Source: Dyella choica (GTDB lineage: Bacteria; Pseudomonadota; Gammaproteobacteria; Xanthomonadales; Rhodanobacteraceae). From it: a stretch of DNA of 64,000 bases. The notes under the pieces were generated by a model that saw only the letters and a program-made list of their open reading frames with translations, was not told the DNA's origin and made no database searches. Of this stretch, positions 1 through 64,000 are shown piece after piece; the stretch's first letter is position 1, and each line of letters opens with the position of its first letter. Both the position numbers and the translations under genes were made by a program. The stretch covers positions 1 to 64,000 of the forward strand of contig NZ_RYYV01000019.1 of the NCBI RefSeq assembly GCF_003977665.1, written 5' to 3'.

Positions 1-2259
1 GCAACGTACTCCACCTGGCAGATTCCTCCCCCGGGTCAAACGGGGTGGGCCGGTCAAACGGGTTGGGCCTTTCCTTTGTGCTGTGGTTTCAATCAGATAT
101 TCACATGGCTTAGTACGCCACAGAGTGGATTTGTTCCACCCAATGCGATAGGCAAGCCGGATTGCTCGTGTGCTGATCCCATCGACGTCTCCACCGGCAA
201 TCGTTTCGAGGAAGTGACGGATACCGTCATTGACGGTGATGTTGTTTTCAGGCGTTATTACAACTCGTTGTCCACCCAGACACGAGGATGGCATCTTGGT
301 TCGAAGTGGACGTACAGTTACTCGCGATACTTGGACCTAACTCAAGCCTCGCCGCCCAGTTACATTTTATCAGGCGGCGGAGATCCGTATTCGCAGAGCT
401 TGCTTCTTATAAATGTGGTTCGAGATGACGGGCGCCAGCTCGTCTTCACATCGAGCTACAACAACGGTGGGCCGCAGACCTGGGCCTCTAGCACGGACGT
501 CCATGATCAGTTGACGGAGCTCTACGATAGCTCTGGAAACGTCTCAGGATGGAAGTATTTTGATGCCGCCAACCGCGTTACCGAGCTGTATTCGACCCAA
601 GGCAGTCTTTTGAGTGTTACCGATGCTATTGGCAAGACGACGACATTTACTTACATCAGTGTACCGGGCCTTGTCGCAGGCGCAACTGACGTGGTGTTGG
701 CGTCCATCACGTCGCCAGCGGGGCGCATTTTGAAATTAACCTACACGAGTTCGGGTTCGCTCGCATCGTTGGGGCTTCCGGATGGATCGACGCTTGCCTA
801 TCAACAGGATGCGAATCTGAATCTGACGACAGTCACTTACCCGGATGGGAAGACATTCCAGTACGTCTATAACGAGGCAGCGTATGCTGGGGGTAATAAT
901 CCGAATCTGATGACCGGTCTGGTGGATGAGGCTGGTGTACGATTTGCCACATTCTCCTACCAGAGCATCAATCAGCCCTACCAAACATCCAACGCCGGTG
1001 GCGTCAATACATTCATCTCAAACTTTCCTGCTGGTTCTCCAACAACGAGCACGTTCACTACGCCGCTCAATGCAACGCGCACGTTCAATTGGACGACCAT
1101 AAACAGTCGGTCTTTCGTTTCCAGCGTGGCTAGCTCTTGTAGCGGATGTACGACCGCAACGACGTCATACGTCTATGACGTCAATGGCAATCGAACACAG
1201 GTGACCGATCCGTCCGGGAACGTCACCAAATACACCTACGCAACAGATGGTAGTGGTTTGGAAATCCAGAGGGTGGAGGCTGTAGCTACCGCAGCACAAC
1301 GAACTATCCAGACAAGTTGGAACGAAGCCATCCGGCAACCATTGCAACGCACCGTCCTTGATGCCAGTGGCAATACGGTCAGTAGTACTCAATGGGTCTA
1401 CAACGCCGCCGGTCAAACGCTGGCTAGCTGTGACATCGATCCGAGCAACAACACTGCATCGGGTTACGCCTGCAGCAACACCGGTACAACGCCGGCGGGT
1501 GTGCGTCGCCGGACCTATACCTACTGCACGGCAATCGACACCACGCAATGCCCAATTGTGGGCTTGATGCTCACGGCCACCGGCCCGCGCACCGACACCA
1601 TCCAGACCACCACCTACAGCTATTACCTAAGCAGCAGTGCGACGAGCTGTGGTACCCCCGGTGCGGCCTGCTACCAAGCCGGTGACCTGCACACCATCAC
1701 CGATCCCTCCGGCCACGTCACCACCATCGCCTCCTACGACGCCGATGGCCGCATTACCCGGCAGACCGATGCCAACGGTCTCAACACGGATACGACCTAC
1801 ACCTCGCGTGGCTGGGTTGGCTCGCGCAACGTCGGTGGCGCCACCAGCAAGTTCACCTACACCGCCTATGGCGCAGTGCAAACCGTCACCGATCCCGATG
1901 GCGTCACCACCACCTACGGCTACGACGCTGCGCACCGCCTGGTGAAGATCACCGATGCGCAAGGCAACTACCTCCAATACACCCTGGACAACGCCGGCAA
2001 CAAAACCGCCGAGCAGGTCTATGACTCGACGGGCACGTTGCACAAGAGTCTGAGCCGGACCTTCAACCCCCTGGGCCAGCTCACCAAGGTGATGGACGGT
2101 CTTAGTCACACCGTGTTCGATGCCAGCGCCAGCAACAGCTACGACGCCAACGGCAACCTGGTGCAAAGCGCCGATGGTCTTGGTATCCAGCGCCAGCAGG
2201 GCTACGACGCCCTGAATCGCCTGGTGCAGACCCTCGACAACTACAACGGCACGAACTGA
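1..2259 (+). CDS. RHS/YD-repeat protein, N-terminal part (5' end outside window)
   Basis: The frame is open from base 1 without a stop, so the gene very probably begins upstream of the window; a TTG at 76 is only the first start codon inside it. The motif ADPIDVSTGNRFEEVTD near residue 33 (counting from the TTG) is the usual opening of an RHS module (DUF6531-like), followed by many YD repeats (for example YDANGN, YDAAHRLVKITD, YDALNRLVQT). A short GQTGWA repeat lies at the window edge. The frame stops at 2259 in mid-repeat, with no RHS core or toxin tip, and the next gene continues the repeats. RHS proteins form a shell that encloses a C-terminal toxin. The split is discussed under findings. 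Confidence 0.85.
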   Translation, partial: ATYSTWQIPPPGQTGWAGQTGWAFPLCCGFNQIFTWLSTPQSGFVPPNAIGKPDCSCADPIDVSTGNRFEEVTDTVIDGDVVFRRYYNSLSTQTRGWHLGSKWTYSYSRYLDLTQASPPSYILSGGGDPYSQSLLLINVVRDDGRQLVFTSSYNNGGPQTWASSTDVHDQLTELYDSSGNVSGWKYFDAANRVTELYSTQGSLLSVTDAIGKTTTFTYISVPGLVAGATDVVLASITSPAGRILKLTYTSSGSLASLGLPDGSTLAYQQDANLNLTTVTYPDGKTFQYVYNEAAYAGGNNPNLMTGLVDEAGVRFATFSYQSINQPYQTSNAGGVNTFISNFPAGSPTTSTFTTPLNATRTFNWTTINSRSFVSSVASSCSGCTTATTSYVYDVNGNRTQVTDPSGNVTKYTYATDGSGLEIQRVEAVATAAQRTIQTSWNEAIRQPLQRTVLDASGNTVSSTQWVYNAAGQTLASCDIDPSNNTASGYACSNTGTTPAGVRRRTYTYCTAIDTTQCPIVGLMLTATGPRTDTIQTTTYSYYLSSSATSCGTPGAACYQAGDLHTITDPSGHVTTIASYDADGRITRQTDANGLNTDTTYTSRGWVGSRNVGGATSKFTYTAYGAVQTVTDPDGVTTTYGYDAAHRLVKITDAQGNYLQYTLDNAGNKTAEQVYDSTGTLHKSLSRTFNPLGQLTKVMDGLSHTVFDASASNSYDANGNLVQSADGLGIQRQQGYDALNRLVQTLDNYNGTN

Positions 2260-2272
2260 CAGGGAGCCAGCC

Positions 2273-4495
2273 ATGAAGCAAGGACAAGCAGTGAACAGCT
2301 CGGCCGCTGTGAACGGAACCTCGGACAAGACACCAGGGGGCCGAATGGACATAGGGTCGCGCACGATGATGGTCAGGAAGCTGCTGACCGGCCTTACGGT
2401 TGGTATGGCAATGGCCATCGTAACCGCACCGGTCGTGGCACAGACTGCCAACACCAAGACCGCCTACACCTACGATGCCCTGGATCGCGTGACCCAGATC
2501 ACTGATCCCAGCGGCCTTAACACGACTTACCAGTACGACGGCTTATCGGATGAAACCAAGCTCACCAGCCCCGATTCCGGAGTCACGGCCAAGACTTTTG
2601 ACGCCGCTGGCAATGTGCTGACCGCCCTCGACGCCAACGGGAACTCTGTTACTTACACCTATGACGCCCAGGACCGTCGTCTGAGCGCCAACTACGCCGA
2701 CACCACCCAGAACATCACTTATACCTACGACGAGTCCAATTCTGTCACCGGCTGCGCCGCGTCGTACCCCATCGGCCATCTGACCCGCATGGTCGAAAAT
2801 GCTGTCACCACGGTATTCTGCTACAACACCCAGGGCTATGTGATCCAAAAGAGCCAGACGGTCAGTGGCCACACGGATGTGACGACCTATACCCGTAGCC
2901 CCGGCGGCAAGATCCTTGGCATCACGCATCCAAGCGGCAACCAGGTAGCTTACAGCTACGATGCGAACGGCCATATCAGTGGTGTCACCGCGACCACCCC
3001 GAGCGGCACGACCACGCTGGTCAGCTATGCGACCTATTTGCCGTTCGGGCCAATCAGCGGCTACACACTGGGCAATGGCCAGGCGGTCACACGCACGTAC
3101 GACGCCAATTACCGGCTGACAGATCTCGTCAGCCCGGCATTCACTTTGCATGTGGCGCGGGATGTGATGGGTGGTATCACCGCTATCGGCAACAGTCCAG
3201 GCGCGAATCCAGCAACCGAGACATATAGCTATGATCCGCTGTATCGGTTGACGTCTATCACCGAAGCCAATGGCAGCGCGTTGGAAAGCGTGACGTATAA
3301 CAGAACGGGCGATCGTCTCAGCAAGACGGGTAGTGGCCTCGCCACTGGCGCGTACAGTTATAACCCCAATACCCACCAACTGATTACAACGGGCAATGCC
3401 GCACGAACGGTGGATGCCAATGGCAACACTACTGCGGTGACACAAGCTGGCAGCACGTATGGATTTGGTTACAACGCGCGAAACCGGATGGCGCTCGCGC
3501 AGCTGAATCAGAGTACGGTTGCCTTATACACCTATAACGCAGATGGGGAACGTGTCGCCAAAACCGCTAATAGCTCAACAGAGCGTTATAACTACGATGC
3601 GGACAGTCTGTTGCTGAGTGAATACGGCGCGACCAATCGTGAATACGTCTACCTCGACGATATTCCGATAGCCAATCTCGATACGCAGGGAACTACCATA
3701 TCAATCGCCTATGTGACGGCGGATCAGTTGGGTACGGCACGAACGATTGCGGATGGAGGCGGCAACTCGGTTTGGACATGGGCATATCAGAGCAATATTT
3801 GGGGAGAGCAAGCGCCAACAAGCACCGGCTATACATATAACCTTCGCTTCCCGGGGCAGTATTTCGATGGAGAAACAGGGTTGCACTACAACCACCACCG
3901 CGATTACGATCCAGCGACAGGGCGTTATCAGCAAGTGGACCCGCTCGGATTCAAGGGAGGGCAGTGGAGTTTGTATGCATATGCCAACGGAAATCCGGCT
4001 AGCTATAGCGATCCATCAGGTTTATTTGTGCCGCCAGCGCCCGGGAGCCCGCTGGCACTTGCTCTTGAACGCGCGGGACTTGCTGAGGCAGCGGGTCTAG
4101 GTCCAGAGGACCCCGTCGCAGATGCAGCCGCGGCGCTATTGTTTGCTGGTACTTTAATCGCGGCAGAGATGTCCGGGCAAAATTCTGGACCAGGGAAAAA
4201 TTGCCCAGGGCATGATTGCTCGGAAATTCTCGCGGAGATCGAGGCACAGAAGCAGATAGTGATTGATCGCTATTTCGGCATGCTTTACGACCGCCGTGAG
4301 CTGTACGACAACGCAATGATCACGCCTTTAAGTCGAAGAGGTGGCTCTTGGGTGGGGCACCAGCAGGCATTTAGAAATGAGCAAGCAAGGCTTATAAAGC
4401 TGATCGATAAGGCGAGAGAGATGAACTGCCCAGTTGAGCCCAATGCAGTCCTGTGGTCGACCATTGCACCCCCGGATAAGCCAGCAGGAAGATAG
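2273..4495 (+). CDS. RHS-repeat protein with core and C-terminal tip domain, secreted
   Basis: This 740-residue protein starts 13 bases after the preceding stop, behind an AGGGAG ribosome site. A clear signal peptide begins only at Met32 (position 2366; MMVRKLLTGL then a hydrophobic run to VVAQ), so translation may start there or at Met25. Residues 60-580 are YD repeats. The RHS core follows (RFPGQYFDGETGLHYN, then YDPATGRYQQVDPLG, ending DPSGL at 580-584), after which a variable tip is expected. The tip, about residues 585-740, has an alpha-helical look with DRRELYDNA and GSWVGHQQAF motifs. It resembles tips of other Xanthomonadales RHS proteins as I remember them, but I assign no toxin activity. 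A small gene follows directly, as expected for an immunity partner. Confidence 0.85.
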   Translation: MKQGQAVNSSAAVNGTSDKTPGGRMDIGSRTMMVRKLLTGLTVGMAMAIVTAPVVAQTANTKTAYTYDALDRVTQITDPSGLNTTYQYDGLSDETKLTSPDSGVTAKTFDAAGNVLTALDANGNSVTYTYDAQDRRLSANYADTTQNITYTYDESNSVTGCAASYPIGHLTRMVENAVTTVFCYNTQGYVIQKSQTVSGHTDVTTYTRSPGGKILGITHPSGNQVAYSYDANGHISGVTATTPSGTTTLVSYATYLPFGPISGYTLGNGQAVTRTYDANYRLTDLVSPAFTLHVARDVMGGITAIGNSPGANPATETYSYDPLYRLTSITEANGSALESVTYNRTGDRLSKTGSGLATGAYSYNPNTHQLITTGNAARTVDANGNTTAVTQAGSTYGFGYNARNRMALAQLNQSTVALYTYNADGERVAKTANSSTERYNYDADSLLLSEYGATNREYVYLDDIPIANLDTQGTTISIAYVTADQLGTARTIADGGGNSVWTWAYQSNIWGEQAPTSTGYTYNLRFPGQYFDGETGLHYNHHRDYDPATGRYQQVDPLGFKGGQWSLYAYANGNPASYSDPSGLFVPPAPGSPLALALERAGLAEAAGLGPEDPVADAAAALLFAGTLIAAEMSGQNSGPGKNCPGHDCSEILAEIEAQKQIVIDRYFGMLYDRRELYDNAMITPLSRRGGSWVGHQQAFRNEQARLIKLIDKAREMNCPVEPNAVLWSTIAPPDKPAGR

Positions 4496-4497
4496 TC

Positions 4498-4887
4498 ATG
4501 AATGTTCCGAATGATCCAGATCTCAGAGGGTTGGCAAAGGCTTATTGCCATAAATACAGCTCTGCGGAGACGGCAAACGACATGGCCGATTTTGAGGTGT
4601 ATGAAAAAGTTTGCGATCTTGTCAAAAACGACCCCGAGGTGGCGTTTGCCTTCATTGTGCTAGTTATCAAGGAGAAGCCAAACGACTTTGCCTTTGCAAA
4701 TCTTGCCGCAGGTCCTATGGAAGATTTGTTGGTCTTTCATGGTGAGAGAATGATCGACCTCGTTGAGAACGAGGCCAAACAGAATCCTGATTTTGACGAT
4801 CTTTTGGGCGGGGTTTGGCTTAGTAGGATGCGGCCTGAAATTGCCAAACGAGTAGCTCGCGCACGCAGTGCCATTTGGAAAGACTAA
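4498..4887 (+). CDS. Putative immunity protein (DUF6869-like)
   Basis: A 129-residue acidic, soluble, cytoplasmic-looking protein whose ATG lies two bases after the stop of the RHS gene, so the two are surely co-transcribed. The segment NLAAGPMEDLLVFHGERMID followed by NPDFDDLLGGVW resembles the DUF6869 family, which is recurrent among small proteins encoded beside RHS and other polymorphic toxins. Position and family together suggest it neutralises the tip of the upstream RHS protein. The immunity role is inference from context. A generic DUF6869 protein with another role cannot be excluded. Confidence 0.6.
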   Translation: MNVPNDPDLRGLAKAYCHKYSSAETANDMADFEVYEKVCDLVKNDPEVAFAFIVLVIKEKPNDFAFANLAAGPMEDLLVFHGERMIDLVENEAKQNPDFDDLLGGVWLSRMRPEIAKRVARARSAIWKD

Positions 4888-5035
4888 AGAGTAGTCGGCG
4901 CATGCATGGCACATGTTGGGACATCCAGTGATCCAGGACAGTGATCCAGGACATCCATCAAATGGCCCTTCGCCGACGACCACGCGCGCCATTGACTGAT
5001 GTCAGAGGCTTGTAGCGGGGCGTAGCGTTGGTGGC

Positions 5036-5215
5036 ATGACTTACCCGCGCCACCAAATCGTTGCCCCGGAAACTGAAGGCTTCTTTCACTGTATTTCCAG
5101 TTGCGTGCGTCGCGCTTTCCTGTGCGGAGAAGACGCGTATATCCGTCGTTCCTACGAGCATCGGAAGGCTCGGGTGGAAGGGCGCTCGCTGGCGCGCCCC
5201 CGGGGTTTTGAGTAG
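5036..5215 (+). pseudogene. Truncated Y1-type (IS200/REP-associated-like) transposase fragment
   Basis: This 59-codon frame begins MTYPRHQIVAPETEGFFHC and continues CVRRAFLCGEDAY then YEHRKARVE. This is the N-terminus of the large Y1 transposase-like proteins common in Xanthomonadales, which normally run past 300 residues and carry an HxH motif further on. The homology stops around RVEGRSLA and the frame ends at 5215, so only the first 50 or so residues survive. It is not expected to be functional. It sits next to a second decayed element in an otherwise gene-free gap after the RHS locus. Confidence 0.65.
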
Positions 5216-5259
5216 TGCAACGATTTAGGTTCCAATCTCTCAACCGAAGGGGATCGGGC

Positions 5260-5310
5260 GTGAAGAAGCGTTTTGCCGAGGAATAGATCATCGGGCTTTG
5301 CCGTGGGGCG
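5260..5310 (+). pseudogene. IS3-family OrfA remnant
   Basis: From the GTG at 5260 the translation reads VKKRFAEE, a stop codon, then IIG. This matches the beginning of IS3-type transposase OrfA proteins (MKKRFTEEQIIGFL), with the glutamine codon CAG replaced by TAG at 5284. Similarity ends within about 15 codons, where host sequence upstream of the S9 peptidase resumes. Only the extreme 5' end of the element is left. Confidence 0.55.
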
Positions 5311-5381
5311 TATTACCCAGCATTGGCGAACATTTTTATATAATGTATTGCTCCAGGGTTCGAAGCATCAGGGGGATGCCG

Positions 5382-7334
5382 ATGAAACGCTTTTTGCTGG
5401 CTTGGCTGCTGGTCTCGGTGTCATTCGCCTGCATGGCGGATGGTGCTCCGAAGATCACGGATTTCTTGCAGCGTGCTGAATACGAGCGGGTGGCGATATC
5501 GCCCGATGGGGCGCTACTGGCTATTGCGCACAGAGAGGATGAAAACACGACGGTCACGGTACTGCAGCGCTCGGATATGAATGTGGTTGCGCAGATCGGG
5601 ACGGGAAGTCGCGGGGAAATTGAAGCACTGTCGTGGCTGGGATCCGATCACCTGGTGATCGCCTTCAACCGTGCCTCGGAGAGGTATCACCAGCCCATCT
5701 TCGATCCCCTCATTTATCTGGTAGATATTCACGCGAAGCATCCGATGACCTTGGCGTCAAATTTCTTTGGAACGGTGCGCGGGGATGATCGCCACATCCT
5801 GGTTCGGGAATGCAAAGATTTCAGCGCGGACCACGAGTGCCGCTACAGCTTGCGACGACTCGACATCAACCATTTGGTGGACAAAGGGGAGGAGCTGGGC
5901 GAGGCTCCTTTGGGCGATGCCTCGCTGATGGTCGACCACAGCGGGCAGGTCAGGTTCGCCTGGGCCTGGAGCAATACGGCCCGAAGCCAGATTTATGTGC
6001 GCGGCGACAATGGGCAATGGTCCTCGCTCAACGACAGCGACGTCACGCACCTTGAGGTGATACCGGTCGGTATTTCCGCCGACAACAAGACCGCCTTCCT
6101 GGACCGCGAGCGCGTCGATGGTCCCGATGTCATCGAGAGCTACGATTTTGCCAGCGGCAAGCGGACCGAGCTGCTAAGCGACAAAGTGTCAGATCCGCTT
6201 GCCACCATCTATTCCATGGATGGCAAGGAGCCGATTGGCGCCTGGTTCGGTCCCGGTGTTCCACAAGCGCGTTACTGGACTCCGAACAGCGACGACGCCA
6301 AATGGCACAGTGCGCTGGTGAAGGCTTTTCCCGGCAGCGTGGTCAGTGTGTCGAGCAGTACCGCCGATGGTTCGACCATTGTTGTGCATACCTACAGCGA
6401 TCGCGACAACGGCTCGTGGTATCTGTTGGACCGTGCCACGCACAAGGCCACGCTGCTGTTTCATGCTCGGCCTTGGCTTGACGCTGCGCGCATGGCAGTG
6501 ATGGAGCCGATCGAATTCAAGGCCAGAGACGGACTGGCTCTGCATGGATTCCTTACACGTGCGCAAGGAGTGAGCGGCCCGGCGCCGACGGTAGTGATTG
6601 TCCACGGTGGCCCGTACTTCGTCGCGGACGATTGGACGTTTGACGAGGAAACTCAACTTCTCGCGGCCCACGGTTACAGCGTGCTGCACGTGAACTTTCG
6701 CGGCTCGGCGAATTTCGGCCTGCATTTCATGCAGCTTGGCTATCGCCAGTGGGGGCTGTCCATGCAGGACGACATCACGGATGCCACCCGATGGGCCATC
6801 GCACAAGGTGTAGCGGACCCAAAACGAATCTGCATCTATGGCGCAAGCTACGGTGGATACGCAGCGCTAATGGGGGCTGCGCGCGAACCCGGGCTTTATC
6901 GTTGCGCGATCGGGCTGGCTGGCCCCTATGACCTGAGCAAACTCTATCGCTGGGGCGATATCCATCGCAGCGACTACGGCATGCATTACTTGAATTTGGT
7001 GCTCGGCGAAGACAAGGCCGCTTTGATCGCTGACTCGCCGATTTCTCGCGCTTCCTCCATCACGATTCCCGTTCTGTTGGCGCATGGTGAGCAGGATGGC
7101 CGAGTGCCGGTTCAGTATGCCAACGCCATGCGATCCGCTCTGAAGAAGGCAGGGCGTCCGCCGGATTTCGTGACCTACGAATGGGAAGGCCATGGACTCG
7201 CTGACCCGGCAAACAAGCAGGATTTCTACACCCGCATGCTCACCTTCCTGGCCAATAACCTTGGGCCAACATCGGAAAATGTAGGTGCTGGAAAAGCGGG
7301 GAGCGGGGACGCCAAGGGGATGGGTGGGAATTGA
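5382..7334 (+). CDS. S9-family prolyl oligopeptidase-like peptidase, secreted
   Basis: A 650-residue protein with a signal peptide (MKRFLLAWLLVSVSFACMADG), so probably periplasmic. The start at 5382 is chosen because AGGGGG lies six bases upstream and the signal peptide starts there; a longer frame from 5298 adds a non-signal-like extension. Residues 30-390 would form the propeller, and the C-terminal third is an alpha/beta-hydrolase domain. The triad is visible: Ser489 in GASYGGY, Asp572 in GEQDGRV and His604 in EGHGL. The family cleaves short peptides or acyl-peptides. A TATAAT lies at 5339-5344 but no good -35 precedes it. Confidence 0.88.
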   Translation: MKRFLLAWLLVSVSFACMADGAPKITDFLQRAEYERVAISPDGALLAIAHREDENTTVTVLQRSDMNVVAQIGTGSRGEIEALSWLGSDHLVIAFNRASERYHQPIFDPLIYLVDIHAKHPMTLASNFFGTVRGDDRHILVRECKDFSADHECRYSLRRLDINHLVDKGEELGEAPLGDASLMVDHSGQVRFAWAWSNTARSQIYVRGDNGQWSSLNDSDVTHLEVIPVGISADNKTAFLDRERVDGPDVIESYDFASGKRTELLSDKVSDPLATIYSMDGKEPIGAWFGPGVPQARYWTPNSDDAKWHSALVKAFPGSVVSVSSSTADGSTIVVHTYSDRDNGSWYLLDRATHKATLLFHARPWLDAARMAVMEPIEFKARDGLALHGFLTRAQGVSGPAPTVVIVHGGPYFVADDWTFDEETQLLAAHGYSVLHVNFRGSANFGLHFMQLGYRQWGLSMQDDITDATRWAIAQGVADPKRICIYGASYGGYAALMGAAREPGLYRCAIGLAGPYDLSKLYRWGDIHRSDYGMHYLNLVLGEDKAALIADSPISRASSITIPVLLAHGEQDGRVPVQYANAMRSALKKAGRPPDFVTYEWEGHGLADPANKQDFYTRMLTFLANNLGPTSENVGAGKAGSGDAKGMGGN

Positions 7335-7370
7335 GCGTTGGTTCGTGTGTACGCGAGTTGAAGAGGGATT

Positions 7371-7805
7371 ATGGGACGGCCTATTGAGTTGAAGATTTCC
7401 CTTATCGCACTTGCCTGCGAGTACGCAGTGATGGCAGTCATCTACGTGTTTGCATGGAGATCCCAGCTTTCTACGGGTCAGACGCTTACGCTGGCCATGA
7501 TATGGAAGTATCTAGGGTTCATTGTGATCCGGCCGCTCGTAATTTACGGATTGTGGCGGGGCATTAGTTGGATACGTACGGTCTGCCTTTGGCTGATGCC
7601 GATTGTGTTCTTGTTGAGTTTGGCAGTGAAATTACACCATCCCGCTACAGTGCCCTTGGGGATGAAGGCGCACAGCCCATTAGAGACCACCGTTTTAGCG
7701 ATAGGCCTTCTGGCGCTGCTGCTTCTGTATTCCCCGCGAGTGGGTGCCTGGTTTCGTTCGGCTCCGAGCAGGCAGTCTGTGGTGGGGGCGACTTCTGTGG
7801 AATAA
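7371..7805 (+). CDS. Small integral membrane protein, unknown function
   Basis: A 144-residue hydrophobic protein with about four predicted membrane segments (roughly residues 8-28, 42-62, 68-88 and 105-125). The ATG at 7371 follows an AGAGGG ribosome site. It lies 36 bases downstream of the S9 peptidase on the same strand and may be read through from it. I do not recognise a family. Confidence 0.6.
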   Translation: MGRPIELKISLIALACEYAVMAVIYVFAWRSQLSTGQTLTLAMIWKYLGFIVIRPLVIYGLWRGISWIRTVCLWLMPIVFLLSLAVKLHHPATVPLGMKAHSPLETTVLAIGLLALLLLYSPRVGAWFRSAPSRQSVVGATSVE

Positions 7806-7884
7806 ACAGAAATCGGAGCGGCTCACGAATGGGTCCGTCAAAAGTCAAAGGGTGGACGGCCCCCATTGGCCCACGTTTTTGCTC

Positions 7885-7961
7885 GTCATCCCAGCGAAAG
7901 CTGGAATCCACTGTCTTTGGCGATCTGCAAGTCGCTGGATCCCAGCTTTCGCTGGGATGAC
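7885..7961. repeat. Intergenic inverted repeat, GTCATCCCAGCG type
   Basis: Two inverted arms (GTCATCCCAGCGAAAGCTGG at the left, its near-complement ending GCTGGGATGAC at the right) enclose about 25 bases. Each arm is itself a small hairpin around GCGAAAGC. This belongs to the second repeat class in the window, distinct from the GTAG-headed elements. Confidence 0.75.
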
Positions 7962-8065
7962 AGTAAAGGTGGTTGAAACATCCTAACCCACTCGGAATGT
8001 CCCGTGATGGGTTGGGGGCAGGGAAAATGACTTGGGGATACCTCGGATTACATCCCCCATGAACG

Positions 8066-9040
8066 CTAGTCGTTGATCCCATGCGCTCGCAGCACGTTGG
8101 AAATATCCACCCGCCAGATATTGCGCGAACCATTGAGTGGACTGCTCAGCCGCTGCTGCAGCGTAGCCACAGTGTCGTGGGTCTTGGGAAAGCGCACGTC
8201 TTCCTGGCGGTTGCTGGATACATACAGCTCGCCAAACGTTGGTCCTAGCGCCGGCGCGTTTTCCAGGCTTTGGGTGTTGACATCACCGCCCAGGTGCTCG
8301 GGTTTGCGCCAGCTCCCATCGGCCTGGCGGAAGGCAATGTAGATGTCGGCGCTGCCCAGTGAATCGCCCTCATCCCCGGCGAACAGCAGGAAGCGGCCGC
8401 GTGGATCTATGCACGGGTCCATGCGGTTATGCGAGATATCCCCCAGTTCCACTCGCTGTGGAGGGGAATAGCCGCTGCTGGCTGGGTGCACTACGTAGAT
8501 CTGATAGAGCTTGCCGGAATCCGGGCGGCGCGCGGAAAAGTAGATATCGCCGTTGGCGGCCACAGATGGGTTGTAGAGCGTGGCGCCGTCGTTGAGCGCG
8601 CCGTCCACATGTTGGGGTTCGCCCCAGCGGCCATCCGCCTGGCGCTCGATGTACCACAGGTTGGTGCCGGCAAAGTGTCGGCCGCCCGCCTCGGCGACCA
8701 GCGGCCGGTCGCCCGGATGCACGGGGCGATTGGAAACGAAATACAAGCGCTTGCCATCCGGGGCAAAAGCCGGCTCGGAGTCGTGCCATTGCCCGGAGAA
8801 CGACGCCATCTCAGGGGCGGACCAGCGCTTGCCGTGGCGGTGCGAGACCAGGATGGTGTCGTCCTTCTCAGCAAAGTCGGAGCGCATGAAGTACAGCGTC
8901 TGCCCATCCGGCGATAGCGCCGCGCTGGTTTCCTGCAGGCCAGTGGAAATGACGCCAGGGCCGAGCAATTCGGCAGCATTCGCCGGGGCGGTGCAAGTCA
9001 GCGCGAAAGCTACGGTCCAGGCCAGTGTCTGCCACTTCAT
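8066..9040 (-). CDS. PD40/TolB-like beta-propeller protein, exported
   Basis: A 324-residue protein with a signal peptide (MKWQTLAWTVAFALTCTAPANAA). The start is set at 9040 because GGGAG lies just upstream and the signal peptide begins there; the frame remains open upstream. Repeated blades with the PD40 signature are visible: ALSPDGQTLYFMRSD, AFAPDGKRLYFVSN, SVAANGDIYFSARR, CIDPRGRFLLFAGD and LGPTFGELYVSSN. Such proteins usually mediate protein interactions in the periplasm, and no catalytic site is evident. The gene is isolated, between two repeat-rich gaps. Confidence 0.8.
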   Translation of the reverse strand: MKWQTLAWTVAFALTCTAPANAAELLGPGVISTGLQETSAALSPDGQTLYFMRSDFAEKDDTILVSHRHGKRWSAPEMASFSGQWHDSEPAFAPDGKRLYFVSNRPVHPGDRPLVAEAGGRHFAGTNLWYIERQADGRWGEPQHVDGALNDGATLYNPSVAANGDIYFSARRPDSGKLYQIYVVHPASSGYSPPQRVELGDISHNRMDPCIDPRGRFLLFAGDEGDSLGSADIYIAFRQADGSWRKPEHLGGDVNTQSLENAPALGPTFGELYVSSNRQEDVRFPKTHDTVATLQQRLSSPLNGSRNIWRVDISNVLRAHGIND

Positions 9041-9634
9041 ACTTGCTCCCTTGATAGAAAGTCTATGCAACCCGGCACCATTGTCGGTGAAACGGAAATT
9101 ACGCGCTTCCATTTTGGGGTGAGCGGTTGCGTTTGCGTGGCGGGCGGTCGGGTCTGTGTGCGAGCGGGTCGGTTCCTAGGCCGTGATCCTGGTCGTGGAT
9201 GTTTTATGGGGGTGGACCAGCGGTCGAATTTTTTCGATGGGAGATTTTGACCCTAAGGCTTCCAGTCACCTCGCCGTCTTCCCCGCTTTCGCTCGCTGCA
9301 GTCTGGGAAAACCGAGCTCTTGATCGCGAGGCTACATGGCACCTCGCCGTCATTCCGGCGCAGGCCGGAATCCAGTTTCAATACATCGTGCGAAGCACCC
9401 AAAGCCCGGTTTTGTGTCCTTCGGACGCGTATTTAGACTGGATTCCGGCCTCCGCCGGAATGACGGTGAGGTAAGCCAAGCCCTGCGACCAAATGCTCGA
9501 TTTTCCCCGGACAGCCGTGAGCTTCCGCTGAGGTGGCGAGCAAATGACGTCCGGCCTCCCAGATTCTGGCCCTCTGAGCTTGCTATGCTTGGCCCGCACG
9601 GCGCGGGGGCGCGCCGCTCTCAGGGAAGTGACCT
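9041..9634. other. Gene-free gap holding a GTCATTCCGG repeat
   Basis: About 590 bases lie between two divergently oriented genes. Apart from the inverted repeat at 9349-9464 and low-complexity G/T-rich sequence near 9110-9240, I see no credible gene; the open frames here have no ribosome site or recognisable product. Confidence 0.5.
9349..9464. repeat. Intergenic inverted repeat, GTCATTCCGGCG type
   Basis: The left arm GTCATTCCGGCGCAGGCCGG and the right arm ending CTCCGCCGGAATGAC are inverted copies separated by about 65 bases. It is the same class as the element at 7885 but with a different hairpin stem. Confidence 0.75.
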
Positions 9635-10537
9635 ATGGCAATTCGATCAATGGGCCCAGGGGCCGGCTTTGGCTGGCTAAGTCGCGGCATCAGCGTGGGT
9701 TTTCGTCATCCGAAGCCGCTCTTCGGCGGCGCCGTCCTGGTGCTGCTCGCGGCGATGGTCCCGACGCTCATCACGCTACCCATGCAGCTTCATGCACTGC
9801 ATTCCGGTACGCCACTGCAGCCGACAGCTTTCTTATGGATTATGGCGTTATCCGTTCTGCTTAGCTTACTCGTCTTGCCGCTGTACGCCGGCTACTTGAA
9901 AGTGATCGATTCGGCTGAGCAGGGGCTGGCCGCCCGCGCAAGCGATATCATCAAGCCCTATGCAGAGGGCAAAGCGCTGCGCGTGATCGGCTACGGCGTG
10001 CTGATGATGGTGGTTTATTTGGCCACGTTCGCCATTGTTATTGCCACGACAGGGGGCGGCGTTGCCCACTGGTATATGCAAGTGCTGACCGCAGGGGCCA
10101 ATCATCTACCGCCGCCCACAGGATTGCCGGATGGCTTCGGGATCACCTTTTTGTTGCTCGCCGTACTCGGCATTTTCATGATGGGTTTCTATTCCATCAG
10201 CCTTGGCCAGGTGTCAATTCGCGACCGCGGTGTGTTCGGCGCCATCGCCGACGGCGCAATCGGTGCGCTGAAAAACTTGCTGCCGCTACTTATGCTTGCA
10301 CTGGGCTTCGTCCTTACCTGGATCGCTGTCGCCATCGGCTTTGGGATAGTCGCCTTACTGCTTGCCCTGATCGGCAAGCTGGTCGGCGCATGGCTGATGC
10401 TGGTGCTGCTCTTTCCGCTCTATATCGCTTTATTTCTCACCATGTTTACGGTGATGTTCGGAGTTGCGTACCACCTATGGCGTGACGTGTGCGGTGACGA
10501 CATCGCGACGGGAACGGCTCAACCGTTCGCTGCTTGA
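9635..10537 (+). CDS. BPSS1780-family membrane protein
   Basis: A 300-residue polytopic membrane protein with about six membrane segments. Its layout (N-terminal GFGWLSRGISVGFRHPKPL, then a hydrophobic repeat with an amphipathic FRDRGVFGAI-like loop near residue 200) matches the BPSS1780 family as I know it. Function is unknown. The ATG at 9635 follows GGGAAGTGACCT. It is monocistronic, with a strong GC hairpin at 10563-10584 after its stop. Confidence 0.65.
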   Translation: MAIRSMGPGAGFGWLSRGISVGFRHPKPLFGGAVLVLLAAMVPTLITLPMQLHALHSGTPLQPTAFLWIMALSVLLSLLVLPLYAGYLKVIDSAEQGLAARASDIIKPYAEGKALRVIGYGVLMMVVYLATFAIVIATTGGGVAHWYMQVLTAGANHLPPPTGLPDGFGITFLLLAVLGIFMMGFYSISLGQVSIRDRGVFGAIADGAIGALKNLLPLLMLALGFVLTWIAVAIGFGIVALLLALIGKLVGAWLMLVLLFPLYIALFLTMFTVMFGVAYHLWRDVCGDDIATGTAQPFAA

Positions 10538-10562
10538 TCGAGCCTCTGATCGGATTGGGAGC

Positions 10563-10584
10563 GCCCCCGCAAAAGGGCGGGGGC
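10563..10584 (+). terminator. GC-rich hairpin after the BPSS1780-family gene
   Basis: GCCCCCGC and GCGGGGGC form a perfect 8-bp stem around a six-base loop (AAAAGG). No uridine run follows, so termination may be incomplete or Rho-assisted. Confidence 0.4.
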
Positions 10585-10745
10585 CGTTAAAGCTCGAAAA
10601 AGGCCACCAATATAGGCGGGCGTAGCGAATCGCGTCACGTTCGCCTCCCGAACCCGTGGTCAGCCTGACCGGATTGCGCCTGTCGTTTGGTATCCTCTCC
10701 TGCATCGTCACGGTGGCACTTGCAAGTGCTTGGAGAGAGTCAGTC

Positions 10746-11315
10746 ATGACCATGCGTACACTCGTCCAACTGGCCATGGTGATGCTGTTGGCGGGATGTG
10801 CCGCCGGTCCGCCCGCTACGGTAAAACATCGCGTTCCCCACGGGAGCACGATTGCCGTGGTGATGTTGCAGGACTGCGATATCGCAAAGCAGGCGGATTG
10901 CGATGGCTCCGGGTTGAACGCCAGTTCGATCTTTGTCAGCGCCATTTCGCGAATGCCGGGCCTGCAAGCCGTCTCGCTGGCCAGGCCCGTTGGGCCCAAG
11001 GCAGCGCTCAGTGACGACGCGGCGATCGCCTATGCCAGGGAAAAAGGCTACCGCTATGTCCTGAACGGCGAGGTTCAGGATTACTTTCGCACCGGCAACT
11101 TGCTGTTTCATTCGAATCACGCAGGTGTTTCAGTGCGCCTCCTGAGTACATCCAGCGGGCAAGTGCAGGCCACTTATACCTATCAAAAGCATTCGAGGAC
11201 TCATTCGCCCGATGCCATACTGGAGAAAATGGCCAAGCGATTGGCGGCTTCCATCATTCTTGAGAAAAAGGGCGAGCGCGAGGGTAAGTTCCTCCTTTAC
11301 AACGGGAATGGCTAG
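10746..11315 (+). CDS. Putative lipoprotein (DUF4823-like)
   Basis: A 189-residue protein with a lipobox: a basic N-terminus, a hydrophobic stretch and LLAGC with the lipidated Cys at 18. The start at 10746 is chosen because it gives a proper lipoprotein signal; the frame extends to 10656 without one. The body has the pattern of outer-membrane-associated stress lipoproteins that place an alpha/beta core after the signal (YAREKGYRYVLNGEVQDYF, then VSVRLLSTSSGQV). It is similar in style to DUF4823, but that assignment is tentative. It likely faces the periplasm. Its last codons overlap a HigA-like remnant. Confidence 0.6.
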   Translation: MTMRTLVQLAMVMLLAGCAAGPPATVKHRVPHGSTIAVVMLQDCDIAKQADCDGSGLNASSIFVSAISRMPGLQAVSLARPVGPKAALSDDAAIAYAREKGYRYVLNGEVQDYFRTGNLLFHSNHAGVSVRLLSTSSGQVQATYTYQKHSRTHSPDAILEKMAKRLAASIILEKKGEREGKFLLYNGNG

Positions 11316-11421
11316 GGCTGACGAACGCTTCTGGCTCGGCCTGCAAGGCGACTACGATCTTGAAGAAGCTCACTTTGCGCTGGGCAAAGACATCAAGCGC
11401 ATCGAGCGTATCGCCGCCTGA
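11308..11421 (+). pseudogene. C-terminal remnant of a HigA-type antitoxin
   Basis: The 37-codon frame reads ADERFWLGLQGDYDLEEAHF, the typical C-terminal segment of HigA/XRE antitoxins (S-x-x-F-W-L-x-L-Q-x-x-Y-D-L). The N-terminal helix-turn-helix domain and the HigB toxin are absent. It begins inside the last codons of the lipoprotein gene, suggesting a deletion joined the two. Confidence 0.6.
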
Positions 11422-11453
11422 CTCTCGCCCCCGTTTTCGACTTGATCGACAGC

Positions 11454-11525
11454 GCGTAGGCTGGGATGGCAATCCCGGCATCGAGAGGTCACAGGCAAAG
11501 CTGGGATTGTCGTCCCAGCCTACGC
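11454..11525. repeat. GTAG-headed REP pair (BIME-like)
   Basis: Two REP hairpins face each other: GCGTAGGCTGGGATGGCAAT at the left and GCTGGGATTGTCGTCCCAGC then CTACGC at the right. The tetranucleotide GTAG borders each hairpin, as in REPs handled by RAYT transposases. Confidence 0.85.
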
Positions 11526-11662
11526 TACACCAGACGCATATACAGTTCGGTGGCGGGTGCGGGGAATGGATCAAGGCATCCTTGAAGCAAGCCTAAAAGA
11601 GGCAGGGCGCTTTTCAATGGATGGAAAAGCGCCCTGGTCCTTTTGAACTCCTTTGTCGCGCC

Positions 11663-13699
11663 TCACCAGATCACGCAGCGATCCGGCTTGATCATCGGAC
11701 TTGGCGGAGCAACACCGAACGCCTGCTGGAATTCCGGCAGGTTGGCCAGCACGCCGTTGGTGCGATAGAGCTCGGGTGGGTGCGGATCGGTGGTTACGCG
11801 GGTCTTGGCCGTTTCCGGCCGGGTGGCCATGGCCCAGGAGTGGCCATAGGCGATAAAGAACTGCTGGTCGGGCGTGTAACCGTCGATGGTTTTGGCCTGC
11901 GCGAAGGCGGGCTGGGCGTGGAAGGCACGCAGGGCGAGGAGCAGGCCGCCCTGGTCGGCGATGGCTTCGCCGGTCACCAGCTTGCCCTGGACATGCACGC
12001 CGCCGTCGACGGTGTATTGCGAATATTGGTTGGCAATGCAGGCAACCCCACCCTGGAACTTCTTGAGATCCGACGCTGCCCACCAGTTGCTTAGATTGCC
12101 GTGCCCGTCGAACTGGGCGCCCTGATCGTCGAAGCCGTGCGTCATTTCATGGCCGATGGTCGCGCCGGTGTTGCCGTAGTTCACCGAATCCGGCCAGGAA
12201 GGGTCGTACAGCGGCGGCTGCAGTATGCCAGCGGGAATGTTGAGGTTATTCATCGACGGGTCGTAGTAGGCGTTGACCGTCTGCGGGGTCATGTCCCAGT
12301 CGCTGCGATCGACGGGCTTGCCGATCTTGGCCAGCTGGCGCTGCACCTCGAAGGTGGTAGCGCGCATCACGTTCAGCGCGTACGGGCCGCGATCGATCTG
12401 CAGTGAGGAGTAGTCGCGCCACTGGTCCGGATAGCCGACACGCAGTTCCATCATGTCAAGCTTCTTGATCGCCGCCTCGCGTGTGGCCGGCGTCATCCAG
12501 GCGAGCGTCTTCAGGTCCTGGCGCATCGCATCGCGGATCTGGTCGACCATCTGCGTTGCCGCCTGTTTGTAGGACGGCGGGAACTTCTGCTCCACATAGA
12601 TCTTGCCGATGGCAAAGCCGAGGGCGCTATCTTCTGCCCTCAGCACACGTTGCCAGCGCGGTTTCTGTTGCTTTTGGCCGGTCAGCACCGAAGCCATGCG
12701 GAAGTTTTCGTCGACGAACGATTGCGACAGGTAAGGCGCATAGGTTTGCACCAATTGCCAACGCAGGTAGGTCTTCCAGTCGTTGAGCGAGGTATGCGCC
12801 AGTTGTTCGTTCACGGTCTTGAAGAAATCCGGCGTGGCGATGTTGAGGCCCTGGATTTCCGGATGGCCGATTCCCGCCATCAAGTTCTGCCAATGCAGAC
12901 GCGGCGTTTGCGCGTTGATGTTCGCAATGTCCATCGGATGGTAGATCGCTTGCGGGTCACGCATCGCGACATCGGTCATGGAGCCTTTGGCCAGGCTGGT
13001 TTCCAGGGCCATGACAGCCTTGGCTTCGGTTTGGGCGAGCGCCGGGCTGTCGCCAAGCAGTGTGAAGGTGCGTGCGACGTGCTTGATGTATTCGGCGCGG
13101 ATCTTCGCGCTGCGCTCACCGCTTTGCAGATAAAAATCGCGGTCGGGAAGGCCCAGTCCGGCTTGCATGGCCGCGGCAATGACCTTGCTGCTGTCTTTGT
13201 AATCCTGCATTTGCATCAGCCCGAACGGGGCGCTGACGCCGATCATTTGCAGATGGGCGAACTCGTCCGGCAACTGCTCGATCGCGCTGATTTTTGCAAT
13301 GCGCTCCAGTTCGGGTTGTAGCGGCTTGATGCCGGCGCTGTTGACGGCCTTTTCATCCATGCCGCTGGCATAGAAATCACCGACTTTTTGCTCGGCGCTG
13401 CCTGGCGCTGCCGTGGTGTCGTGGCTGGCTTTCTCGACCATGCCATGGATGAAGCGCTGGTTCTGCAGGTCGACCGCGACATAGGCGCCCCATTCGGAAC
13501 GATCCGGCGGAATCGGGTTGGCCTTGAGCCAGCCGCCGTTGGAGAAATGAAAGAAGTCGACGCCGGGCTTTACGTTGCGATCGAGCCAATCCGGATACTG
13601 TCCATCGGGACTGCTGAAGTCGGGGGCCTGGTCGGCGGCAAGGATACCCAGCGGGTAAAGGCACAGGGCGGCAAGAAGGGCCCGTCGGATCGATAGCAT
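11663..13699 (-). CDS. M13-family zinc metallopeptidase (neprilysin/PepO-like)
   Basis: A 678-residue protein with a signal peptide (residues 1-21, ending LAA). The catalytic site is complete: H517-E-M-T-H521 and the downstream ExxxD (E578 to D582, in GEAIADQGG). The usual NAYYDP segment is present at NAYYDPSMNN, and the C-terminus ends in CVIW, as in the family (CxVW). Length is typical for M13 enzymes. It should cleave short peptides in the periplasm or at the surface. The ATG at 13699 has an AAAGGAG site upstream. It is monocistronic and flanked by a REP pair downstream. Confidence 0.93.
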   Translation of the reverse strand: MLSIRRALLAALCLYPLGILAADQAPDFSSPDGQYPDWLDRNVKPGVDFFHFSNGGWLKANPIPPDRSEWGAYVAVDLQNQRFIHGMVEKASHDTTAAPGSAEQKVGDFYASGMDEKAVNSAGIKPLQPELERIAKISAIEQLPDEFAHLQMIGVSAPFGLMQMQDYKDSSKVIAAAMQAGLGLPDRDFYLQSGERSAKIRAEYIKHVARTFTLLGDSPALAQTEAKAVMALETSLAKGSMTDVAMRDPQAIYHPMDIANINAQTPRLHWQNLMAGIGHPEIQGLNIATPDFFKTVNEQLAHTSLNDWKTYLRWQLVQTYAPYLSQSFVDENFRMASVLTGQKQQKPRWQRVLRAEDSALGFAIGKIYVEQKFPPSYKQAATQMVDQIRDAMRQDLKTLAWMTPATREAAIKKLDMMELRVGYPDQWRDYSSLQIDRGPYALNVMRATTFEVQRQLAKIGKPVDRSDWDMTPQTVNAYYDPSMNNLNIPAGILQPPLYDPSWPDSVNYGNTGATIGHEMTHGFDDQGAQFDGHGNLSNWWAASDLKKFQGGVACIANQYSQYTVDGGVHVQGKLVTGEAIADQGGLLLALRAFHAQPAFAQAKTIDGYTPDQQFFIAYGHSWAMATRPETAKTRVTTDPHPPELYRTNGVLANLPEFQQAFGVAPPSPMIKPDRCVIW

Positions 13700-13878
13700 T
13701 TGCTACTCCTTTCCTTTTGTAGAGCATCGTGCTCGAAAGGACGCATGCTAGCGGGTGGCCCCGCTGCTTCCAATGGGACGAACGCCACATCAGTCGCGTG
13801 GGCTGGTGGGCGCGCAGTTTGTTTGCTATTAAGCCATCCGCCTCAGTTTTCGTTGCACCAGCGTCAAGGACCCTCTAC

Positions 13879-14457
13879 ATGCTCAGCCAAGGCTCCCTGC
13901 CGGGTTTCGACCTCGCCATCCCGACCGATCGCCTGTACCTAGCCATCTTCCCGGATCCCGCCTACGCCACCCGTTTTGAAGCCTTCGCGGCCAAACACCT
14001 CGCCGCACGCCGCATGGACGGCAAGCCGGTGGAGGCCAGTCGCCTGCACGTTACGCTGTTCCATCTTGGCGACTACACCGAACTCCCGCCCGGCCTGGCG
14101 ACGCAGGCGGCGGATGCGCTCACTCGTCTGGAAGTGGAGCCTTTCAGCATCTGCTTCGACCAGATTGGCAGTTTCGGCAACCGCCATAGCCATGGCGACT
14201 TTGTCCTTACCGGCAGTGATGGCAATGAGACCTTGCGCGTGTTGCACCGACAGCTCGCCGTGCACTTGAATGCTGCGGCCCTGAATCAGTACACCAAAGG
14301 CTCATTCACGCCGCACATGACCTTGGCCTATAACAAACCAGCGGTGCCGTTCCAGCCGATCGAGCCGGTGGTATGGCCGGCGCATGAAGTGGTGCTGATC
14401 CATAGCCAGTTGGGCAAGACCAAGCATATTCGAATGGCCGACAAGCCGCTGCAATAG
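13879..14457 (+). CDS. 2H phosphoesterase / 2'-5' RNA ligase-like protein
   Basis: A 192-residue protein with the two signature tetrads of the 2H superfamily: H57-V-T59 (RLHVTLFHLG) and H146-M-T148 (TPHMTLAYNK). These form the phosphodiesterase site. Bacterial members (ThpR-like) open 2',3'-cyclic phosphates or join 2'-5' linkages in vitro. The start at 13879 is preferred because AAGGA lies eight bases upstream; the frame also runs back to 13729 without a ribosome site. A REP pair follows the stop. Confidence 0.85.
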   Translation: MLSQGSLPGFDLAIPTDRLYLAIFPDPAYATRFEAFAAKHLAARRMDGKPVEASRLHVTLFHLGDYTELPPGLATQAADALTRLEVEPFSICFDQIGSFGNRHSHGDFVLTGSDGNETLRVLHRQLAVHLNAAALNQYTKGSFTPHMTLAYNKPAVPFQPIEPVVWPAHEVVLIHSQLGKTKHIRMADKPLQ

Positions 14458-14460
14458 GTG

Positions 14461-14530
14461 CGTAGGCTAGGATGGCAACCCCAACACCGGAGATGTTGGG
14501 TAGAAGCTGGGATTGTCATCCCAGCCTACA
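14461..14530. repeat. GTAG-headed REP pair, left half diverged
   Basis: The right half (GCTGGGATTGTCATCCCAGC, CTAC) is canonical. The left half (GTAGGCTAGGATGGCAACCC) has decayed. Confidence 0.75.
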
Positions 14531-14557
14531 CGATGACGCCATCCGATTCGACAAGCT

Positions 14558-15061
14558 TTACGGCAGATGCAGGATTCTCTCTAGCGGAGCCCCGACTTTC
14601 GACTCGATCTTTCTGTATTCGTCCTTGACCCATTCAAACAGCTTGGCTAGCTGAGCCAAGTACGCCTGCTGGTCGCGAAGACTCTCTTGCGAAGCTTCCT
14701 CCCGAAGAAGGCTTTCTCTATAGAGCATGGCGTCGCGCACCGAGGAAACCATAAGCATGGCGTACGGGGCAGAAATATCCAGGCCCTTTCCTGCCGGATC
14801 GGATGTGTCGTCCTCTTTGCGGGGGTAAGCCAGGGCGGGCACGTCCGATTCAAAAAAATCATGCAGGGGAAGACCGAGGCTGGCTTCGATCTTCTGGTAT
14901 TGATGGGTGATCTCGTCGAGAAACACCGATAGATCCACCGCATAGGCTTCGTAATCCGCGCGATTGCGCAGGGTCTCGCTTTGCAGCAGTCGTTCGTGAT
15001 AACTGACGGCATCGCGAACAGCGCATACCGCCAAAGGAGTCAGGGTGCTGACGATTTTCAT
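14558..15061 (-). CDS. Unknown protein with two tandem internal repeats
   Basis: A 167-residue soluble protein made of two related halves. Residues 13-65 contain AVRDAVSYHERLLQ, YLDE-like spacing and YQKIEASLGLPL. Residues 106-160 contain SVRDAMLYRESLLR and YRKIESKVGAPL. Each half ends in a Y-x-KIE-x-x-x-G-x-PL motif, so the gene arose by duplication of a roughly 50-residue helical module. I recognise no family. The start overlaps by one base (TGATG) the end of an upstream small frame, suggesting translational coupling. Confidence 0.65.
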   Translation of the reverse strand: MKIVSTLTPLAVCAVRDAVSYHERLLQSETLRNRADYEAYAVDLSVFLDEITHQYQKIEASLGLPLHDFFESDVPALAYPRKEDDTSDPAGKGLDISAPYAMLMVSSVRDAMLYRESLLREEASQESLRDQQAYLAQLAKLFEWVKDEYRKIESKVGAPLERILHLP

Positions 15062-15140
15062 CAGACGGCCTCTTTGATCACGTTCTCGGCCAACTTGTTC
15101 AGCAGAAACTTGAGATGTCCTTCAGCACTTTTGTTTCCAT
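15061..15140 (-). pseudogene. Small coupled upstream frame, apparently frameshifted
   Basis: An excellent ribosome site (AAGGAGG) precedes an ATG at 15140, but that frame stops after 13 codons. A different frame in the same stretch encodes GHLKFLLNKLAENVIKEAV and ends with a TGA that overlaps the ATG of the next gene. Joining the two would give a roughly 26-residue helical peptide. I read this as a small gene with a frameshift near its start; a sequencing error is possible. Confidence 0.35.
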
Positions 15141-15456
15141 GTCGCCTCCTTGTGATAACGATTCAATGTCAGACTTAGGCAATACCTCGGCTTTACGAAT
15201 CCCCAGACTGCCATGTGCCAATGACACAGACAAGTCTTCTCAATGGATGTGAAGGTGGAACAAAAGAGGGGCACGTCACGTTTTTTGCCCTGGGCAAATG
15301 GAACCGGAAGCCGATTGTCGCAGACGCCTTGTTTGGTCGCGTCGGCCTGCTTGTTTACGTCGTTTTGGGTGGGGCAATGTCAGCGGTGTTCAGTCGTAGC
15401 GGCAGCATGTCATGCCATTTTCATGGAGACGATGTGTGAGTGGGGCGCAATGCAAG

Positions 15457-15481
15457 GGATCCAGGCTTTCACCGGGATGAC
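15457..15481. repeat. Decayed half of a GTCATCCCGG-type repeat
   Basis: The right-arm pattern (GGATCCAGGCTTTCACCGGG then ATGAC) matches the ends of the repeats at 7885 and 9349. No partner arm is visible. Confidence 0.45.
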
Positions 15482-15594
15482 GAAAACAGGCATTGGCAAG
15501 TATCGGCATCATCAAGTTACGTCCAGTTGAGATTCGACACTGATCAGATGGGAGGGCGGTTGATCGTGGTTGCGCGCCTAAAATGAACAATGCA

Positions 15595-15619
15595 CAATAT
15601 TGAACATTGTTCAATATTG
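15595..15619. promoter_or_regulatory. Palindromic operator-like site
   Basis: CAATATTGAAC and GTTCAATATTG are perfect 11-base inverted arms around ATT. It is AT-rich in a GC-rich region and not followed by a T run, so a protein-binding site is likelier than a terminator. No regulator gene is adjacent. Confidence 0.5.
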
Positions 15620-15964
15620 AAGCTGGGCCGTGACCGCGCTGGGTGCTTCCAGTCGCCGCGATCGATCCGCAGGCAGGGTTTGTGCCGAACAGCGAGGAAG
15701 TTCGCACATATGTGCGTGCGCTAGGACGGAAAATGCGCGCTGAGGATGGGCTCCCTGCGACCGTTGGCCCGGTCGAGCAGATCACCGCGGGTGGATTCGG
15801 GTCGCAACGCTTCGTAGCAAAGCCGTGCCGATCATGAACGTGCGGTTGGTCATGGGCCGGCGGGGGTGCCGCTCAAGGATTTTTAACTCGCGGCAAGTGT
15901 CTGTTGATACTCGACAGCTGGCGTTCAAAGACCAGCGGTATGTTGATGCAATGAGGATGTCCCG

Positions 15965-16234
15965 ATGTCCCTGATCGAATCGCTCACGTTGAATACTGAA
16001 TTCCGCCCTTCGCCGTTGGAAACCTTTCTGGCTTGCGCACACCAGATGCTGGATCCGGCTACGCCGGAGTCGGTATGCCGGCTGGTGGAGCCGATGTTGG
16101 TGGCGCAATTGCCGGTGCTGCGCGCATTGGGGGTGTTCGACCTGTTCGAAGTGCGCGATCCGGCCATGCGGACCTGGCTCAACGATGAGCTTTTGCGGCT
16201 GGTGAGCATTGAGCCGGAGCTGGCGTCTGTGTGA
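15965..16234 (+). CDS. Small conserved-looking protein, unknown function
   Basis: An 89-residue soluble protein with a good ribosome site (GAGGATG, nine bases before the ATG). It is rich in Leu, Glu and Pro with no membrane segment or recognised motif. The gene is followed by a perfect hairpin shared with the convergent SDR gene. Confidence 0.55.
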   Translation: MSLIESLTLNTEFRPSPLETFLACAHQMLDPATPESVCRLVEPMLVAQLPVLRALGVFDLFEVRDPAMRTWLNDELLRLVSIEPELASV

Positions 16235-16249
16235 GGTTACATCGACGCC

Positions 16250-16283
16250 GCTCGTCATTCCGGTCAGCGCCGGAATGACGAGC
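16250..16283. terminator. Perfect GTCATTCCGG hairpin between convergent genes
   Basis: GCTCGTCATTCCGG and CCGGAATGACGAGC are perfect 14-base arms around six bases. It belongs to the GTCATTCCGG repeat class, but its position between two convergent stops suggests it also acts as a transcription barrier. There is no T run. Confidence 0.5.
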
Positions 16284-16291
16284 AGGAATCG

Positions 16292-17050
16292 TCAAGCACC
16301 GCTGAACAGCGCCAGTGCCTGTTCGTTGAACTCATTGACCAGAGCGTGTTCATTCGGCCCTGCATTGCCACGGAACGGCTTGGCGGCATCGACCAGGATC
16401 TCGTCCGCATCGGTGCCAAGCACCGCCATGGTTTCGGCCATGAACTGATCCAGCGGCATGGCCAGTTCGGCCTCCTGGCTGTTCATGAGTTCGGTGCGTA
16501 CCCAGGGTGGCGCGATTTCAAGCACGCGAACGCCGGTGTCGCGCAACATGAAGCGCTGCGACAGCGCGTAGGAATGAACGGCCGCCTTGGTCGCCGAGTA
16601 GATGCCGGTAACGGCCATCGGCACGAAGCCGAGCACGGAGCTGGTGTACGCCACGACCGCGTTGCGCTTGCTCTTCAGATGTTCGATCAGCGCCGAGGTC
16701 ATGCGAATCGGCCCAAGCAGATTGGTCGAGATGGTCGAGGTCAGCAAGGCGTCGTCGATTTTTCCGGCGACGGTGTCCGGCTGCATGATGCCGGCGTTGT
16801 TGATGAGAACATTCAGTTCGGGGTGGTCGGCGATCAACTTGGCGGCCACTCGTTCGATGTCGGCGGGATCGGTGATATCCAGCTCGATCGCTTCCATGCC
16901 GGGATTGGCTGCGATCACCGCATCCAGACGGCTGCGCCGCCGGCCGGAAATGATGACCTTGTTGCCACGCTGGTGCAGCGCTTCGGCCAGGGCCTGGCCG
17001 ATGCCTGAGCCGCCGCCGGTAATGAAGACCGTGTTGCCATTGAGTTTCAT
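16292..17050 (-). CDS. Short-chain dehydrogenase/reductase (DltE-like)
   Basis: A 252-residue classical SDR. The cofactor motif TGGGSGIG is at residues 11-18, NNAG at 84-87, and the catalytic Ser137/138, Tyr151 and Lys155 (YSATK) are all present. The AGRRR-like stretch after the second strand (SGRRRSRLD) suggests NADPH preference. It is the second gene of an operon with a SnoaL-like protein (22 bases apart), divergent from a TetR regulator. The substrate is unknown. Confidence 0.88.
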   Translation of the reverse strand: MKLNGNTVFITGGGSGIGQALAEALHQRGNKVIISGRRRSRLDAVIAANPGMEAIELDITDPADIERVAAKLIADHPELNVLINNAGIMQPDTVAGKIDDALLTSTISTNLLGPIRMTSALIEHLKSKRNAVVAYTSSVLGFVPMAVTGIYSATKAAVHSYALSQRFMLRDTGVRVLEIAPPWVRTELMNSQEAELAMPLDQFMAETMAVLGTDADEILVDAAKPFRGNAGPNEHALVNEFNEQALALFSGA

Positions 17051-17072
17051 AGGAGTTCTCCTTGGGATGGGT

Positions 17073-17474
17073 TCAAGCAGGGAAGCGGTCGCCGAACATG
17101 GGCAATCCGCTTTTGGATTCGGCCTGGTTTGCTTCGTCTTGCAGGACGTCCCAGTGCTCGGCGAGCTTGCCGTTTTCGATGCGCACGATGTCCGCGGCGA
17201 TCCAGGCGGCGGGACGGCCGTGGCCGGAGAATCGTCCGTGCACGATGACGTAGTCGCCTTCGGCCAGGATCGGCCCGTGCTCGTAACGCAGGCTGTCGGG
17301 GATGCTGCGGATCAGATTGAACAGGCCGTCACGGCCCGGTTCGATGTGTGCGCTGTGCTGGATGTACTTATCGGACCAAAAGCGTTCGGCGGCTGCGTAG
17401 TCGCGCTTGTTGAACAGTGTGTCGAAGGCCGCGAGGACCAGAGCCTTGTTCTGTTCGGGTGAGGTCTTGGACAT
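17073..17474 (-). CDS. SnoaL-like / NTF2-fold protein
   Basis: A 133-residue protein with the SnoaL-like pattern: FDTLFNKRDYAAAERFWSDK, YIQHSAHIEPG, and a C-terminal IVRIENGKLAEHWDVLQDE. Family members are cone-shaped cytoplasmic proteins, some acting as isomerases or hydrolases on small organics. It is the first gene of the operon with the SDR. Its promoter region carries the paired palindromes at 17542 and 17598, so control by the divergent TetR protein is expected. Confidence 0.8.
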   Translation of the reverse strand: MSKTSPEQNKALVLAAFDTLFNKRDYAAAERFWSDKYIQHSAHIEPGRDGLFNLIRSIPDSLRYEHGPILAEGDYVIVHGRFSGHGRPAAWIAADIVRIENGKLAEHWDVLQDEANQAESKSGLPMFGDRFPA

Positions 17475-17541
17475 GGTCGTTTCCTCTGCGATGACGGATG
17501 GCTTGGGTGAGGGATGCTCTAGCGCCTGGGCGCTGGCTTAA

Positions 17542-17566
17542 AATCACAATGGTGATCGCCATTGAC
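17542..17566. promoter_or_regulatory. TetR operator, copy 1
   Basis: CAATGGTGATCGCCATTG (17547-17564) is an 18-base palindrome with one mismatch. With its flanks it is an inverted copy of the site at 17598, differing at a single position over 25 bases. It lies close to the SnoaL/SDR operon start. Confidence 0.75.
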
Positions 17567-17597
17567 GTGGTGTAGAATGGCACTGCCCGAAACCGTT

Positions 17598-17622
17598 GTC
17601 AATGGTGATCACCATTGTGATT
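17598..17622. promoter_or_regulatory. TetR operator, copy 2
   Basis: CAATGGTGATCACCATTG (17600-17617) is a perfect 18-base palindrome. It lies 40 bases before the TetR start, so autorepression is likely. The centres of the two sites are 53 bases apart, about five helical turns. Confidence 0.78.
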
Positions 17623-17661
17623 CGGGGCAATGCGAACAGGCCGTACGGCAGGAGCGGATTT

Positions 17662-18255
17662 ATGGGTGTTTCCAAGCAGCAAGCTGTTGAAAATAAAAGG
17701 GCTATCGTCGCCGCCGCGGAAAAGCTGTTCCGCCAGCGCGGGGTGGCCGCGGTGGGGCTGGCCGAGCTGACCAAGGCCGCGGGCTTCACCCAGGGCGGTT
17801 TCTACAACCACTTCAAATCGAAGGACGCCCTGGTCGACGCCGTCATGGAGAAGGCGATGGAGGAGGGGGCGGCCCTGCTCACCACCGGTATCGAAACATC
17901 GAAGGCTGAGGCGGCCGACCCCATGCAGCGGCATATCGAGTGGTACCTGTCGCCCGAGCACCTTGCGAACATCGAGGCAGGTTGTCCGCTGACGGCGTTT
18001 GCGGGCGACGTTCGGCGACTTGGCAAGGAAGCACGCCAAGCCTATGCAAGCGGACTGGTATGGAATTTTGATCAGCTGGCGAAAATGATCGACGGCGAGA
18101 ATGCGCCGGAGAAAAGAAAGAAGGCGGTCGCACTGTTCAGTCAGATGGTCGGCGCGCTGGTGCTTTCGCGTGCTGTTACCGAGTCTGATCCTGCTCTCGC
18201 CGAGGAGATATTGAAGAACGCACGTCAGCCATTGCTGCAGGCCATTGGCGGCTAA
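17662..18255 (+). CDS. TetR/AcrR-family repressor
   Basis: A 197-residue regulator. The N-terminal helix-turn-helix is clear (IVAAAEKLFRQRGVAAVGLA then KAAGFTQGGFYNHFKSKDAL, residues 15-60). The ligand domain follows. The start at 17662 is chosen because AGGAG lies seven bases upstream; a longer frame would run back over the operator. It is divergent from the SnoaL/SDR operon, and two matching palindromes lie between them. By analogy it represses both units until a small ligand, perhaps a substrate of the SDR, binds. Confidence 0.88.
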   Translation: MGVSKQQAVENKRAIVAAAEKLFRQRGVAAVGLAELTKAAGFTQGGFYNHFKSKDALVDAVMEKAMEEGAALLTTGIETSKAEAADPMQRHIEWYLSPEHLANIEAGCPLTAFAGDVRRLGKEARQAYASGLVWNFDQLAKMIDGENAPEKRKKAVALFSQMVGALVLSRAVTESDPALAEEILKNARQPLLQAIGG

Positions 18256-18264
18256 TACAAGCAG

Positions 18265-18340
18265 GTAGGCTGGGTTGCTAAACCGAGCATTGCCATGCAC
18301 GCGTGCAGCGCGTTGCTGGGATTGTCATCCCAGCCTACGC
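18265..18340. repeat. GTAG-headed REP pair
   Basis: The left arm GTAGGCTGGGTTGCTAAACC is diverged; the right arm is canonical (GCTGGGATTGTCATCCCAGC, CTAC). It lies just downstream of the TetR gene. Confidence 0.75.
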
Positions 18341-18516
18341 GTCAACAAAAAACTCGCTCGGCCCGTATGGTTGAGCTTGGTCATTGAACGGGGTATGCCA
18401 TCTGGCACTGTGTTGCTGCCGTCTGCGCAACTACCTTAGTGTGCGCCGCCAAGGCTCTTCCCCACGACCACGCCCTTTGCTTTTGCAGCCGTCACGTGCG
18501 GGTGCGAGAGACCGTT

Positions 18517-19866
18517 ATGTCTCAAAATATCTGCCGCTCTGCGCTCGTGTCAGCTGTAAGCCTGTTGTTGGTGTCGTGGGCCGTTTGCGATGACGCGCAC
18601 GCCAAGCTCGTAGTCCCGATGGACTCCGCCGATGCCAACATGCCTACCGATGTCCTTCCTTGCCATCGGTACGACGGCTTGCAGCCACAAGGCACCACCA
18701 GCCCGGCGATCAGCACCTGTGAAACCATGTCGCCCGAATTGGGCAAGGTTCGCGAAAAGCTGGCCGAGCACGGCTGGCTGATTCAGGGTGGCATGATTCT
18801 GGGCGGCACCTTCGACCTGCTGGATCATGGCGCGCATCCCCAGCTTTACATCGGGCAAAATCCTACTTACCGGGCCAACGGGTATGTAACCGCAACCTAC
18901 GATCTATCCCGAGTGGGTTTCGCCGGCGCCTCGCAACTGGTGTTCAACGCGAACGTGCAATGGTTCTCGTACGCAGGGGAAAATCCCACCGGTTTCGCCA
19001 TCAACAGCCTTTATGTAAGCCAGCGCTTCAACGAAGGGCGCGTGCAGCTGCAGTACGGCTTCGAGGAGCTCGGCAACCAGTTTTATGGTTTTTCGCTCGG
19101 CACCAGTTCGACGACGTCGCCGGCAGGTGTCGGAAGTTCCATTCCCTACGAAGTCGGCTTCATCTTCAACAAGACGGCACCCGAGATCAACCTGCGCCTG
19201 GCTTCGCCCAACAAGCATTTCTACGAACGCTTTGGTGCGACCCGCAGCGTGGATCCCGAGGGGCCGCAGCCGGATTGGGACCACAATAATTTCCTCGGGC
19301 TGAAGTGGCATATTCCCGGTGCCAAGGCGCTCTTCATCAATGAGCTGGGCTACCAGGTCGAAGCTGCTCCCCAGCAGCGGATGAAGTGGCTGCGCCAAGG
19401 CGTGATGATCAACGAAAGCCGCTTCCCCAGCTTCCGCGGCGGCTACGCGGATGGCAACTATGCCTATTATCTGGTCGGCGACTATCAGTTGTTCCAGACC
19501 GATGCGTCGAAACCGTATAGGGGGCTTTACGTCAATGTAAAGGCCGACTATGCGCCACCTGATCGCAACGTCTATGCCGGGGATGTCGGCGCTACGTTGT
19601 ACGTATTGGGTCCTTTCGGGCGGCCTGATGACGCGTTCGCGCTAGGCTATACCTTCAATCGATTGAGCCGCTCGTTCCAGCGCCAACAACAGGCAAACGG
19701 CATCGCCGCCGTGGACTACAGCCGCAACTATGCGTTGTCCTATGTCTACCGTGTGGCGCGCGGCGTTTATCTCTCCAACCAGCTCAGTTATACGGTCAAC
19801 CCTATTCCGGCGCCGAAGCAACCGGAAGCGTTGACGTGGATGAGTTCGTTGTCGCTGTCTTATTGA
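18517..19866 (+). CDS. OprB-like carbohydrate-selective porin
   Basis: A 449-residue outer-membrane protein. It has a signal peptide (start at 18517 with GCGAGAG upstream; cleavage probably after DAHA), an N-terminal acidic region and a long series of alternating amphipathic strands ending in an aromatic residue (SLSLSY), the classical beta-barrel terminus. The LAEHGWLIQGGMILGG segment and FNANVQWFSY fit the OprB family. It probably carries sugars or related small molecules. The substrate cannot be read from the sequence, and no sugar operon is adjacent. Confidence 0.75.
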   Translation: MSQNICRSALVSAVSLLLVSWAVCDDAHAKLVVPMDSADANMPTDVLPCHRYDGLQPQGTTSPAISTCETMSPELGKVREKLAEHGWLIQGGMILGGTFDLLDHGAHPQLYIGQNPTYRANGYVTATYDLSRVGFAGASQLVFNANVQWFSYAGENPTGFAINSLYVSQRFNEGRVQLQYGFEELGNQFYGFSLGTSSTTSPAGVGSSIPYEVGFIFNKTAPEINLRLASPNKHFYERFGATRSVDPEGPQPDWDHNNFLGLKWHIPGAKALFINELGYQVEAAPQQRMKWLRQGVMINESRFPSFRGGYADGNYAYYLVGDYQLFQTDASKPYRGLYVNVKADYAPPDRNVYAGDVGATLYVLGPFGRPDDAFALGYTFNRLSRSFQRQQQANGIAAVDYSRNYALSYVYRVARGVYLSNQLSYTVNPIPAPKQPEALTWMSSLSLSY

Positions 19867-19882
19867 GTTTTACATTCAGCGC

Positions 19883-19910
19883 GTAGGCGGGGATGGCCAT
19901 CCCCACCTAC
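19883..19910. repeat. Compact GTAG palindrome
   Basis: GTAGGCGGGGATGG followed directly by CCATCCCCACCTAC is a single near-perfect palindrome. It looks like a REP pair whose central part has been lost. Confidence 0.6.
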
Positions 19911-20122
19911 GGACGCTTTCGCAGTGGGTCGAGCAGCGCCCGCAGCCCGTTGTGATCGATCTCCAGCATCAGTGCCAGCAGGCTGCCCAGCTCGCCGGAC
20001 GGAAAGCCTTTGCGGGCGAACCAGGCCAGGTAGGCGCCGGGCAGGTCGGCGATCGGGCGGCCCTCGTATTTGCCGTAGGGCATGGTGGCGGTGACCAGTC
20101 GCTGCAGATCTTCGGGTTTCAT
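19907..20122 (-). CDS. DUF3820 protein
   Basis: A 71-residue protein with the DUF3820 pattern: MPYGKYEGRPIADLPGAYLA, then WFARKGFPSGELGSLLALM. Members are small cytoplasmic proteins of unknown function, sometimes annotated as quorum-sensing-regulated virulence factors. The last codons overlap the compact GTAG palindrome. Confidence 0.8.
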   Translation of the reverse strand: MKPEDLQRLVTATMPYGKYEGRPIADLPGAYLAWFARKGFPSGELGSLLALMLEIDHNGLRALLDPLRKRP

Positions 20123-20286
20123 GCTGCTGGGTTCGGGGCGTCAGAGGGGATGTGCTTGAATCAGCGTACATGGTTTCGGCGCCTCTCTGTCTGCCCAGGG
20201 CGGAGGCCAACGTGGTGCCAAGCGCGCATATCGCCGCGGTATGCTCGCCGACAAGTGATAAGGTCCGCGTAAATGAGGGGAGTGCC

Positions 20287-20649
20287 ATGAAGGCCTCGCG
20301 GCTGAACAAGTTGATGGACCGGCTGGAACAAGCCGAAGCAATCCTGCTGAACGAGCTTCGCTCCATTCTTCCTCGCGTAGCCGAATCAGGAGAGCCGTTG
20401 TTCTTTCATCCCGATTTCTTGCCGGACGCGAAGCCTCATTGGCTATCCAAGGAAGGTGATGCCCTGTTTGGGCTGGCCAAGGAAACGGTCATGTTGCGCG
20501 AAGAGGCAGGCTTGCCCGTCTTAGGTGCGATAGGCCACCAATATCTCTCAGCATGCACGGAAGCTGCGAACGTGAATAATCCCCATCGTCGTGGGCCCAG
20601 GCAGCTGGCGATCTGGCTGCTTGGCGAGGTAGGGCAATGGGAGCCATGA
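20287..20649 (+). CDS. Unknown soluble protein
   Basis: A 120-residue protein. The start at 20287 is set by GGGGAG seven bases upstream; the frame continues back to 20152 without a better site. The N-terminal helix (LNKLMDRLEQAEAILLNELR) is amphipathic and may be a coiled coil. I recognise no family. Confidence 0.55.
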   Translation: MKASRLNKLMDRLEQAEAILLNELRSILPRVAESGEPLFFHPDFLPDAKPHWLSKEGDALFGLAKETVMLREEAGLPVLGAIGHQYLSACTEAANVNNPHRRGPRQLAIWLLGEVGQWEP

Positions 20650-20850
20650 AGGCAGTGCATCAGCCGTGGATTTTTCCAACGTCCAGTTGATCTGGGATGC
20701 GCACCCGTTTTCCATGTGCTGGATAAGCTCTCTTGAGCTTTCTCCGCTACGAAGTGGTCAGGTGGGCCTGGATTGAAGTGGCTATTTTCCAAAGCCACTC
20801 ATCGGCCTAATTTGCATCGTGAGCTTTTCCCATGACTTCGGGAGCGGCAT

Positions 20851-21453
20851 ATGGCGCTGGTCAACAGGCTTTGGGCTGGTTACTTGCTAGGCAGTTTGAT
20901 GTTCGCGGCGTGCACCGGAATGGCATGGATGCAGTCGGCTTCCAACGCAGGTACGACTGTTGCTGCTGAACGCGACGGTCAACATGACTTCGATTTCGAA
21001 TTCGGCCGCTGGAAAACCCATTTATCGCGGCTCAATCGCCCTCTCGCCGGTTCCAAGGATTGGACCGAATACGACGGCATCAGCGTGGTCCACAAGGTAT
21101 GGGATGGTCAAGCCAATCTGCTTGAGCTGGATATGAAGAACGCAGCCAGCCATGCGCGGGTCGCTTCGTTCCGCTTGTACAACCCGGTCACTCGCCAGTG
21201 GGGCCTGTATTTCGTCAATAGCCGCAGCGGCACCATCGGTGTGCCTACCGTTGGCGGTTTCAGCAACGGTCGAGGCGTTTTCTACGACAAGGAAACCCTG
21301 GATGGCAAACCCATCCTGGTGCGTTTCGTGATTACGCCGCGTAGTTCGGACGCTATCCATTTCGAGCAGGCGTTTTCCGCGGACGACGGCAAGACGTGGG
21401 AGACGAACTGGATTGCCGATGACACCCGGATCAGGGATCGTCCGGACCGCTAA
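20851..21453 (+). CDS. Exported lipocalin-like protein (DUF1579-style)
   Basis: A 200-residue protein with a signal peptide (first 30 residues) and a body of alternating strands: QHDFDFEFGRWKTHLSRL, TEYDGISVVHKVWDG, FRLYNPVTRQWGLYFVN. The FDFEFGRW opening followed by a barrel pattern is typical of DUF1579-like proteins. No enzyme site is evident. GGGAG precedes the ATG. It is flanked downstream by a REP pair. Confidence 0.55.
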   Translation: MALVNRLWAGYLLGSLMFAACTGMAWMQSASNAGTTVAAERDGQHDFDFEFGRWKTHLSRLNRPLAGSKDWTEYDGISVVHKVWDGQANLLELDMKNAASHARVASFRLYNPVTRQWGLYFVNSRSGTIGVPTVGGFSNGRGVFYDKETLDGKPILVRFVITPRSSDAIHFEQAFSADDGKTWETNWIADDTRIRDRPDR

Positions 21454-21457
21454 TCGC

Positions 21458-21521
21458 GTAGGCTGGGATGAAATCCCAGCATCGGAAGCCGCAAAGGCGC
21501 TGGGATTTCATCCCAGCCTAC
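21458..21521. repeat. GTAG-headed REP pair
   Basis: GTAGGCTGGGATGAAATCCC and GCTGGGATTTCATCCCAGCC then TAC face each other. Each hairpin loop differs from the usual GACA/TGTC form (GAA/TTC), in a compensatory way. Confidence 0.8.
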
Positions 21522-21665
21522 CTCTATGAGGGTACGCGCCAGCCCTAACATGGGTTACAGTCGGGCCGTGCCCGACGATTGAGGTTGCTCTCGTGCCCGG
21601 GCAAGCAGAAGGCAGCAAACGGGGTGGTCCGGATCGGCTTGATGGGTTGATCAAGGAGAGGGCGC

Positions 21666-22175
21666 ATGACCAAAGTTTGGGTGAGCTTCGCTGCCGCAAC
21701 GCTGGGGCTGGCCGGCAGCCTGGGTACCTGGGCCGCCGAACCGGTTCCGAATGGCGCCGCGGCCACGGTTACGCAGGTTTATCGCGACTACGCCTGGCAG
21801 GCGGTTATCGATGAGCCGGCCAATGCGGGTGTTGACCTGTTCGATCAGCCCGCACCGGTTTTGGGTCGCTATTTCGATCCGCACCTGGTTGAACTCATTG
21901 CGCGCGACCATCAATGTAGAGAGCGCACGCATGAAGTCTGCCGGCTCGACTTTGCGCCCATCTGGGATTCGCAGGACCCTGCAGCGTCAGAGATGAAAAT
22001 CCGTACTACCTCCGTTCCATCGAAGGTATCGGTCGATTTTGCGTATCCGGATAAAAGCACCCACGTGCATATCCTCTACGTGCTGTCGCAAACCCCGGCA
22101 GGCTGGCGAATCACGGATATCCAAGGCCACGACTGGTCGTTGCGCAAGCTGCTAGAAGCCAAGCTTGATCCTTGA
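21666..22175 (+). CDS. Exported protein of unknown function (DUF3828-like)
   Basis: A 169-residue protein with a signal peptide (cleavage after WAA near residue 24). The body includes QVYRDYAWQAVIDEP, LGRYFDPHLVELIARDHQCR and LDFAPIWDSQD, with two cysteines in a short loop (residues 83-93) that may pair. The layout resembles DUF3828 but I am not certain. GGAGAG precedes the ATG. It lies 38 bases before the membrane peptidase gene and may share its transcript. Confidence 0.55.
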   Translation: MTKVWVSFAAATLGLAGSLGTWAAEPVPNGAAATVTQVYRDYAWQAVIDEPANAGVDLFDQPAPVLGRYFDPHLVELIARDHQCRERTHEVCRLDFAPIWDSQDPAASEMKIRTTSVPSKVSVDFAYPDKSTHVHILYVLSQTPAGWRITDIQGHDWSLRKLLEAKLDP

Positions 22176-22213
22176 AACAGGAAGGCTGGCTAGCCTTCGC
22201 TATGGAGCTTTGT

Positions 22214-23734
22214 ATGAATTGGAGACGGATTCTCGTCTTTCTGCCGCTGATGCTGGCGGCGTTGTGGATGCCCAAAATCATTGCGAGTTTCTGGGCGGGG
22301 CAATTCGGCATAAACGATGTCCTTGAATTCAGTATTTACCGTCCGCTCTACTGGCAAAGCTGGTTTGCCGAAGTCTTTCTGCTTTGGCTGGTCTATCTAT
22401 GGTTTCTGAAGGGCATCCAGCAACGCTGGCTGCTGCACGTATTCGCCTTGATCGTCGGTACGGTCGTGCTGTTCATTGGATTGGCGCGAATCGCGAACGT
22501 GCCGCCATCGGATGGTTTCGCTCTTGATGCCTTGGGAATCGTCAGTGCCGGGCTCCTTGCCGAAGGGCTGATGACGTTCATTCGAACCCTCCGCAGCGGC
22601 AAGCAGACTCCTCAACCAGGTGACGGCTGGCGGCAGTGGCTCGTTTATTTCATCCAGGGGGCGCTCGGGGTATTGGCGGGTATTACTGGCATGGTCGTTC
22701 TGGGTGGCGCCTTTGCGCACACCGGTGCCGGGGTTCTCTTCGCAGGGTTGGGATTGTTTCTCATCGTTGCCTTGAGTGTCGCCATCCATGAGGGAGGGCA
22801 CTTTGCCGGAGCGATGTTCACGGGCATGAAAGTACTGCACGTACGCGTATTGGCGCTGGAACTCCATCCCCAGCGGGGATGGTGGCTGGTGCGATGGGCG
22901 CCTGAGCGAGGTCGCGCCTACCAGGGAATGGTCTTTGCGGTGCCCGATCCCAGCCGTCCCATGCGGGGGCAGATCTTGCCGATGGTTGCCATGGGGCCCT
23001 TGGCGAATCTTCTAGCGGGAATTTTGTCGGTAGCGTTGGCATGGATGGACCTGTCGCCAACCCTCACCTCAGTTGCGGTTGCTTTTGCCATCGTCAATGC
23101 CGTGATGATGGTCGGCAATCTATTGCCGCGCACCGGACGCGTGACCAGCGACGGTGCAAAGCTTTTGCAGTGGTGGAAGCATGCGGACGACAAGCTGCCG
23201 CAGCTTGCTTACTACCGGCTGCTTGCCCATTCCGTGTTTGGCACGACGGCTGACGCATTGCCGGAAGAAGATATCCGATATTTGGAAAACCAGCCGATGC
23301 CGGTACCGCTGCTGGCGAGCTGGTATCGGCTCAAGGCCGCGCAAAATCGGGGTGAGTGGGGGCGCGCACTCGAGGTGGGTGAGGCCTTCGAGCAGTCGGT
23401 CGCCGCCTGGGGGAAATCGCTGCCTGCGTTGGGTACCCTTTTCTCTCATATGCGAACGGAAACGGCCTTTTGCCGAGCCATGGTGACGGGAGATACAAGC
23501 GCGCTGCGTGAGAGTCTGCTGACTCGCGATGCCAAGCGCTTGTCCGCGTACCTATGGCCTCGCTGTTTGGCGCTGAAAGCCCATCAGCAAGGTTTGCATG
23601 AGGAAGCGAGGCGCTTGCTATCCGTATCCATGCGCGAAGCGAAACGATCGGTCGATCTGGCCTTGGCCAAGAGCGAAACCATGCTGGCCGACCATATCTT
23701 GCGAGAGCCTGTGCTGACACCTTTTGACGCGTGA
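22214..23734 (+). CDS. Site-2-protease-like (M50) membrane metallopeptidase
   Basis: A 506-residue membrane protein. Several hydrophobic segments precede H192-E-G-G-H196, the zinc motif, placed within a membrane segment (IVALSVAIHEGGHFAGAMF). A second motif NLLPRTGRVTSDG brings D313, the third ligand expected of the M50 family (NxxPxxxxDG, slightly expanded). The C-terminal third is helical and soluble. The start at 22214 is preferred over ATG 22202 because GGAG lies six bases upstream. Members cleave within membranes, often releasing regulators; the target here is unknown. Confidence 0.78.
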   Translation: MNWRRILVFLPLMLAALWMPKIIASFWAGQFGINDVLEFSIYRPLYWQSWFAEVFLLWLVYLWFLKGIQQRWLLHVFALIVGTVVLFIGLARIANVPPSDGFALDALGIVSAGLLAEGLMTFIRTLRSGKQTPQPGDGWRQWLVYFIQGALGVLAGITGMVVLGGAFAHTGAGVLFAGLGLFLIVALSVAIHEGGHFAGAMFTGMKVLHVRVLALELHPQRGWWLVRWAPERGRAYQGMVFAVPDPSRPMRGQILPMVAMGPLANLLAGILSVALAWMDLSPTLTSVAVAFAIVNAVMMVGNLLPRTGRVTSDGAKLLQWWKHADDKLPQLAYYRLLAHSVFGTTADALPEEDIRYLENQPMPVPLLASWYRLKAAQNRGEWGRALEVGEAFEQSVAAWGKSLPALGTLFSHMRTETAFCRAMVTGDTSALRESLLTRDAKRLSAYLWPRCLALKAHQQGLHEEARRLLSVSMREAKRSVDLALAKSETMLADHILREPVLTPFDA

Positions 23735-23921
23735 TCGAGAGATGAGGATACGCATGGGTGTAAACGGCCTGGATCACCCTTGCTGCGGTAGTCCAGGACG
23801 TCCTTCTTTATCTACCCCTCGCAGGGTTGCGCAAGCTGGCAAACAAAAAAGATCGCGAGGCTTGCAAGCGTGATGGCGTTGGTCACGACTGGCTGGCACC
23901 GGACGACGAGTCGACAGCTGC

Positions 23922-24008
23922 TTAGGCAAGCATTGCACTCAGCGTCGTCACGCAGATAACCAGGCAGGCGACGAACAGGCTGTTGAGCATCAGCGTTTCG
24001 AATTTCAT
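23922..24008 (-). CDS. 28-residue membrane micro-protein A
   Basis: The frame encodes MKFETLMLNSLFVACLVICV then eight residues (ending SAMLA) and a stop. After a charged KFE N-terminus it is a single hydrophobic segment, so an inner-membrane peptide is likely. AGGAGA lies eight bases before the ATG. A sigma-54-type promoter is centred about 50 bases upstream and a palindromic site lies further up. A paralogue of the same length, identical at 21 of 28 positions, is at 27371. The length conservation, ribosome site and shared promoter argue that it is a real gene. I do not recognise a family. Confidence 0.72.
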   Translation of the reverse strand: MKFETLMLNSLFVACLVICVTTLSAMLA

Positions 24009-24052
24009 GGCAGTTCTCCTCGGGCAGGTTATCGGGTCTTCGAGTCAGGTTT

Positions 24053-24068
24053 TGCATAGCCCGTGCCA
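24053..24068 (-). promoter_or_regulatory. Sigma-54-type -24/-12 promoter of micro-gene A
   Basis: On the minus strand the site reads TGGCACGGGCTATGCA, matching the RpoN consensus TGGCAC-N5-TTGCA in all but one base. GG and GC are separated by ten bases, as required. The predicted start lies about 35 bases before the ATG at 24008. Confidence 0.72.
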
Positions 24069-24133
24069 AGTCGTTTAATCGCTGAAAAGCCTTGTTTTGA
24101 AGCCATTGTTGCTATGGCGATAACTGCGCGAAA

Positions 24134-24176
24134 GTGTCCGCGGACGCGGGTCTTCACTGTCCGGACAGTTTGTGGA
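24134..24176. promoter_or_regulatory. Palindromic upstream activator site A
   Basis: GTCCGCGGAC (24136-24145) and CTGTCCGGACAG (24157-24168) are perfect palindromes 70-110 bases upstream of the sigma-54 site, the usual place for an enhancer-binding activator. The same words recur at 27585. Confidence 0.6.
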
Positions 24177-24178
24177 CG

Positions 24179-25273
24179 CTACAAAGCAGTCGGTTGCGAG
24201 CCAGCCAACGCGCTTTTGTAAGTGAGCAATTCATCATGTAGATGAGGGCCAAAGGGCGTCGCTGCTCCCAGCCGCAATGCGGCAGCGACAAAAGCCCACA
24301 GCGCTTCGGGCGGTGGCGCGTTTTCGGGCGGCGAGCCGTCGGGGCGTTGGCGTCCGGCGGCTCCGGTCCTGATGTATTTGCCGATGATGGTGGCCGTACC
24401 GCCCTTGGCGTGATCGGCTCCCGGCAGAGTGCGGCTGAATTCGCCGGTCAACAACGTGACCACGTTGCGTCCCGGCAAGGCCATGACACGACTAAGGAAG
24501 GCGGTCAGCGCAGGCGTGATCGGCGCCATGATCTGGCGTGCGACATCGCCAGAGTCATCGAGGTGCGTGTCGAATTGGCGATCCTGTCTTCCGGTGAAAG
24601 CCGGTTGCGCAAAAACGACATTGGCACCTTCCTGCACCAGCGCCTCGACCGCAGCGAAGGTTGAGCGTTGATTGTCGATGGCCGCATGGGTGCCGAATGC
24701 CGAATATGCCTCGCGGATATCATTGAACTGGGCCACCGAGAGCGAACGGCGTGCATCGTCCAGTTTCACGATGCGCTCGAAACTCACTCCCTGTTCGGAA
24801 TTCGGCTGAGTGGAAACACCTACCGGCAATCCAAGATTGTTGACGATCGCACAACGAACGGCGCTGGGAGGCATCGCTGCGGCCATCCGCAATAGCTGAC
24901 TGCGCGAGCCTGATTGCAATACGGCGGCACGCGAATCATTGTGCGTATAGAGCCCATGCCTGAAATGCACCGACGCCATGTGCGCCAGCGCTTCGGCGGG
25001 CAAGGCGCCCAGCGAACCCGCGTCCACGTAGAGTCCATTGCCCAACGCGCGGATATTGTCGGCCGTCACGCCGAATGCTCCGTTGGCGAGGAATGCATCC
25101 GCGCTGTTGAACAGGCCGGCGGGTCCGCCGTTCAACCAGAACACCACCAGGGTTGGGCGCTCGCCGGCGCGATGGGGCTTCGCCGACAGATCGAAGTCGC
25201 CCAATGTCAGTGCGCCGGCCAGGGCGATGCCCGCTTTCAGCAGGTCTCGGCGTGTCATCGAATGAGCGGTCAT
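24179..25273 (-). CDS. DUF1501 protein with Tat-like signal
   Basis: A 364-residue protein. The N-terminus has a twin-arginine signal (MTRRDLLKAGIALAGALTLG), so it is probably exported folded. The body has DUF1501 features: LVVFWLNGGP near the start, VTLLTGEFSRTLPGADHAKG towards the end. DUF1501 has a sulfatase/alkaline-phosphatase-like fold, but no activity is proven for this type. The gene lies directly upstream of activator site A and divergent from an AraC regulator, which may control it. Confidence 0.8.
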   Translation of the reverse strand: MTAHSMTRRDLLKAGIALAGALTLGDFDLSAKPHRAGERPTLVVFWLNGGPAGLFNSADAFLANGAFGVTADNIRALGNGLYVDAGSLGALPAEALAHMASVHFRHGLYTHNDSRAAVLQSGSRSQLLRMAAAMPPSAVRCAIVNNLGLPVGVSTQPNSEQGVSFERIVKLDDARRSLSVAQFNDIREAYSAFGTHAAIDNQRSTFAAVEALVQEGANVVFAQPAFTGRQDRQFDTHLDDSGDVARQIMAPITPALTAFLSRVMALPGRNVVTLLTGEFSRTLPGADHAKGGTATIIGKYIRTGAAGRQRPDGSPPENAPPPEALWAFVAAALRLGAATPFGPHLHDELLTYKSALAGSQPTAL

Positions 25274-25352
25274 GGGATGCCTCTGCTTATTGCCTGCGTC
25301 GCTAGGTAAGGCTTAGCCTAGGCCCGTCCGTTTTTCGAAAGGTGGTCATCCT

Positions 25353-26135
25353 GTGTCGCGTTTCGGACAAGCCTGTTCGCTCGGCCGGGCCTGGCCGATT
25401 ACGGCGCTGGCCAAGGACTATCCGCAGGGCTGGCACGTGGCGAAGCACCGGCATCGCCGCGGGCAGCTCATTTACGCCAAGTCGGGCGTGATGCACGTGA
25501 CCACGCGCGAAGGCATCTGGATCGTGCCGCCACAACGCGCGCTTTGGATACCGCTTGGCATGCAGCACGAAATTCACATGGAAGGACGGGTGGCCGTGCG
25601 CATGCTGTATATGGATCGTGCGACGAGCGACTCGTTCGGTACGCATTGCAGGGTGTTGGCGGTATCGGCGTTGCTGCGCGAGCTGATTCTGGCGGCGGTA
25701 CAGGCGCATGGGCAGAGACAGCGCCAACGCATGGGCGTATTGACGCCGCTGCTTTTGCACGAATTGCAAACCGCGGACGAAATGAGCTTCCATATTCCGG
25801 TGCCTTCCGACCCGCGTCTGAAAAACGTATGCCAGCGACTGCTTGGCGGTACGGCACGCGCCGAGACTTTGGAGCAATTGGCCGCGCGTGCCGGTGCAAG
25901 CAGTCGCACACTGGCGCGGCTGTTCGAGCGCGAATTGCAGATGTCGTTCGTACGATGGCGCCAATACGTCCGCCTGGCCAGGGCACTGAGCCAGATGAGC
26001 CTGGGGCATTCGATCAAGGCTGTCGCGCGTGACGCTGGCTACGCGAACTGCAGTGCCTTCAGCAGCATGTTCCACCGCGTGCTGGGCATCACGCCCAGCG
26101 ACTATATGAGGCTTGCTGTGGAGTCCCAGGCGTAG
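25353..26135 (+). CDS. AraC-family regulator with cupin sensor
   Basis: A 260-residue regulator. The N-terminal part has the cupin pattern (WHVAKHRHRRGQLIYAKSGV then GIWIVPPQRALWIP), and the C-terminal 100 residues hold two helix-turn-helix units (LEQLAARAGASSRTLARLFE and IKAVARDAGYANCSAFSSMF) ending in GITPSDYMR. It begins with GTG at 25353. Divergence from the DUF1501 gene (79 bases apart) suggests it regulates that gene. The ligand is unknown. A REP pair follows. Confidence 0.88.
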   Translation: MSRFGQACSLGRAWPITALAKDYPQGWHVAKHRHRRGQLIYAKSGVMHVTTREGIWIVPPQRALWIPLGMQHEIHMEGRVAVRMLYMDRATSDSFGTHCRVLAVSALLRELILAAVQAHGQRQRQRMGVLTPLLLHELQTADEMSFHIPVPSDPRLKNVCQRLLGGTARAETLEQLAARAGASSRTLARLFERELQMSFVRWRQYVRLARALSQMSLGHSIKAVARDAGYANCSAFSSMFHRVLGITPSDYMRLAVESQA

Positions 26136-26199
26136 GCTGGGATGACAATCCCAGCATTCGGCTAGCGCATGGAGAGCTGGGATTTTCATCCCAGCCTAC
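26132..26199. repeat. GTAG-headed REP pair
   Basis: GTAGGCTGGGATGACAATCC and GCTGGGATTTTCATCCCAGC then CTAC face each other between the convergent AraC and hydrolase genes. Confidence 0.85.
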
Positions 26200-26216
26200 G
26201 TGCCGGACGGGCGTAT

Positions 26217-27359
26217 CTAAGGTGACAGCTGCAGATGTTGATGGATCGATTCGGCCATGTTTTTCAGGGCGCTTTCGGTCCCTTCACAGGCGTCGTTGGC
26301 GAGCAGGACCATGCCTTGGTGCTGCCCCGGATACAGCACCACCTGACTGGACATGCCGAAGCTGCCGCCGCCGTGCCAGAGCATGCGCTGATCGTTGTCG
26401 AGTCCTAGGTTCCACGCCATAGCCTCGCCGTTGTCCGCGCTGCCGACCAGAGGATCGTGCGAAACGCTGATCGCCGGATCGCGGCTGTCCAGCTGCAGGC
26501 GCAGGTATTTCGCCATGTCTTGCGGCGTGGCGTAGAGACCCCAGGCCGCGCCGGCGCTTTGCGGGCGGTAAGGCACGCTTCGGCGATCGCGGTCGTAGCC
26601 GGAAACAAGGCGTGTGCGGTCAGCGGCGGCAATCGTAAATCCGGTCGAGGTCATGCCCTGCGGCTGGGTAATGCGTTCACGGACCAGTGTTTCGAAAGGT
26701 TTGCCGTAGATCTGTTCCAGGCCAAGTCCGACGACCAGAAAGCCCGCGTTCGAATAGGCTTCGTTGGTGCCCGGCTCGCTGCGAAGTTTCACCTCGTGCA
26801 GCGCCGACAGGAATCGATCACGGCCAAATCCCTGGAACAAGGCGAGCATGTGAATGGGGCGGGTGGCGTAGTTGTTTTCCGCGAACAGGGCGTCCGTGTC
26901 CGGAATGTCACGTGGCATACCTGAGCGGTGCGTCAGCAGAGTCCGCAAAGTCATGGGCTTGCCCTGCCAGGAGAGGTTGGTGTAGCGGCCCGGCAGATAG
27001 GTTTGGAAATCGCGGTCCGGTTCCATGCGGCCTTCGGCGACTGCTTGCGCCGCCAGTGTCGCGGTGAACGTCTTGGTCACGGAGGCGAGTTCGTAGATGT
27101 TCTGGCGGGTGGGCAATTGCGGCTTGCTACGCGAGATTGAACCGTAGTTGTAGAAGTAGCTGCTGCTTCCCTCGCGCACCACGACAGAAAGTCCCACGTG
27201 GCAGCTATTGCGGAATAAGTCACGGGCGGCCTGGTCGACCGCCCGATCCAGGGCTGAGCGAACCGGATTGTCGCTGAGTACAGGGCTTGCCATCGTTGAC
27301 GATTGAGTGGTCGTGCAAGCCAGCATTAGCGCGCAACTGATCCAGGTGATCTTCCGCAT
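26217..27359 (-). CDS. Serine beta-lactamase-like hydrolase (class C/PBP fold)
   Basis: A 380-residue protein with an N-terminal signal; the MLACT sequence around Cys15 could be a lipobox. The three active-site elements of the family are present: S93-V-T-K96, Y202-S-N204 and H329-G-G331. Members include class C beta-lactamases, esterases and D-aminopeptidases, so antibiotic resistance should not be assumed. The ATG at 27359 lies 11 bases after the stop of micro-gene B; an alternative GTG at 27374 overlaps that stop. Both arrangements imply one transcript from the sigma-54-type promoter at 27503. Confidence 0.85.
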   Translation of the reverse strand: MRKITWISCALMLACTTTQSSTMASPVLSDNPVRSALDRAVDQAARDLFRNSCHVGLSVVVREGSSSYFYNYGSISRSKPQLPTRQNIYELASVTKTFTATLAAQAVAEGRMEPDRDFQTYLPGRYTNLSWQGKPMTLRTLLTHRSGMPRDIPDTDALFAENNYATRPIHMLALFQGFGRDRFLSALHEVKLRSEPGTNEAYSNAGFLVVGLGLEQIYGKPFETLVRERITQPQGMTSTGFTIAAADRTRLVSGYDRDRRSVPYRPQSAGAAWGLYATPQDMAKYLRLQLDSRDPAISVSHDPLVGSADNGEAMAWNLGLDNDQRMLWHGGGSFGMSSQVVLYPGQHQGMVLLANDACEGTESALKNMAESIHQHLQLSP

Positions 27360-27370
27360 GGCTAGCTTGC

Positions 27371-27457
27371 TCACACCAGCATGGCGCCAAGGGTGGAGGC
27401 GCACAGCACCAGGCAGGCGGCAAACAGGCTGCTGAGCATCAGAGTTTCGAATTTCAT
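27371..27457 (-). CDS. 28-residue membrane micro-protein B
   Basis: The frame encodes MKFETLMLSSLFAACLVLCA then eight residues (ending GAMLV) and a stop. It is a paralogue of the micro-gene at 23922: same length, 21 of 28 residues identical, replacements conservative. AAGGAG lies eight bases before the ATG. It is the first gene of a transcript with the serine hydrolase. A perfect sigma-54 core is 46-61 bases upstream. One membrane segment follows a charged KFE start; two cysteines are conserved between the copies. Function is unknown. Confidence 0.75.
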   Translation of the reverse strand: MKFETLMLSSLFAACLVLCASTLGAMLV

Positions 27458-27502
27458 GGTGGTTCTCCTTGCGTGGGTGAATGGGGCTCTTGAGTGATAG
27501 AT

Positions 27503-27518
27503 GGCAAAGCCCGTGCCA
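27503..27518 (-). promoter_or_regulatory. Sigma-54-type -24/-12 promoter of micro-gene B
   Basis: On the minus strand TGGCACGGGCTTTGCC carries TGGCAC and TTGC at exact RpoN spacing. It shares nine consecutive bases and position relative to the ATG (48 bases against 47) with promoter A. Confidence 0.8.
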
Positions 27519-27584
27519 ACCTCTCAATGCCCTGGAAAGCCGCATTCCCAAGCCATTTGCCGCACTTTCGCCGGAACCACGGCG

Positions 27585-27630
27585 CTGTCCGCGGACGGTC
27601 GTCCGCGTTGTCCGGACGACGCACGGACGC
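27585..27630. promoter_or_regulatory. Palindromic upstream activator site B
   Basis: GTCCGCGGAC, GTCCGCG and GTCCGGAC words are clustered here, 70-110 bases upstream of promoter B, matching site A in words and distance. The divergent acyltransferase gene begins 92 bases beyond and might also respond. Confidence 0.6.
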
Positions 27631-27721
27631 CCGGCTACGCAACAGGGAGGATCTTCACTCCGGTCAGCGATCCGGTCCGCCTCCCGGTAACCAAACCTGC
27701 CCGGATGAGCACTTACTTCAG

Positions 27722-28903
27722 ATGAGTACACAAGGAAAAAAACTGGCGTGGATCCAGGCACTGCGAGGTATCGCGGCCCTGATGGTCGTGATGGTGCACG
27801 ACCGCGGCGCGCTGGTAGGCGACGGCGGCGCAGGGCGAATGGTTGCCAATGCGCTATTGCCGATGGCCATGGGGGTGGATCTGTTCTTCCTCATCAGCGG
27901 CTTTCTGATGGTGTTGACCACCCGGGATTTCGACGGCAGCAAAGCGTACGCGTGGGCGTTCACCGCCAAGCGGATCGCCAGGATCTGGCCCTTGTATGCC
28001 ATCGTGACGCTGCTGGCCATTGCCGTGGATCACCACGGCCTGCACGGGTTTGCCGATCGGTCCGTGCTACTGCCGTATCTGGAAGGGCTGGCTTTCATTC
28101 CGCACAACCCTGCTGCGTCCGGCCTTTATTTTCAGATGGCCGTGGGTGTGGCGTGGACCTTGTGCTTCGAGTGCTATTTCTATCTGGTGTTCGCTCTGTG
28201 CATGCTGTTCGGGCGCTGGCGCTACGGAGTGATGGCAGGGTGGTTCGCCTTGACCCTGATAGCGATTCCGGTTTTGCGCGGAGGCTACCATTTGGGAGTG
28301 GCTTCGCAGCCGCTGGTGGAGTGGTCAAGGTATGCCAACCTTGCCATCAATCCGATCGTGTGGGAATTCGTGTTCGGAATGCTCGCTGGCTGGCTGTATT
28401 TGTCCCAATTCACAATCAAGCGCAACGTAATGATCTATTCGAGCGTCGTGCTGTTGACCGCCACGCTGCTGATTGGATGGCACCGAATCGGCATGGTGAA
28501 TTTCTTCGGTCCCGCCGGCTGGGGCGCGCCGCTGACGATCCTGTTCTTGGGTGCCGTCATGTTGGCGAAGAACGGCGCTATGAGGGTTCCCGCGGGGCTG
28601 GTGTGGCTGGGGGAGGCTTCCTATTCGCTTTACCTCGTCCATGTCTATGTTTTCGTGCTTGCGCAGCGAGTGATGATGCCTATTCCGATGGGCGCCGATT
28701 CGTTCAGGGCGATGCTCTTTGTAGCGCGTCCCGTGCTTGCCGTTATGGGTGCGTGGCTGGTGTTTCGCTATGTCGAAGCGCCGGCCTCGGCATGGGTGCG
28801 CAAGTGTTTGCTTCAAATGACGCACAGGCGGCATGCGCAAAGGAGCTTGCCTGCATGGGCAGGCCCGGAATCATCCGCCCGTCGTATTTCCGACGGACCT
28901 TGA
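27722..28903 (+). CDS. Acyltransferase-3 family membrane protein
   Basis: A 393-residue protein with about ten membrane segments. The family opening is clear (IQALRGIAALMVVMVHD, with the conserved R and H), followed by GVDLFFLISGFLM and the C-terminal SYSLYLVHVYVF. Members transfer acyl groups to sugars, lipids or surface polymers at the inner membrane. The start at 27722 is inferred from alignment with the family opening; the ribosome site is weak, and a six-codon frame starting at 27704 ends on this ATG. Confidence 0.85.
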   Translation: MSTQGKKLAWIQALRGIAALMVVMVHDRGALVGDGGAGRMVANALLPMAMGVDLFFLISGFLMVLTTRDFDGSKAYAWAFTAKRIARIWPLYAIVTLLAIAVDHHGLHGFADRSVLLPYLEGLAFIPHNPAASGLYFQMAVGVAWTLCFECYFYLVFALCMLFGRWRYGVMAGWFALTLIAIPVLRGGYHLGVASQPLVEWSRYANLAINPIVWEFVFGMLAGWLYLSQFTIKRNVMIYSSVVLLTATLLIGWHRIGMVNFFGPAGWGAPLTILFLGAVMLAKNGAMRVPAGLVWLGEASYSLYLVHVYVFVLAQRVMMPIPMGADSFRAMLFVARPVLAVMGAWLVFRYVEAPASAWVRKCLLQMTHRRHAQRSLPAWAGPESSARRISDGP

Positions 28904-28914
28904 GCCTGGAAGGC

Positions 28915-29385
28915 TCAATGCCTGATCACGATCGTGCCGTACGTTTGAGGCAAGTCGCGCATCGCGTTCAAGGTATGCACCAGCTCGCGATAGCTGCACG
29001 CCAGTTGCTCGTACAGCGCCGCATAGGCTTGTCGGGTGACATCGGCTACTCCCTGATAGGCGCTACGCCCGATGGTGATGAAGTAATCCACGCTAACGCG
29101 CCGCCGCTCGGCCAGTCCCGGGAACAGGCCGGCAACCAGCAGGCATTGGTCGCCGACGTCGCGCAACGCGTCTGCACGGGCCCGGCCAACCAACTCCAGC
29201 GCGTGTAGCCAGTCCACGCCTTGTGCATGCGATAACAGCTGGTTGTCAGCCTGGTAACGTAACAGCACGAACACCAGGTAGCTTTCGCTCGACTCGTCGA
29301 GTCGCCGCCCGGTTCGTTCGTATGCTTCCTGCACCAGGGCCTGCCAGACTTCCACTGGCGTGCCATTTCGGAATGCGTCAAACAT
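28915..29385 (-). CDS. Unknown soluble helical protein
   Basis: A 156-residue protein starting at 29385 behind a GGGGGGAAAG site; the frame runs further back without a better start. It is largely alpha-helical (for example SESYLVFVLLRYQADNQLLS and VTRQAYAALYEQLACSYREL) and lacks a signal peptide. I recognise no family. It converges with the acyltransferase gene, 11 bases apart. Confidence 0.6.
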   Translation of the reverse strand: MFDAFRNGTPVEVWQALVQEAYERTGRRLDESSESYLVFVLLRYQADNQLLSHAQGVDWLHALELVGRARADALRDVGDQCLLVAGLFPGLAERRRVSVDYFITIGRSAYQGVADVTRQAYAALYEQLACSYRELVHTLNAMRDLPQTYGTIVIRH

Positions 29386-29501
29386 GTCGTCTTTCCCCCC
29401 GGTCATCCGACGCCTCCAGCGTAGCGCGCTCAGGACGCAAGTGCTTGGCAGTCGGGTAATGAGGCTGCTAAGGCTTTGCCTCATTTAACGTCCGTTAGGG
29501 C

Positions 29502-29581
29502 GGCTTCGTAGGCTGGGATGGCAATCCCAGCTTCGGGAAGCTACCTGCACAGCTGGGATTGTCATCCCAGCCTACGAAGCC
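29502..29581. repeat. GTAG-headed REP pair with extended arms
   Basis: The canonical pair (GTAGGCTGGGATGGCAATCC and GCTGGGATTGTCATCCCAGC, CTAC) is extended by GGCTTC/GAAGCC at its ends, giving a longer outer stem. Confidence 0.85.
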
Positions 29582-30119
29582 TTGAGAATGTGAATCGGGC
29601 GGCAGTCATGCTGGGCCCTATTGCTTATCTCCCTAGGACAATTTCTTAGGCGGCGTAAGAGCAAAAAAATATAGAGTGGAATTAGAGGCACTTGCGGATT
29701 GGCGCAAGCTTTTGCGCATTATGCGTATCACGTTTCCTACACATATTGCTCAGCAATCTCGGTCGTGCAATGCGGGCGACGCAATGCGAATGCGCCATTA
29801 GGGGCCGCACAGAAAATCTTCGTTGTGGTTGCGCCGGCAACGGCGCAAGCACGGTAGTGGCTTGTGCCGAAGAACTAGGCGGGTGCAAAAAAAACGCGCC
29901 TTGGCTGGTAGGGGAAACTATAGGTACGTACGTCTTGATAATGGTGGGGAATGTTCGCGGCGCGATTGCACGCGCTAAGTCGATGCGTTTGTGATGGAGC
30001 TTCTTCGAGCAAGAGGCTTGTTGCAGTTCGCACGGATGCTGTCGCTGTTGGTATTACCGCGGCTCTCGGATGGTCCGGAGTCGAAACCATGGCCACTTTT
30101 GTTTCTGGGGAGAATCAAA
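29582..30119. other. Gene-free leader region
   Basis: About 540 bases precede the secreted-protein gene at 30120. The sequence is less GC-rich than its surroundings between 29640 and 29770. An open frame at 29692-29994 has neither a ribosome site nor a recognisable product. I see no defined promoter or RNA structure. Confidence 0.4.
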
Positions 30120-31178
30120 ATGCAAGCTAAGTTCAAGTGCGCGCTTTTGGCTGGTCTTATCAGTGCTGCGTGTGTTCCCGCTGCTTTTGCGGCGCAGCCT
30201 GTGAATGTCATGGGGCAGACGGATGAACAGGTCGGCCCGATCGAATCGCTGGCACGCCAGTCGTGGCGTGAAGACATGGCGCAGATCGCCACGCCGACGG
30301 AAGGCTGTTTCCAGGCTTCCTATCCCAGCATCATCTGGCAGCAGGTAGCGTGCAAGGCGGTGACCCCGCACGTGCACAGCTTGCCGGCCAAGGTGAAGCA
30401 GAAGCATCTGCAGCCGGAGACGACCGGAAATGGCAACGACTACGTGTTGCAGGCACCGGGTTCGTCCCACATCAGCAAAACCGTCGGCAGTTTCCCGTCG
30501 GTCACGGGCGTGACGTCCGAACAGGGCGTGGGCGTTGCTTCGTTTGGTGGCGGCGGCATTCTTGGACCGAATGAATATTCACTGCAGATCAACTCGCAAT
30601 ACACGTCCACCACGTCGGCGTGCCATGGCCATTCCGGTTGCACCGTGTGGCAGCAGTTCGTGTATGCACCCGACTATGAGGTGCAGGGTGAAGCGGCCGG
30701 TTTCATGCAGTACTGGCTGATCGGCTACGGCGGTACCAGCTGCCCGAGCGGCTGGGGCAGCGATGGCTCGGGTGACTGCTATCGCAACAGCAATTACGTC
30801 GCACTGCCCGATGTGCCGGCCACCAAGCTGGCCAGCATGAAGGTGACCGGCTCGGCCACCTCCGGCGGCAACGACACCATCACCGTCACCTACGGCACCG
30901 CCGCTTACAGCGCCAGTGGCAAAGACAGCGTGGTTTACCTCGCCACCGTCTGGAAGCAATCGGAGTTCAACGTGGTGGGCAACGCCGGCGGTTCGGAAGC
31001 CGACTTCAACAGCGGCGCGTCGATCAAGGTGAAGGTTGCCGCCACGTATGGTTCCACCACCGCACCGTCTTGTATTGCCAACGCCGGCAGCACCGGCGAG
31101 AGCAACAACCTGAACCTGGGCAGCTGCAGTGCCGCAGGTGGTACTTCGCCCTATATCCAGTTCACCGAGTCGAACTGA
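30120..31178 (+). CDS. Secreted protein of unknown function
   Basis: A 352-residue protein with a good signal peptide (MQAKFKCALLAGLISAACVP, cleavage after AFAA). The start at 30120 is set by GGGGAGAATC upstream. The mature part is rich in Gly, Ser and Thr, strand-forming, with six or more cysteines likely to form disulfides (for example CHGHSGC and CPSGWGSDGSGDC), which fits an extracellular protein. I recognise no catalytic motif. A strong terminator follows, consistent with high expression. Confidence 0.65.
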   Translation: MQAKFKCALLAGLISAACVPAAFAAQPVNVMGQTDEQVGPIESLARQSWREDMAQIATPTEGCFQASYPSIIWQQVACKAVTPHVHSLPAKVKQKHLQPETTGNGNDYVLQAPGSSHISKTVGSFPSVTGVTSEQGVGVASFGGGGILGPNEYSLQINSQYTSTTSACHGHSGCTVWQQFVYAPDYEVQGEAAGFMQYWLIGYGGTSCPSGWGSDGSGDCYRNSNYVALPDVPATKLASMKVTGSATSGGNDTITVTYGTAAYSASGKDSVVYLATVWKQSEFNVVGNAGGSEADFNSGASIKVKVAATYGSTTAPSCIANAGSTGESNNLNLGSCSAAGGTSPYIQFTESN

Positions 31179-31201
31179 CAGACGGGTTTCTTCGTACCGG
31201 A

Positions 31202-31232
31202 AAGCCGAGGGGCAGCCCCCTCGGCTTTTTTT
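31202..31232 (+). terminator. Rho-independent terminator
   Basis: AAGCCGAGGGG and CCCCTCGGCTT form a perfect 11-bp stem with a four-base loop, followed by seven T. It terminates the secreted-protein gene. Confidence 0.9.
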
Positions 31233-31730
31233 GTGTTCTGGGGATTTGTCACGATCTAAGTGCCCTTTCGCGATGAACAAGCCATGCACGAAAAAGCCAA
31301 AGAGGGTTTGTTATGCTGCAAGCCGAGACTTGACCTGGATCGACCCGACTATGCCGATCTTTTTTGGCTCTTGCGCTGCAGGAGCGCACGCTTGATAGAG
31401 GGCGATGGCGGGACAGGGGCTGCGCATGCGAGACGTCCAACGTATTTTGTTGAAGGGCCATTCTGGCTGCGACGAGACAGGATGCACTAAAGATATCCGG
31501 GGAGCTGCCGATCTTCTCCTGACTGGTCTCGAGCAAGGGAGAGCTGGTTGTCCGATGATGCCGGGCAAGGACCGTTTTCCAGGGCTATTCCAAGACATCG
31601 ACGGTCCTTCGGCCATGTATGGGGATGGCTGGGGGGCTTGGTTGTGCAAAAGGGATAGGGACGTCGCATAACCCCTATATGCAGCGCGATCCATCACCTA
31701 AGAGGTTTCCCACCGGCGTGGGGCGAGTGA
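31233..31730. other. Gene-free gap
   Basis: About 500 bases between the terminator and the GGDEF gene. Open frames on both strands lack ribosome sites and recognisable products, and I see no repeat of the two classes found elsewhere. Confidence 0.45.
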
Positions 31731-32993
31731 ATGTCCTGGAAAGAAGTCCCTGATCTGCTGGCGGTCGGATTGTTGATCTACGCCTTTGTGACCGTATCGC
31801 GTCCAGTCGGCGGCATGACGACGCGCCTGTGGCTGGCGGGCTGGATTTGCGTTGAGCTGCATTTCGCCGCGTATTCGTTCCTTGACTTGCGGGGCCCGGG
31901 CGGCATGATCGCTGACGTAGTGGGCACGGCGTCGCTGGTGTGGTGCGCGGAATTGTTCTGCTGGTCGATGGATCCGCGCCTGCATCAATGGGAGAGCCGC
32001 CTGCTGTTCTGGGCCATGTCGGCCGTGTACACGCTTTATCTGGCGCTGGCTTCGCTGCCTGCGGTGCCGGAAGACCTCATGGTGGGAGCCGCCAGCCTGT
32101 TCGCCCTGGTGCCGCTGACCATCATTGCCACGACCCCGAATGCCGAGCGGCCGCCAAACCGATGGATCACGGTGATTCTCAATACGGCACTCGCGCTGGC
32201 CTTGCTGCATTGGCAGTTTTCCAAGCACGGCCCGGATCTGATGAGCGTGCTGCCGCTGTTCGTGGCCTATTTCACCTGCTGCCTGCAATTCTGCTTTTCG
32301 AAGCAGCGCCGGACCGGGGGCTTCGTAGTCACGCTGCTGGGCCTGTTGGCCTGGTCGCTGGTGTTTCCGCTCGGCATGGTGTTCGACATGTTCTATCCGC
32401 ATGTGCAGGTGGGCGCCGAGGTATGGAACTTGCCCAAATACCTGGTGGCGGTGGGCATGATCCTGCTGCTGCTGGAAGGCCAGTTGAGGCGTAACCAGCA
32501 TCTGGCGCAACACGATGCGTTGACCGGGTTGCCGAATCGCCGCCTGTTCCAGGACCGCATCATTGGCGCCATCGAACGCGCGCGGCAGCACAAGGCGCGA
32601 ATGGCGATGCTGGCGATCGATCTGGATGGGTTCAAGCAAGTGAACGATACCTTGGGGCACCACGTCGGCGACGCTGTTTTGCAACAGGTCGCGCGCCTGT
32701 TCATGACACGGCTGAGGCGGGTCGATACGCTGGCGCGTACCGGCGGCGATGAGTTTTCCGTGGTGCTGGAAGGGCCGATCTCGCGCAAGGAGGCTGCCGA
32801 TGTCGCCAGTGCCTTGCAGCAGCTGCTGGATACGCCTCTGACGATCGAGGGGCACACCATGCAGGTCGGCGCAAGCATTGGCCTGGCGATCTTTCCGGAA
32901 GATGCACTGACCCCGCATGGGCTTTGCATCCGTGCAGACGAACGGATGTACATGGCCAAGCGCAATGGCGGCTGCGCGGTGCAGTCGGGTTGA
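31731..32993 (+). CDS. Membrane-bound diguanylate cyclase (GGDEF)
   Basis: A 420-residue protein. The first 245 residues hold about seven membrane segments, and the C-terminal domain is GGDEF. The catalytic signature G338-G-D-E-F342 is intact, preceded five residues upstream by RRVD, a complete RxxD inhibitory site, so c-di-GMP feedback inhibition is expected. DALTGLPNRR and the DLDGFKQVND segment are standard. It should make c-di-GMP in response to a membrane signal. No partner gene is adjacent. Confidence 0.93.
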   Translation: MSWKEVPDLLAVGLLIYAFVTVSRPVGGMTTRLWLAGWICVELHFAAYSFLDLRGPGGMIADVVGTASLVWCAELFCWSMDPRLHQWESRLLFWAMSAVYTLYLALASLPAVPEDLMVGAASLFALVPLTIIATTPNAERPPNRWITVILNTALALALLHWQFSKHGPDLMSVLPLFVAYFTCCLQFCFSKQRRTGGFVVTLLGLLAWSLVFPLGMVFDMFYPHVQVGAEVWNLPKYLVAVGMILLLLEGQLRRNQHLAQHDALTGLPNRRLFQDRIIGAIERARQHKARMAMLAIDLDGFKQVNDTLGHHVGDAVLQQVARLFMTRLRRVDTLARTGGDEFSVVLEGPISRKEAADVASALQQLLDTPLTIEGHTMQVGASIGLAIFPEDALTPHGLCIRADERMYMAKRNGGCAVQSG

Positions 32994-33009
32994 GCATCCC
33001 TAGTGCGGA

Positions 33010-33375
33010 TTACGCGAGCTGTTCGTCCAGGCTGCGCGTCTGCGGCGTGATCTCGTTGCCGGTGTGCTTGGTCGACGCGGGCTCGATCAGCAGGATCCAG
33101 CATTCCTCTTCCGCTATCGGGTTGTGCTGAACGCCGCGCGGCACGGTGAAGAAATCGCCTTCATGCAGGTCAATGACCTGCTGCTTCAGCTCGATGCGCA
33201 TGTGGCCCTTCACCACGTAGAACAATTCGTCTTCATCGTCGTGCGCATGCCATATCAGCTGGCCTTTCAGCTTTGCGACCTTGAGTAATTGATCGTTGAC
33301 GCGGCCGATGACTTTGGGGGACCAGTAGTCGGTGATCCGGTCGAAAGTTTGCAACAAGTTCTGGGACTGGAACAT
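33010..33375 (-). CDS. Cupin-domain protein
   Basis: A 121-residue single-domain cupin. Both motifs are visible: WHAHDDEDELFYVVKGHMRI (motif 1 with H-x-H and E) and HEGDFFTVPRGVQHNP (motif 2 with the final H), so a metal site is likely. The start at 33375 gives the usual short N-terminus; an upstream ATG at 33405 is possible. Substrate unknown. It converges with the GGDEF gene. Confidence 0.85.
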   Translation of the reverse strand: MFQSQNLLQTFDRITDYWSPKVIGRVNDQLLKVAKLKGQLIWHAHDDEDELFYVVKGHMRIELKQQVIDLHEGDFFTVPRGVQHNPIAEEECWILLIEPASTKHTGNEITPQTRSLDEQLA

Positions 33376-33483
33376 GGTGCTGCCCTGCCAAGTGCGGGTA
33401 AGCATTGTCGCATGCCACCAAGTGGACGATGGCGAATGATTTTGAATTATGATCCTCGCACCCAATGCCGATCAGGGGATGGC

Positions 33484-34014
33484 ATGAAACGATCCAGGAA
33501 GGTATCGCTGGCCGTCATGGGACTGACGCCGCTGATGATCACCGCGTGCGATAACGCGCAAAAAAGTCAACAGATCTTCACCACGTTGGGCAACTGCGCC
33601 GAGGCGGGCGTGCCGGAGGCCAGCTGCGAGGCCGCGTATACGAAGGCAGCTGCCGAAGCGCCCAACCTGGCGCCACGCTATGCGACACGCGAGCAATGTG
33701 CCGAGGACTACAGCCAGGACACCTGCCACGAGAACGCTGCCATGCAAGGTGATCCAGTCTGGAGCCCCGAGATGAATGGGTTCCTGATCGGCCGTGTCGT
33801 GCAGGCTGGCAATACCGCTTACTATCCGGCCGGCCCGGTCTTCCACAAACGCGACGATACGGATTACTCCCCGCATTACGGACACGTCTACAGCGGCGGT
33901 ACCGGCGGGTGGCATGCCTCGTCATCCAGCGAGGCAGTGGGAGAAGGCGACACCATCGGGCGCGGCGGCTTTGGGCATGGCAGTGGCGAAGGCGGTGAGG
34001 GCGGTGGCGAGTGA
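33484..34014 (+). CDS. DUF1190 (YgiB-like) lipoprotein-like protein
   Basis: A 176-residue protein. The N-terminus (MKRSRKVSLAVMGLTPLMIT then AC) is a signal with a lipobox-like end, and the rest has DUF1190 features: repeated cysteines in CAEAGVPEASCEAAY and CAEDYSQDTC, and a glycine-rich tail. In enterobacteria YgiB is paired with YgiC, and the same pair is seen here, with a GTGA overlap between the two genes. Function is unknown. AGGGGATGG precedes the ATG. Confidence 0.85.
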   Translation: MKRSRKVSLAVMGLTPLMITACDNAQKSQQIFTTLGNCAEAGVPEASCEAAYTKAAAEAPNLAPRYATREQCAEDYSQDTCHENAAMQGDPVWSPEMNGFLIGRVVQAGNTAYYPAGPVFHKRDDTDYSPHYGHVYSGGTGGWHASSSSEAVGEGDTIGRGGFGHGSGEGGEGGGE

Positions 34015-35171
34015 AGCGCGTTGCCATTGAGCCACGAGCTGACTGGCAAGCGACCGCCCAGCGCTACGGTTTTCAGTTCCATTCCGTCGATGGCGAACCT
34101 TATTGGGACGAGTCGGCGTATTACGCCTTCAGCTTGCAACAGATCGAGCGTGACATCGAGGGGCCTACCGGTGAGCTGCATCAGATGGCCTTGTCGCTGA
34201 TGGACGAGGTCGTAGCGAGCGAGGACTTGTTGACCAGACTGGCCATCCCTGCACGCTATTGGGATTGGATTGCCGCGTCGTGGCGCCAGCGGCAGCCGCA
34301 TCTGTATGGCCGCATGGACCTGGTTTACGACGGCTTGCATCCGGCCAAGCTCTACGAACTCAACTACGATACGCCGACCTCGATTTACGAGGCGGCATTC
34401 TTTCAGTGGATCTGGCTGGAACAGCAGCAGCAGCGCGGCATGCTCGCGTCGGGTACGGATCAGTACAACCAATTGCAGGAACTGCTGATTCTGGCCTTTG
34501 CCACGTTCGGGAAGGCATTGCCCCGGCCGTTCTATTTCACGGCGGTGCGGCACAGCCTGGAAGACCTGGGCACGATCGAATATCTGCGCGACTGCGCCGT
34601 GCAGGCTGGTGTGCATGGCGAGATGATCGCCATCGAGGATATCGGCATTACGCGCCAAGGCAGGTTTACCGATCTGAACAACAGGGTCATCGGTTCGCTG
34701 TTCAAGCTCTATCCGCTGGAGTACCTGTTCAACGACGAATACGGGCCCTCTTTGCCGAGCTCCGGCTTGCAGTTGATTGAGCCGCCGTGGAAAGCCGTGT
34801 TGAGCAACAAGGGCATCATGCCGCTATTGTGGCAAAGTTATCCTGGCCACCCGAACCTGTTGCCGGCGCACTTTGATGAAGCGCCGGAACAGCCGTTGCC
34901 ACCGGGATGGGTAAGAAAGCCGCTGTTTTCGCGGGAAGGCGCGAACGTGCTGATCACGTTGCCGAACGGCGAAAGCATTAGCTCACCCGGGCGATATACG
35001 CAGTGTCCTGTCATTCGCCAGGCTTTCCATCCGTTGCCACGCTTCGAAGGCGGCTATCCGTTGATCGGAAGTTGGGTGGTCGGTGATACACCGGCAGGCA
35101 TGGGGATACGTGAGGACGCAACACTGATTACACGGGATACTTCGCGGTTCGTGCCGCATGTCATTGCGTGA
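34011..35171 (+). CDS. Glutathionylspermidine synthase-like ATP-grasp protein (YgiC type)
   Basis: A 386-residue protein of the GSP-synthase C-terminal-like family: YWDESAYYAFS, GRMDLVYDG, KLYELNYDTPTS, and the late KPLFSREGANV and GSWVVGD. These form the ATP-grasp core. It starts with GTG overlapping the DUF1190 stop, so the two are coupled. The amidase domain of true Gsp enzymes is missing, as in YgiC/YjfC. It presumably joins an amine to a peptide or protein end, but the substrate is unproven. Confidence 0.88.
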   Translation: MKRVAIEPRADWQATAQRYGFQFHSVDGEPYWDESAYYAFSLQQIERDIEGPTGELHQMALSLMDEVVASEDLLTRLAIPARYWDWIAASWRQRQPHLYGRMDLVYDGLHPAKLYELNYDTPTSIYEAAFFQWIWLEQQQQRGMLASGTDQYNQLQELLILAFATFGKALPRPFYFTAVRHSLEDLGTIEYLRDCAVQAGVHGEMIAIEDIGITRQGRFTDLNNRVIGSLFKLYPLEYLFNDEYGPSLPSSGLQLIEPPWKAVLSNKGIMPLLWQSYPGHPNLLPAHFDEAPEQPLPPGWVRKPLFSREGANVLITLPNGESISSPGRYTQCPVIRQAFHPLPRFEGGYPLIGSWVVGDTPAGMGIREDATLITRDTSRFVPHVIA

Positions 35172-35211
35172 ACGCGCAGGCGTAGTGCGTGCGTGACTGT
35201 TGCAAGGAGCA

Positions 35212-35243
35212 CCCGGCCTCTGCCGCGAGGCCGGGCGTTTTTT
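35212..35243 (+). terminator. Rho-independent terminator of the DUF1190 operon
   Basis: CCCGGCCTC and GAGGCCGGG form a perfect 9-bp stem with a six-base loop, followed by CG and six T. Confidence 0.9.
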
Positions 35244-35267
35244 CAGGCCAATCTGTTCAGGCCATCC

Positions 35268-35981
35268 CTAGGGAACGGTCAAGTAATAGGTGAATGTATT
35301 GGTCATGCCCATGTTGCTGGTGGCGGTGCGCACGATGGTGTGCTGGCCGGGCGAAAGCGGCTTGAACATGAGGAAGTAGCCGTTGATCACCACCGGCTGA
35401 TAGGAACCGGTAATGCAGGAATCGAAGGTGGACTGCAGGCTCGGGTCGCCCTTCACCGAGTTCAGGCTGTCGGAGATGTAGTGATACTTCAGTACGTCTC
35501 TGACCGGCTTGCCGTCGAGCGTCACGCTGAGGCTGGTCATCATCATGTAGGTGCCGCTGTCCTGGTACAGGAAGTCATACAGCGATTGTCCGGGTGCTGG
35601 ACCGAAGTTCGGATTGGGGCAAGGCCAGGTGTCGGCCACCCAAGCGATCTGGAACAGGATGGCCTTGTCGCGAGGAATGGTGCACGAGCGGGTGTAGTTG
35701 CCGGGGCTCATAGCGAAGATCGGGGCTACGTACCATACCGGCCCCTGCTGGCCTACGGTGCAGAACTGTCCGGTGGGATCGAAGTAGGGGTTCTGGCTGT
35801 AAGGCTGTGCGTAAAGCCACTGCATCGACAAATTGGCCCAGCCGTTGATGCTGCGGTCGAACGGGTGAGACCACTTCGGGTATACGGGCGAGTCGTCCTG
35901 ATCGGGCTGCCACGCGTGAGCGGCGCTGACGCCAATCAGTGCGCAGCCAAACGCAAGCCATGTGCAAAGCTTCTTGTGCAT
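35268..35981 (-). CDS. Secreted protein of unknown function
   Basis: A 237-residue protein with a signal peptide (MHKKLCTWLAFGCALIGVSA, cleavage after AHA). The start at 35981 is set by GGAGAG upstream. The mature part has cysteines at CTVGQ, SCTIPRD, WPCPNP and DSCITG and a strand-rich end (PGQHTIVRTATSNMGMTNTF). I recognise no family. It converges with the DUF1190 operon. Confidence 0.65.
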   Translation of the reverse strand: MHKKLCTWLAFGCALIGVSAAHAWQPDQDDSPVYPKWSHPFDRSINGWANLSMQWLYAQPYSQNPYFDPTGQFCTVGQQGPVWYVAPIFAMSPGNYTRSCTIPRDKAILFQIAWVADTWPCPNPNFGPAPGQSLYDFLYQDSGTYMMMTSLSVTLDGKPVRDVLKYHYISDSLNSVKGDPSLQSTFDSCITGSYQPVVINGYFLMFKPLSPGQHTIVRTATSNMGMTNTFTYYLTVP

Positions 35982-36075
35982 AGATCTCTCCATCTGGTGT
36001 GAAGTGCTATACAGCGCGTGGGGGAGGCCGGAGCCTCTTGGGGAGTGTTGAGTTTTGCGCAGGCCGGTCGTAGCG

Positions 36076-36150
36076 CGCTTCCAGAAACGTGCCCAAACAG
36101 CACACGGCGGGCTTGCCGCAAATCAACATGAATCGCTTCCAGAAACGTGC
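36076..36150. repeat. Two 17-bp direct repeats before an AraC gene
   Basis: CGCTTCCAGAAACGTGC occurs at 36076-36092 and again, identical, at 36134-36150 (period 58 bases). The second copy ends 82 bases before the AraC-family start. Direct repeats of this size suit AraC-type operators. Confidence 0.6.
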
Positions 36151-36232
36151 TTTGTGCCGAACAACACTTGGCTTTTGCACGGAAGGTGTATGATCGGCGC
36201 TGCATCGGGGAAGCATTGCTAGGGGCATGCTT

Positions 36233-37123
36233 ATGTCGATCATGCAGACCGTGCTGCGCACGCCGCACTTCGAAGTGATCAGCCACGTTTGCCAGCGTCC
36301 GCGGGTGGCTTGCGGCACTGTCATTGGCGGTCTGCCTGCACGCTTCATCTTTACCCGGCGCGGCTCGTTCATGGTGCATGTCGGCAGCCGCTGCTGGTTC
36401 GCCAGGCCGGGGCAGGCGGTGTTCCTGGGGATGGGCATCGAATACCACGTCACCCATCCGGACGCCGAAAGCTGCGACTGCTGCACCGACGTGCTGATCA
36501 GCGAAGAGATGCTGGACATGCTCGGTGCGCACACCGACCCTGGCCAGCCTTGCCGTGCATTCGGCCATGATCTGCGATTCCAGAAAACGCATGTGGAATT
36601 GCTGCGCGGGTTGCTGCGCGGCGGTGACGCCGATGACGCCGAAGAGGTTTTACTGGATACGCTGAGCTATTTGACCGAGTCGTATGAAGCGGGAACGTCC
36701 GCAGCGTGTGGCATCAAGGTGATGCGCCAGGTGACGCGCGTGGAAGAGGCAATCGTCGGCCGCGCCGAGGAAAATCTCGGCGTGGAGGAGTTGGCGAAAG
36801 TGGCGGGCTGCTCGCCGTTCCATCTGTGCAGGATCTTCCGTGCCTGCACCGGGCAATCGCTACGGCAATTTCGCATGCAGCAGCGTTTGGGTTCGGCGCT
36901 GGGGCGTCTGGGGGACGGCGAACGTGACCTTGCCGCTCTCGCTTGCGACATGGGTTTCAACAGTCATAGCCATATGACCGACGCATTCCGGTTGGCGCTG
37001 GGCATGTCGCCCAGTGAGGTGCGCGATGACATGCGGCAAAGCGATTTGCAGGTTTTGAAAAATCGGCTACGGGATGTGCGGGGTCGCTGGAAGGATGGGA
37101 AGCCATCTTTGGCTGGTGCCTAA
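36233..37123 (+). CDS. AraC-family regulator
   Basis: A 296-residue regulator with a cupin-like N-terminal half (ARFIFTRRGSFMVHVGSRCW, then FARPGQAVFLGMGIEYHV) and a C-terminal double helix-turn-helix (GVEELAKVAGCSPFHLCRIF and LAALACDMGFNSHSHMTDAF, ending MSPSEVR). The start at 36233 is preferred over 36227 because AGGGG then stands seven bases upstream. A CDCC cluster near residue 84 could bind metal or sense redox state. The 17-bp direct repeats upstream may be its own site. Confidence 0.88.
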   Translation: MSIMQTVLRTPHFEVISHVCQRPRVACGTVIGGLPARFIFTRRGSFMVHVGSRCWFARPGQAVFLGMGIEYHVTHPDAESCDCCTDVLISEEMLDMLGAHTDPGQPCRAFGHDLRFQKTHVELLRGLLRGGDADDAEEVLLDTLSYLTESYEAGTSAACGIKVMRQVTRVEEAIVGRAEENLGVEELAKVAGCSPFHLCRIFRACTGQSLRQFRMQQRLGSALGRLGDGERDLAALACDMGFNSHSHMTDAFRLALGMSPSEVRDDMRQSDLQVLKNRLRDVRGRWKDGKPSLAGA

Positions 37124-37194
37124 GCGCAAGAGGGATTCGAGCATCTACCGGAATGGCACCCAAAAGGCGCGTAGGGTGCATCGTGGCCGTCTGT

Positions 37195-37860
37195 TCACGC
37201 CGCCTTGCGTCGCTGCGTGACGATCTGGCATTCCCGTACCATCGCCAGCAAGGCATCGCCGGCAATCAGCTCGATCGGCTTGCCGTGCACGAAGCGTTGC
37301 GCGTCGTCGGTGTAGTGGCCGATGGCGACGATCTTTACTGCGTCGGCACGGTGATGCATCAGCAGTCCGTACATTTCCCGCACCACGCGCACGTCGACCA
37401 GCTTGGTGCGCCATTGTTTGCATTGCACGAGGGTGGTCGCGCCGTCTTTGTGGAGAATCAGATCAATGCCGCCATCGGCGCCACCGAGCCCGATTTCGCG
37501 CACCTGGTAGCCCTGGCGCCGGAATGCTTCGCCGACCAGCATTTCGAATTCGCGCCAGTCCATCGCGCTCAAGCTGCGCAAACCGGATTGCGAGGTGAGC
37601 AGGTAGTGGCGACGCCGGCTGTCGAGGTAGGAGATCAGCGCGGCCAGCCAGCAAGCAGTCAGCAGCAGCCAGGCGGCCGGAGCGTAGGCGCCGTCGGCGA
37701 GCGTGGTTCCCAGCGCCTGGCCGACCGGACCGCCGAACATGGTCATGCACCAGGCCAGGCCGTAGCGCATTGCGGCATAGCCGGCCAGGCCCAGAACGAT
37801 GCCGGCCTGCCATGGCAGCTTGGAAACCATCTCAATGCCGTCGTCTTTGCGCCTTCCCAC
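37195..37860 (-). CDS. Membrane-anchored Mrr-like restriction endonuclease-fold protein
   Basis: A 221-residue protein. Two or three membrane segments occupy residues 10-85, followed by an Mrr_cat domain: FEMLVGEAFRRQGYQV, GGADGGIDLIL, LVQCKQW. The PD-(D/E)xK residues (D in GGID, then Q-C-K) are intact, so nuclease activity is possible. The GTG start at 37860 is chosen for its GGGAGGGGG ribosome site. Such proteins are usually single genes of unknown role and need not be part of a restriction system. A related protein with an altered site lies at 63366. Confidence 0.78.
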   Translation of the reverse strand: MGRRKDDGIEMVSKLPWQAGIVLGLAGYAAMRYGLAWCMTMFGGPVGQALGTTLADGAYAPAAWLLLTACWLAALISYLDSRRRHYLLTSQSGLRSLSAMDWREFEMLVGEAFRRQGYQVREIGLGGADGGIDLILHKDGATTLVQCKQWRTKLVDVRVVREMYGLLMHHRADAVKIVAIGHYTDDAQRFVHGKPIELIAGDALLAMVRECQIVTQRRKAA

Positions 37861-38281
37861 CGCCCCCTCCCGAGCGTCTGCTTTTTGTTCGTATGGCTTG
37901 CCTGATCCACGCAAGCAGTCAGTCACTGCAAGCAGGAAATGCGCCAATGGATGAGCTTGGCTGGCTTGCTCGAGGCTGACTGGCCGAGTTCAGGGTGGGG
38001 CGGGATAATGCACGGAAGTGCTTGTTTTGCCTAGCACAAGCGCAAGCGGGCAAACCGTGGGGGCGCCAGATATTGAGATGTGGTTCACATTATCTTGTGA
38101 CTCCCTGCGTCACCTGACGCAATGGGTACGGCGCGGCGTGTCGTTCAGGTCGCCAGCTAGCGGCGTAGCGTGCACGTGTACACGCGCCACGCACGGCGCG
38201 CCGTCGGGTCTGGCGGGGCGGATCAGCATGCGCATCCATTTGGCATGCTTTCAAGTTAGGGAACGCCCATCCCTAGCGTGC
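37861..38281. other. Gene-free gap
   Basis: About 420 bases. The frames here lack ribosome sites. Around 38170-38205 there is a GC-rich patch with several overlapping palindromes (GCACGTGTACAC, GGCGCGCC), but no clear single structure. Confidence 0.4.
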
Positions 38282-38692
38282 TCAGGCGGCGAGACGTTTC
38301 AGCGCAATGCCCAGCGCGATGCTGTAGCTGGTGCGTGCATCCCCATTGACGACCACGGTGGCCACAGCTCCGGAAGCGTTGGCGGGTTCAAGCGAAGCCT
38401 CGCCGTCCTGCACTTCGACATAAGGCATGTCCAGCGCGTCCAGTGCATCGCCAAGTCCCGCTTCGGGATGCAACTGCGACTGCTGAGCGAGGGTACCCGG
38501 TGCGAGCACCATGAATTCCGTGCTGTGCGGGCGAGCCGTGCGCACTCGAGCGACGAACTCGCGCAGACCCGTACAGGTACACACTTCAACCGTACGCCCG
38601 GCCGCCAATGCCAGTTGCTTGAGCTGACCGAGCAGCTCGCGGCTGAGCGAGGGGGCATGAACCTGGGGGCCTTGTACGATCATGATGGTCAT
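38282..38692 (-). CDS. AroQ-like (type II dehydroquinase fold) protein lacking the active site
   Basis: A 136-residue protein whose pattern follows type II 3-dehydroquinate dehydratase: a GP dipeptide after the first strand, EFVARVRTA, VLAPGTLAQ, then LGDALDALDMPYVEV and a closing SYSIALGIALKRLA. The family's catalytic motifs (GTREPxxYG loop and the HTS histidine) are absent, so it is unlikely to catalyse the shikimate step. It may be a degenerate relative with a binding role. The assignment is by pattern only and moderately uncertain. Confidence 0.45.
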   Translation of the reverse strand: MTIMIVQGPQVHAPSLSRELLGQLKQLALAAGRTVEVCTCTGLREFVARVRTARPHSTEFMVLAPGTLAQQSQLHPEAGLGDALDALDMPYVEVQDGEASLEPANASGAVATVVVNGDARTSYSIALGIALKRLAA

Positions 38693-38864
38693 GCTGCCGA
38701 ACCCGCGTGCGTTTCATGGATGGCGCATGTTCGCGTCAGCATCGGTAAAGGCGCTATATGGAGGGCCCGCAGGATGCGTAAATTCTTCGCAAAGGACGGC
38801 GCCGACGTGGCAAACGTAACGGCGTTGCGGCAAGATGCCGCCACCATCAGGAGGGGAATCGTCC

Positions 38865-39782
38865 ATGCTCAACTTGCCGCCCAAGGACCCACGCTCGCTG
38901 CTCGGACGCTTTCGTTACGGCGGCGTGCTGGTAGCCATCATCATCACCTTCCTGTTGTTCAACAGCATTTTCGTGGTGTCGCCCAGTGAAGAGGCGGGGA
39001 CGCGCTGGATGGGTGGTACGCCGATGACCTCGGTGCCGCTCAAGACCGGCGTGCATTTCAAGGTACCGTTCTTCGAATCCGTGGATCGCCTGCAGACAAG
39101 CCGTTCGGTCTACGTGCTGAATGGTCTGGACGTTTATACCAACGACAACCAGAAAGTCACCATCGACGTCAGCCTGATCTACAAGATACCCAGCTCCGCC
39201 GTCATGAATCTGCTTTATCAGGTTGGGCGCGCAGGTTCAGTGGATGTCGAAACCACCATCTTGCCGGTGGTGCGCGATCGTGCGCTGGCGGCTTTCGCGC
39301 GCTACAACACCCTAACCATCTCCGACCAGCGTACACAAATCACCGCGCAAATGCGCCGCGACATCAGCGATGCCTTGCAGCGATTGTTCAACGTGGACGT
39401 GATCGACGTGCAGCTGGTCGGCATCCATTACTCGCCGATCTTCGACCAATCCATCGAAGAAGCCGTACGCGCCAAGAACCTGGCGGTGCAGGCGGAGAAT
39501 ACGGTGGCGCAGAAGCGCTACGAAGGCGAACAGAAAACCGTTACCGCGCACGCGGAAGCCACCGCGGCGGTGGAGCGCGCCAATGGTGAAGCGCAGGCCA
39601 CCGTGCTGCAGGCGCAGGCTCAGGCCAAAGCCATTGAAACCGTGGGCCAGGCGCTGAAAAGCAATCCCGAATACAGCCGTTTCTATGGCTTGCAGCATTG
39701 GAACGGCATTCTTCCCCAGGTGGTGGGCGCGGGTTCCATTCCGATGATCGATCTGAGCAAGGGGCAGGACACCGGTAAATAG
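38865..39782 (+). CDS. SPFH/prohibitin-family membrane protein
   Basis: A 305-residue protein with one N-terminal membrane segment (residues 20-38), an SPFH domain (VSPSEEAGTRWMGG, VPLKTGVHFKVPFFESV, residues 40-210) and a long Ala/Glu-rich coiled coil (residues 205-270). Proteins of this type build ring or cage assemblies in the inner membrane and often act with AAA proteases. AGGAGG stands upstream of the ATG. No protease gene is adjacent. Confidence 0.88.
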   Translation: MLNLPPKDPRSLLGRFRYGGVLVAIIITFLLFNSIFVVSPSEEAGTRWMGGTPMTSVPLKTGVHFKVPFFESVDRLQTSRSVYVLNGLDVYTNDNQKVTIDVSLIYKIPSSAVMNLLYQVGRAGSVDVETTILPVVRDRALAAFARYNTLTISDQRTQITAQMRRDISDALQRLFNVDVIDVQLVGIHYSPIFDQSIEEAVRAKNLAVQAENTVAQKRYEGEQKTVTAHAEATAAVERANGEAQATVLQAQAQAKAIETVGQALKSNPEYSRFYGLQHWNGILPQVVGAGSIPMIDLSKGQDTGK

Positions 39783-39835
39783 CTGCTGTCTCTAAGGATG
39801 GCCTGAAAAAAATCCGAGATGGACTTTTTCAGTGC

Positions 39836-39903
39836 GTAGGCTGGGATGGCAATCCCAGCATCGGGACGTCGTGTGGAAAGCCGGGATTGTCATCCCAGGC
39901 TAC
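39836..39903. repeat. GTAG-headed REP pair
   Basis: GTAGGCTGGGATGGCAATCC on the left is canonical; the right half has GCCGGGATTGTCATCCCAGG then CTAC, with two changes. It lies between the SPFH gene and the borosin operon end. Confidence 0.8.
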
Positions 39904-39935
39904 GCGTTACACCACCAGCCTTCCTGGCCGGTTCG

Positions 39936-41768
39936 TCATTCAGAGGAATTCGCGTACGGATGCTTGTCGGCGAGCTTGCCGTTGCCGGTATAGGTGGGCG
40001 CGCGGGGCGTGTGCTCGTCCATGCTGATCACCACGCGATTGCGGCCGTCGCGCTTGGCGCGATAAAGCGCGCTATCGGCGGCAAGTAGCAGTCGCCGCAG
40101 GTCGTAGCCGTAGTGGGCCGTGGAGGCGATACCGAAGCTGGCGGTAAGTGCGACATGGTCTTGCGTGTCGTTGGTGGTGGCCTGCAACGCCAGGCGGATC
40201 TTTTCTGCGCGTTCGAGCGCCTGGATGAGCGTGGATTCCGGCAGCAGTATGCCGAATTCTTCACCGCCGATACGGCCGAATACGTCGCAGGAGTGCAGAT
40301 GCTGCTGGCAGACCGACACGGCCCGCTTCAATGCGGTGTCGCCCACGACGTGGCCGTGCGTGTCGTTGATGTCCTTGAAGTGGTCCAGGTCGATCAGCAC
40401 CAGGCAGGCCCCACGCAGCGACTTGGCCGCGTAGCGCAGGGTCTGTTCCGCTTCTTCGACGAAATGCTGGCGATTGAAGATACCGGTAAGACCATCCCGG
40501 CGCGCCAGGCGCATGAAGCGCAGTTGCGAGCGCTTGAGGCGATACAGCCAGAAGGCGATCGAGGCCAGCACCGTTAGCAGCAGCGTGATGTAAAGGCGAC
40601 TGGTCACGACGGCTTTGCCGTTGAGTGCCTGCTGCAGCTGCAGGATCTGGTTTTGCTTGTTCAGTTCGTTGAGTTCGATTTTCTTGGTTTCTACCTGCTG
40701 TTTGACGATCTGATAGGAGAGGGCCTTTTCGCGGATGTCATCGAGATGTTCTTTGTCGGCAGCCACATATTTTTCGTGATAGGCGAGCGCTTCGCGCAGA
40801 TTGCCGTACTGCTGCTCAACTTGATAAAGAAGCTGGTAGGCCTTGATCAGGGGTTCGGTGAGGTTGCTCCTGGAGGCCACATCTACGGTGGCCATGGCAT
40901 ATTTTTGGGCCAGCGCAACGTTGCCTTTCTTCCAGTAGGCCTGCGCGAGAAGCACGTTGTATTCGGCGGTCAGTGCTTGATAGTTGAGTCCTTTCACTTC
41001 ATCGTTGGTGGCTTGCAGAATGGCGAGGGCATCATCCGTTCTGTCCTGCTGCAAGTCCAAAACCGCTATGTCGCGCCGTATCGTGTCGGCCGCTAGTTTG
41101 TCCCCAACATCAAGGCATCGCTTGATGCCTTTCTGAAACAGTTCGCCGGCTATTCGCTTTTGGCCGCCGCGAATTTCGGCGTGCAATTGGAGCATATGGC
41201 CGATGCAGCCAATATTGCCCTTCGGATAATCGGCGATGATCTGCTTGGCATAGCCTGCGGCGAGGTCATATTGACCGACTTCGCTAAGTAGCTGCGAGGC
41301 TTCTCCAAGGATCGGAAAGCGCGCTCCTTGATCGGCAACGGGCGGGAGGTTTTCCAGTGCGCGATCCAGGTATTCGAAGGCTTCCTCGTAGTGATGCTGG
41401 ACGCCCAGGACGTTGATCAGGGCGGCTGTCGCCCGTGTTCTTAGCTCGTTGTCGGGGGCTTGCTTGACCACTGCCTCAAGCAGCGACTTGGCCTTGTCTT
41501 CCCGGCCGCTGTAGTCGGCCTGCCAGCCTTCCAGAAAGCGAAGACGCCACTTCTGTGCTTCGGACATTTCAGTTGTCCGGCCTTCGAGCCCGTCAAGGAG
41601 TCTGACAAAGCCAGGGTTGTCGGTGGTTTTTATGCTGTCGGCCTGGACCAGTAGTTGCGTGATGTCGTTCGAAGCATGTACGGCGGCCATGCCTGTGCTT
41701 GCGAGCATGACGAGCAGCAGGAAGATTCCTGCGTACGGCTTCCGGCGTTTGGAGCCGGCGGCGTGCAT
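39936..41768 (-). CDS. TPR-repeat diguanylate cyclase in the borosin operon
   Basis: A 610-residue protein: signal or anchor (residues 10-32), a TPR-like helical-repeat region (about 35-350), a coiled coil (355-390), a membrane segment (about 393-412) and a GGDEF domain at the end. The catalytic motif reads GGEEF (IGGEEFGILL), intact. The RxxD inhibitory site is absent (HSCD at that place), so product inhibition is not expected. The sensor part lies in the periplasm. Its ATG directly abuts the TAA of the borosin precursor gene, so it is co-transcribed and possibly coupled. Confidence 0.92.
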   Translation of the reverse strand: MHAAGSKRRKPYAGIFLLLVMLASTGMAAVHASNDITQLLVQADSIKTTDNPGFVRLLDGLEGRTTEMSEAQKWRLRFLEGWQADYSGREDKAKSLLEAVVKQAPDNELRTRATAALINVLGVQHHYEEAFEYLDRALENLPPVADQGARFPILGEASQLLSEVGQYDLAAGYAKQIIADYPKGNIGCIGHMLQLHAEIRGGQKRIAGELFQKGIKRCLDVGDKLAADTIRRDIAVLDLQQDRTDDALAILQATNDEVKGLNYQALTAEYNVLLAQAYWKKGNVALAQKYAMATVDVASRSNLTEPLIKAYQLLYQVEQQYGNLREALAYHEKYVAADKEHLDDIREKALSYQIVKQQVETKKIELNELNKQNQILQLQQALNGKAVVTSRLYITLLLTVLASIAFWLYRLKRSQLRFMRLARRDGLTGIFNRQHFVEEAEQTLRYAAKSLRGACLVLIDLDHFKDINDTHGHVVGDTALKRAVSVCQQHLHSCDVFGRIGGEEFGILLPESTLIQALERAEKIRLALQATTNDTQDHVALTASFGIASTAHYGYDLRRLLLAADSALYRAKRDGRNRVVISMDEHTPRAPTYTGNGKLADKHPYANSSE

Positions 41769-42059
41769 TTACTGAGCGGAAGTTGTCGAGGAAGAAGACG
41801 GCTGGCGCGTGTCTCTCTCGCCGGGTTCGTCATCCTCTTCTTCTTCTTCCTCCTCCTCTTCGCCCGGCATGACATAACCGACAGGTGTTTTCCCCTGCAG
41901 CAGTGCCAGCAACTGGGCAGCATCGTTGTTCAAGATGGCCGAGCGAAGCGGGCCTTCAATCGAGGCGTTGCCAAGCGCTAGTTCCATTGCGTCCTTGGTG
42001 ATGTCGCCCCATCGAGCTTCACCGCCTATGGTTTCCAAAAAGCGCATGACATTCGACAT
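41769..42059 (-). CDS. Split borosin precursor peptide
   Basis: A 96-residue protein. Residues 1-57 form a helical domain (MSNVMRFLETIGGEARWGDI ... LRSAILNNDAAQLLALLQGK) that follows the layout of the borosin binding domain seen in split precursors such as SonA and in the C-terminal part of OphMA. Residues 58-65 (TPVGYVMP) are the likely methylated core, and nine consecutive Glu then DDE follow, with a Ser/Thr-rich tail. The start at 42059 is chosen by that homology; the frame extends to 42152. It lies 166 bases downstream of the methyltransferase and abuts the TPR-GGDEF gene. The core assignment is inference. Confidence 0.75.
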   Translation of the reverse strand: MSNVMRFLETIGGEARWGDITKDAMELALGNASIEGPLRSAILNNDAAQLLALLQGKTPVGYVMPGEEEEEEEEEDDEPGERDTRQPSSSSTTSAQ

Positions 42060-42225
42060 CCAAAATACCCCCGTATCCAATGCTTGGGCGCCCCTCGGTG
42101 GGCAATCGTCATCGTCCCTGCTGAGTGACTGACGCATCATCATATCGCGCAACGGATGGAGGCGTCGCCGATATCTGCGGGAACAAGGCGTTGCCTCCCT
42201 TGTTTATCCCTGCGAATGGCCGCTC

Positions 42226-43023
42226 TCAGGCCAATGCCTCCAGGCGGGCGCGAATTTCATGGTCGGCCTCCAGCGGTCGAGCCGGCGGGATGGCCAGCGT
42301 GTCGGCCATGCCGAATTCAGCCAGTGGCAAGGCCCCTAGCGCAAGCAACTCCCTGCGAGGGGACTGGAAGGGCAGGGTGGCGGCACGATAGATCACCACT
42401 TGATGGTCCAGGGTGTAGTGCCGCGCGAGCACATCCACCAGCACCTGGCGATGTGCCTCGCCGGTCGAGAAACGCATGAGTGTTTTGTCGCCCGCTACCC
42501 CGACCTGCCACAGGATCAGCCACGCGCTCGGATCGATACAGCGGCGATAAAGCATGAACTGACTGGCTTCGTAATGCTGGCAGCCGCGGGCGCCTGGGTC
42601 GATGCCGAGATCGGCATACAGGCAGTCTTCGGAGGAAATGCCCGGTTCCATGTGGGCGTGGTAGCCCTTGCTGCGCGCGGTCCGGATGGCCTTGTGCGGG
42701 ACCCAGGCGAAGACGCCTGGGTGTCCGTAGAACACGCCGCAGACGCGCCTGCCGGCACTTACCTCGGCCATGATGGCGTTCACCATCTGCCGGTAGGTCT
42801 TCATCCTCGACTTGCCTTCCTGGTAGTACGGCTGCAGGCTGCGCACGTCTTCGTTCATGCCTTGCAGCCACAGTTCGACGATGCCGTCGGACACCAGGGT
42901 GAACACCACATCGGCCTGTTCGATATAGGCGTGGGCGCGCCGGCTGAGGTGGGATCCCAGCGTCATGCCTATACCCACGCAGGCCAGGCTTCCCTTGGGC
43001 TGTATGCTGTCCAAAACTTCCAT
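42226..43023 (-). CDS. Borosin alpha-N-methyltransferase (tetrapyrrole-methylase fold)
   Basis: A 265-residue enzyme closely following the methyltransferase half of OphMA/SonM-type borosin enzymes: GSLACVGIGM, PYYQEGKSRMKTYRQM, GVFYGHPGVFAWVPHKA, PGISSEDCLYADLGIDP and YEASQFMLYRR. The residues matching OphMA Arg72, Tyr76 and Tyr98 are Arg73, Tyr77 and Tyr99, so it should be active. The family methylates backbone amides of a precursor using S-adenosylmethionine. Here the precursor is encoded separately, immediately downstream (split borosin). General tetrapyrrole methylases lack this FYGHPGVF and EDCLxADL combination. Confidence 0.88.
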   Translation of the reverse strand: MEVLDSIQPKGSLACVGIGMTLGSHLSRRAHAYIEQADVVFTLVSDGIVELWLQGMNEDVRSLQPYYQEGKSRMKTYRQMVNAIMAEVSAGRRVCGVFYGHPGVFAWVPHKAIRTARSKGYHAHMEPGISSEDCLYADLGIDPGARGCQHYEASQFMLYRRCIDPSAWLILWQVGVAGDKTLMRFSTGEAHRQVLVDVLARHYTLDHQVVIYRAATLPFQSPRRELLALGALPLAEFGMADTLAIPPARPLEADHEIRARLEALA

Positions 43024-43100
43024 CCCCTACTGCTTGCGTAGCGGTATTGTGCCCTGGGCGGCGATGGTCGAGCGCCTTGACAGCTTGGATGGGAGCAGAC

Positions 43101-43736
43101 TTGAGCGAGCGCGCGACACCGGATGATTGGGATTTGCCTGATCCTGAAAGATCCGGCCGAACGTTCGTCTACGTGCTGCCGTCCCAGGGTGAGGACTTGA
43201 CCAAGCTGGGTTTCACGCAAGATCCGGTGCAGCGGTTTCGCAGTTTCCATCCGCGGTTCTTCGCTTTGTTCGACCTGGAAAGCGGCCTGCTGGTGGAGAC
43301 CGGGCGGCTGCGCGACGCACGGCGATTGGAGCGGTTGCTGATCGAGCGTTGGCCGGACCATCGCGCCCCGGCTCCCTTGTTGGTGGCGGAGGCAGCCGGC
43401 GGTCACACCGAATGGTTCCGTGGTATAGGGGGAGAGGTGGATGCATTCGTACGCCGTACAGCGGAGCGTTACGGCTATGCATTGCATGCGCCCTTGAGCG
43501 CCTGGCTGCGTGCGCGCTTTTCGGAGCGGGCGGACCAGCTTTACGAGTGGTCGCAGCGTCTGCTGGAGATGATCGAGTGGCAAACAGCGAATCTGCCGCC
43601 GGAGGAACGCAATCTACGTTATGCCAAGGCGCTGCGTGACAATCTCGACGCTTGTCACGCAGTCGGCATGAATCTGCATGCACTGTTGCCGGCCAGGGTG
43701 ATGGCCTGGTATGCATCCGCGCGAGGCAACGGCTAG
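43101..43736 (+). CDS. GIY-YIG / T5orf172-like nuclease-domain protein
   Basis: A 211-residue protein with a GIY-YIG-like core: FVYVLPSQGEDLTKLGFTQD then RFRSFHPRFFALFDL, DARRLERLLIERW. This follows the T5orf172 (GIY-YIG) arrangement with K-LG-T in the second strand. The start is uncertain: TTG at 43101 has GGGAG upstream, ATG at 43089 has none. It diverges from the borosin methyltransferase with about 77 bases between them, so they share a control region. Function and target are unknown. Confidence 0.6.
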   Translation: MSERATPDDWDLPDPERSGRTFVYVLPSQGEDLTKLGFTQDPVQRFRSFHPRFFALFDLESGLLVETGRLRDARRLERLLIERWPDHRAPAPLLVAEAAGGHTEWFRGIGGEVDAFVRRTAERYGYALHAPLSAWLRARFSERADQLYEWSQRLLEMIEWQTANLPPEERNLRYAKALRDNLDACHAVGMNLHALLPARVMAWYASARGNG

Positions 43737-43817
43737 ATGCAGCTCGTCCGGTGACGCTGCTGACAGTATGTTGTCAGCAGCCTCGATTAAGCTGCGCATA
43801 CCTTTTTTGTGGAACCC

Positions 43818-44564
43818 ATGGACATGACCACGCCAAGCATCACCCTGTACGCCACCCGCCCTGGTTTCGGCATGCCGGAAACCAGTCCGTTCGTGATCAA
43901 GACCGAAGTGCAGCTAAAAATGGCGGATCTGTCGTATGGACGGGAATCCACCATTCCGCCGTTGGCGCCCAAGGGCAAAGTGCCGTACCTGTTGGATGAT
44001 GGCGAAGTGGTGTGCGATTCCACCTTTATTCGCGCGCATCTGGAACGCAAGTATGGCGTGGATCTGGACGAGGGCCTGGACGCGCACCAGCGTGCGCAAT
44101 CCTGGGCGATCGAACGGATGCTGGAAGATCATCTGTATTTCGCCATGGTGTGGTTCCGCTGGATCGTGCCGGAGAATTTCGCCAAGGGGCCGGCGCAATT
44201 TGCCAACGGCGCGCCGGAGGAGCAACGCGAAGCCCTGCGCCGTGAGATGCAGTCGCGCAAGGATGGCGACTTGCGTAGCCACGGTATCGGCCGGCATTCG
44301 GCGGGCGAGATCGCGGCCCTGGGCGTGCGTTCCATCGATGCTCTGGCCGCCTTGCTGGGCGACAAGCCTTATTTGATGGGCGAAAGAATGACCGCTGTGG
44401 ATGCGACGGCCTTGGGGGTGTTGGCGTCCATCCTTACGTCGTTCTTCGATACGCCGCTGCGCGATGCCGTGGCCAGCCGGCCGAACCTGGTCGCGTACGT
44501 GAGCAAGCTGATGCAACGGTATTACCCGGAGCATGCGTGGGAGCCGGCCGCGGAGGCCGTTTGA
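43818..44564 (+). CDS. Glutathione S-transferase-like protein
   Basis: A 248-residue protein. The N-terminal thioredoxin-like part has the GST_N pattern (PKGKVPYLLDDGEVVCDSTF, with the cis-Pro and the acidic-Ser pair), and the C-terminal helical part includes RMTAVDATALGVLASIL, the usual N-capping box. The HLERKYGVDLD stretch resembles the metaxin/FAXC-like subgroup. The start at 43818 is chosen among GTG 43809 and ATGs at 43818 and 43824. A REP pair follows. Confidence 0.82.
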   Translation: MDMTTPSITLYATRPGFGMPETSPFVIKTEVQLKMADLSYGRESTIPPLAPKGKVPYLLDDGEVVCDSTFIRAHLERKYGVDLDEGLDAHQRAQSWAIERMLEDHLYFAMVWFRWIVPENFAKGPAQFANGAPEEQREALRREMQSRKDGDLRSHGIGRHSAGEIAALGVRSIDALAALLGDKPYLMGERMTAVDATALGVLASILTSFFDTPLRDAVASRPNLVAYVSKLMQRYYPEHAWEPAAEAV

Positions 44565-44582
44565 GGGGCGCAGCCGGCGCGG

Positions 44583-44655
44583 GTAGGCTGGGACGATGAT
44601 CCCAGCATCGCGCGGTGGCGTACATGGCGATGCTGGGTTTCGCGACCCAGCCTAC
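44583..44655. repeat. GTAG-headed REP pair, diverged
   Basis: GTAGGCTGGGACGATGATCC on the left and GCTGGGTTTCGCGACCCAGC then CTAC on the right. The right stem has compensatory changes (GGGTT/GACCC). Confidence 0.75.
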
Positions 44656-44765
44656 CAAGGCGGGTCGCAAGGTGAACGAACTCATCCGCATGCCAGGGAC
44701 GCCTACGCGGATTTGATCGGCGCAGTCCTAGGCTGTAGCTGTCTTCCAGATCCGAGGAGTCGCCC

Positions 44766-45083
44766 ATGGAAGTCAGTTTCAATAACTGGGGCGAGGCCGT
44801 CGCGTTCCTCTCCGAGCGTACTGATATCGCCCTGGAAGGATTGATGGCGCTCAGTGCGCAACAAATGGTGGATCAGCAAGTCATTGCCGCACTCCTGGCG
44901 TCCCATACCCACCTGAGGGCCGCCGCAGACGCGTGGCGGCAGATGGCTTCGGCTACCTTGCCGATCACCCATGTGCGCAGCCTGCAGAACGACCAGCCGG
45001 AGTCGGTGCGAGTAGCCTATTCGGAACGCATGGCCTATTGGGAGGAACTCTTCCGCAAGGCCATTCCCCAGAAGAGCGAATGA
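44766..45083 (+). CDS. Small helical protein, unknown function
   Basis: A 105-residue soluble protein, nearly all helical, with a good ribosome site (GAGGAG nine bases before the ATG). It has no signal or cysteine motif. The MVDQQVIAALLASHTHLRAA stretch is amphipathic. I recognise no family. Confidence 0.55.
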   Translation: MEVSFNNWGEAVAFLSERTDIALEGLMALSAQQMVDQQVIAALLASHTHLRAAADAWRQMASATLPITHVRSLQNDQPESVRVAYSERMAYWEELFRKAIPQKSE

Positions 45084-45182
45084 GGCAAAAAGCGGGCAAT
45101 TGGCGTTAAAAGCGTGCGGAGGCCGTAGCGGCGTGCAACCATATGACGCTGTAGTTCTTCACATCTTCATTGCGCCAGCCCT

Positions 45183-46013
45183 ATGACCAAGCGCCTTGCT
45201 TTCCGACGCGTTATTGCGTCCGTCGTTTTCGTTATCGCGGTCATCGCCGCGCAGGGCGCGTCCGCGCAAACGACGTCCACCGTGCAGTTGCAGAACCTCA
45301 CCTGGACCGAGCTGCGCGAGCAGATTCACGCCGGCAAGACCACGCTGATCATTCCCATCGGCGGCACCGAGCAAAGCGGTCCGTATATCGCGGTGGGCAA
45401 GCACAATGTGCGTGCGGCTTATCTGGCGGACCGGATCGCGCAAAAACTGGGCAATGCGCTGGTCGCTCCGGTGGTGGCCTATGTGCCGGAAGGCGGCTAT
45501 GCGCCGCCCACCTCGCACATGCGCTTTCCCGGCACGATCACCGTTCCGGATGACGTGTTCGAGAAAATGCTCGAAGCGGCCGCCAACAGTTTCGCGGTGC
45601 ATGGCTTTCGCAACATCGTCTTCCTGGGTGACCACGGCGGTTACCAGAAGGACCTCAAGCAGGTAGTGGCTCGCCTCAACAAAGCCTGGGCGGGAGCGAA
45701 TGCGCGGGCCATCCTGCCGGCGGCGTATTACGAGGCTTCTTCCGATGGCTACGCACAGCTGCTGCGCCAGCGCGGTTTTCGCGACGATGAAATCGGCACC
45801 CATGCCGGTCTTGCCGATACTTCGTTGCAGCTTGCGGTGGCGCCGCAGATGGTACGAACCAATCAACTGCGCAATGCCCCCAAGCCTGGCGCGGCCGACG
45901 GCGTGTATGGCGGCGATCCGCGCCGATCCACGGCGGAACTGGGTCAAATCGGCGTGGATGCTATAGTTTCGCGCACGGTCGACGCCATCCGCCAGGAAAC
46001 CGCGGGGCATTGA
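45183..46013 (+). CDS. Creatininase-family amidohydrolase, exported
   Basis: A 276-residue protein with a signal peptide (cleavage after ASA near residue 28). It follows the creatininase family: IIPIGGTEQSGPYIAVGKHN, FLGDHGGYQKDL and GTHAGLADTSLQL. The family's usual ligands in EQHGPH are changed to EQSGPY and the following Asp region is KHN, so metal binding may differ. True creatininases are cytoplasmic, so this is a related exported amidohydrolase with unknown substrate. It lies directly before the YncE-like gene. Confidence 0.75.
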   Translation: MTKRLAFRRVIASVVFVIAVIAAQGASAQTTSTVQLQNLTWTELREQIHAGKTTLIIPIGGTEQSGPYIAVGKHNVRAAYLADRIAQKLGNALVAPVVAYVPEGGYAPPTSHMRFPGTITVPDDVFEKMLEAAANSFAVHGFRNIVFLGDHGGYQKDLKQVVARLNKAWAGANARAILPAAYYEASSDGYAQLLRQRGFRDDEIGTHAGLADTSLQLAVAPQMVRTNQLRNAPKPGAADGVYGGDPRRSTAELGQIGVDAIVSRTVDAIRQETAGH

Positions 46014-46068
46014 TCCGATGTCTTGGACCTCCCCCTTCGAAAGTCTTCTCAAAATAAGGGAATCTGCC

Positions 46069-47232
46069 GTGAAATTTGATCGTTTTGGGCGTCTTGCCTT
46101 GCGTGCCGGCGCCGTGCTGGCCGGTTTGTGTGTCACCGCCGCGGCCGCGGCGCAAACGGTTCAGACCGTTCCCGGCATGCCGCCGGTCACCAATCCGCAC
46201 GACATGTACAGCAACGCGGGCTTCAACATGTTCAGCCCGGCGGTGAAGGGTGCGCTGCCGCGGATCTACGTTCCGAACCTGCGTTCGAACGACGTGTACG
46301 TGATCGATCCGGCCACGTTCAAGGTGGTCGACCGGTTTGCAGTCGGCCGCAGCCCTCAGCACGTGGTGCCGGCGTGGGATCTGAAAACACTGTGGGTGAC
46401 CAACAACGCCGAAGGCCGCAATGACGGCAGCCTGACGCCGATCGATCCGATGACCGGCAAGCCGGGCAAGGCCGATCCGGTGGATGATCCGTACAACATG
46501 TACTTCACGCCGGACGGCAAGGAAGCCATCGTGGTGGCCGAAGCCTTCGCACGCCTCGATTTCCGCGATCCGCATACGATGGCACTGAAATCCCGCCTGC
46601 CGGCGCCCGAATGCAAAGGCATCAACCACGCGGATTTCTCGATCGACGGCAAGTACGCCATCTTTACCTGCGAATTCGGCGGCAAGCTGGTGAAGATCGA
46701 CATGGTCAACCGCAAGGTTCTCGGCTACCTGCAGCTCAACAAGCGGGGCATGCCGCAGGATATTCGCGTGTCGCCGGACGGCAAGGTGTTCTACGTGGCC
46801 GACATGATGGCGGACGGCGTGTACCTGATCGACGGCGACAGCTTCAAGCAGGTCGGCTTCGTCAAGACCGGCATCGGCACGCACGGCCTGTATCCGAGCC
46901 GCGACGGCACCAAGCTTTACGTTGCCAATCGCGGTTCAAACAAAGTGCACGGCCCGCGTAATGGCCCAGGCAGCGTGTCGGTGATCGATTTCGCCACGCG
47001 CAGCGTGGTGGCGAACTGGCCGATTCCGGGCGGCGGCAGTCCCGACATGGGCAACGTCACGGCCGACGGCAAGTGGTTGTGGCTGTCGGGCCGTTTCGAT
47101 GACGTGGTGTATGCGTTCGATACCGCGACCGGCAAGGTGCAGATCATCAAGGTGGGGATGGAGCCGCATGGTCTGGCGGTTTGGCCGCAACCCGGGCGGT
47201 TCTCGCTGGGACACACCGGCATCATGCGTTGA
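46069..47232 (+). CDS. YncE-like beta-propeller protein, exported
   Basis: A 387-residue seven-bladed propeller. The GTG start at 46069 has AAGGGA upstream and begins a good signal peptide (FGRLALRAGAVLAGL, then AAAAAQ); ATG 46018 is an alternative. Blade motifs are clear: RIYVPNLRSNDVYVIDPAT, NMYFTPDGKEAIVVAE, DIRVSPDGKVFYVADM, KLYVANRGSNKV. It should act in the periplasm as a binding scaffold. The start lies 55 bases after the creatininase-like gene, so the pair is one transcript ending at the terminator 47235-47265. Confidence 0.82.
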   Translation: MKFDRFGRLALRAGAVLAGLCVTAAAAAQTVQTVPGMPPVTNPHDMYSNAGFNMFSPAVKGALPRIYVPNLRSNDVYVIDPATFKVVDRFAVGRSPQHVVPAWDLKTLWVTNNAEGRNDGSLTPIDPMTGKPGKADPVDDPYNMYFTPDGKEAIVVAEAFARLDFRDPHTMALKSRLPAPECKGINHADFSIDGKYAIFTCEFGGKLVKIDMVNRKVLGYLQLNKRGMPQDIRVSPDGKVFYVADMMADGVYLIDGDSFKQVGFVKTGIGTHGLYPSRDGTKLYVANRGSNKVHGPRNGPGSVSVIDFATRSVVANWPIPGGGSPDMGNVTADGKWLWLSGRFDDVVYAFDTATGKVQIIKVGMEPHGLAVWPQPGRFSLGHTGIMR

Positions 47233-47234
47233 TG

Positions 47235-47265
47235 CAAAAAAGAGGCCGGCATTGCCGGCCTTTTT
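47235..47265. terminator. Bidirectional terminator
   Basis: GGCCGGC and GCCGGCC form a perfect stem around ATT, with an A run upstream and five T downstream. It can stop both the YncE-like transcript and the convergent fabV transcript. Confidence 0.85.
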
Positions 47266-47268
47266 CAC

Positions 47269-47295
47269 AGGTTGGGGTTGGTAGCCCAACCTACG
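47269..47295. repeat. Short GTAG-type hairpin variant
   Basis: AGGTTGGGGTTGGTAGCCC followed by AACCTACG looks like a diverged single REP with GTTGGG/CCCAAC arms. It overlaps the end of fabV. Confidence 0.5.
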
Positions 47296-48499
47296 AGAGC
47301 TGGACTACGTCGAAGCTCGCATCCGGATTTACGTCCGCGTTGTAATCCACGTCCTTGCGATCAAAGCCGAACAGGCGCAGGAACTCATGCTTGTAGCCGG
47401 CATAGTCGGTCGTTTCCCACAGGTTCTCGGTGCTGACTTGCGGCCATAGCGTCTTGCAGGCCTGCTGCACGTCTTCGCGCAATTCCCAGTCATCCAGGCG
47501 CAGGCGGCCCTCCTCGTCGGTGGACGGCAGGGCACCGTCCTGGCGATACAGGAAATCATGGAACAGGCGGTTGGCCTGCTCGATGGTACCTTCGTGGAGG
47601 CCTTTCTCCTTCATGATGCGGAACACCATCGAGACGTACAGCGGAATTACCGGAATGGCCGAGCTGGCCTGCGTGACCACGGATTTCATCACGCCCACGT
47701 AGGCGCGCAGGTGCTGTGCGGCGTAATGCCGGTTGAGTTCTTGCGCAGTGTTGTCCAGATGCTGCTTGGCCTGGCCGATGGTGCCGTGCCAGTAGATCGG
47801 CCAGGTTATTTCGGTGCCGACGTAGCTGTAGGCGACGGTGGTGGCGTTATCCGCCAGCACGCCGGCCTTGCTCAGCGCGTCGATCCATAGCGCCCAGTCT
47901 TCGCCGCCCATCACGGCGATGGTGTCCTTGATTTCCTGCTCGTTGGCCGGCTCCACCGTGACCTGCACCACGCTGTCCTTGTTGGTATCCACCGAGGAGG
48001 CGGTAAACGGCTGGCCGATCGTCTTCAGCGTGGAACGCACCAATTCGCCGGTATCGGGCAGCTTGCGTACGGGCGAAGCCAGCGAATAGATCACCAGGTC
48101 CACCGGGCCGCCCATGTCGTTCTTGATCAGCTCGATGGCGCGCGCGCGGGTTTCATGCGAGAACGCATCGCCATTGATGGAGCGCGAATACAATCCGGCC
48201 TGCTTGGCCAGTTTGTCGAAGGCGGCGGAGTTGTACCAGCCGGCGGTACCGGGCTTGCTGTCGCTGGAGGGTTTTTCGAAGAACACGCCCAACGTGGCAG
48301 CGCCGCAGCCGAAGGCCGCCGTGATGCGTGATGCCAGGCCATATCCCGTGGAGGCGCCGATCACCAGCACGCGCTTGGGTCCGGAGCCGCAAGCGCCTTT
48401 GGCCTTGGTGATGCCGATCTGCTCGAGCACATTCTTCTCGCAGCCGAGCGGATGCGCCGTGACACAGATAAAGCCGCGAACCTTGGGATGGATGACCAC
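47291..48499 (-). CDS. fabV: Enoyl-ACP reductase FabV
   Basis: A 402-residue protein matching Fab[21 protein letters not shown] at the start, [16 protein letters not shown] for the cofactor, and the Y-x8-K active site in [11 protein letters not shown]. FabV performs the last reduction of fatty-acid elongation using NADH, and by known properties of the family it is insensitive to triclosan. It starts with GTG at 48499. No other fatty-acid gene is adjacent, as is common for fabV. Confidence 0.95.
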
Positions 48500-48708
48500 G
48501 AATTAGCCTCACCGGATGAATACAAGGCCGCCATTCTAAAGGGCGAGGGGGACCATGCGCCTGCGCAGGGAGGGGCTTCAGTCTTCCAGATCCACCGCCC
48601 CAGTGGGGTTGGGGAAGCGGATGTACACAATCTTTACGCCTTCCGTACCAGGCGTTCCTTGTGCGAGGCGGATAGTCAACTCGCACGCCCATGCGAAAGG
48701 AGGCCGCT

Positions 48709-48885
48709 ATGACCACCCTCAAGCCATCCAACGCACCCCATGAAGCCCCCGGCCGCGAAGCCGGCGAGCCCTATGATCCGCACAAACGGCGGGGCCCCCC
48801 GCAACGCCTGGAAGACACCAACGCCAGCGGCGACGCCCTCAATGACACCGGCGAGGACAACCAGCGCCAAAAAGAGGAGGAATGA
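48709..48885 (+). CDS. Small hydrophilic protein, unknown
   Basis: A 58-residue, charged, Pro- and Asp-rich protein without hydrophobic core, likely disordered. AAAGGAGG stands seven bases before the ATG, an exceptionally strong site, arguing that it is translated. I recognise no family. It converges with the CDGSH gene, one base apart. Confidence 0.6.
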   Translation: MTTLKPSNAPHEAPGREAGEPYDPHKRRGPPQRLEDTNASGDALNDTGEDNQRQKEEE

Positions 48886-48886
48886 A

Positions 48887-50878
48887 TCAGGCCCCGTCGG
48901 CGGTGAAGCCTACCTTGGCATGGCTGCCGTCACAGAATGGTTTGTTCTGGCTATGACCGCAGCGGCATAGGTACGTGCCGGTGACGCGCGCCACCATGCG
49001 CCCGGTGCCGCTGATGATTTCCAGGTTGCCGCGGACACGCAGCGGCCCGTTCATTTGCGGATCGATCTGCAGCGGCCCATCGCGTGCGGTCAGCTCCTCG
49101 TTCGACGTACCGGTCGGGGGCTCGCCGCTGGCGTTGAATCCCACATCGTGATGCGAGCCATCGCAGAACGGTTTGTTCTTCGAGGCCCCGCAGCGGCACA
49201 GCGTGGCGCGGAAACCGGCAGGTTTGCCGGCGAGGCGCAGATCGCCACGAAACGCATAAGGCCCTGCCTCACGGACGGCCGCGAGATTGACCGGCGGAGC
49301 GGATTCGTCCGGTCGTCCATCGCGGCGCTGGTATTGGATGGCGCCGGAAGGGCAGGCGTGCGCGATGTCGACCAATCTTTCCACATCCATCGCATCGGGA
49401 TGGATCCACGGCCCTTGCACGTTGGCGAGAAACACTTTCGGCGCACCCGTCACGCAGAAGCGCGCATGGATGCAGCGCTTGGCTTCGAAGCGCAGCGTGA
49501 GCTTCTCGCCCTCGACCTGTTCGATGCCATCCTCCACCACGGTGGAGGCCGGTGCTGCCGGAGCGGGTGCAGCAGCGAGTGCAGGCGTTGATGCCGCAAC
49601 CGCAGCCGATGGTGCAGGGCGAGCAAGATCGAATCCCTGTTCGGCCTGTTGCGAGAGATGCTTGAACACCGCCGCCGCAGCGATGGTGCGCGGATCGTTC
49701 GATGCGCTCAGCCGTTCGGCCGCTTCCGTCAATTGCTCAAAGCGCTCCAGGAAAAAGCGCCGCGCGCTGGGGCCAGGCGGCAAGGGAGAGGTATCGCGCA
49801 AGGTGATGAAGGTAACGCCCGCGTGGCAATCCGGATTCGATGGTCCGGCCGGCAGTCGCGCCGCGCGTTCGGCCAACGGTGCCAACGCGCGCATCAAGCC
49901 AATGCCCAGGTCCAGCGACAGGCATTTGTCCGGGTCGGGCGCCGGTACAGCGTACGAGTAGGCCAGCAGGCGTTGCATCAAACCGTAGGCGGCATTGGCG
50001 AGGTCGACAGTGGCGATGGCATCTTCGTTTTCCAGCCACACGCGTCCCTCGGGGCGCGGCGGACGACGCAGCACCGGATTGGTGGCGGCAGGGAAGGCCG
50101 GCTTGAACGAAGGGTCGGCAGCCAGCAAGGCTTCGTATTCCGCGCGGATCGCGGCGAAACGCTGGTAATGCGAGTTCTCCGTATTTTCCTGCGCCCCTTC
50201 GCCCTGGGTAATGATGGACTCAAACGCGGCCAGCGCCGTCTTCAGACAGATGACCTTGTTCGCGCCGGGCAGCGATACCTCTGCTTTGGACAACTGCAAG
50301 GCAGGGTCGCCACACATGGCGCCGGCTTCGCCATACTTTTGCACCATGCCGCGCAGGCCATTGCCCAAGGTTTGATAAAACTCGCCCACCGTTTCGTAAT
50401 TGATACCCATCGGCGTAAGGCGCGGACCGTTTGCCCCACGCAAGAAGTGGCGCTCGGGCTCGAAACCTTCGCCATCCGGTTCGGTGGAGCCGGCCGGTCG
50501 CTCCAGGTAGATGAAATGCTGCAGCGTTGCCCGATTGAACGGCGCCAGCTTCACCACCACACCGGCCGGCAGGTAGCCGGGATCGAGCGGAAAATTCGAG
50601 CGCCCGAGGCGTGGGGCACCACCCAGTGCCACGGTGATGTTCCAAACCGACATCAGATGGCCCATCTCCTCGATCGCCACCTGCAGGATGCTGCGTTTCC
50701 AGCGCGTGATCGCTTCGAGCTGATCGGCTGTCACGCCTTCTTCCGCTGAGGATTTCAGCGAAAACGCTGCGTAGAGATAGGTGCACATCAAGCAGTGTTC
50801 GAGCTCGGCCGCTTCGTAGAGCGCGTGCAGCGCCTGTTCGCGGCTGGGAACGGTATGCGAGGGGCTATAGCTGACCAC
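48887..50878 (-). CDS. Ferritin-like / ferredoxin-like / double CDGSH iron-sulfur protein
   Basis: A 663-residue multidomain protein. Residues 1-320 are a ferritin-like domain of the VioB/iminophenyl-pyruvate-dimer-synthase type (YEAAELEHCLMCTYLYAAF, AIEEMGHLMSVWN). After an Ala/Pro linker comes a divergent 4Fe-4S domain (RCIHARFCVTGAPKVF ... AHACPSGAI), then two CDGSH zinc-finger-like 2Fe-2S domains (LCRCGASKNKPFCDGSH and LCRCGHSQNKPFCDGSH), each with the three Cys and one His. It probably moves iron or electrons. GTG 50878 is preferred over ATG 50917 because AAGGGA lies close upstream. Confidence 0.88.
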   Translation of the reverse strand: MVSYSPSHTVPSREQALHALYEAAELEHCLMCTYLYAAFSLKSSAEEGVTADQLEAITRWKRSILQVAIEEMGHLMSVWNITVALGGAPRLGRSNFPLDPGYLPAGVVVKLAPFNRATLQHFIYLERPAGSTEPDGEGFEPERHFLRGANGPRLTPMGINYETVGEFYQTLGNGLRGMVQKYGEAGAMCGDPALQLSKAEVSLPGANKVICLKTALAAFESIITQGEGAQENTENSHYQRFAAIRAEYEALLAADPSFKPAFPAATNPVLRRPPRPEGRVWLENEDAIATVDLANAAYGLMQRLLAYSYAVPAPDPDKCLSLDLGIGLMRALAPLAERAARLPAGPSNPDCHAGVTFITLRDTSPLPPGPSARRFFLERFEQLTEAAERLSASNDPRTIAAAAVFKHLSQQAEQGFDLARPAPSAAVAASTPALAAAPAPAAPASTVVEDGIEQVEGEKLTLRFEAKRCIHARFCVTGAPKVFLANVQGPWIHPDAMDVERLVDIAHACPSGAIQYQRRDGRPDESAPPVNLAAVREAGPYAFRGDLRLAGKPAGFRATLCRCGASKNKPFCDGSHHDVGFNASGEPPTGTSNEELTARDGPLQIDPQMNGPLRVRGNLEIISGTGRMVARVTGTYLCRCGHSQNKPFCDGSHAKVGFTADGA

Positions 50879-50943
50879 GGCTGGATCCCTTAGGGTGTCA
50901 AGAAAGAGAAGGTACACCGATTGGGCTTGCCTGCGGCTGTGTC

Positions 50944-51016
50944 GTAGGCTGGGTTGTGAAACCCCGCATCGCCATGCGTGCAGCCGCGCGATGTTGGGAT
51001 TCTCATCCCAGCCTAC
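50944..51016. repeat. GTAG-headed REP pair
   Basis: The left half GTAGGCTGGGTTGTGAAACC is diverged; the right half ends GGGATTCTCATCCCAGCC then TAC. Confidence 0.75.
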
Positions 51017-51019
51017 CTT

Positions 51020-51781
51020 TCAGATGAACATTCCACCGGAAGCCTCGATCCGCTGCGCATTGATCCATCCGCTTTCCTTCGACAGCAGCATGGCCACCAC
51101 GCCGCCGATATCGTCCGGCAAACCCACGCGGCCCAGCGCCGTCTGCGACGCCACGTAGGCATTCACCTCGGCGTTGTCGCGCACCGTACCGCCACCGAAG
51201 TCGGTCTCGATCGCGCCCGGCGCCAGCGTGTTGACTGCAATGCGGCGTGGGCCAAGCTCCTTGGCCAGATAGCGCGTCAGCACCTCGATCGCGCCTTTCA
51301 TCGAGGCATACGCCGCATAGCCGGGCAGGGCAAAGCGCGCCAGGCCGCTGGAGACGTTGAGGACGCGTCCGCCGTCGGCGATCAACGGCAGCAAGGCCTG
51401 GGTCAGGAAGAACGCGCCCTTGAAGTGGACGTTCACCAGTTCATCGAACTGCGCCTCGGTGGTTTCGGCGAAGCTGGCATGGATGCCAATGCCGGCATTG
51501 TTGACCAGGTAGTCGAAACGATCGCGCTGCCATTGCTCCTGCAGCACCGTGCGCAACTGCCCGGCGAAGGCGGCAAAGCTGGAAGTCTTGCCCACGTCCA
51601 GCGGCAGCGCGACGGCGCGGCGGCCAAGCTTCGTCACCGACGCCACCACGGCCTCAGCCTCGGCTTGATTGGAACGGTACGTCAGCACCACGTCGGTGCC
51701 GTGTTCGGCCAGTCGCAGCACCATGTTCTTGCCAAGGCCGCGGCTGCCGCCGGTGATCAGGGCGATCGGGGTTGTGTTCAT
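51020..51781 (-). CDS. Short-chain dehydrogenase/reductase
   Basis: A 253-residue classical SDR: TGGSRGLG at residues 10-17, NNAG at 94-97, Ser144/145, Tyr158 and Lys162 (YASMK). YRSN after the second strand suggests NADPH. It diverges from a LysR regulator (127 bases apart), the common pairing for LysR-controlled SDR genes. The substrate is unknown. Confidence 0.9.
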   Translation of the reverse strand: MNTTPIALITGGSRGLGKNMVLRLAEHGTDVVLTYRSNQAEAEAVVASVTKLGRRAVALPLDVGKTSSFAAFAGQLRTVLQEQWQRDRFDYLVNNAGIGIHASFAETTEAQFDELVNVHFKGAFFLTQALLPLIADGGRVLNVSSGLARFALPGYAAYASMKGAIEVLTRYLAKELGPRRIAVNTLAPGAIETDFGGGTVRDNAEVNAYVASQTALGRVGLPDDIGGVVAMLLSKESGWINAQRIEASGGMFI

Positions 51782-51908
51782 GGACGTCTCCTTGGAAAGG
51801 AAGGGAAGGGATCAACGGAAACGAGAATATTGATCTGTACTCGCCGCATAAATCGTCCGATCATGAGTGCTGTGTTCGTGAATGACGAACAATCGAGTGG
51901 GGCAGGGC

Positions 51909-52811
51909 ATGAACCGGATCGAGGCCATGCACGTCTTCGTGCGAGTGGCAGAACTGGCCAGTTTTACCAAGGCCGCCGACAGTCTGGGGTTGCCCAAGGC
52001 CAGCGCATCCACGGCCGTGCAGCAACTGGAAGTGCAGCTCGGCACGCAGCTCCTGCATCGAACCACACGCCGGGTGCAAATGACGCAAGACGGCCAGCGC
52101 TACTACGAGCGCTGCAAGGACGTGCTGGCCGACCTGGACGAATTGGGCACGATGTTCCAGCAGGCTCCGCAAGCTTTGAGCGGCCGCTTGCGGGTGGACA
52201 TGAATAGCGGCGTCGCCAGGCACGTCATCGACCATCTGCCGAAATTCCTGCGCGAGCATCCGGGGATCGAGGTGGAGCTGAGCAGCAGCGATCGTCGTGT
52301 CGACGTAGTGGCGGAAGGCTTCGATTGCGTGGTGCGGGTGGGCACGCTCAGCGATTCCAGCTTGATCGTGCGGCGGCTGGGGCAGTATCGCATCGTCAAC
52401 TGTGCGAGTCCTGCTTATCTACAGGAGCACGGTACGCCGCAAAACTTGGAGGACCTCACCCATCACCGGCTGATCCACTACGTATCGGTGATGGGACAGC
52501 GGCCGTCCGGCTTCGAATACATGGAAGGGGCGCAGTGTCGCTACGTGCCCATGCAAGGCGTGCTTACCGTCAACAGCATCGAAGCGTACACCCATGGGTG
52601 CCTGGCCGGACTGGGCATCATCCAGACACCCAGAGGAGGTGTGCAGCACCAGCTTCTGGCCGGACGCCTGGTGGAAGTGTTGCCGCAATACGAAGCGGAG
52701 CCCATGCCGGTGTCGCTGCTGTATGCGCAACGGCGTAATTTGTCGGTGCGCGTGCAGGTGTTCATGGATTGGCTGGCGAAGCTGCTTGCGCCATATTTGG
52801 ATCGTGTCTGA
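51909..52811 (+). CDS. LysR-family regulator
   Basis: A 300-residue LysR protein: the N-terminal helix-turn-helix (MHVFVRVAELASFTKAADSL then LPKASASTAVQQLE) and the C-terminal substrate-binding domain (LSGRLRVDMNSG). The ATG at 51909 follows GGGGCAGGGC. It very likely controls the divergent SDR gene. It belongs to the CrgA/AphB-like subgroup by its RTTRRVQMTQDGQRYYE stretch. Confidence 0.92.
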   Translation: MNRIEAMHVFVRVAELASFTKAADSLGLPKASASTAVQQLEVQLGTQLLHRTTRRVQMTQDGQRYYERCKDVLADLDELGTMFQQAPQALSGRLRVDMNSGVARHVIDHLPKFLREHPGIEVELSSSDRRVDVVAEGFDCVVRVGTLSDSSLIVRRLGQYRIVNCASPAYLQEHGTPQNLEDLTHHRLIHYVSVMGQRPSGFEYMEGAQCRYVPMQGVLTVNSIEAYTHGCLAGLGIIQTPRGGVQHQLLAGRLVEVLPQYEAEPMPVSLLYAQRRNLSVRVQVFMDWLAKLLAPYLDRV

Positions 52812-52817
52812 ATCACG

Positions 52818-53729
52818 CTACGTATCGAGGTGTTTGCGCATGAATACGGTGGCCTGGGGGTTGTCGTTGTAGCGTTCGCAACGCTCGTAGCCCCGCTTTT
52901 CATATAGCCAGATGGCGGCCTTCAGGTCGTCGTAGCTGTCCAGATAGATCCATTCGATGCCTTGGCTGCGCGCGTACGCCTCCTGGGCATCGAGCAGCTT
53001 GTCGGCAATGTGCCGGCCGCGTGCGCTGGGTTTCACGTACAGGCGCTTGCATTCGCTGGCGTGCGGCAGGGTGGTCAGCTTGCGCAGCACGACGCATCCC
53101 ACCACCTCATCGTCCAGATAGGCGAGCCATATTCCCGACGCGGGATCGTCGATGAGCTGCTGAATGCTGCCGGGCTTGTCCCGCTGCACGACATGCACGG
53201 CTTCGTAGTACTCATTAAGAAGGGCCAATGCATGATCATCAGGCGCAGTCAGGCGAGTGATGCGCAGGGGGGCTTGCCGGCGATCTTCAAGCAGGCTGCG
53301 GACACCCGCCAGGGAAGTGACCAATGCTGCGCGATCGGCCGCGCTCAGGTGTGTAAGCATGCCGTGGATATGCGCCATGGACTGCTCGTTGAGGCGCGCG
53401 ACGGCCTTTTGTCCGACTGCGGTGAGCAGCAACGGTTTCTCGCGAGCATCCGTGTCGGAGCTTACGCGGCGGATCAGCTTGCGCCGGATCAAGCCCGATA
53501 GAAGGCGGCTCATATAGCCGGCATCCAGTTCCAGCGTTTCCTGCAGCGCGGACGCCGTCACCTTTGGTTGGGCACTCACCTCGTAGAGGATGCGAGCCTC
53601 GGTCAGTGCGAACTCGCCGTCGAGGTGTCTGCGGCGCAGCAATCCAAGCCGGGCTGTGTAGTAGCGGTTGAACTCACGTATCGCGGCAATCTGCTGCGCG
53701 AGTTGCGCTTGCGTCTGGTGGGTGTTCAT
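52818..53729 (-). CDS. MarR-GNAT fusion protein
   Basis: A 303-residue protein. Residues 25-145 are a MarR-type winged helix (EFALTEARILYEV, LELDAGYMSRLLSGLIRRKL, DAREKPLLLTAVG). Residues 155-300 are a GNAT acetyltransferase (RLYVKPSARGRHIADKLLD with the acetyl-CoA loop, then WIYLDSYDDLKAAIWLYEKR). This fusion is a known type, combining regulation with acetylation of an unknown amine. It converges with the LysR gene, six bases apart. Confidence 0.9.
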   Translation of the reverse strand: MNTHQTQAQLAQQIAAIREFNRYYTARLGLLRRRHLDGEFALTEARILYEVSAQPKVTASALQETLELDAGYMSRLLSGLIRRKLIRRVSSDTDAREKPLLLTAVGQKAVARLNEQSMAHIHGMLTHLSAADRAALVTSLAGVRSLLEDRRQAPLRITRLTAPDDHALALLNEYYEAVHVVQRDKPGSIQQLIDDPASGIWLAYLDDEVVGCVVLRKLTTLPHASECKRLYVKPSARGRHIADKLLDAQEAYARSQGIEWIYLDSYDDLKAAIWLYEKRGYERCERYNDNPQATVFMRKHLDT

Positions 53730-53816
53730 GGGTTGCCACTCTAAATCCAAATAGTTGCTTTTGGCAACTATTCGGACGGGCGCGCGAAATTCGTGCCCGG
53801 CTTCGGGTTGCGTGCG

Positions 53817-54551
53817 TCAGGAGCGGGCGCGGAAGGTCACCACCAGCACATCGCGATGTGCCGGCTCGTCAGGGGTGATCGGGGTTACCGGCGTCACGCC
53901 ATGGAACACGCGCGGATCGTGGATCAGCGCCGCATCGAACGGATGGGTGAGGGTGAAATGGCCAAGGGGCTTGCCATCCGGGCTGTGGATGGTGGTGGTG
54001 CCGCTGGCGATGTTGCAGCGATCGATCAGCAGTACCAGCACGAAATCCACGCCGTCACGATGGCTGCCTTCCGGAGTGGGTTCGCCGGCGGAGGTAGAGC
54101 TTGCCTCGATACGGAATTGATGGACTTCGACATGCCAGCTTGGGGTGGCCGGTGCGAGCGAGCTGAAGAAGTCATTGCAGAACGCGAGGATGGTGCGGAG
54201 GCTTTTACCGTTCGCCATGGCGGAATCGACCGGCTCGAACCAGCGCTCGATATCGCCTTGCAGGCGGTTGTATAGCAGCGATTGGTAATGCGGCTGATGC
54301 GGCGCCAGCTCGACACCGTCGTTGGGCGTGGCCGTATAAGTGGCGTGGCGACGTCGCCGCTGCCGCCCCGTTGCGGCGAGATAAGGATCGGGACCGAGCT
54401 GGTTCCAGCTTGCAGCGAAGGCGTTCCAATCCGACAAATCGCCCGATGCTCGCAGCAGAGGATGCATGACTTCCGCGGTGACGAAGGAGTAGCCGTCGCG
54501 CTTCACAGCGTCGAGCGGCGCGCAGACGGGCGAATCGATGGGGATTTGCAT
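53817..54551 (-). CDS. 2OG-Fe(II) dioxygenase (PF10014-like)
   Basis: A 244-residue protein of the family that includes isoleucine 4-hydroxylase. The iron ligands are H164-R-D166 (EGSHRDGVDF) and H217 (RVFHGVTPV), and R233 would bind 2-oxoglutarate. It probably hydroxylates a free amino acid. The start at 54551 gives a protein of normal length; there is no ribosome site, but TATAAT lies six bases before the ATG, so the mRNA may be leaderless. Confidence 0.83.
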   Translation of the reverse strand: MQIPIDSPVCAPLDAVKRDGYSFVTAEVMHPLLRASGDLSDWNAFAASWNQLGPDPYLAATGRQRRRRHATYTATPNDGVELAPHQPHYQSLLYNRLQGDIERWFEPVDSAMANGKSLRTILAFCNDFFSSLAPATPSWHVEVHQFRIEASSTSAGEPTPEGSHRDGVDFVLVLLIDRCNIASGTTTIHSPDGKPLGHFTLTHPFDAALIHDPRVFHGVTPVTPITPDEPAHRDVLVVTFRARS

Positions 54552-54564
54552 GGAGGGATTATAT
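54552..54564 (-). promoter_or_regulatory. -10 box of a possibly leaderless mRNA
   Basis: On the minus strand CTATATAATCCCTCC stands directly before the ATG at 54551, with TATAAT ending six bases upstream. Transcription would then begin at or next to the start codon. No convincing -35 is seen. Confidence 0.45.
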
Positions 54565-54612
54565 AGCCGGGACTCCGCTACCCTGCGCTCCCCCTCCCTG
54601 AGGGAGCGGGAG

Positions 54613-54689
54613 CGCAGGCTTAGGTTGTAAAACCCTGCCTTGCCATGCTTGCAACGCACGCGATGCCGGGATTGCCATTCCAGCCTACG
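54613..54689. repeat. Degenerate GTAG-headed REP pair
   Basis: Only the right half (GCCGGGATTGCCATTCCAGC then CTACG) is clear; the left (GCAGGCTTAGGTTGTAAAAC) is much decayed. It lies between exbD and the dioxygenase gene. Confidence 0.5.
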
Positions 54690-54691
54690 TG

Positions 54692-55090
54692 CTAATGCAT
54701 TCCGAGCATGTCGATCCTGGCCAGCCCCTGCGCCTTTGCTTCCGCCAGCACTCTTGCCACGGCCTCGTAGGCCGCGCCGTCGGCCGCATCGATTTCCAGC
54801 GCAGGTTGCGTGGATTGCGTTGCGGCAATCGCCAGCTGCGTTCGCAACTGGTCGAGGCTTACGGGCGTACCGTTCCAGAACATCGCGCCATCGGCCTGGA
54901 CCGCCAGGTGAATGGGGGTGGCGGCTTCGGTGAAATGGCTGGAGCCCTGCGGCAAATCCAATTTCGTTTTGTGCGTAATGATCGGTGCGCTGATCATGAA
55001 GATGATCAATAAAACCAGCATGACGTCGACCAGCGGCGTCACGTTGATCTGGGCCATTACGTCATGCGATGCACGAACAGAGAAAGCCAT
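54692..55090 (-). CDS. ExbD/TolR-family protein
   Basis: A 132-residue protein with the family signature: INVTPLVDVMLVLLIIFMIS in one membrane segment near the N-terminus, with the conserved Asp, followed by a periplasmic domain. GGAGGAAGT precedes the ATG at 55090. ExbD works with ExbB and TonB to energise outer-membrane transport. No exbB or tonB gene is adjacent, so it is an orphan or a second copy. Confidence 0.9.
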   Translation of the reverse strand: MAFSVRASHDVMAQINVTPLVDVMLVLLIIFMISAPIITHKTKLDLPQGSSHFTEAATPIHLAVQADGAMFWNGTPVSLDQLRTQLAIAATQSTQPALEIDAADGAAYEAVARVLAEAKAQGLARIDMLGMH

Positions 55091-55237
55091 ACTTCCTCCT
55101 GGGCGAACGTGTCGATATCGATGTGCGCCCGGCATTCAAGGGGAACCGGGCGACGCCAGCTTAGTGCCGGCTCGGACATAAAAGCAAAGCCATAAGCACT
55201 TATGCTGTGCCGGCTGTCATCCGATAGGGAGAGCATC

Positions 55238-55720
55238 ATGCCAAGCACAAGGGTGCATTGGTTTTTCGTATCAATCGTTTTCGCCGGCGCACTGCATGCG
55301 CAGGAACCTGCCAAGCGGCCCGCCATCGAAGCGTTTGCCAAAGGGGTGCAGATCTACGCCTGCACACCCTCTCATGGTAGCTTTGCCTGGGTCTTGAAGG
55401 CGCCGGAAGCGAGCTTGAGCGATGCCAGGGGCCATGTGTTCGGCAAGCATTTCGCGGGGCCTAGCTGGCAGGCTGAAGACGGCAGCGTGGTGGTGGGCGA
55501 GGCGCTCAACCTGTCACCTTCGCCCGATGCCGGTTCCATTGCGTGGCTGGTGTTGCATGCCAAGTCGCACACCGGTGCGGGTGAGATGGCGAGCGTGCAG
55601 TACGTGGTCCGCACGCGTACCGAAGGTGGCGTGGCACCCGCTATGGGCTGCGATGCCGTGCATGCGGGTACCGAAGTGCGTGTGCCCTACAGTGCGGTCT
55701 ATCTATTCTTTCGCGGCTGA
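55238..55720 (+). CDS. DUF3455 exported protein
   Basis: A 160-residue protein with a signal peptide (cleavage after LHA). The body fits DUF3455: GVQIYACTPSHGSFAWVLKA, then DARGHVFGKHFAGPSWQAED, and AWLVLHAKSHTGAGEMASVQ followed by a late conserved Cys (GCDAVHAGTEVRVPYSA). GGGAGAG precedes the ATG at 55238. Function unknown; it may bind a ligand or act at the surface. Confidence 0.8.
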   Translation: MPSTRVHWFFVSIVFAGALHAQEPAKRPAIEAFAKGVQIYACTPSHGSFAWVLKAPEASLSDARGHVFGKHFAGPSWQAEDGSVVVGEALNLSPSPDAGSIAWLVLHAKSHTGAGEMASVQYVVRTRTEGGVAPAMGCDAVHAGTEVRVPYSAVYLFFRG

Positions 55721-55751
55721 AGACTCTCGCTGGATGCGCGTCGAGCGGGGC

Positions 55752-55818
55752 GTAGGCTGGGATGATAATCCCAGCTTCTGCGTGGCATACCGGTGCTGGG
55801 ATTGTCATCCGGGCCTAC
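55752..55818. repeat. GTAG-headed REP pair nearest the RAYT gene
   Basis: GTAGGCTGGGATGATAATCC and GCTGGGATTGTCATCCGGGC then CTAC. It lies 310 bases upstream of the RAYT start. Confidence 0.85.
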
Positions 55819-56129
55819 CAGGCGCGCATACAGTGTGGTGACGGGTACGATCGGGCAGGCTCGCGCCAACGGAGGACGACTCGTTCCATCCAGCCCCTTA
55901 TGGACCCCCGCCGCGAAGTGTCTTTCGTCACGCCATTTTCACGGATTAGGGATGAGGCTGTAGACTGGAGCCTTGCGGGTAAGCCTGTTTTGATAGGAAA
56001 AAACGGGCGGCATTTGACGATCCACGTAGATGCGCAGCAGAACGCGACGTTTGAGCGTGACACGGTCTCGTATCGACAGGGCGACATCTTCATAAGACCG
56101 CACGCGCATCGCCGCACGGAGGCCTTTCG
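55819..56129. other. Gap before the RAYT gene
   Basis: About 310 bases without a supported gene. A frame across 55985-56100 reads like ordinary protein (GKPVLIGKNGRHLTIHVD) but has no good start and may be a fragment. Confidence 0.35.
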
Positions 56130-56834
56130 ATGCCACGAGCGCCACGGTTCGATCTTGCTTATGTACCCCAGCACATCATTCAACGCGGGCATGATGGCGC
56201 CGAGTGCTTTTACGCTCCAGCCGATTACCGTAGTTATCTGGTGCAACTGCTGCACGCCAGCAGTCGCTGGCAATGCCTGGTGCATGCTTATGTGCTGATG
56301 CCCAATCACGTGCATCTACTGGTGACGCCGTCGTGCGTCGGCGCGTTGGCGCACATGATGCAGGGGCTCGGGCGCAACTACGTAAGCTATTTCAATTCGA
56401 CTTACCACCGTTCAGGAACATTGTGGGAAGGACGCTACAAATCCTGCCTGGTCGGCTCGGATTATGTGCTGAGCTGTCAGTGCTATATCGAACTCAACCC
56501 CGTGCGTTCGGGATTGGTGGGCGAGCCATCCTCGTACCCGTGGTCCAGCTATGCCTGCAACGCGTTGGGAAAACCTGATCCGGTGGTCGTTCCGCATGCC
56601 GAATTCGTAGCGTTGGGAAACTATAGAGAGCAGTGCATGCGCGCCTATCGGCAGTTGTTTGCGGCGGATATCGAGCCGGCTGTGCTGAGGGAAATCCGCA
56701 CCTACATTCAGCAGCAGCGCGCACTGGGTTCGCCGGCGTTTCAGGAGCGGGTGGAAGCGATGCTCGGAAGGTGTGCAAAGGCCCGGCCGGCGCACCGGCC
56801 GCGCAAGCGTCCCGAGGCGATCGGGCGCGTGTAA
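56130..56834 (+). CDS. REP-associated tyrosine transposase (RAYT)
   Basis: A 234-residue Y1 transposase-like protein. The HUH motif is H60-V-H62 (YVLMPNHVHLLV), and the following RSGTLWEGRYKS and YIELNPVRSGLV are the family's marks. The catalytic tyrosine lies in the helix at residues 111-120 (Y112 or Y119). GGAGG is seven bases before the ATG. RAYTs nick and move REP elements bordered by GTAG/GGAG-like tetranucleotides; the GTAG-headed elements in this window are the natural substrate. It is single-copy here and intact, so it may still act. Confidence 0.92.
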   Translation: MPRAPRFDLAYVPQHIIQRGHDGAECFYAPADYRSYLVQLLHASSRWQCLVHAYVLMPNHVHLLVTPSCVGALAHMMQGLGRNYVSYFNSTYHRSGTLWEGRYKSCLVGSDYVLSCQCYIELNPVRSGLVGEPSSYPWSSYACNALGKPDPVVVPHAEFVALGNYREQCMRAYRQLFAADIEPAVLREIRTYIQQQRALGSPAFQERVEAMLGRCAKARPAHRPRKRPEAIGRV

Positions 56835-56884
56835 TGCAGCAAGGCGCTTGATCGGTGCTGCTGGCGCAGCAGCGGCGCGATGGG

Positions 56885-57250
56885 CTATTTTTCCAGCATC
56901 GCTTTCAACCGCAGCAGCGCCTGGTCCCATTGCTGCGCAATGGCATCGAGCGAACGCCGAGCCTCCTCCAGTCGTGATGGTTCGAATTCCCACAAGCGCT
57001 CGCGCCCCTGCCGTAGGTCGCGTACCAGCCCGGCGTCCGCCAAAACCTGCAAATGCTTGGTAACGGCTTGCCGCGTGATCTCGGTACCGGCCGTAAGCTG
57101 GGCGATCGACAGCGCACTGCCAGTGCAGAGCAGGGCGATCAGGCGCAGGCGGGTTTCGTCCCCCAGCGCGGCGAACACGGGTACAGCCTTGTGCAACAGC
57201 GGAAGCTTGGTGCCTGCGTTTCGCACCGAAGCTTCAGTGCGAGGCGACAT
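56885..57250 (-). CDS. ArsR-family regulator
   Basis: A 121-residue winged-helix protein: VFAALGDETRLRLIALLCTG, LSIAQLTAGTEITRQAVTKH (recognition helix) and LVRDLRQGRERLWEF. No metal-binding Cys pair is seen, as in regulators paired with SRPBCC proteins. It overlaps the upstream SRPBCC gene by 17 bases and is read second in that operon, the reverse of the more common order. Paired GCAACC/GGTTGC palindromes at the operon start are its likely site. Confidence 0.88.
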   Translation of the reverse strand: MSPRTEASVRNAGTKLPLLHKAVPVFAALGDETRLRLIALLCTGSALSIAQLTAGTEITRQAVTKHLQVLADAGLVRDLRQGRERLWEFEPSRLEEARRSLDAIAQQWDQALLRLKAMLEK

Positions 57251-57695
57251 AGGCGTCGATGTTGTTCATCTGCTCCTCCCAGCCGCTGTTGTTCATGCGG
57301 AAGGCTTCCTGCCTTCGGTGTGCCGGGATCCGGTCGAATCCGGATTCGACCACGCGCAGCAAGGTGCCGCCGGAGCTTTCCTCCAGCTCGAACGTCACCA
57401 GGGTGGTGGGTTCTTGCGAATAGTCCACATCGGGATCTATGGCGTACGGATGCCAGCGAAACGACAGCAAGCGTTCCGGTTCCACGCGATCGACCACCAC
57501 CTTCATCACCAGGTGTTCATAGCCTGGATAGGTGATGTTTCCTTCGCACGGTTCGCCGGCCACGAAGCGCTTTCCCTTGAGCGCCACGCCGAACCATTCG
57601 CCAAAGGATTCGGCATCCGCCAGCGCTTGCCACACCTTTGCACGTGGTGCCTTGATGAGGACCTGTCGTTCGATACGATCTGTGGATGAGTTCAT
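57234..57695 (-). CDS. SRPBCC (AHSA1-type) protein
   Basis: A 153-residue protein with the SRPBCC/activator-of-Hsp90-like pattern: RQVLIKAPRAKVWQALADAE, FGEWFGVALKG, then RVEPERLLSFRWHPY and a C-terminal GWEEQMNNIDAYV helix. Members bind hydrophobic ligands in a deep cavity. AGGAGG precedes the ATG at 57695 and is itself covered by a palindrome. It is first in the operon with the ArsR regulator. Confidence 0.88.
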   Translation of the reverse strand: MNSSTDRIERQVLIKAPRAKVWQALADAESFGEWFGVALKGKRFVAGEPCEGNITYPGYEHLVMKVVVDRVEPERLLSFRWHPYAIDPDVDYSQEPTTLVTFELEESSGGTLLRVVESGFDRIPAHRRQEAFRMNNSGWEEQMNNIDAYVASH

Positions 57696-57697
57696 AG

Positions 57698-57713
57698 GCA
57701 ACCTCCTGGTTGC
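57698..57713. promoter_or_regulatory. ArsR operator copy 1, over the SRPBCC ribosome site
   Basis: GCAACC-TCCT-GGTTGC is a palindrome with six-base arms that includes the AGGAGG of the SRPBCC gene. Confidence 0.65.
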
Positions 57714-57738
57714 ATATTAGTGCGGTCGTCGCTATCCA

Positions 57739-57756
57739 TGCAACCTCATGGTTGCA
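57739..57756. promoter_or_regulatory. ArsR operator copy 2
   Basis: TGCAACC-TCAT-GGTTGCA is the same palindrome with seven-base arms, 42 bases (four helical turns) from copy 1. Confidence 0.68.
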
Positions 57757-57883
57757 CTTGGGCGATCGTGCCGGCGGCGGGCGGACTGGCTATGCTCGAC
57801 TTGCTTTTGTCCGATCCGCCGCAGCTCGTACGTCATCGGAGTGGCGGCGCATGCTGCCCGCCTCGAACCGACGGAGAAATGCC

Positions 57884-58249
57884 ATGCAATACCTACTAAT
57901 GTTGTTTGCCGAAGAAAAGGCCTGGGGCCGGATGTCCAGCGCAGACCAGGAACGCGGTGTGGCCGCCTACGGCGCCTATACGCAGGCACTCAAGGAGGCC
58001 GGCGTGTGGGTGGGCTCCAACCGGCTGCAGAACACGGATTCGGCTACCACCGTGCGCGTGGTCGACGGCAAGTCGCAGGTGCTGGATGGGCCCTATGCGG
58101 ATTCCAAGGAGCAGCTTGCCGGCTATTACCTGATCGAGGCGGCCGATCTCGACGCAGCACTGGGCTGGGCAGCGCGCTGCCCGGGCGCTGGCCACGGCAC
58201 CATTGAAGTGCGACCGGTATGGCCTACGTACGGAGGCAGCCCATCGTGA
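57884..58249 (+). CDS. YCII/DGPF-domain protein
   Basis: A 121-residue protein with the family opening MQYLLMLFAEEKAWGRMS and the DGPF-type motif in VLDGPYADSKEQLAGYYLIE. CGGAGAAATG precedes the ATG at 57884. Its stop overlaps the GTG start of the ECF sigma gene (GTGA), a coupling typical of ECF42 loci, where DGPF proteins are partners or targets. Confidence 0.9.
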   Translation: MQYLLMLFAEEKAWGRMSSADQERGVAAYGAYTQALKEAGVWVGSNRLQNTDSATTVRVVDGKSQVLDGPYADSKEQLAGYYLIEAADLDAALGWAARCPGAGHGTIEVRPVWPTYGGSPS

Positions 58250-59499
58250 GCGAAGGCGCTTGCGCGCGAGCGGCCGCGAACGCGGTAGCGCGCCGCAGCT
58301 ATGGCAAGCTGCTGGCGTATCTGGCCGCCGACATGCATGACGTGTCGGCGGCGGAGGACGCCTTGTCGGAGGCGTTTGCTGCCGCACTGGCGGATTGGCC
58401 GCTGCATGGCTGCCCCGACCATCCGGAGTCCTGGCTGATGACGGTGGCGCGCCGCAAGGGCATCGATGGTGTACGGCGGCGCCGCAGCGGCGAAGCTGCT
58501 TCGGTGCAGTTGCAGGCGATAGCCGATATGCGGGCGGAGTGCGTGGACAGCGGCGAGGAAGAGGCTTTCCCCGATCGGCGCCTGGCCCTGCTGTTCGCCT
58601 GCGCCCATCCAGCCATCGATGTGGGCATTCGTGCACCGTTGATGCTGCAGACCGTGCTGGGCATGGATGCGAAGACCATCGCCTCGGCTTTTCTGGTTTC
58701 GCCCGAAGCGATGGGCAAACGGCTGGCTCGTGCCAAGCAGAAGATCCGCGAGGCGGGCATTCCCTTTGTCATCCCTGAACGGGACGCCTGGAACGAACGG
58801 CTCGAAGGCGTGCTCACTGCGATCTACGCGACCTATGCCGAGGGCTGGAGCGATCCTGGCGATGCCGATCTCATGCGCCGTGACCTGGCCGACGAAGCGC
58901 TCTTCCTTGCCCGACTGCTGGCGGAGCTGTTGCCGCAGGAGCCGGAAACGCTGGGCTTGCTTGCTTGCATGCTGTACACCGAGGCGCGCCGCGGCGCGCG
59001 CCGTAACGCGCAAGGTGAGTACGTGCCATTGGCGGAGCAGGACACACTTCTATGGGAGGCCGGCATGATCGATGAGGCCGAAGCCCTGTTGCGGCGGGCA
59101 AGTGCATTCCGGCGTATCGGCCGCTACCAACTCGAAGCGGCGCTGCAGTCGGCACACGTCGAGCGCCGCCGTTCCGGGCGTAACGACTGGACTCCCGAGG
59201 TACAGCTTTACGACGCGTTGCATGCATTGACCGGCTCGCCAGTCGTTGCACTCAATCGCGCGCTGGCGGTGGCGGAGCTTGAAGGGCCTGAGGCAGCCAT
59301 TGCCATCATCCGCAGCTTGTCCGAAGACAGGCGGATGGCCGACTATCAGTCGTATTGGGCCGCGCGTGCGGCGTTGTTTGCGCGTGTTGGGGATGTGCGC
59401 GAAGCCTTACATGCCTACGATATGGCGATTGGTTTGGCGCGTGATCCGGCGGTGCGGCATTTTTTACAGCGGCAGCAGAGCATTCTTGAGACGAAATGA
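58246..59499 (+). CDS. ECF42-group RNA polymerase sigma factor with C-terminal extension
   Basis: A 417-residue protein. The first 180 residues hold sigma regions 2 and 4 (ALSEAFAAALADWPLHGCPD, WLMTVARRKGIDGVRRRRS; ALLFACAHPAIDVGIRAPLM, VSPEAMGKRLARAKQKI). The remaining 240 residues form the helical DUF6596/TPR-like extension known to be needed for ECF42 activity. Coupling to a YCII/DGPF gene fits ECF42. No anti-sigma gene is adjacent, as is usual for this group. Confidence 0.9.
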   Translation: MSEGACARAAANAVARRSYGKLLAYLAADMHDVSAAEDALSEAFAAALADWPLHGCPDHPESWLMTVARRKGIDGVRRRRSGEAASVQLQAIADMRAECVDSGEEEAFPDRRLALLFACAHPAIDVGIRAPLMLQTVLGMDAKTIASAFLVSPEAMGKRLARAKQKIREAGIPFVIPERDAWNERLEGVLTAIYATYAEGWSDPGDADLMRRDLADEALFLARLLAELLPQEPETLGLLACMLYTEARRGARRNAQGEYVPLAEQDTLLWEAGMIDEAEALLRRASAFRRIGRYQLEAALQSAHVERRRSGRNDWTPEVQLYDALHALTGSPVVALNRALAVAELEGPEAAIAIIRSLSEDRRMADYQSYWAARAALFARVGDVREALHAYDMAIGLARDPAVRHFLQRQQSILETK

Positions 59500-59515
59500 T
59501 TGATTTGAGATCCGC

Positions 59516-59580
59516 GTAGGCTGGGATGACAATCCCAGCTTACGCGGCTTGCTGATGCCGGGTTTGCCATCCCAGCCTAC
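59516..59580. repeat. GTAG-headed REP pair
   Basis: GTAGGCTGGGATGACAATCC and the right half GCCGGGTTTGCCATCCCAGC then CTAC. It lies between the ECF42 gene and the transporter gene. Confidence 0.82.
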
Positions 59581-59651
59581 GCGAGCCATCTGCCCCGCCG
59601 CGTCCCCAGTCTGGCAGAATCGGTCATTCCGCTTACCGGGAAGCCAAGCAC

Positions 59652-60911
59652 ATGCGTGACGCCGTCACTACTCCGGCCAATTCACCCGGCCGGGTCCTGT
59701 TCGCCAGCCTGATCGGCACCACCATCGAGTTCTTCGATTTCTACATCTACGCCACGGCGGCGGTGCTGGTGTTTCCCAAGCTGTTCTTTCCGGCGGGCGA
59801 TGCGACGACGGCAACCTTGCAATCCTTCGCCACGTTCGCACTGGCCTTCATCGCGCGGCCGATCGGTTCGGCCCTGTTCGGCCACTTCGGCGATCGCATC
59901 GGCCGCAAGGCGACGCTGGTGGCGGCTTTGCTCACCATGGGCATCTCCACGGTGATGATCGGCGTGCTGCCCACCTACGACCATATCGGCCTGCTAGCAC
60001 CGGCACTGCTGGCGTTGTGCCGGCTGGGGCAGGGCCTTGGGCTCGGCGGCGAATGGGGCGGCGCCGTGCTGCTGGCGATTGAGAACGCGCCGCCCGGCAA
60101 GCGCGCCTGGTACGGCATGTTCCCGCAACTCGGCGCGCCGCTTGGTTTTCTCGCCGCAACCGGTCTGTTTCTGTGGCTCCAAAAGATGGGCGATGGCATG
60201 TTCTTCGCCTGGGGCTGGCGAGTACCGTTTCTGGCCAGCTCGGCGCTGGTGCTGATCGGCTTGTGGATGCGACTGCGCCTGAACGAAACGCCTGCGTTCG
60301 CGCGTGCGATGGCGCTGCAGGAGCGGGTGAAGGTACCGATGTTCAACGTGTTCGCGCGTCATACGCGCGCGCTCATCAGCGGTACGTTCGCGGCAATGGC
60401 CACCTTCGTGATCTTTTACCTGATGACGGTGTTCGCGCTGAGCTGGGCGACGTCCAAGCTCGCTTATTCGCGCGAATCGTTCCTGGTCGCGCAAATGGTG
60501 GGGGTACTGTTCTTCGCCTTGTTGATCCCATTCTCGGCTTGGCTGGCGGACAAACGCAGCGGCCGCTTCGCGATGCTGATGGCCACAGTACTGATCTTCG
60601 TGTTCGGCATTGCCTATGCGCCGCTGTTCGCGCAGAGCGGCATGCTGTTCATGGTGGTGGGCATGTGCGTCGTCGGTCTCACCTACGGTCCGCTGGGCAC
60701 GGTACTGGCGCAGATGTTCCCCACCGCCGTGCGCTATACCGGTGCGTCGTTGGCATTCAACATGGCGGGTATTTTCGGCGCTTCGCTCGCGCCGTATCTG
60801 GCCACCTGGCTGGCCAAGACCTATGGCCTGGCCTACGTGGGCTACTATCTTTCGGCGGCGGCCGTGCTCAGTTTGCTCGCGTTGCTGGCCAAGCCGCGCG
60901 AAGCGATGTAA
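59652..60911 (+). CDS. MHS-family major facilitator transporter
   Basis: A 419-residue protein with 12 membrane segments. The MHS signature is clear: TTIEFFDFYIYATAAVLVFP at the start, GHFGDRIGRKATLV in the first loop, RLGQGLGLGGEWGGAVLLA, and WRVPFLASSALVLIG. Relatives carry betaine, proline, shikimate, citrate or 2-oxoglutarate with protons; the substrate cannot be fixed from the sequence. It is monocistronic with a strong terminator. Confidence 0.92.
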   Translation: MRDAVTTPANSPGRVLFASLIGTTIEFFDFYIYATAAVLVFPKLFFPAGDATTATLQSFATFALAFIARPIGSALFGHFGDRIGRKATLVAALLTMGISTVMIGVLPTYDHIGLLAPALLALCRLGQGLGLGGEWGGAVLLAIENAPPGKRAWYGMFPQLGAPLGFLAATGLFLWLQKMGDGMFFAWGWRVPFLASSALVLIGLWMRLRLNETPAFARAMALQERVKVPMFNVFARHTRALISGTFAAMATFVIFYLMTVFALSWATSKLAYSRESFLVAQMVGVLFFALLIPFSAWLADKRSGRFAMLMATVLIFVFGIAYAPLFAQSGMLFMVVGMCVVGLTYGPLGTVLAQMFPTAVRYTGASLAFNMAGIFGASLAPYLATWLAKTYGLAYVGYYLSAAAVLSLLALLAKPREAM

Positions 60912-60927
60912 CGGCCAGCATCGGCGC

Positions 60928-60966
60928 AAAAAAAGCCCTGGCGAGCGCGGGCTGCCAGGGCTTTTC
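60928..60966. terminator. Bidirectional terminator
   Basis: AGCCCTGGC and GCCAGGGCT form a perfect 9-bp stem, with an A run before and four T after. It can serve both the transporter and the convergent YXWGXW gene. Confidence 0.85.
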
Positions 60967-60979
60967 ATCAGCCAGGCGA

Positions 60980-62191
60980 TCAACCACCCGGAGGATGTTG
61001 TTCCTCGCGTTTGCCTTTCTCCTGCGGCTGCGCCGGAAGGGGCCTTTCGGCAGGGTGGGGTGGCTGAGCAGCAGGATGAGGTGAATACGGATGAGCTTCT
61101 GGCGGAGGCGGAGCGCCATGGAACGCCGGCGCCGGATACGGCCGCTCCGGTGCCATTTCGCGTGGCGCAGGCGCTTCGCGCAGTGCCGGTGACTCACGTC
61201 GCGACGGTGCTACTTCTGGACGCGGCGCGCCGAAGTTTTCAGGTCGTGCTTCAGCCGGGCGATTTGGCGTCATCGGTTCACGCGGCGCCTGGTTTGCATT
61301 GCGCTCCGTATGCGGCGCGAAATGCTCCGACGGCAGGCCGCGGTTTTCTGCGGGTTGTGGACGCTCGGCAGGTTGCGGGCGCTCGGCCCGGCCAGGATGG
61401 GGGGCAGCTTCGCCTCTCGCCTCGGCACCGCGCGCAGCGACAGTGGCTGCGCCGGTGAAAGCAGCCGGCTTTGCCGTTGCCGCGATCTGCGGCGCTCCGT
61501 GATTGGCCGAAAAGCGCAATTGGGGATTCTGGCGCGCCATCTGCACATGCTCCTGCTGCACCGCTACGGGCGGTGTGTGTTGTGCGTGCTGGTAAGCCAC
61601 CTCCCGCGACGTCGGTTGCGCAGACACGCCGCCATTGCCGCCGTTATAGCTCACGTGGTTGATCGAAACGTTGTTGATCACGGTCTTGTTGTACACATTG
61701 GTGACGTGCACATTGCTGATGTTGTTCACCGTGCGGTTGTAATAGAAACCGCTCGGTCCCCAGTGCCCGCCTTCATAGCCTTCGCCGCCATAGCCGTAAC
61801 CGTAATTGACGCCGCCGTAAAAGCCCACCTGCGGCCCCCAATAGCCTTCATGGAAGACGAACACCGCACCGCTCCAGCCCCAATATCCAGGCGTCCAAAA
61901 GGCGCCGGTGTACGGCGCAAGCACCCAGGTGCCCGGCACCCAGTAGTACTCCTCGCCATCCCATGCCCAATAACCTGGTGCCCACAGGTAGCCATCGCCC
62001 GGAATCGGCGGCTGGTCGTAAACCGGCAGTGGCGGTGGCGGCGAGCCGGCGGTGATGGTGACGCCGATGGATACCTGTGCTTGCACCGGCGTGGTGACGA
62101 ACGCGAACGCCGCGGCGGAGAGCACGGCGGCGCCAAGCGCCAACGCGCTGCAGCGCATGGCAGCCTTCCGCATAAGAGCATGCTGTTTCAT
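60980..62191 (-). CDS. YXWGXW-repeat protein, exported
   Basis: A 403-residue protein. The signal peptide runs to about residue 39 (MKQHALMRKAAMRCSALALG ... VQAQ). Residues 60-130 carry YXWGXW-type repeats (YLWAPGYWAWDG, YYWVPGTWVL, FWTPGYWGWSG). The C-terminal half is a Pro/Ala/Arg/Glu-rich low-complexity region. These proteins sit at the cell surface with unknown role. AAGGA is upstream of the ATG at 62191; the frame runs on to 62281 without a better site. Confidence 0.82.
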   Translation of the reverse strand: MKQHALMRKAAMRCSALALGAAVLSAAAFAFVTTPVQAQVSIGVTITAGSPPPPLPVYDQPPIPGDGYLWAPGYWAWDGEEYYWVPGTWVLAPYTGAFWTPGYWGWSGAVFVFHEGYWGPQVGFYGGVNYGYGYGGEGYEGGHWGPSGFYYNRTVNNISNVHVTNVYNKTVINNVSINHVSYNGGNGGVSAQPTSREVAYQHAQHTPPVAVQQEHVQMARQNPQLRFSANHGAPQIAATAKPAAFTGAATVAARGAEARGEAAPHPGRAERPQPAERPQPAENRGLPSEHFAPHTERNANQAPREPMTPNRPAEARPENFGAPRPEVAPSRRESPALREAPAPREMAPERPYPAPAFHGAPPPPEAHPYSPHPAAQPPHPAERPLPAQPQEKGKREEQHPPGG

Positions 62192-62532
62192 GGATATTCC
62201 TTTCTTGGCCAGTGCGTGTACGCAACGTACTGCAAGTGATGCGACGAAAGATTGAGCCTCACCTGCGCCGTTCCTGTTCAATTAAGCGGAAAGACACGGT
62301 TCGACGCTGCATTGACACGCAAGCACTTGTATCGCTTTGCAAACGGCAACATAAATCGTCAGTAAAGCGCAGCTATGCGGCAAGGATGGTTGCTTTCGCG
62401 GAACTGACAACAAGGGAAATGCCGCCTGAAGGTCGCTTGCTTGTCGCGCCCATGCGGCAGCCGCCTGGCAAGAACCGGAGTGCGATGGGCCGATGCGCAG
62501 CTTAGAGTGGCGTATTTGATGAGGAGCTTTCG

Positions 62533-63270
62533 ATGAAGAGCAGTCATGCCGAACGGGCCGCGCAGTCGCAGCATGATCACGGGGCCGATCTGGATTGGCC
62601 GCGCCTCGCCGGCGATCTGGATCGTTACGGGGTGGCAAGCATTGCCGGCTTGTTGCAGGCTGACGCATGTCGTGCACTGGCTGCGTCGTACGCAGACGAT
62701 CACCTGTTCAGAAGCCGCGTGGTGATGGCCCGGCACGGATTCGGGAGCGGCGAATACAAGTATTTCGCCTACCCACTGCCGAGGCCCATCCAGGAGCTTC
62801 GCACGGCTTTTTACCCGCCTCTGGCGGAGATCGCCAACCGCTGGAACCAGGCCATGGATATCGCCGTGCGTTATCCGGCCACGCACGAGCAATACCTTGA
62901 GCGTTGTCACGCGGCAGGGCAGCTGCGCCCCACGCCTTTGCTGCTGCGATATGCTGCCGGCGACCACAACTGCCTGCATCAGGACCTCTACGGCGAGCAC
63001 GTGTTTCCGTTGCAGATGGCGATCCTGCTTTCGCAACCAGGCAAAGATTTCACCGGTGGCGAATTCGTCTTGACCGAGCAGCGCCCGCGCATGCAATCGC
63101 GGGTGGAAGTAGTGCCGCTACAGCAGGGCGATGCGGTAGTGTTTGCCGTGCATCATCGGCCGGTGCAAGGCTCGCGTGGCGTGTACCGGGTGACGATGCG
63201 GCATGGGGTGAGCCGGATTCGCGCCGGGCAGCGGCATATGCTGGGGATCATTTTTCATGATGCGCTGTGA
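62533..63270 (+). CDS. 2OG-Fe(II) oxygenase (PF09859-like)
   Basis: A 245-residue protein following the family annotated as oxygenase acting on damaged nucleic acid: YKYFAYPLPRPIQELRTAFY, PTPLLLRYAAGDHNCLHQDL, PGKDFTGGEFVLTEQRPRMQ and YRVTMRHGVSRI. Iron ligands are H149-Q-D151 and the late H224 in MRHGVS. The DNA-repair role is a family annotation and is not proven here. GAGGAG precedes the ATG at 62533. Confidence 0.88.
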   Translation: MKSSHAERAAQSQHDHGADLDWPRLAGDLDRYGVASIAGLLQADACRALAASYADDHLFRSRVVMARHGFGSGEYKYFAYPLPRPIQELRTAFYPPLAEIANRWNQAMDIAVRYPATHEQYLERCHAAGQLRPTPLLLRYAAGDHNCLHQDLYGEHVFPLQMAILLSQPGKDFTGGEFVLTEQRPRMQSRVEVVPLQQGDAVVFAVHHRPVQGSRGVYRVTMRHGVSRIRAGQRHMLGIIFHDAL

Positions 63271-63365
63271 TGGCGCATGAGCTGCCCCTTCCCTGACAAG
63301 CAGGGTAAGGGGATGTTTCAAGGGGCTTCAACAGGAAAGCCGCGCAAAGCGCGGTCTCCTTGATG

Positions 63366-64000
63366 TCAGGTCTGCGCCGCCGTACGCGGCCGGTGATGCA
63401 TCGGCGGTGGCGAGGAAGGCGCACGGAACGGCACCACGCGGGCATCGACCGGCAACTGCGCATCGCTCAGCATCGCCACCAGTGTTTCCCCGTAGATGAG
63501 CTCGAACGGCTTGCCGGTGACGAACTTCCACGCATCGTCGGTGTAATCGCCGCAGGCCACGATCTTCACCGCAGTGGCGTGGTGATGCTTCATCAGCTTA
63601 TCCATCTCGCGCACATCCTTCACATTGACATCGCGGTGTTGCCAATGCCGGCACTGCACCAGGGTGGTCATGCCGTGCTTGCGCAGTATGAGATCCAGGC
63701 CGGCCTCCGCGTCGACGCGCCCGGCGCATTCCACGGCATAGCCCCGAAAGCGGAACGCCTGTGCCACGCGCTCCTCGAAAACCTGCCAATGCATGCGGCA
63801 TAGCTCGGCCAGCTGCTCGCGTACGACCAGACGATGCACTCGCTTGCGATAGCCAAGGCAGGTGGCGAACGCGAATGCCCAGCAGGCGATCAAGGCCATC
63901 CACAACAGCGTCAGGTAGCTCGCACTGTGCACCCCGCGCCCGTAGTGGACGCCCAGACAGGCGCTCAGGCCGAGCAAGATGCCGGCGGGCCAATGCACCA
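63366..64000 (-). CDS. Mrr-like membrane protein with altered active site (5' end outside window)
   Basis: About 210 residues are visible. Two membrane segments (residues 5-50) precede an Mrr_cat-like domain: FEERVAQAFRFRGYAV, AGRVDAEAGLDLIL, LVQCRHW. Compared with the relative at 37195, the catalytic Lys of QxK is replaced by Arg (QCR), so nuclease activity is doubtful. The frame is open to the window end and starts only with an in-frame GTG at 63998, so the true start is probably beyond the window. Confidence 0.7.
   Translation of the reverse strand, partial: VHWPAGILLGLSACLGVHYGRGVHSASYLTLLWMALIACWAFAFATCLGYRKRVHRLVVREQLAELCRMHWQVFEERVAQAFRFRGYAVECAGRVDAEAGLDLILRKHGMTTLVQCRHWQHRDVNVKDVREMDKLMKHHHATAVKIVACGDYTDDAWKFVTGKPFELIYGETLVAMLSDAQLPVDARVVPFRAPSSPPPMHHRPRTAAQT

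Follow-up and report, generated by a model that had tools for sequence, protein, structure and literature searches.

The closest described system to the locus analyzed here is the type IV split borosin SonM/SonA of Shewanella oneidensis, with which it shares the catalytic residues and a discrete precursor carrying a borosin-binding domain. The fused fungal borosins OphMA/dbOphMA are also related through their methyltransferases (6e-52 to 1e-47), but their core is fused to the enzyme, and we know of no GGDEF partner for them. Rap-Phr and related TPR peptide-pheromone receptors are alike in the shape of the TPR superhelix, a likeness of fold and layout only; in Rap-Phr the receptor gene adjoins a small peptide gene, the receptors are cytosolic with no cyclase output, and the pheromone is not backbone-methylated. 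The succession of sensor, membrane segment and GGDEF output is shared with membrane diguanylate cyclases that have periplasmic sensors (passages of the review PMC8846402, the text of which contains neither "TPR" nor "tetratricopeptide"). According to passages of PMC8429565, whose numbering of the SonM residues R67, Y71 and Y93 is used below, SonA is methylated at Leu63 and Ile65, and when SonM was described the final product was not known for any type IV borosin pathway. The borosin types drawn in Figure 1 of PMC11395268 (2024) include, by its legend, a GGDEF-sequence-containing domain, and therefore a link between GGDEF and borosins is not new as a drawing; in the open literature searched, "borosin" and "GGDEF" occurred together only in that paper.

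The unit lies on the minus strand at 39936-43023 of the window (the whole 64,000-nt stretch of Dyella choica DNA that was analyzed). It consists of a SonM-type peptide backbone alpha-N-methyltransferase of 265 aa (42226-43023; PF00590, 2.6e-20, and phmmer matches to solved structures), a split borosin precursor of 96 aa (41769-42059; an ORF whose family profile matches SonA), and a TPR-GGDEF diguanylate cyclase of 610 aa (39936-41768; PF00990, 6e-39, and TPR_12, 2.4e-8). In this soil bacterium, methyltransferase and precursor are separated by 166 nt (42060-42225), and the cyclase ATG (41766-41768) directly adjoins the precursor stop (41769-41771); all three ORFs and this abutment had been described in an earlier note on the sequence and were recovered here. 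The best match of an RNA element search over 39500-43800 had an E-value of 0.18, under its gathering score, and at the unit neither promoter-like sites (1 vs. 0.9 in shuffles) nor terminator-like sites (5 vs. 3.8, sd 2.1) were in excess. A gene with a T5orf172 domain (43047-43736) adjoins the methyltransferase in divergent orientation, and some 7 kb away, on the plus strand, is a further GGDEF gene (32445-32972) that does not match the TPR part.

Among solved structures, phmmer matched the window methyltransferase to SonM (7ltc) at 1.2e-76, to dbOphM at 6.2e-52, and to OphMA constructs at 5.9e-49 to 1.2e-47, and the enzyme is 51% identical to SonM over the aligned part. It thus groups with SonM and OphMA and not with the tetrapyrrole methylases, the comparison that the earlier note had proposed, and the motifs FYGHPGVF and EDCLYADL reported there are both present. 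In an alignment of 12 methyltransferases picked for diversity, the window enzyme among them, R73, Y77 and Y99 are invariant; they align with R67, Y71 and Y93 of SonM, and we take them to correspond to the catalytic trio of OphMA. Judged from its sequence, the enzyme is a borosin-type alpha-N-methyltransferase with conserved catalytic residues and would be expected to methylate the backbone of a small peptide. PHROGs returned no match for either the methyltransferase or the precursor.

The precursor begins with a borosin-binding domain (residues 1-55, 41895-42059 on the minus strand, as are the other parts), which is predicted to form four helices (block pLDDT 85-92 through residue 50) and aligns to SonA without gaps. 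A proposed core, TPVGYVMPG (residues 58-66, 41862-41888), was placed by alignment to SonA, and an acidic tail predicted to be disordered follows (residues 67-96, 41772-41861; block pLDDT 53-61). A profile built from 22 precursors matched SonA chains (E 6e-4; best match gapless over residues 1-63), while the single window precursor gave no SonA match among PDB sequences and Foldseek placed it near SonA only at a non-significant E-value of 5.3 (top row a homeodomain). With the precursor family grouped with SonA by profile, and the enzyme matching SonM at 1e-76, the split borosin pair and the half resembling a borosin-binding domain that the earlier note had proposed are both supported, and the precursor is, on these alignments, a separately encoded putative methylation substrate with such a domain. 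V63 aligns with the methylated Leu63 of SonA within the alignment, which ends at residue 63, and P65 falls on the methylated Ile65 when the pairing is extended by position. Compared with a hydrophobic core at residues ~62-66, TPVGYVMPG is in keeping at V63 and departs at position 65, a Pro where SonA has its second methylated residue. The 30-residue acidic tail is a further difference, as Shewanella precursors mostly end at ~70-75; the tail is net acidic in 108 of 129 distinct precursor matches. Some precursors depart from this form: one of 140 aa (L081:7500-7919) has a tail with 4x an EEEIR-type unit, like multi-core RiPP precursors, and in two others (L121:9417-9845 and L136:9473-9901, from a Steroidobacter MAG and Povalibacter uvarum, in that order) a long lysine-rich tail replaces the acidic one. 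Paralogous units (L048, L053, L054, L065, L067 and similar) carry a polar segment where the window has the hydrophobic core, e.g., PQSTQ or PQITQ preceding PGHEE or similar.

In the third protein, a TPR superhelix (~residues 31-355, 40704-41678) is followed by a predicted transmembrane segment (residues 387-405, 40554-40610; from hydropathy) and a GGDEF domain (40035-40502; PF00990) whose GGEEF motif lies at 40254-40268, all on the minus strand. GGEEF is kept in 166 of 169 TPR matches, and the I-site has a histidine in place of arginine; from its catalytic motif the domain is a predicted diguanylate cyclase that should synthesize c-di-GMP. The AlphaFold2 model (mean pLDDT 89.5, pTM 0.61) shows a superhelix that structurally resembles Rap-type receptors, a fold match common to unrelated TPR proteins. 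The TPR domain probably sits in the periplasm; the sensor looks extracytoplasmic because of a hydrophobic N terminus (147 of 165 homologues examined), a membrane segment ahead of the GGDEF domain (165 of 165, called by hydropathy above a threshold of our own choosing), and a pair of cysteines, C188 and C218, that does not vary across 50 sequences.

To see how constant the unit is, SonM homologues were searched in 100 genomes, its own included; 92 places were found in 60 of them, and all but the four weakest were analyzed. Among these 88 methyltransferase ORFs from the window genome and its relatives, the precursor and the TPR-GGDEF gene both lie downstream on the same strand in 70; eight more have the TPR-GGDEF gene downstream without a precursor match, at six a GGDEF gene is found within 6 kb upstream, and four have none. 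A TPR-GGDEF gene within 3.5 kb downstream was thus present at 78 of the 88 ORFs. In named genomes it was present at 56 of 57 loci (40 with all three genes, 16 without a precursor match, and one, at a contig end, with none), a search that covers close relatives only and partly overlaps with the 88 ORFs. The closest named-genome relatives by methyltransferase are Dyella species. In a quick methyltransferase tree (80 sequences, reduced by similarity from 153, with several long branches and with SonM bearing no neighborhood label), one clade of 70 (SH-aLRT 99) includes 66 enzymes with a same-strand GGDEF gene within 3.5 kb, 63 of them downstream and 3 upstream. GGDEF genes do recur beside this methyltransferase clade, a question the earlier note had raised.

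Across the class, 9 of 369 genomes had a SonM match at 1e-30, and outside two close genomes a TPR-GGDEF gene stood at one of seven distant loci, from which SonM itself seemed to be without a GGDEF partner. The Shewanella loci overturned that reading. A SonM match at 1e-60 is present in 52 of 60 Shewanella genomes. At each of the 20 orthologue loci examined there (enzymes 67-99% identical to SonM, 98-99% in four), a TPR-GGDEF gene comes after the methyltransferase, its frame split in two in loci L227 and L231; two more Shewanella loci outside the 20 show the same order. A SonA-type precursor lies between enzyme and cyclase in 18 of the 20 at a loose threshold, at which none was found in L231 and L233. 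The gene neighborhood of the window is that of SonM/SonA orthologues, and, contrary to the earlier note, the operon is not an undescribed one. With TPR-GGDEF next to Shewanella SonM orthologues, the putative link to c-di-GMP would be a property of the lineage.

The window genome (5.49 Mb) has 24 PF00990 matches, yet three of its four SonM homologues are followed by a GGDEF gene, which argues that the pairing of enzyme and cyclase is beyond chance; only three matches in the genome cover both TPR and GGDEF parts, and all three are at borosin loci. The fourth and more distant SonM homologue (G000:C12:377147-377773, L047; 44% identity) is part of a 465-aa frame extended at its C terminus; neither a GGDEF match nor a precursor match lies alongside, and it may be a fused-type borosin. 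Among 41 genomes, 24 had both methyltransferase and TPR-GGDEF, 14 had neither, two had only the methyltransferase (a threshold-dependent count), and one, 86% complete, had only the cyclase. Of the 11 loci in this set without an adjacent intact methyltransferase, nine still have an intact precursor immediately ahead of the cyclase, one has a stub, and one has none, and the precursor-cyclase pair can therefore outlast the adjacent enzyme. Methyltransferase remnants were found at two of the 11, where short pieces (L187:9169-9261 and L188:7471-7593) lie near intact precursor-cyclase pairs; in 10 of the 11 genomes another methyltransferase is encoded elsewhere and could act in trans. Twenty-eight loci have one methyltransferase and repeats of the other genes: eight have two of each and one has three and five, but the cyclase alone is repeated in 15 and the precursor alone in 4, which counts against a strict precursor-cyclase pair.

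Around the units, 40 ORF clusters recur in at least 8 of the 151 loci. Many of these clusters are in the wrong frame or reflect synteny within Dyella, and only a few are named by Pfam. A GNAT acetyltransferase cluster occurs in 51 loci; its gene is the immediate upstream neighbor of 37 of 152 methyltransferases (L100, L106, L138 and 34 others), that of the window not among them; a histidine kinase falls within a mixed 50-locus cluster, and LigT-like and LysR proteins are also named. Candidate exporter and peptidase genes are near few loci only: an ABC ATPase cluster in 10 of 151, and a pro-kumamolisin peptidase cluster in eight. The latter enzyme, which lies within ~7 kb of the unit in L031 (2725-4515) and seven other loci and is absent from the gene list of the window, is a possible processing enzyme.

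We give even odds to a reading in which the split borosin unit of the window resembles SonM/SonA and feeds its peptide to its own cyclase, with c-di-GMP signaling as the output. The methyltransferase would dock on the borosin-binding domain of the precursor and then methylate backbone amides in a short segment just past it, most likely at Val63, and Pro65 would supply the second tertiary amide, for which SonM methylates Ile65. Either whole or after cleavage, and perhaps exported, the modified peptide would be the input of the neighboring TPR-GGDEF protein: the probably periplasmic TPR superhelix would bind it, and a signal via a long helix and the membrane segment would set the activity of the cytosolic cyclase. 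The persistence of the pairing without an adjacent enzyme and across genomes fits a precursor that feeds the cyclase and is shaped by the methyltransferase. Homology, conserved residues, gene order, pairing and the cyclase motif are established by the sequences, and from them we infer methylation with its sites, processing, export, binding of the ligand and the direction of control.

Many RiPPs are exported products, and the peptide could be a bioactive product of that kind, with the TPR-GGDEF protein sensing the state of the envelope or another ligand and the operon tying production to life style. The TPR-GGDEF protein has no known ligand, TPR superhelices bind many partners, and repeat loci multiply mostly the cyclase alone (15 of 28); however, precursor and cyclase remain together in 9 of the 11 loci without an adjacent intact methyltransferase, and the ABC ATPase cluster is rare, and we consider this reading unlikely. 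Equally doubtful is a precursor that stays inside the cell and regulates the cyclase as a protein, only tuned by methylation and releasing no small peptide: no signal peptide is evident by eye, the peptidase cluster is rare, and precursor-cyclase pairs persist without an adjacent methyltransferase, but the TPR sensor looks extracytoplasmic. Control could also run the other way, with c-di-GMP from the cyclase acting on the borosin genes or on their enzyme; the genes share one unit, and diguanylate cyclases are known in general to regulate neighbors. The most constant partner of the cyclase is, however, the precursor and not the enzyme, and we hold such reversed control to be very unlikely. An ordinary tetrapyrrole methylase beside a small ORF unrelated to borosins is ruled out for practical purposes, as the enzyme, although it matches the broad TP_methylase family, is matched by borosin enzymes at 1e-76 to 1.5e-46 and by the best tetrapyrrole methyltransferase only at 0.27, and the precursor profile matches SonA.

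The layout itself is shared with the known SonM/SonA lineage, and what is new here is the constancy of the TPR-GGDEF pairing across loci. Together, the clade with GGDEF genes beside 66 of its 70 enzymes, the partner of the SonM orthologues, and the persistent precursor-cyclase pair give these peptides a concrete, testable function, i.e., an input to c-di-GMP. Since the same unit surrounds close SonM relatives, borosin peptides may be signals; more tentatively, split borosins of the SonM lineage in general might be backbone-methylated peptide signals and not antibiotics, received by a dedicated neighbor, the Rap-like TPR diguanylate cyclase, and in this branch the proline would build in one of the signal's two tertiary amides. 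If true, Gram-negative bacteria would have a route from a peptide pheromone into c-di-GMP.
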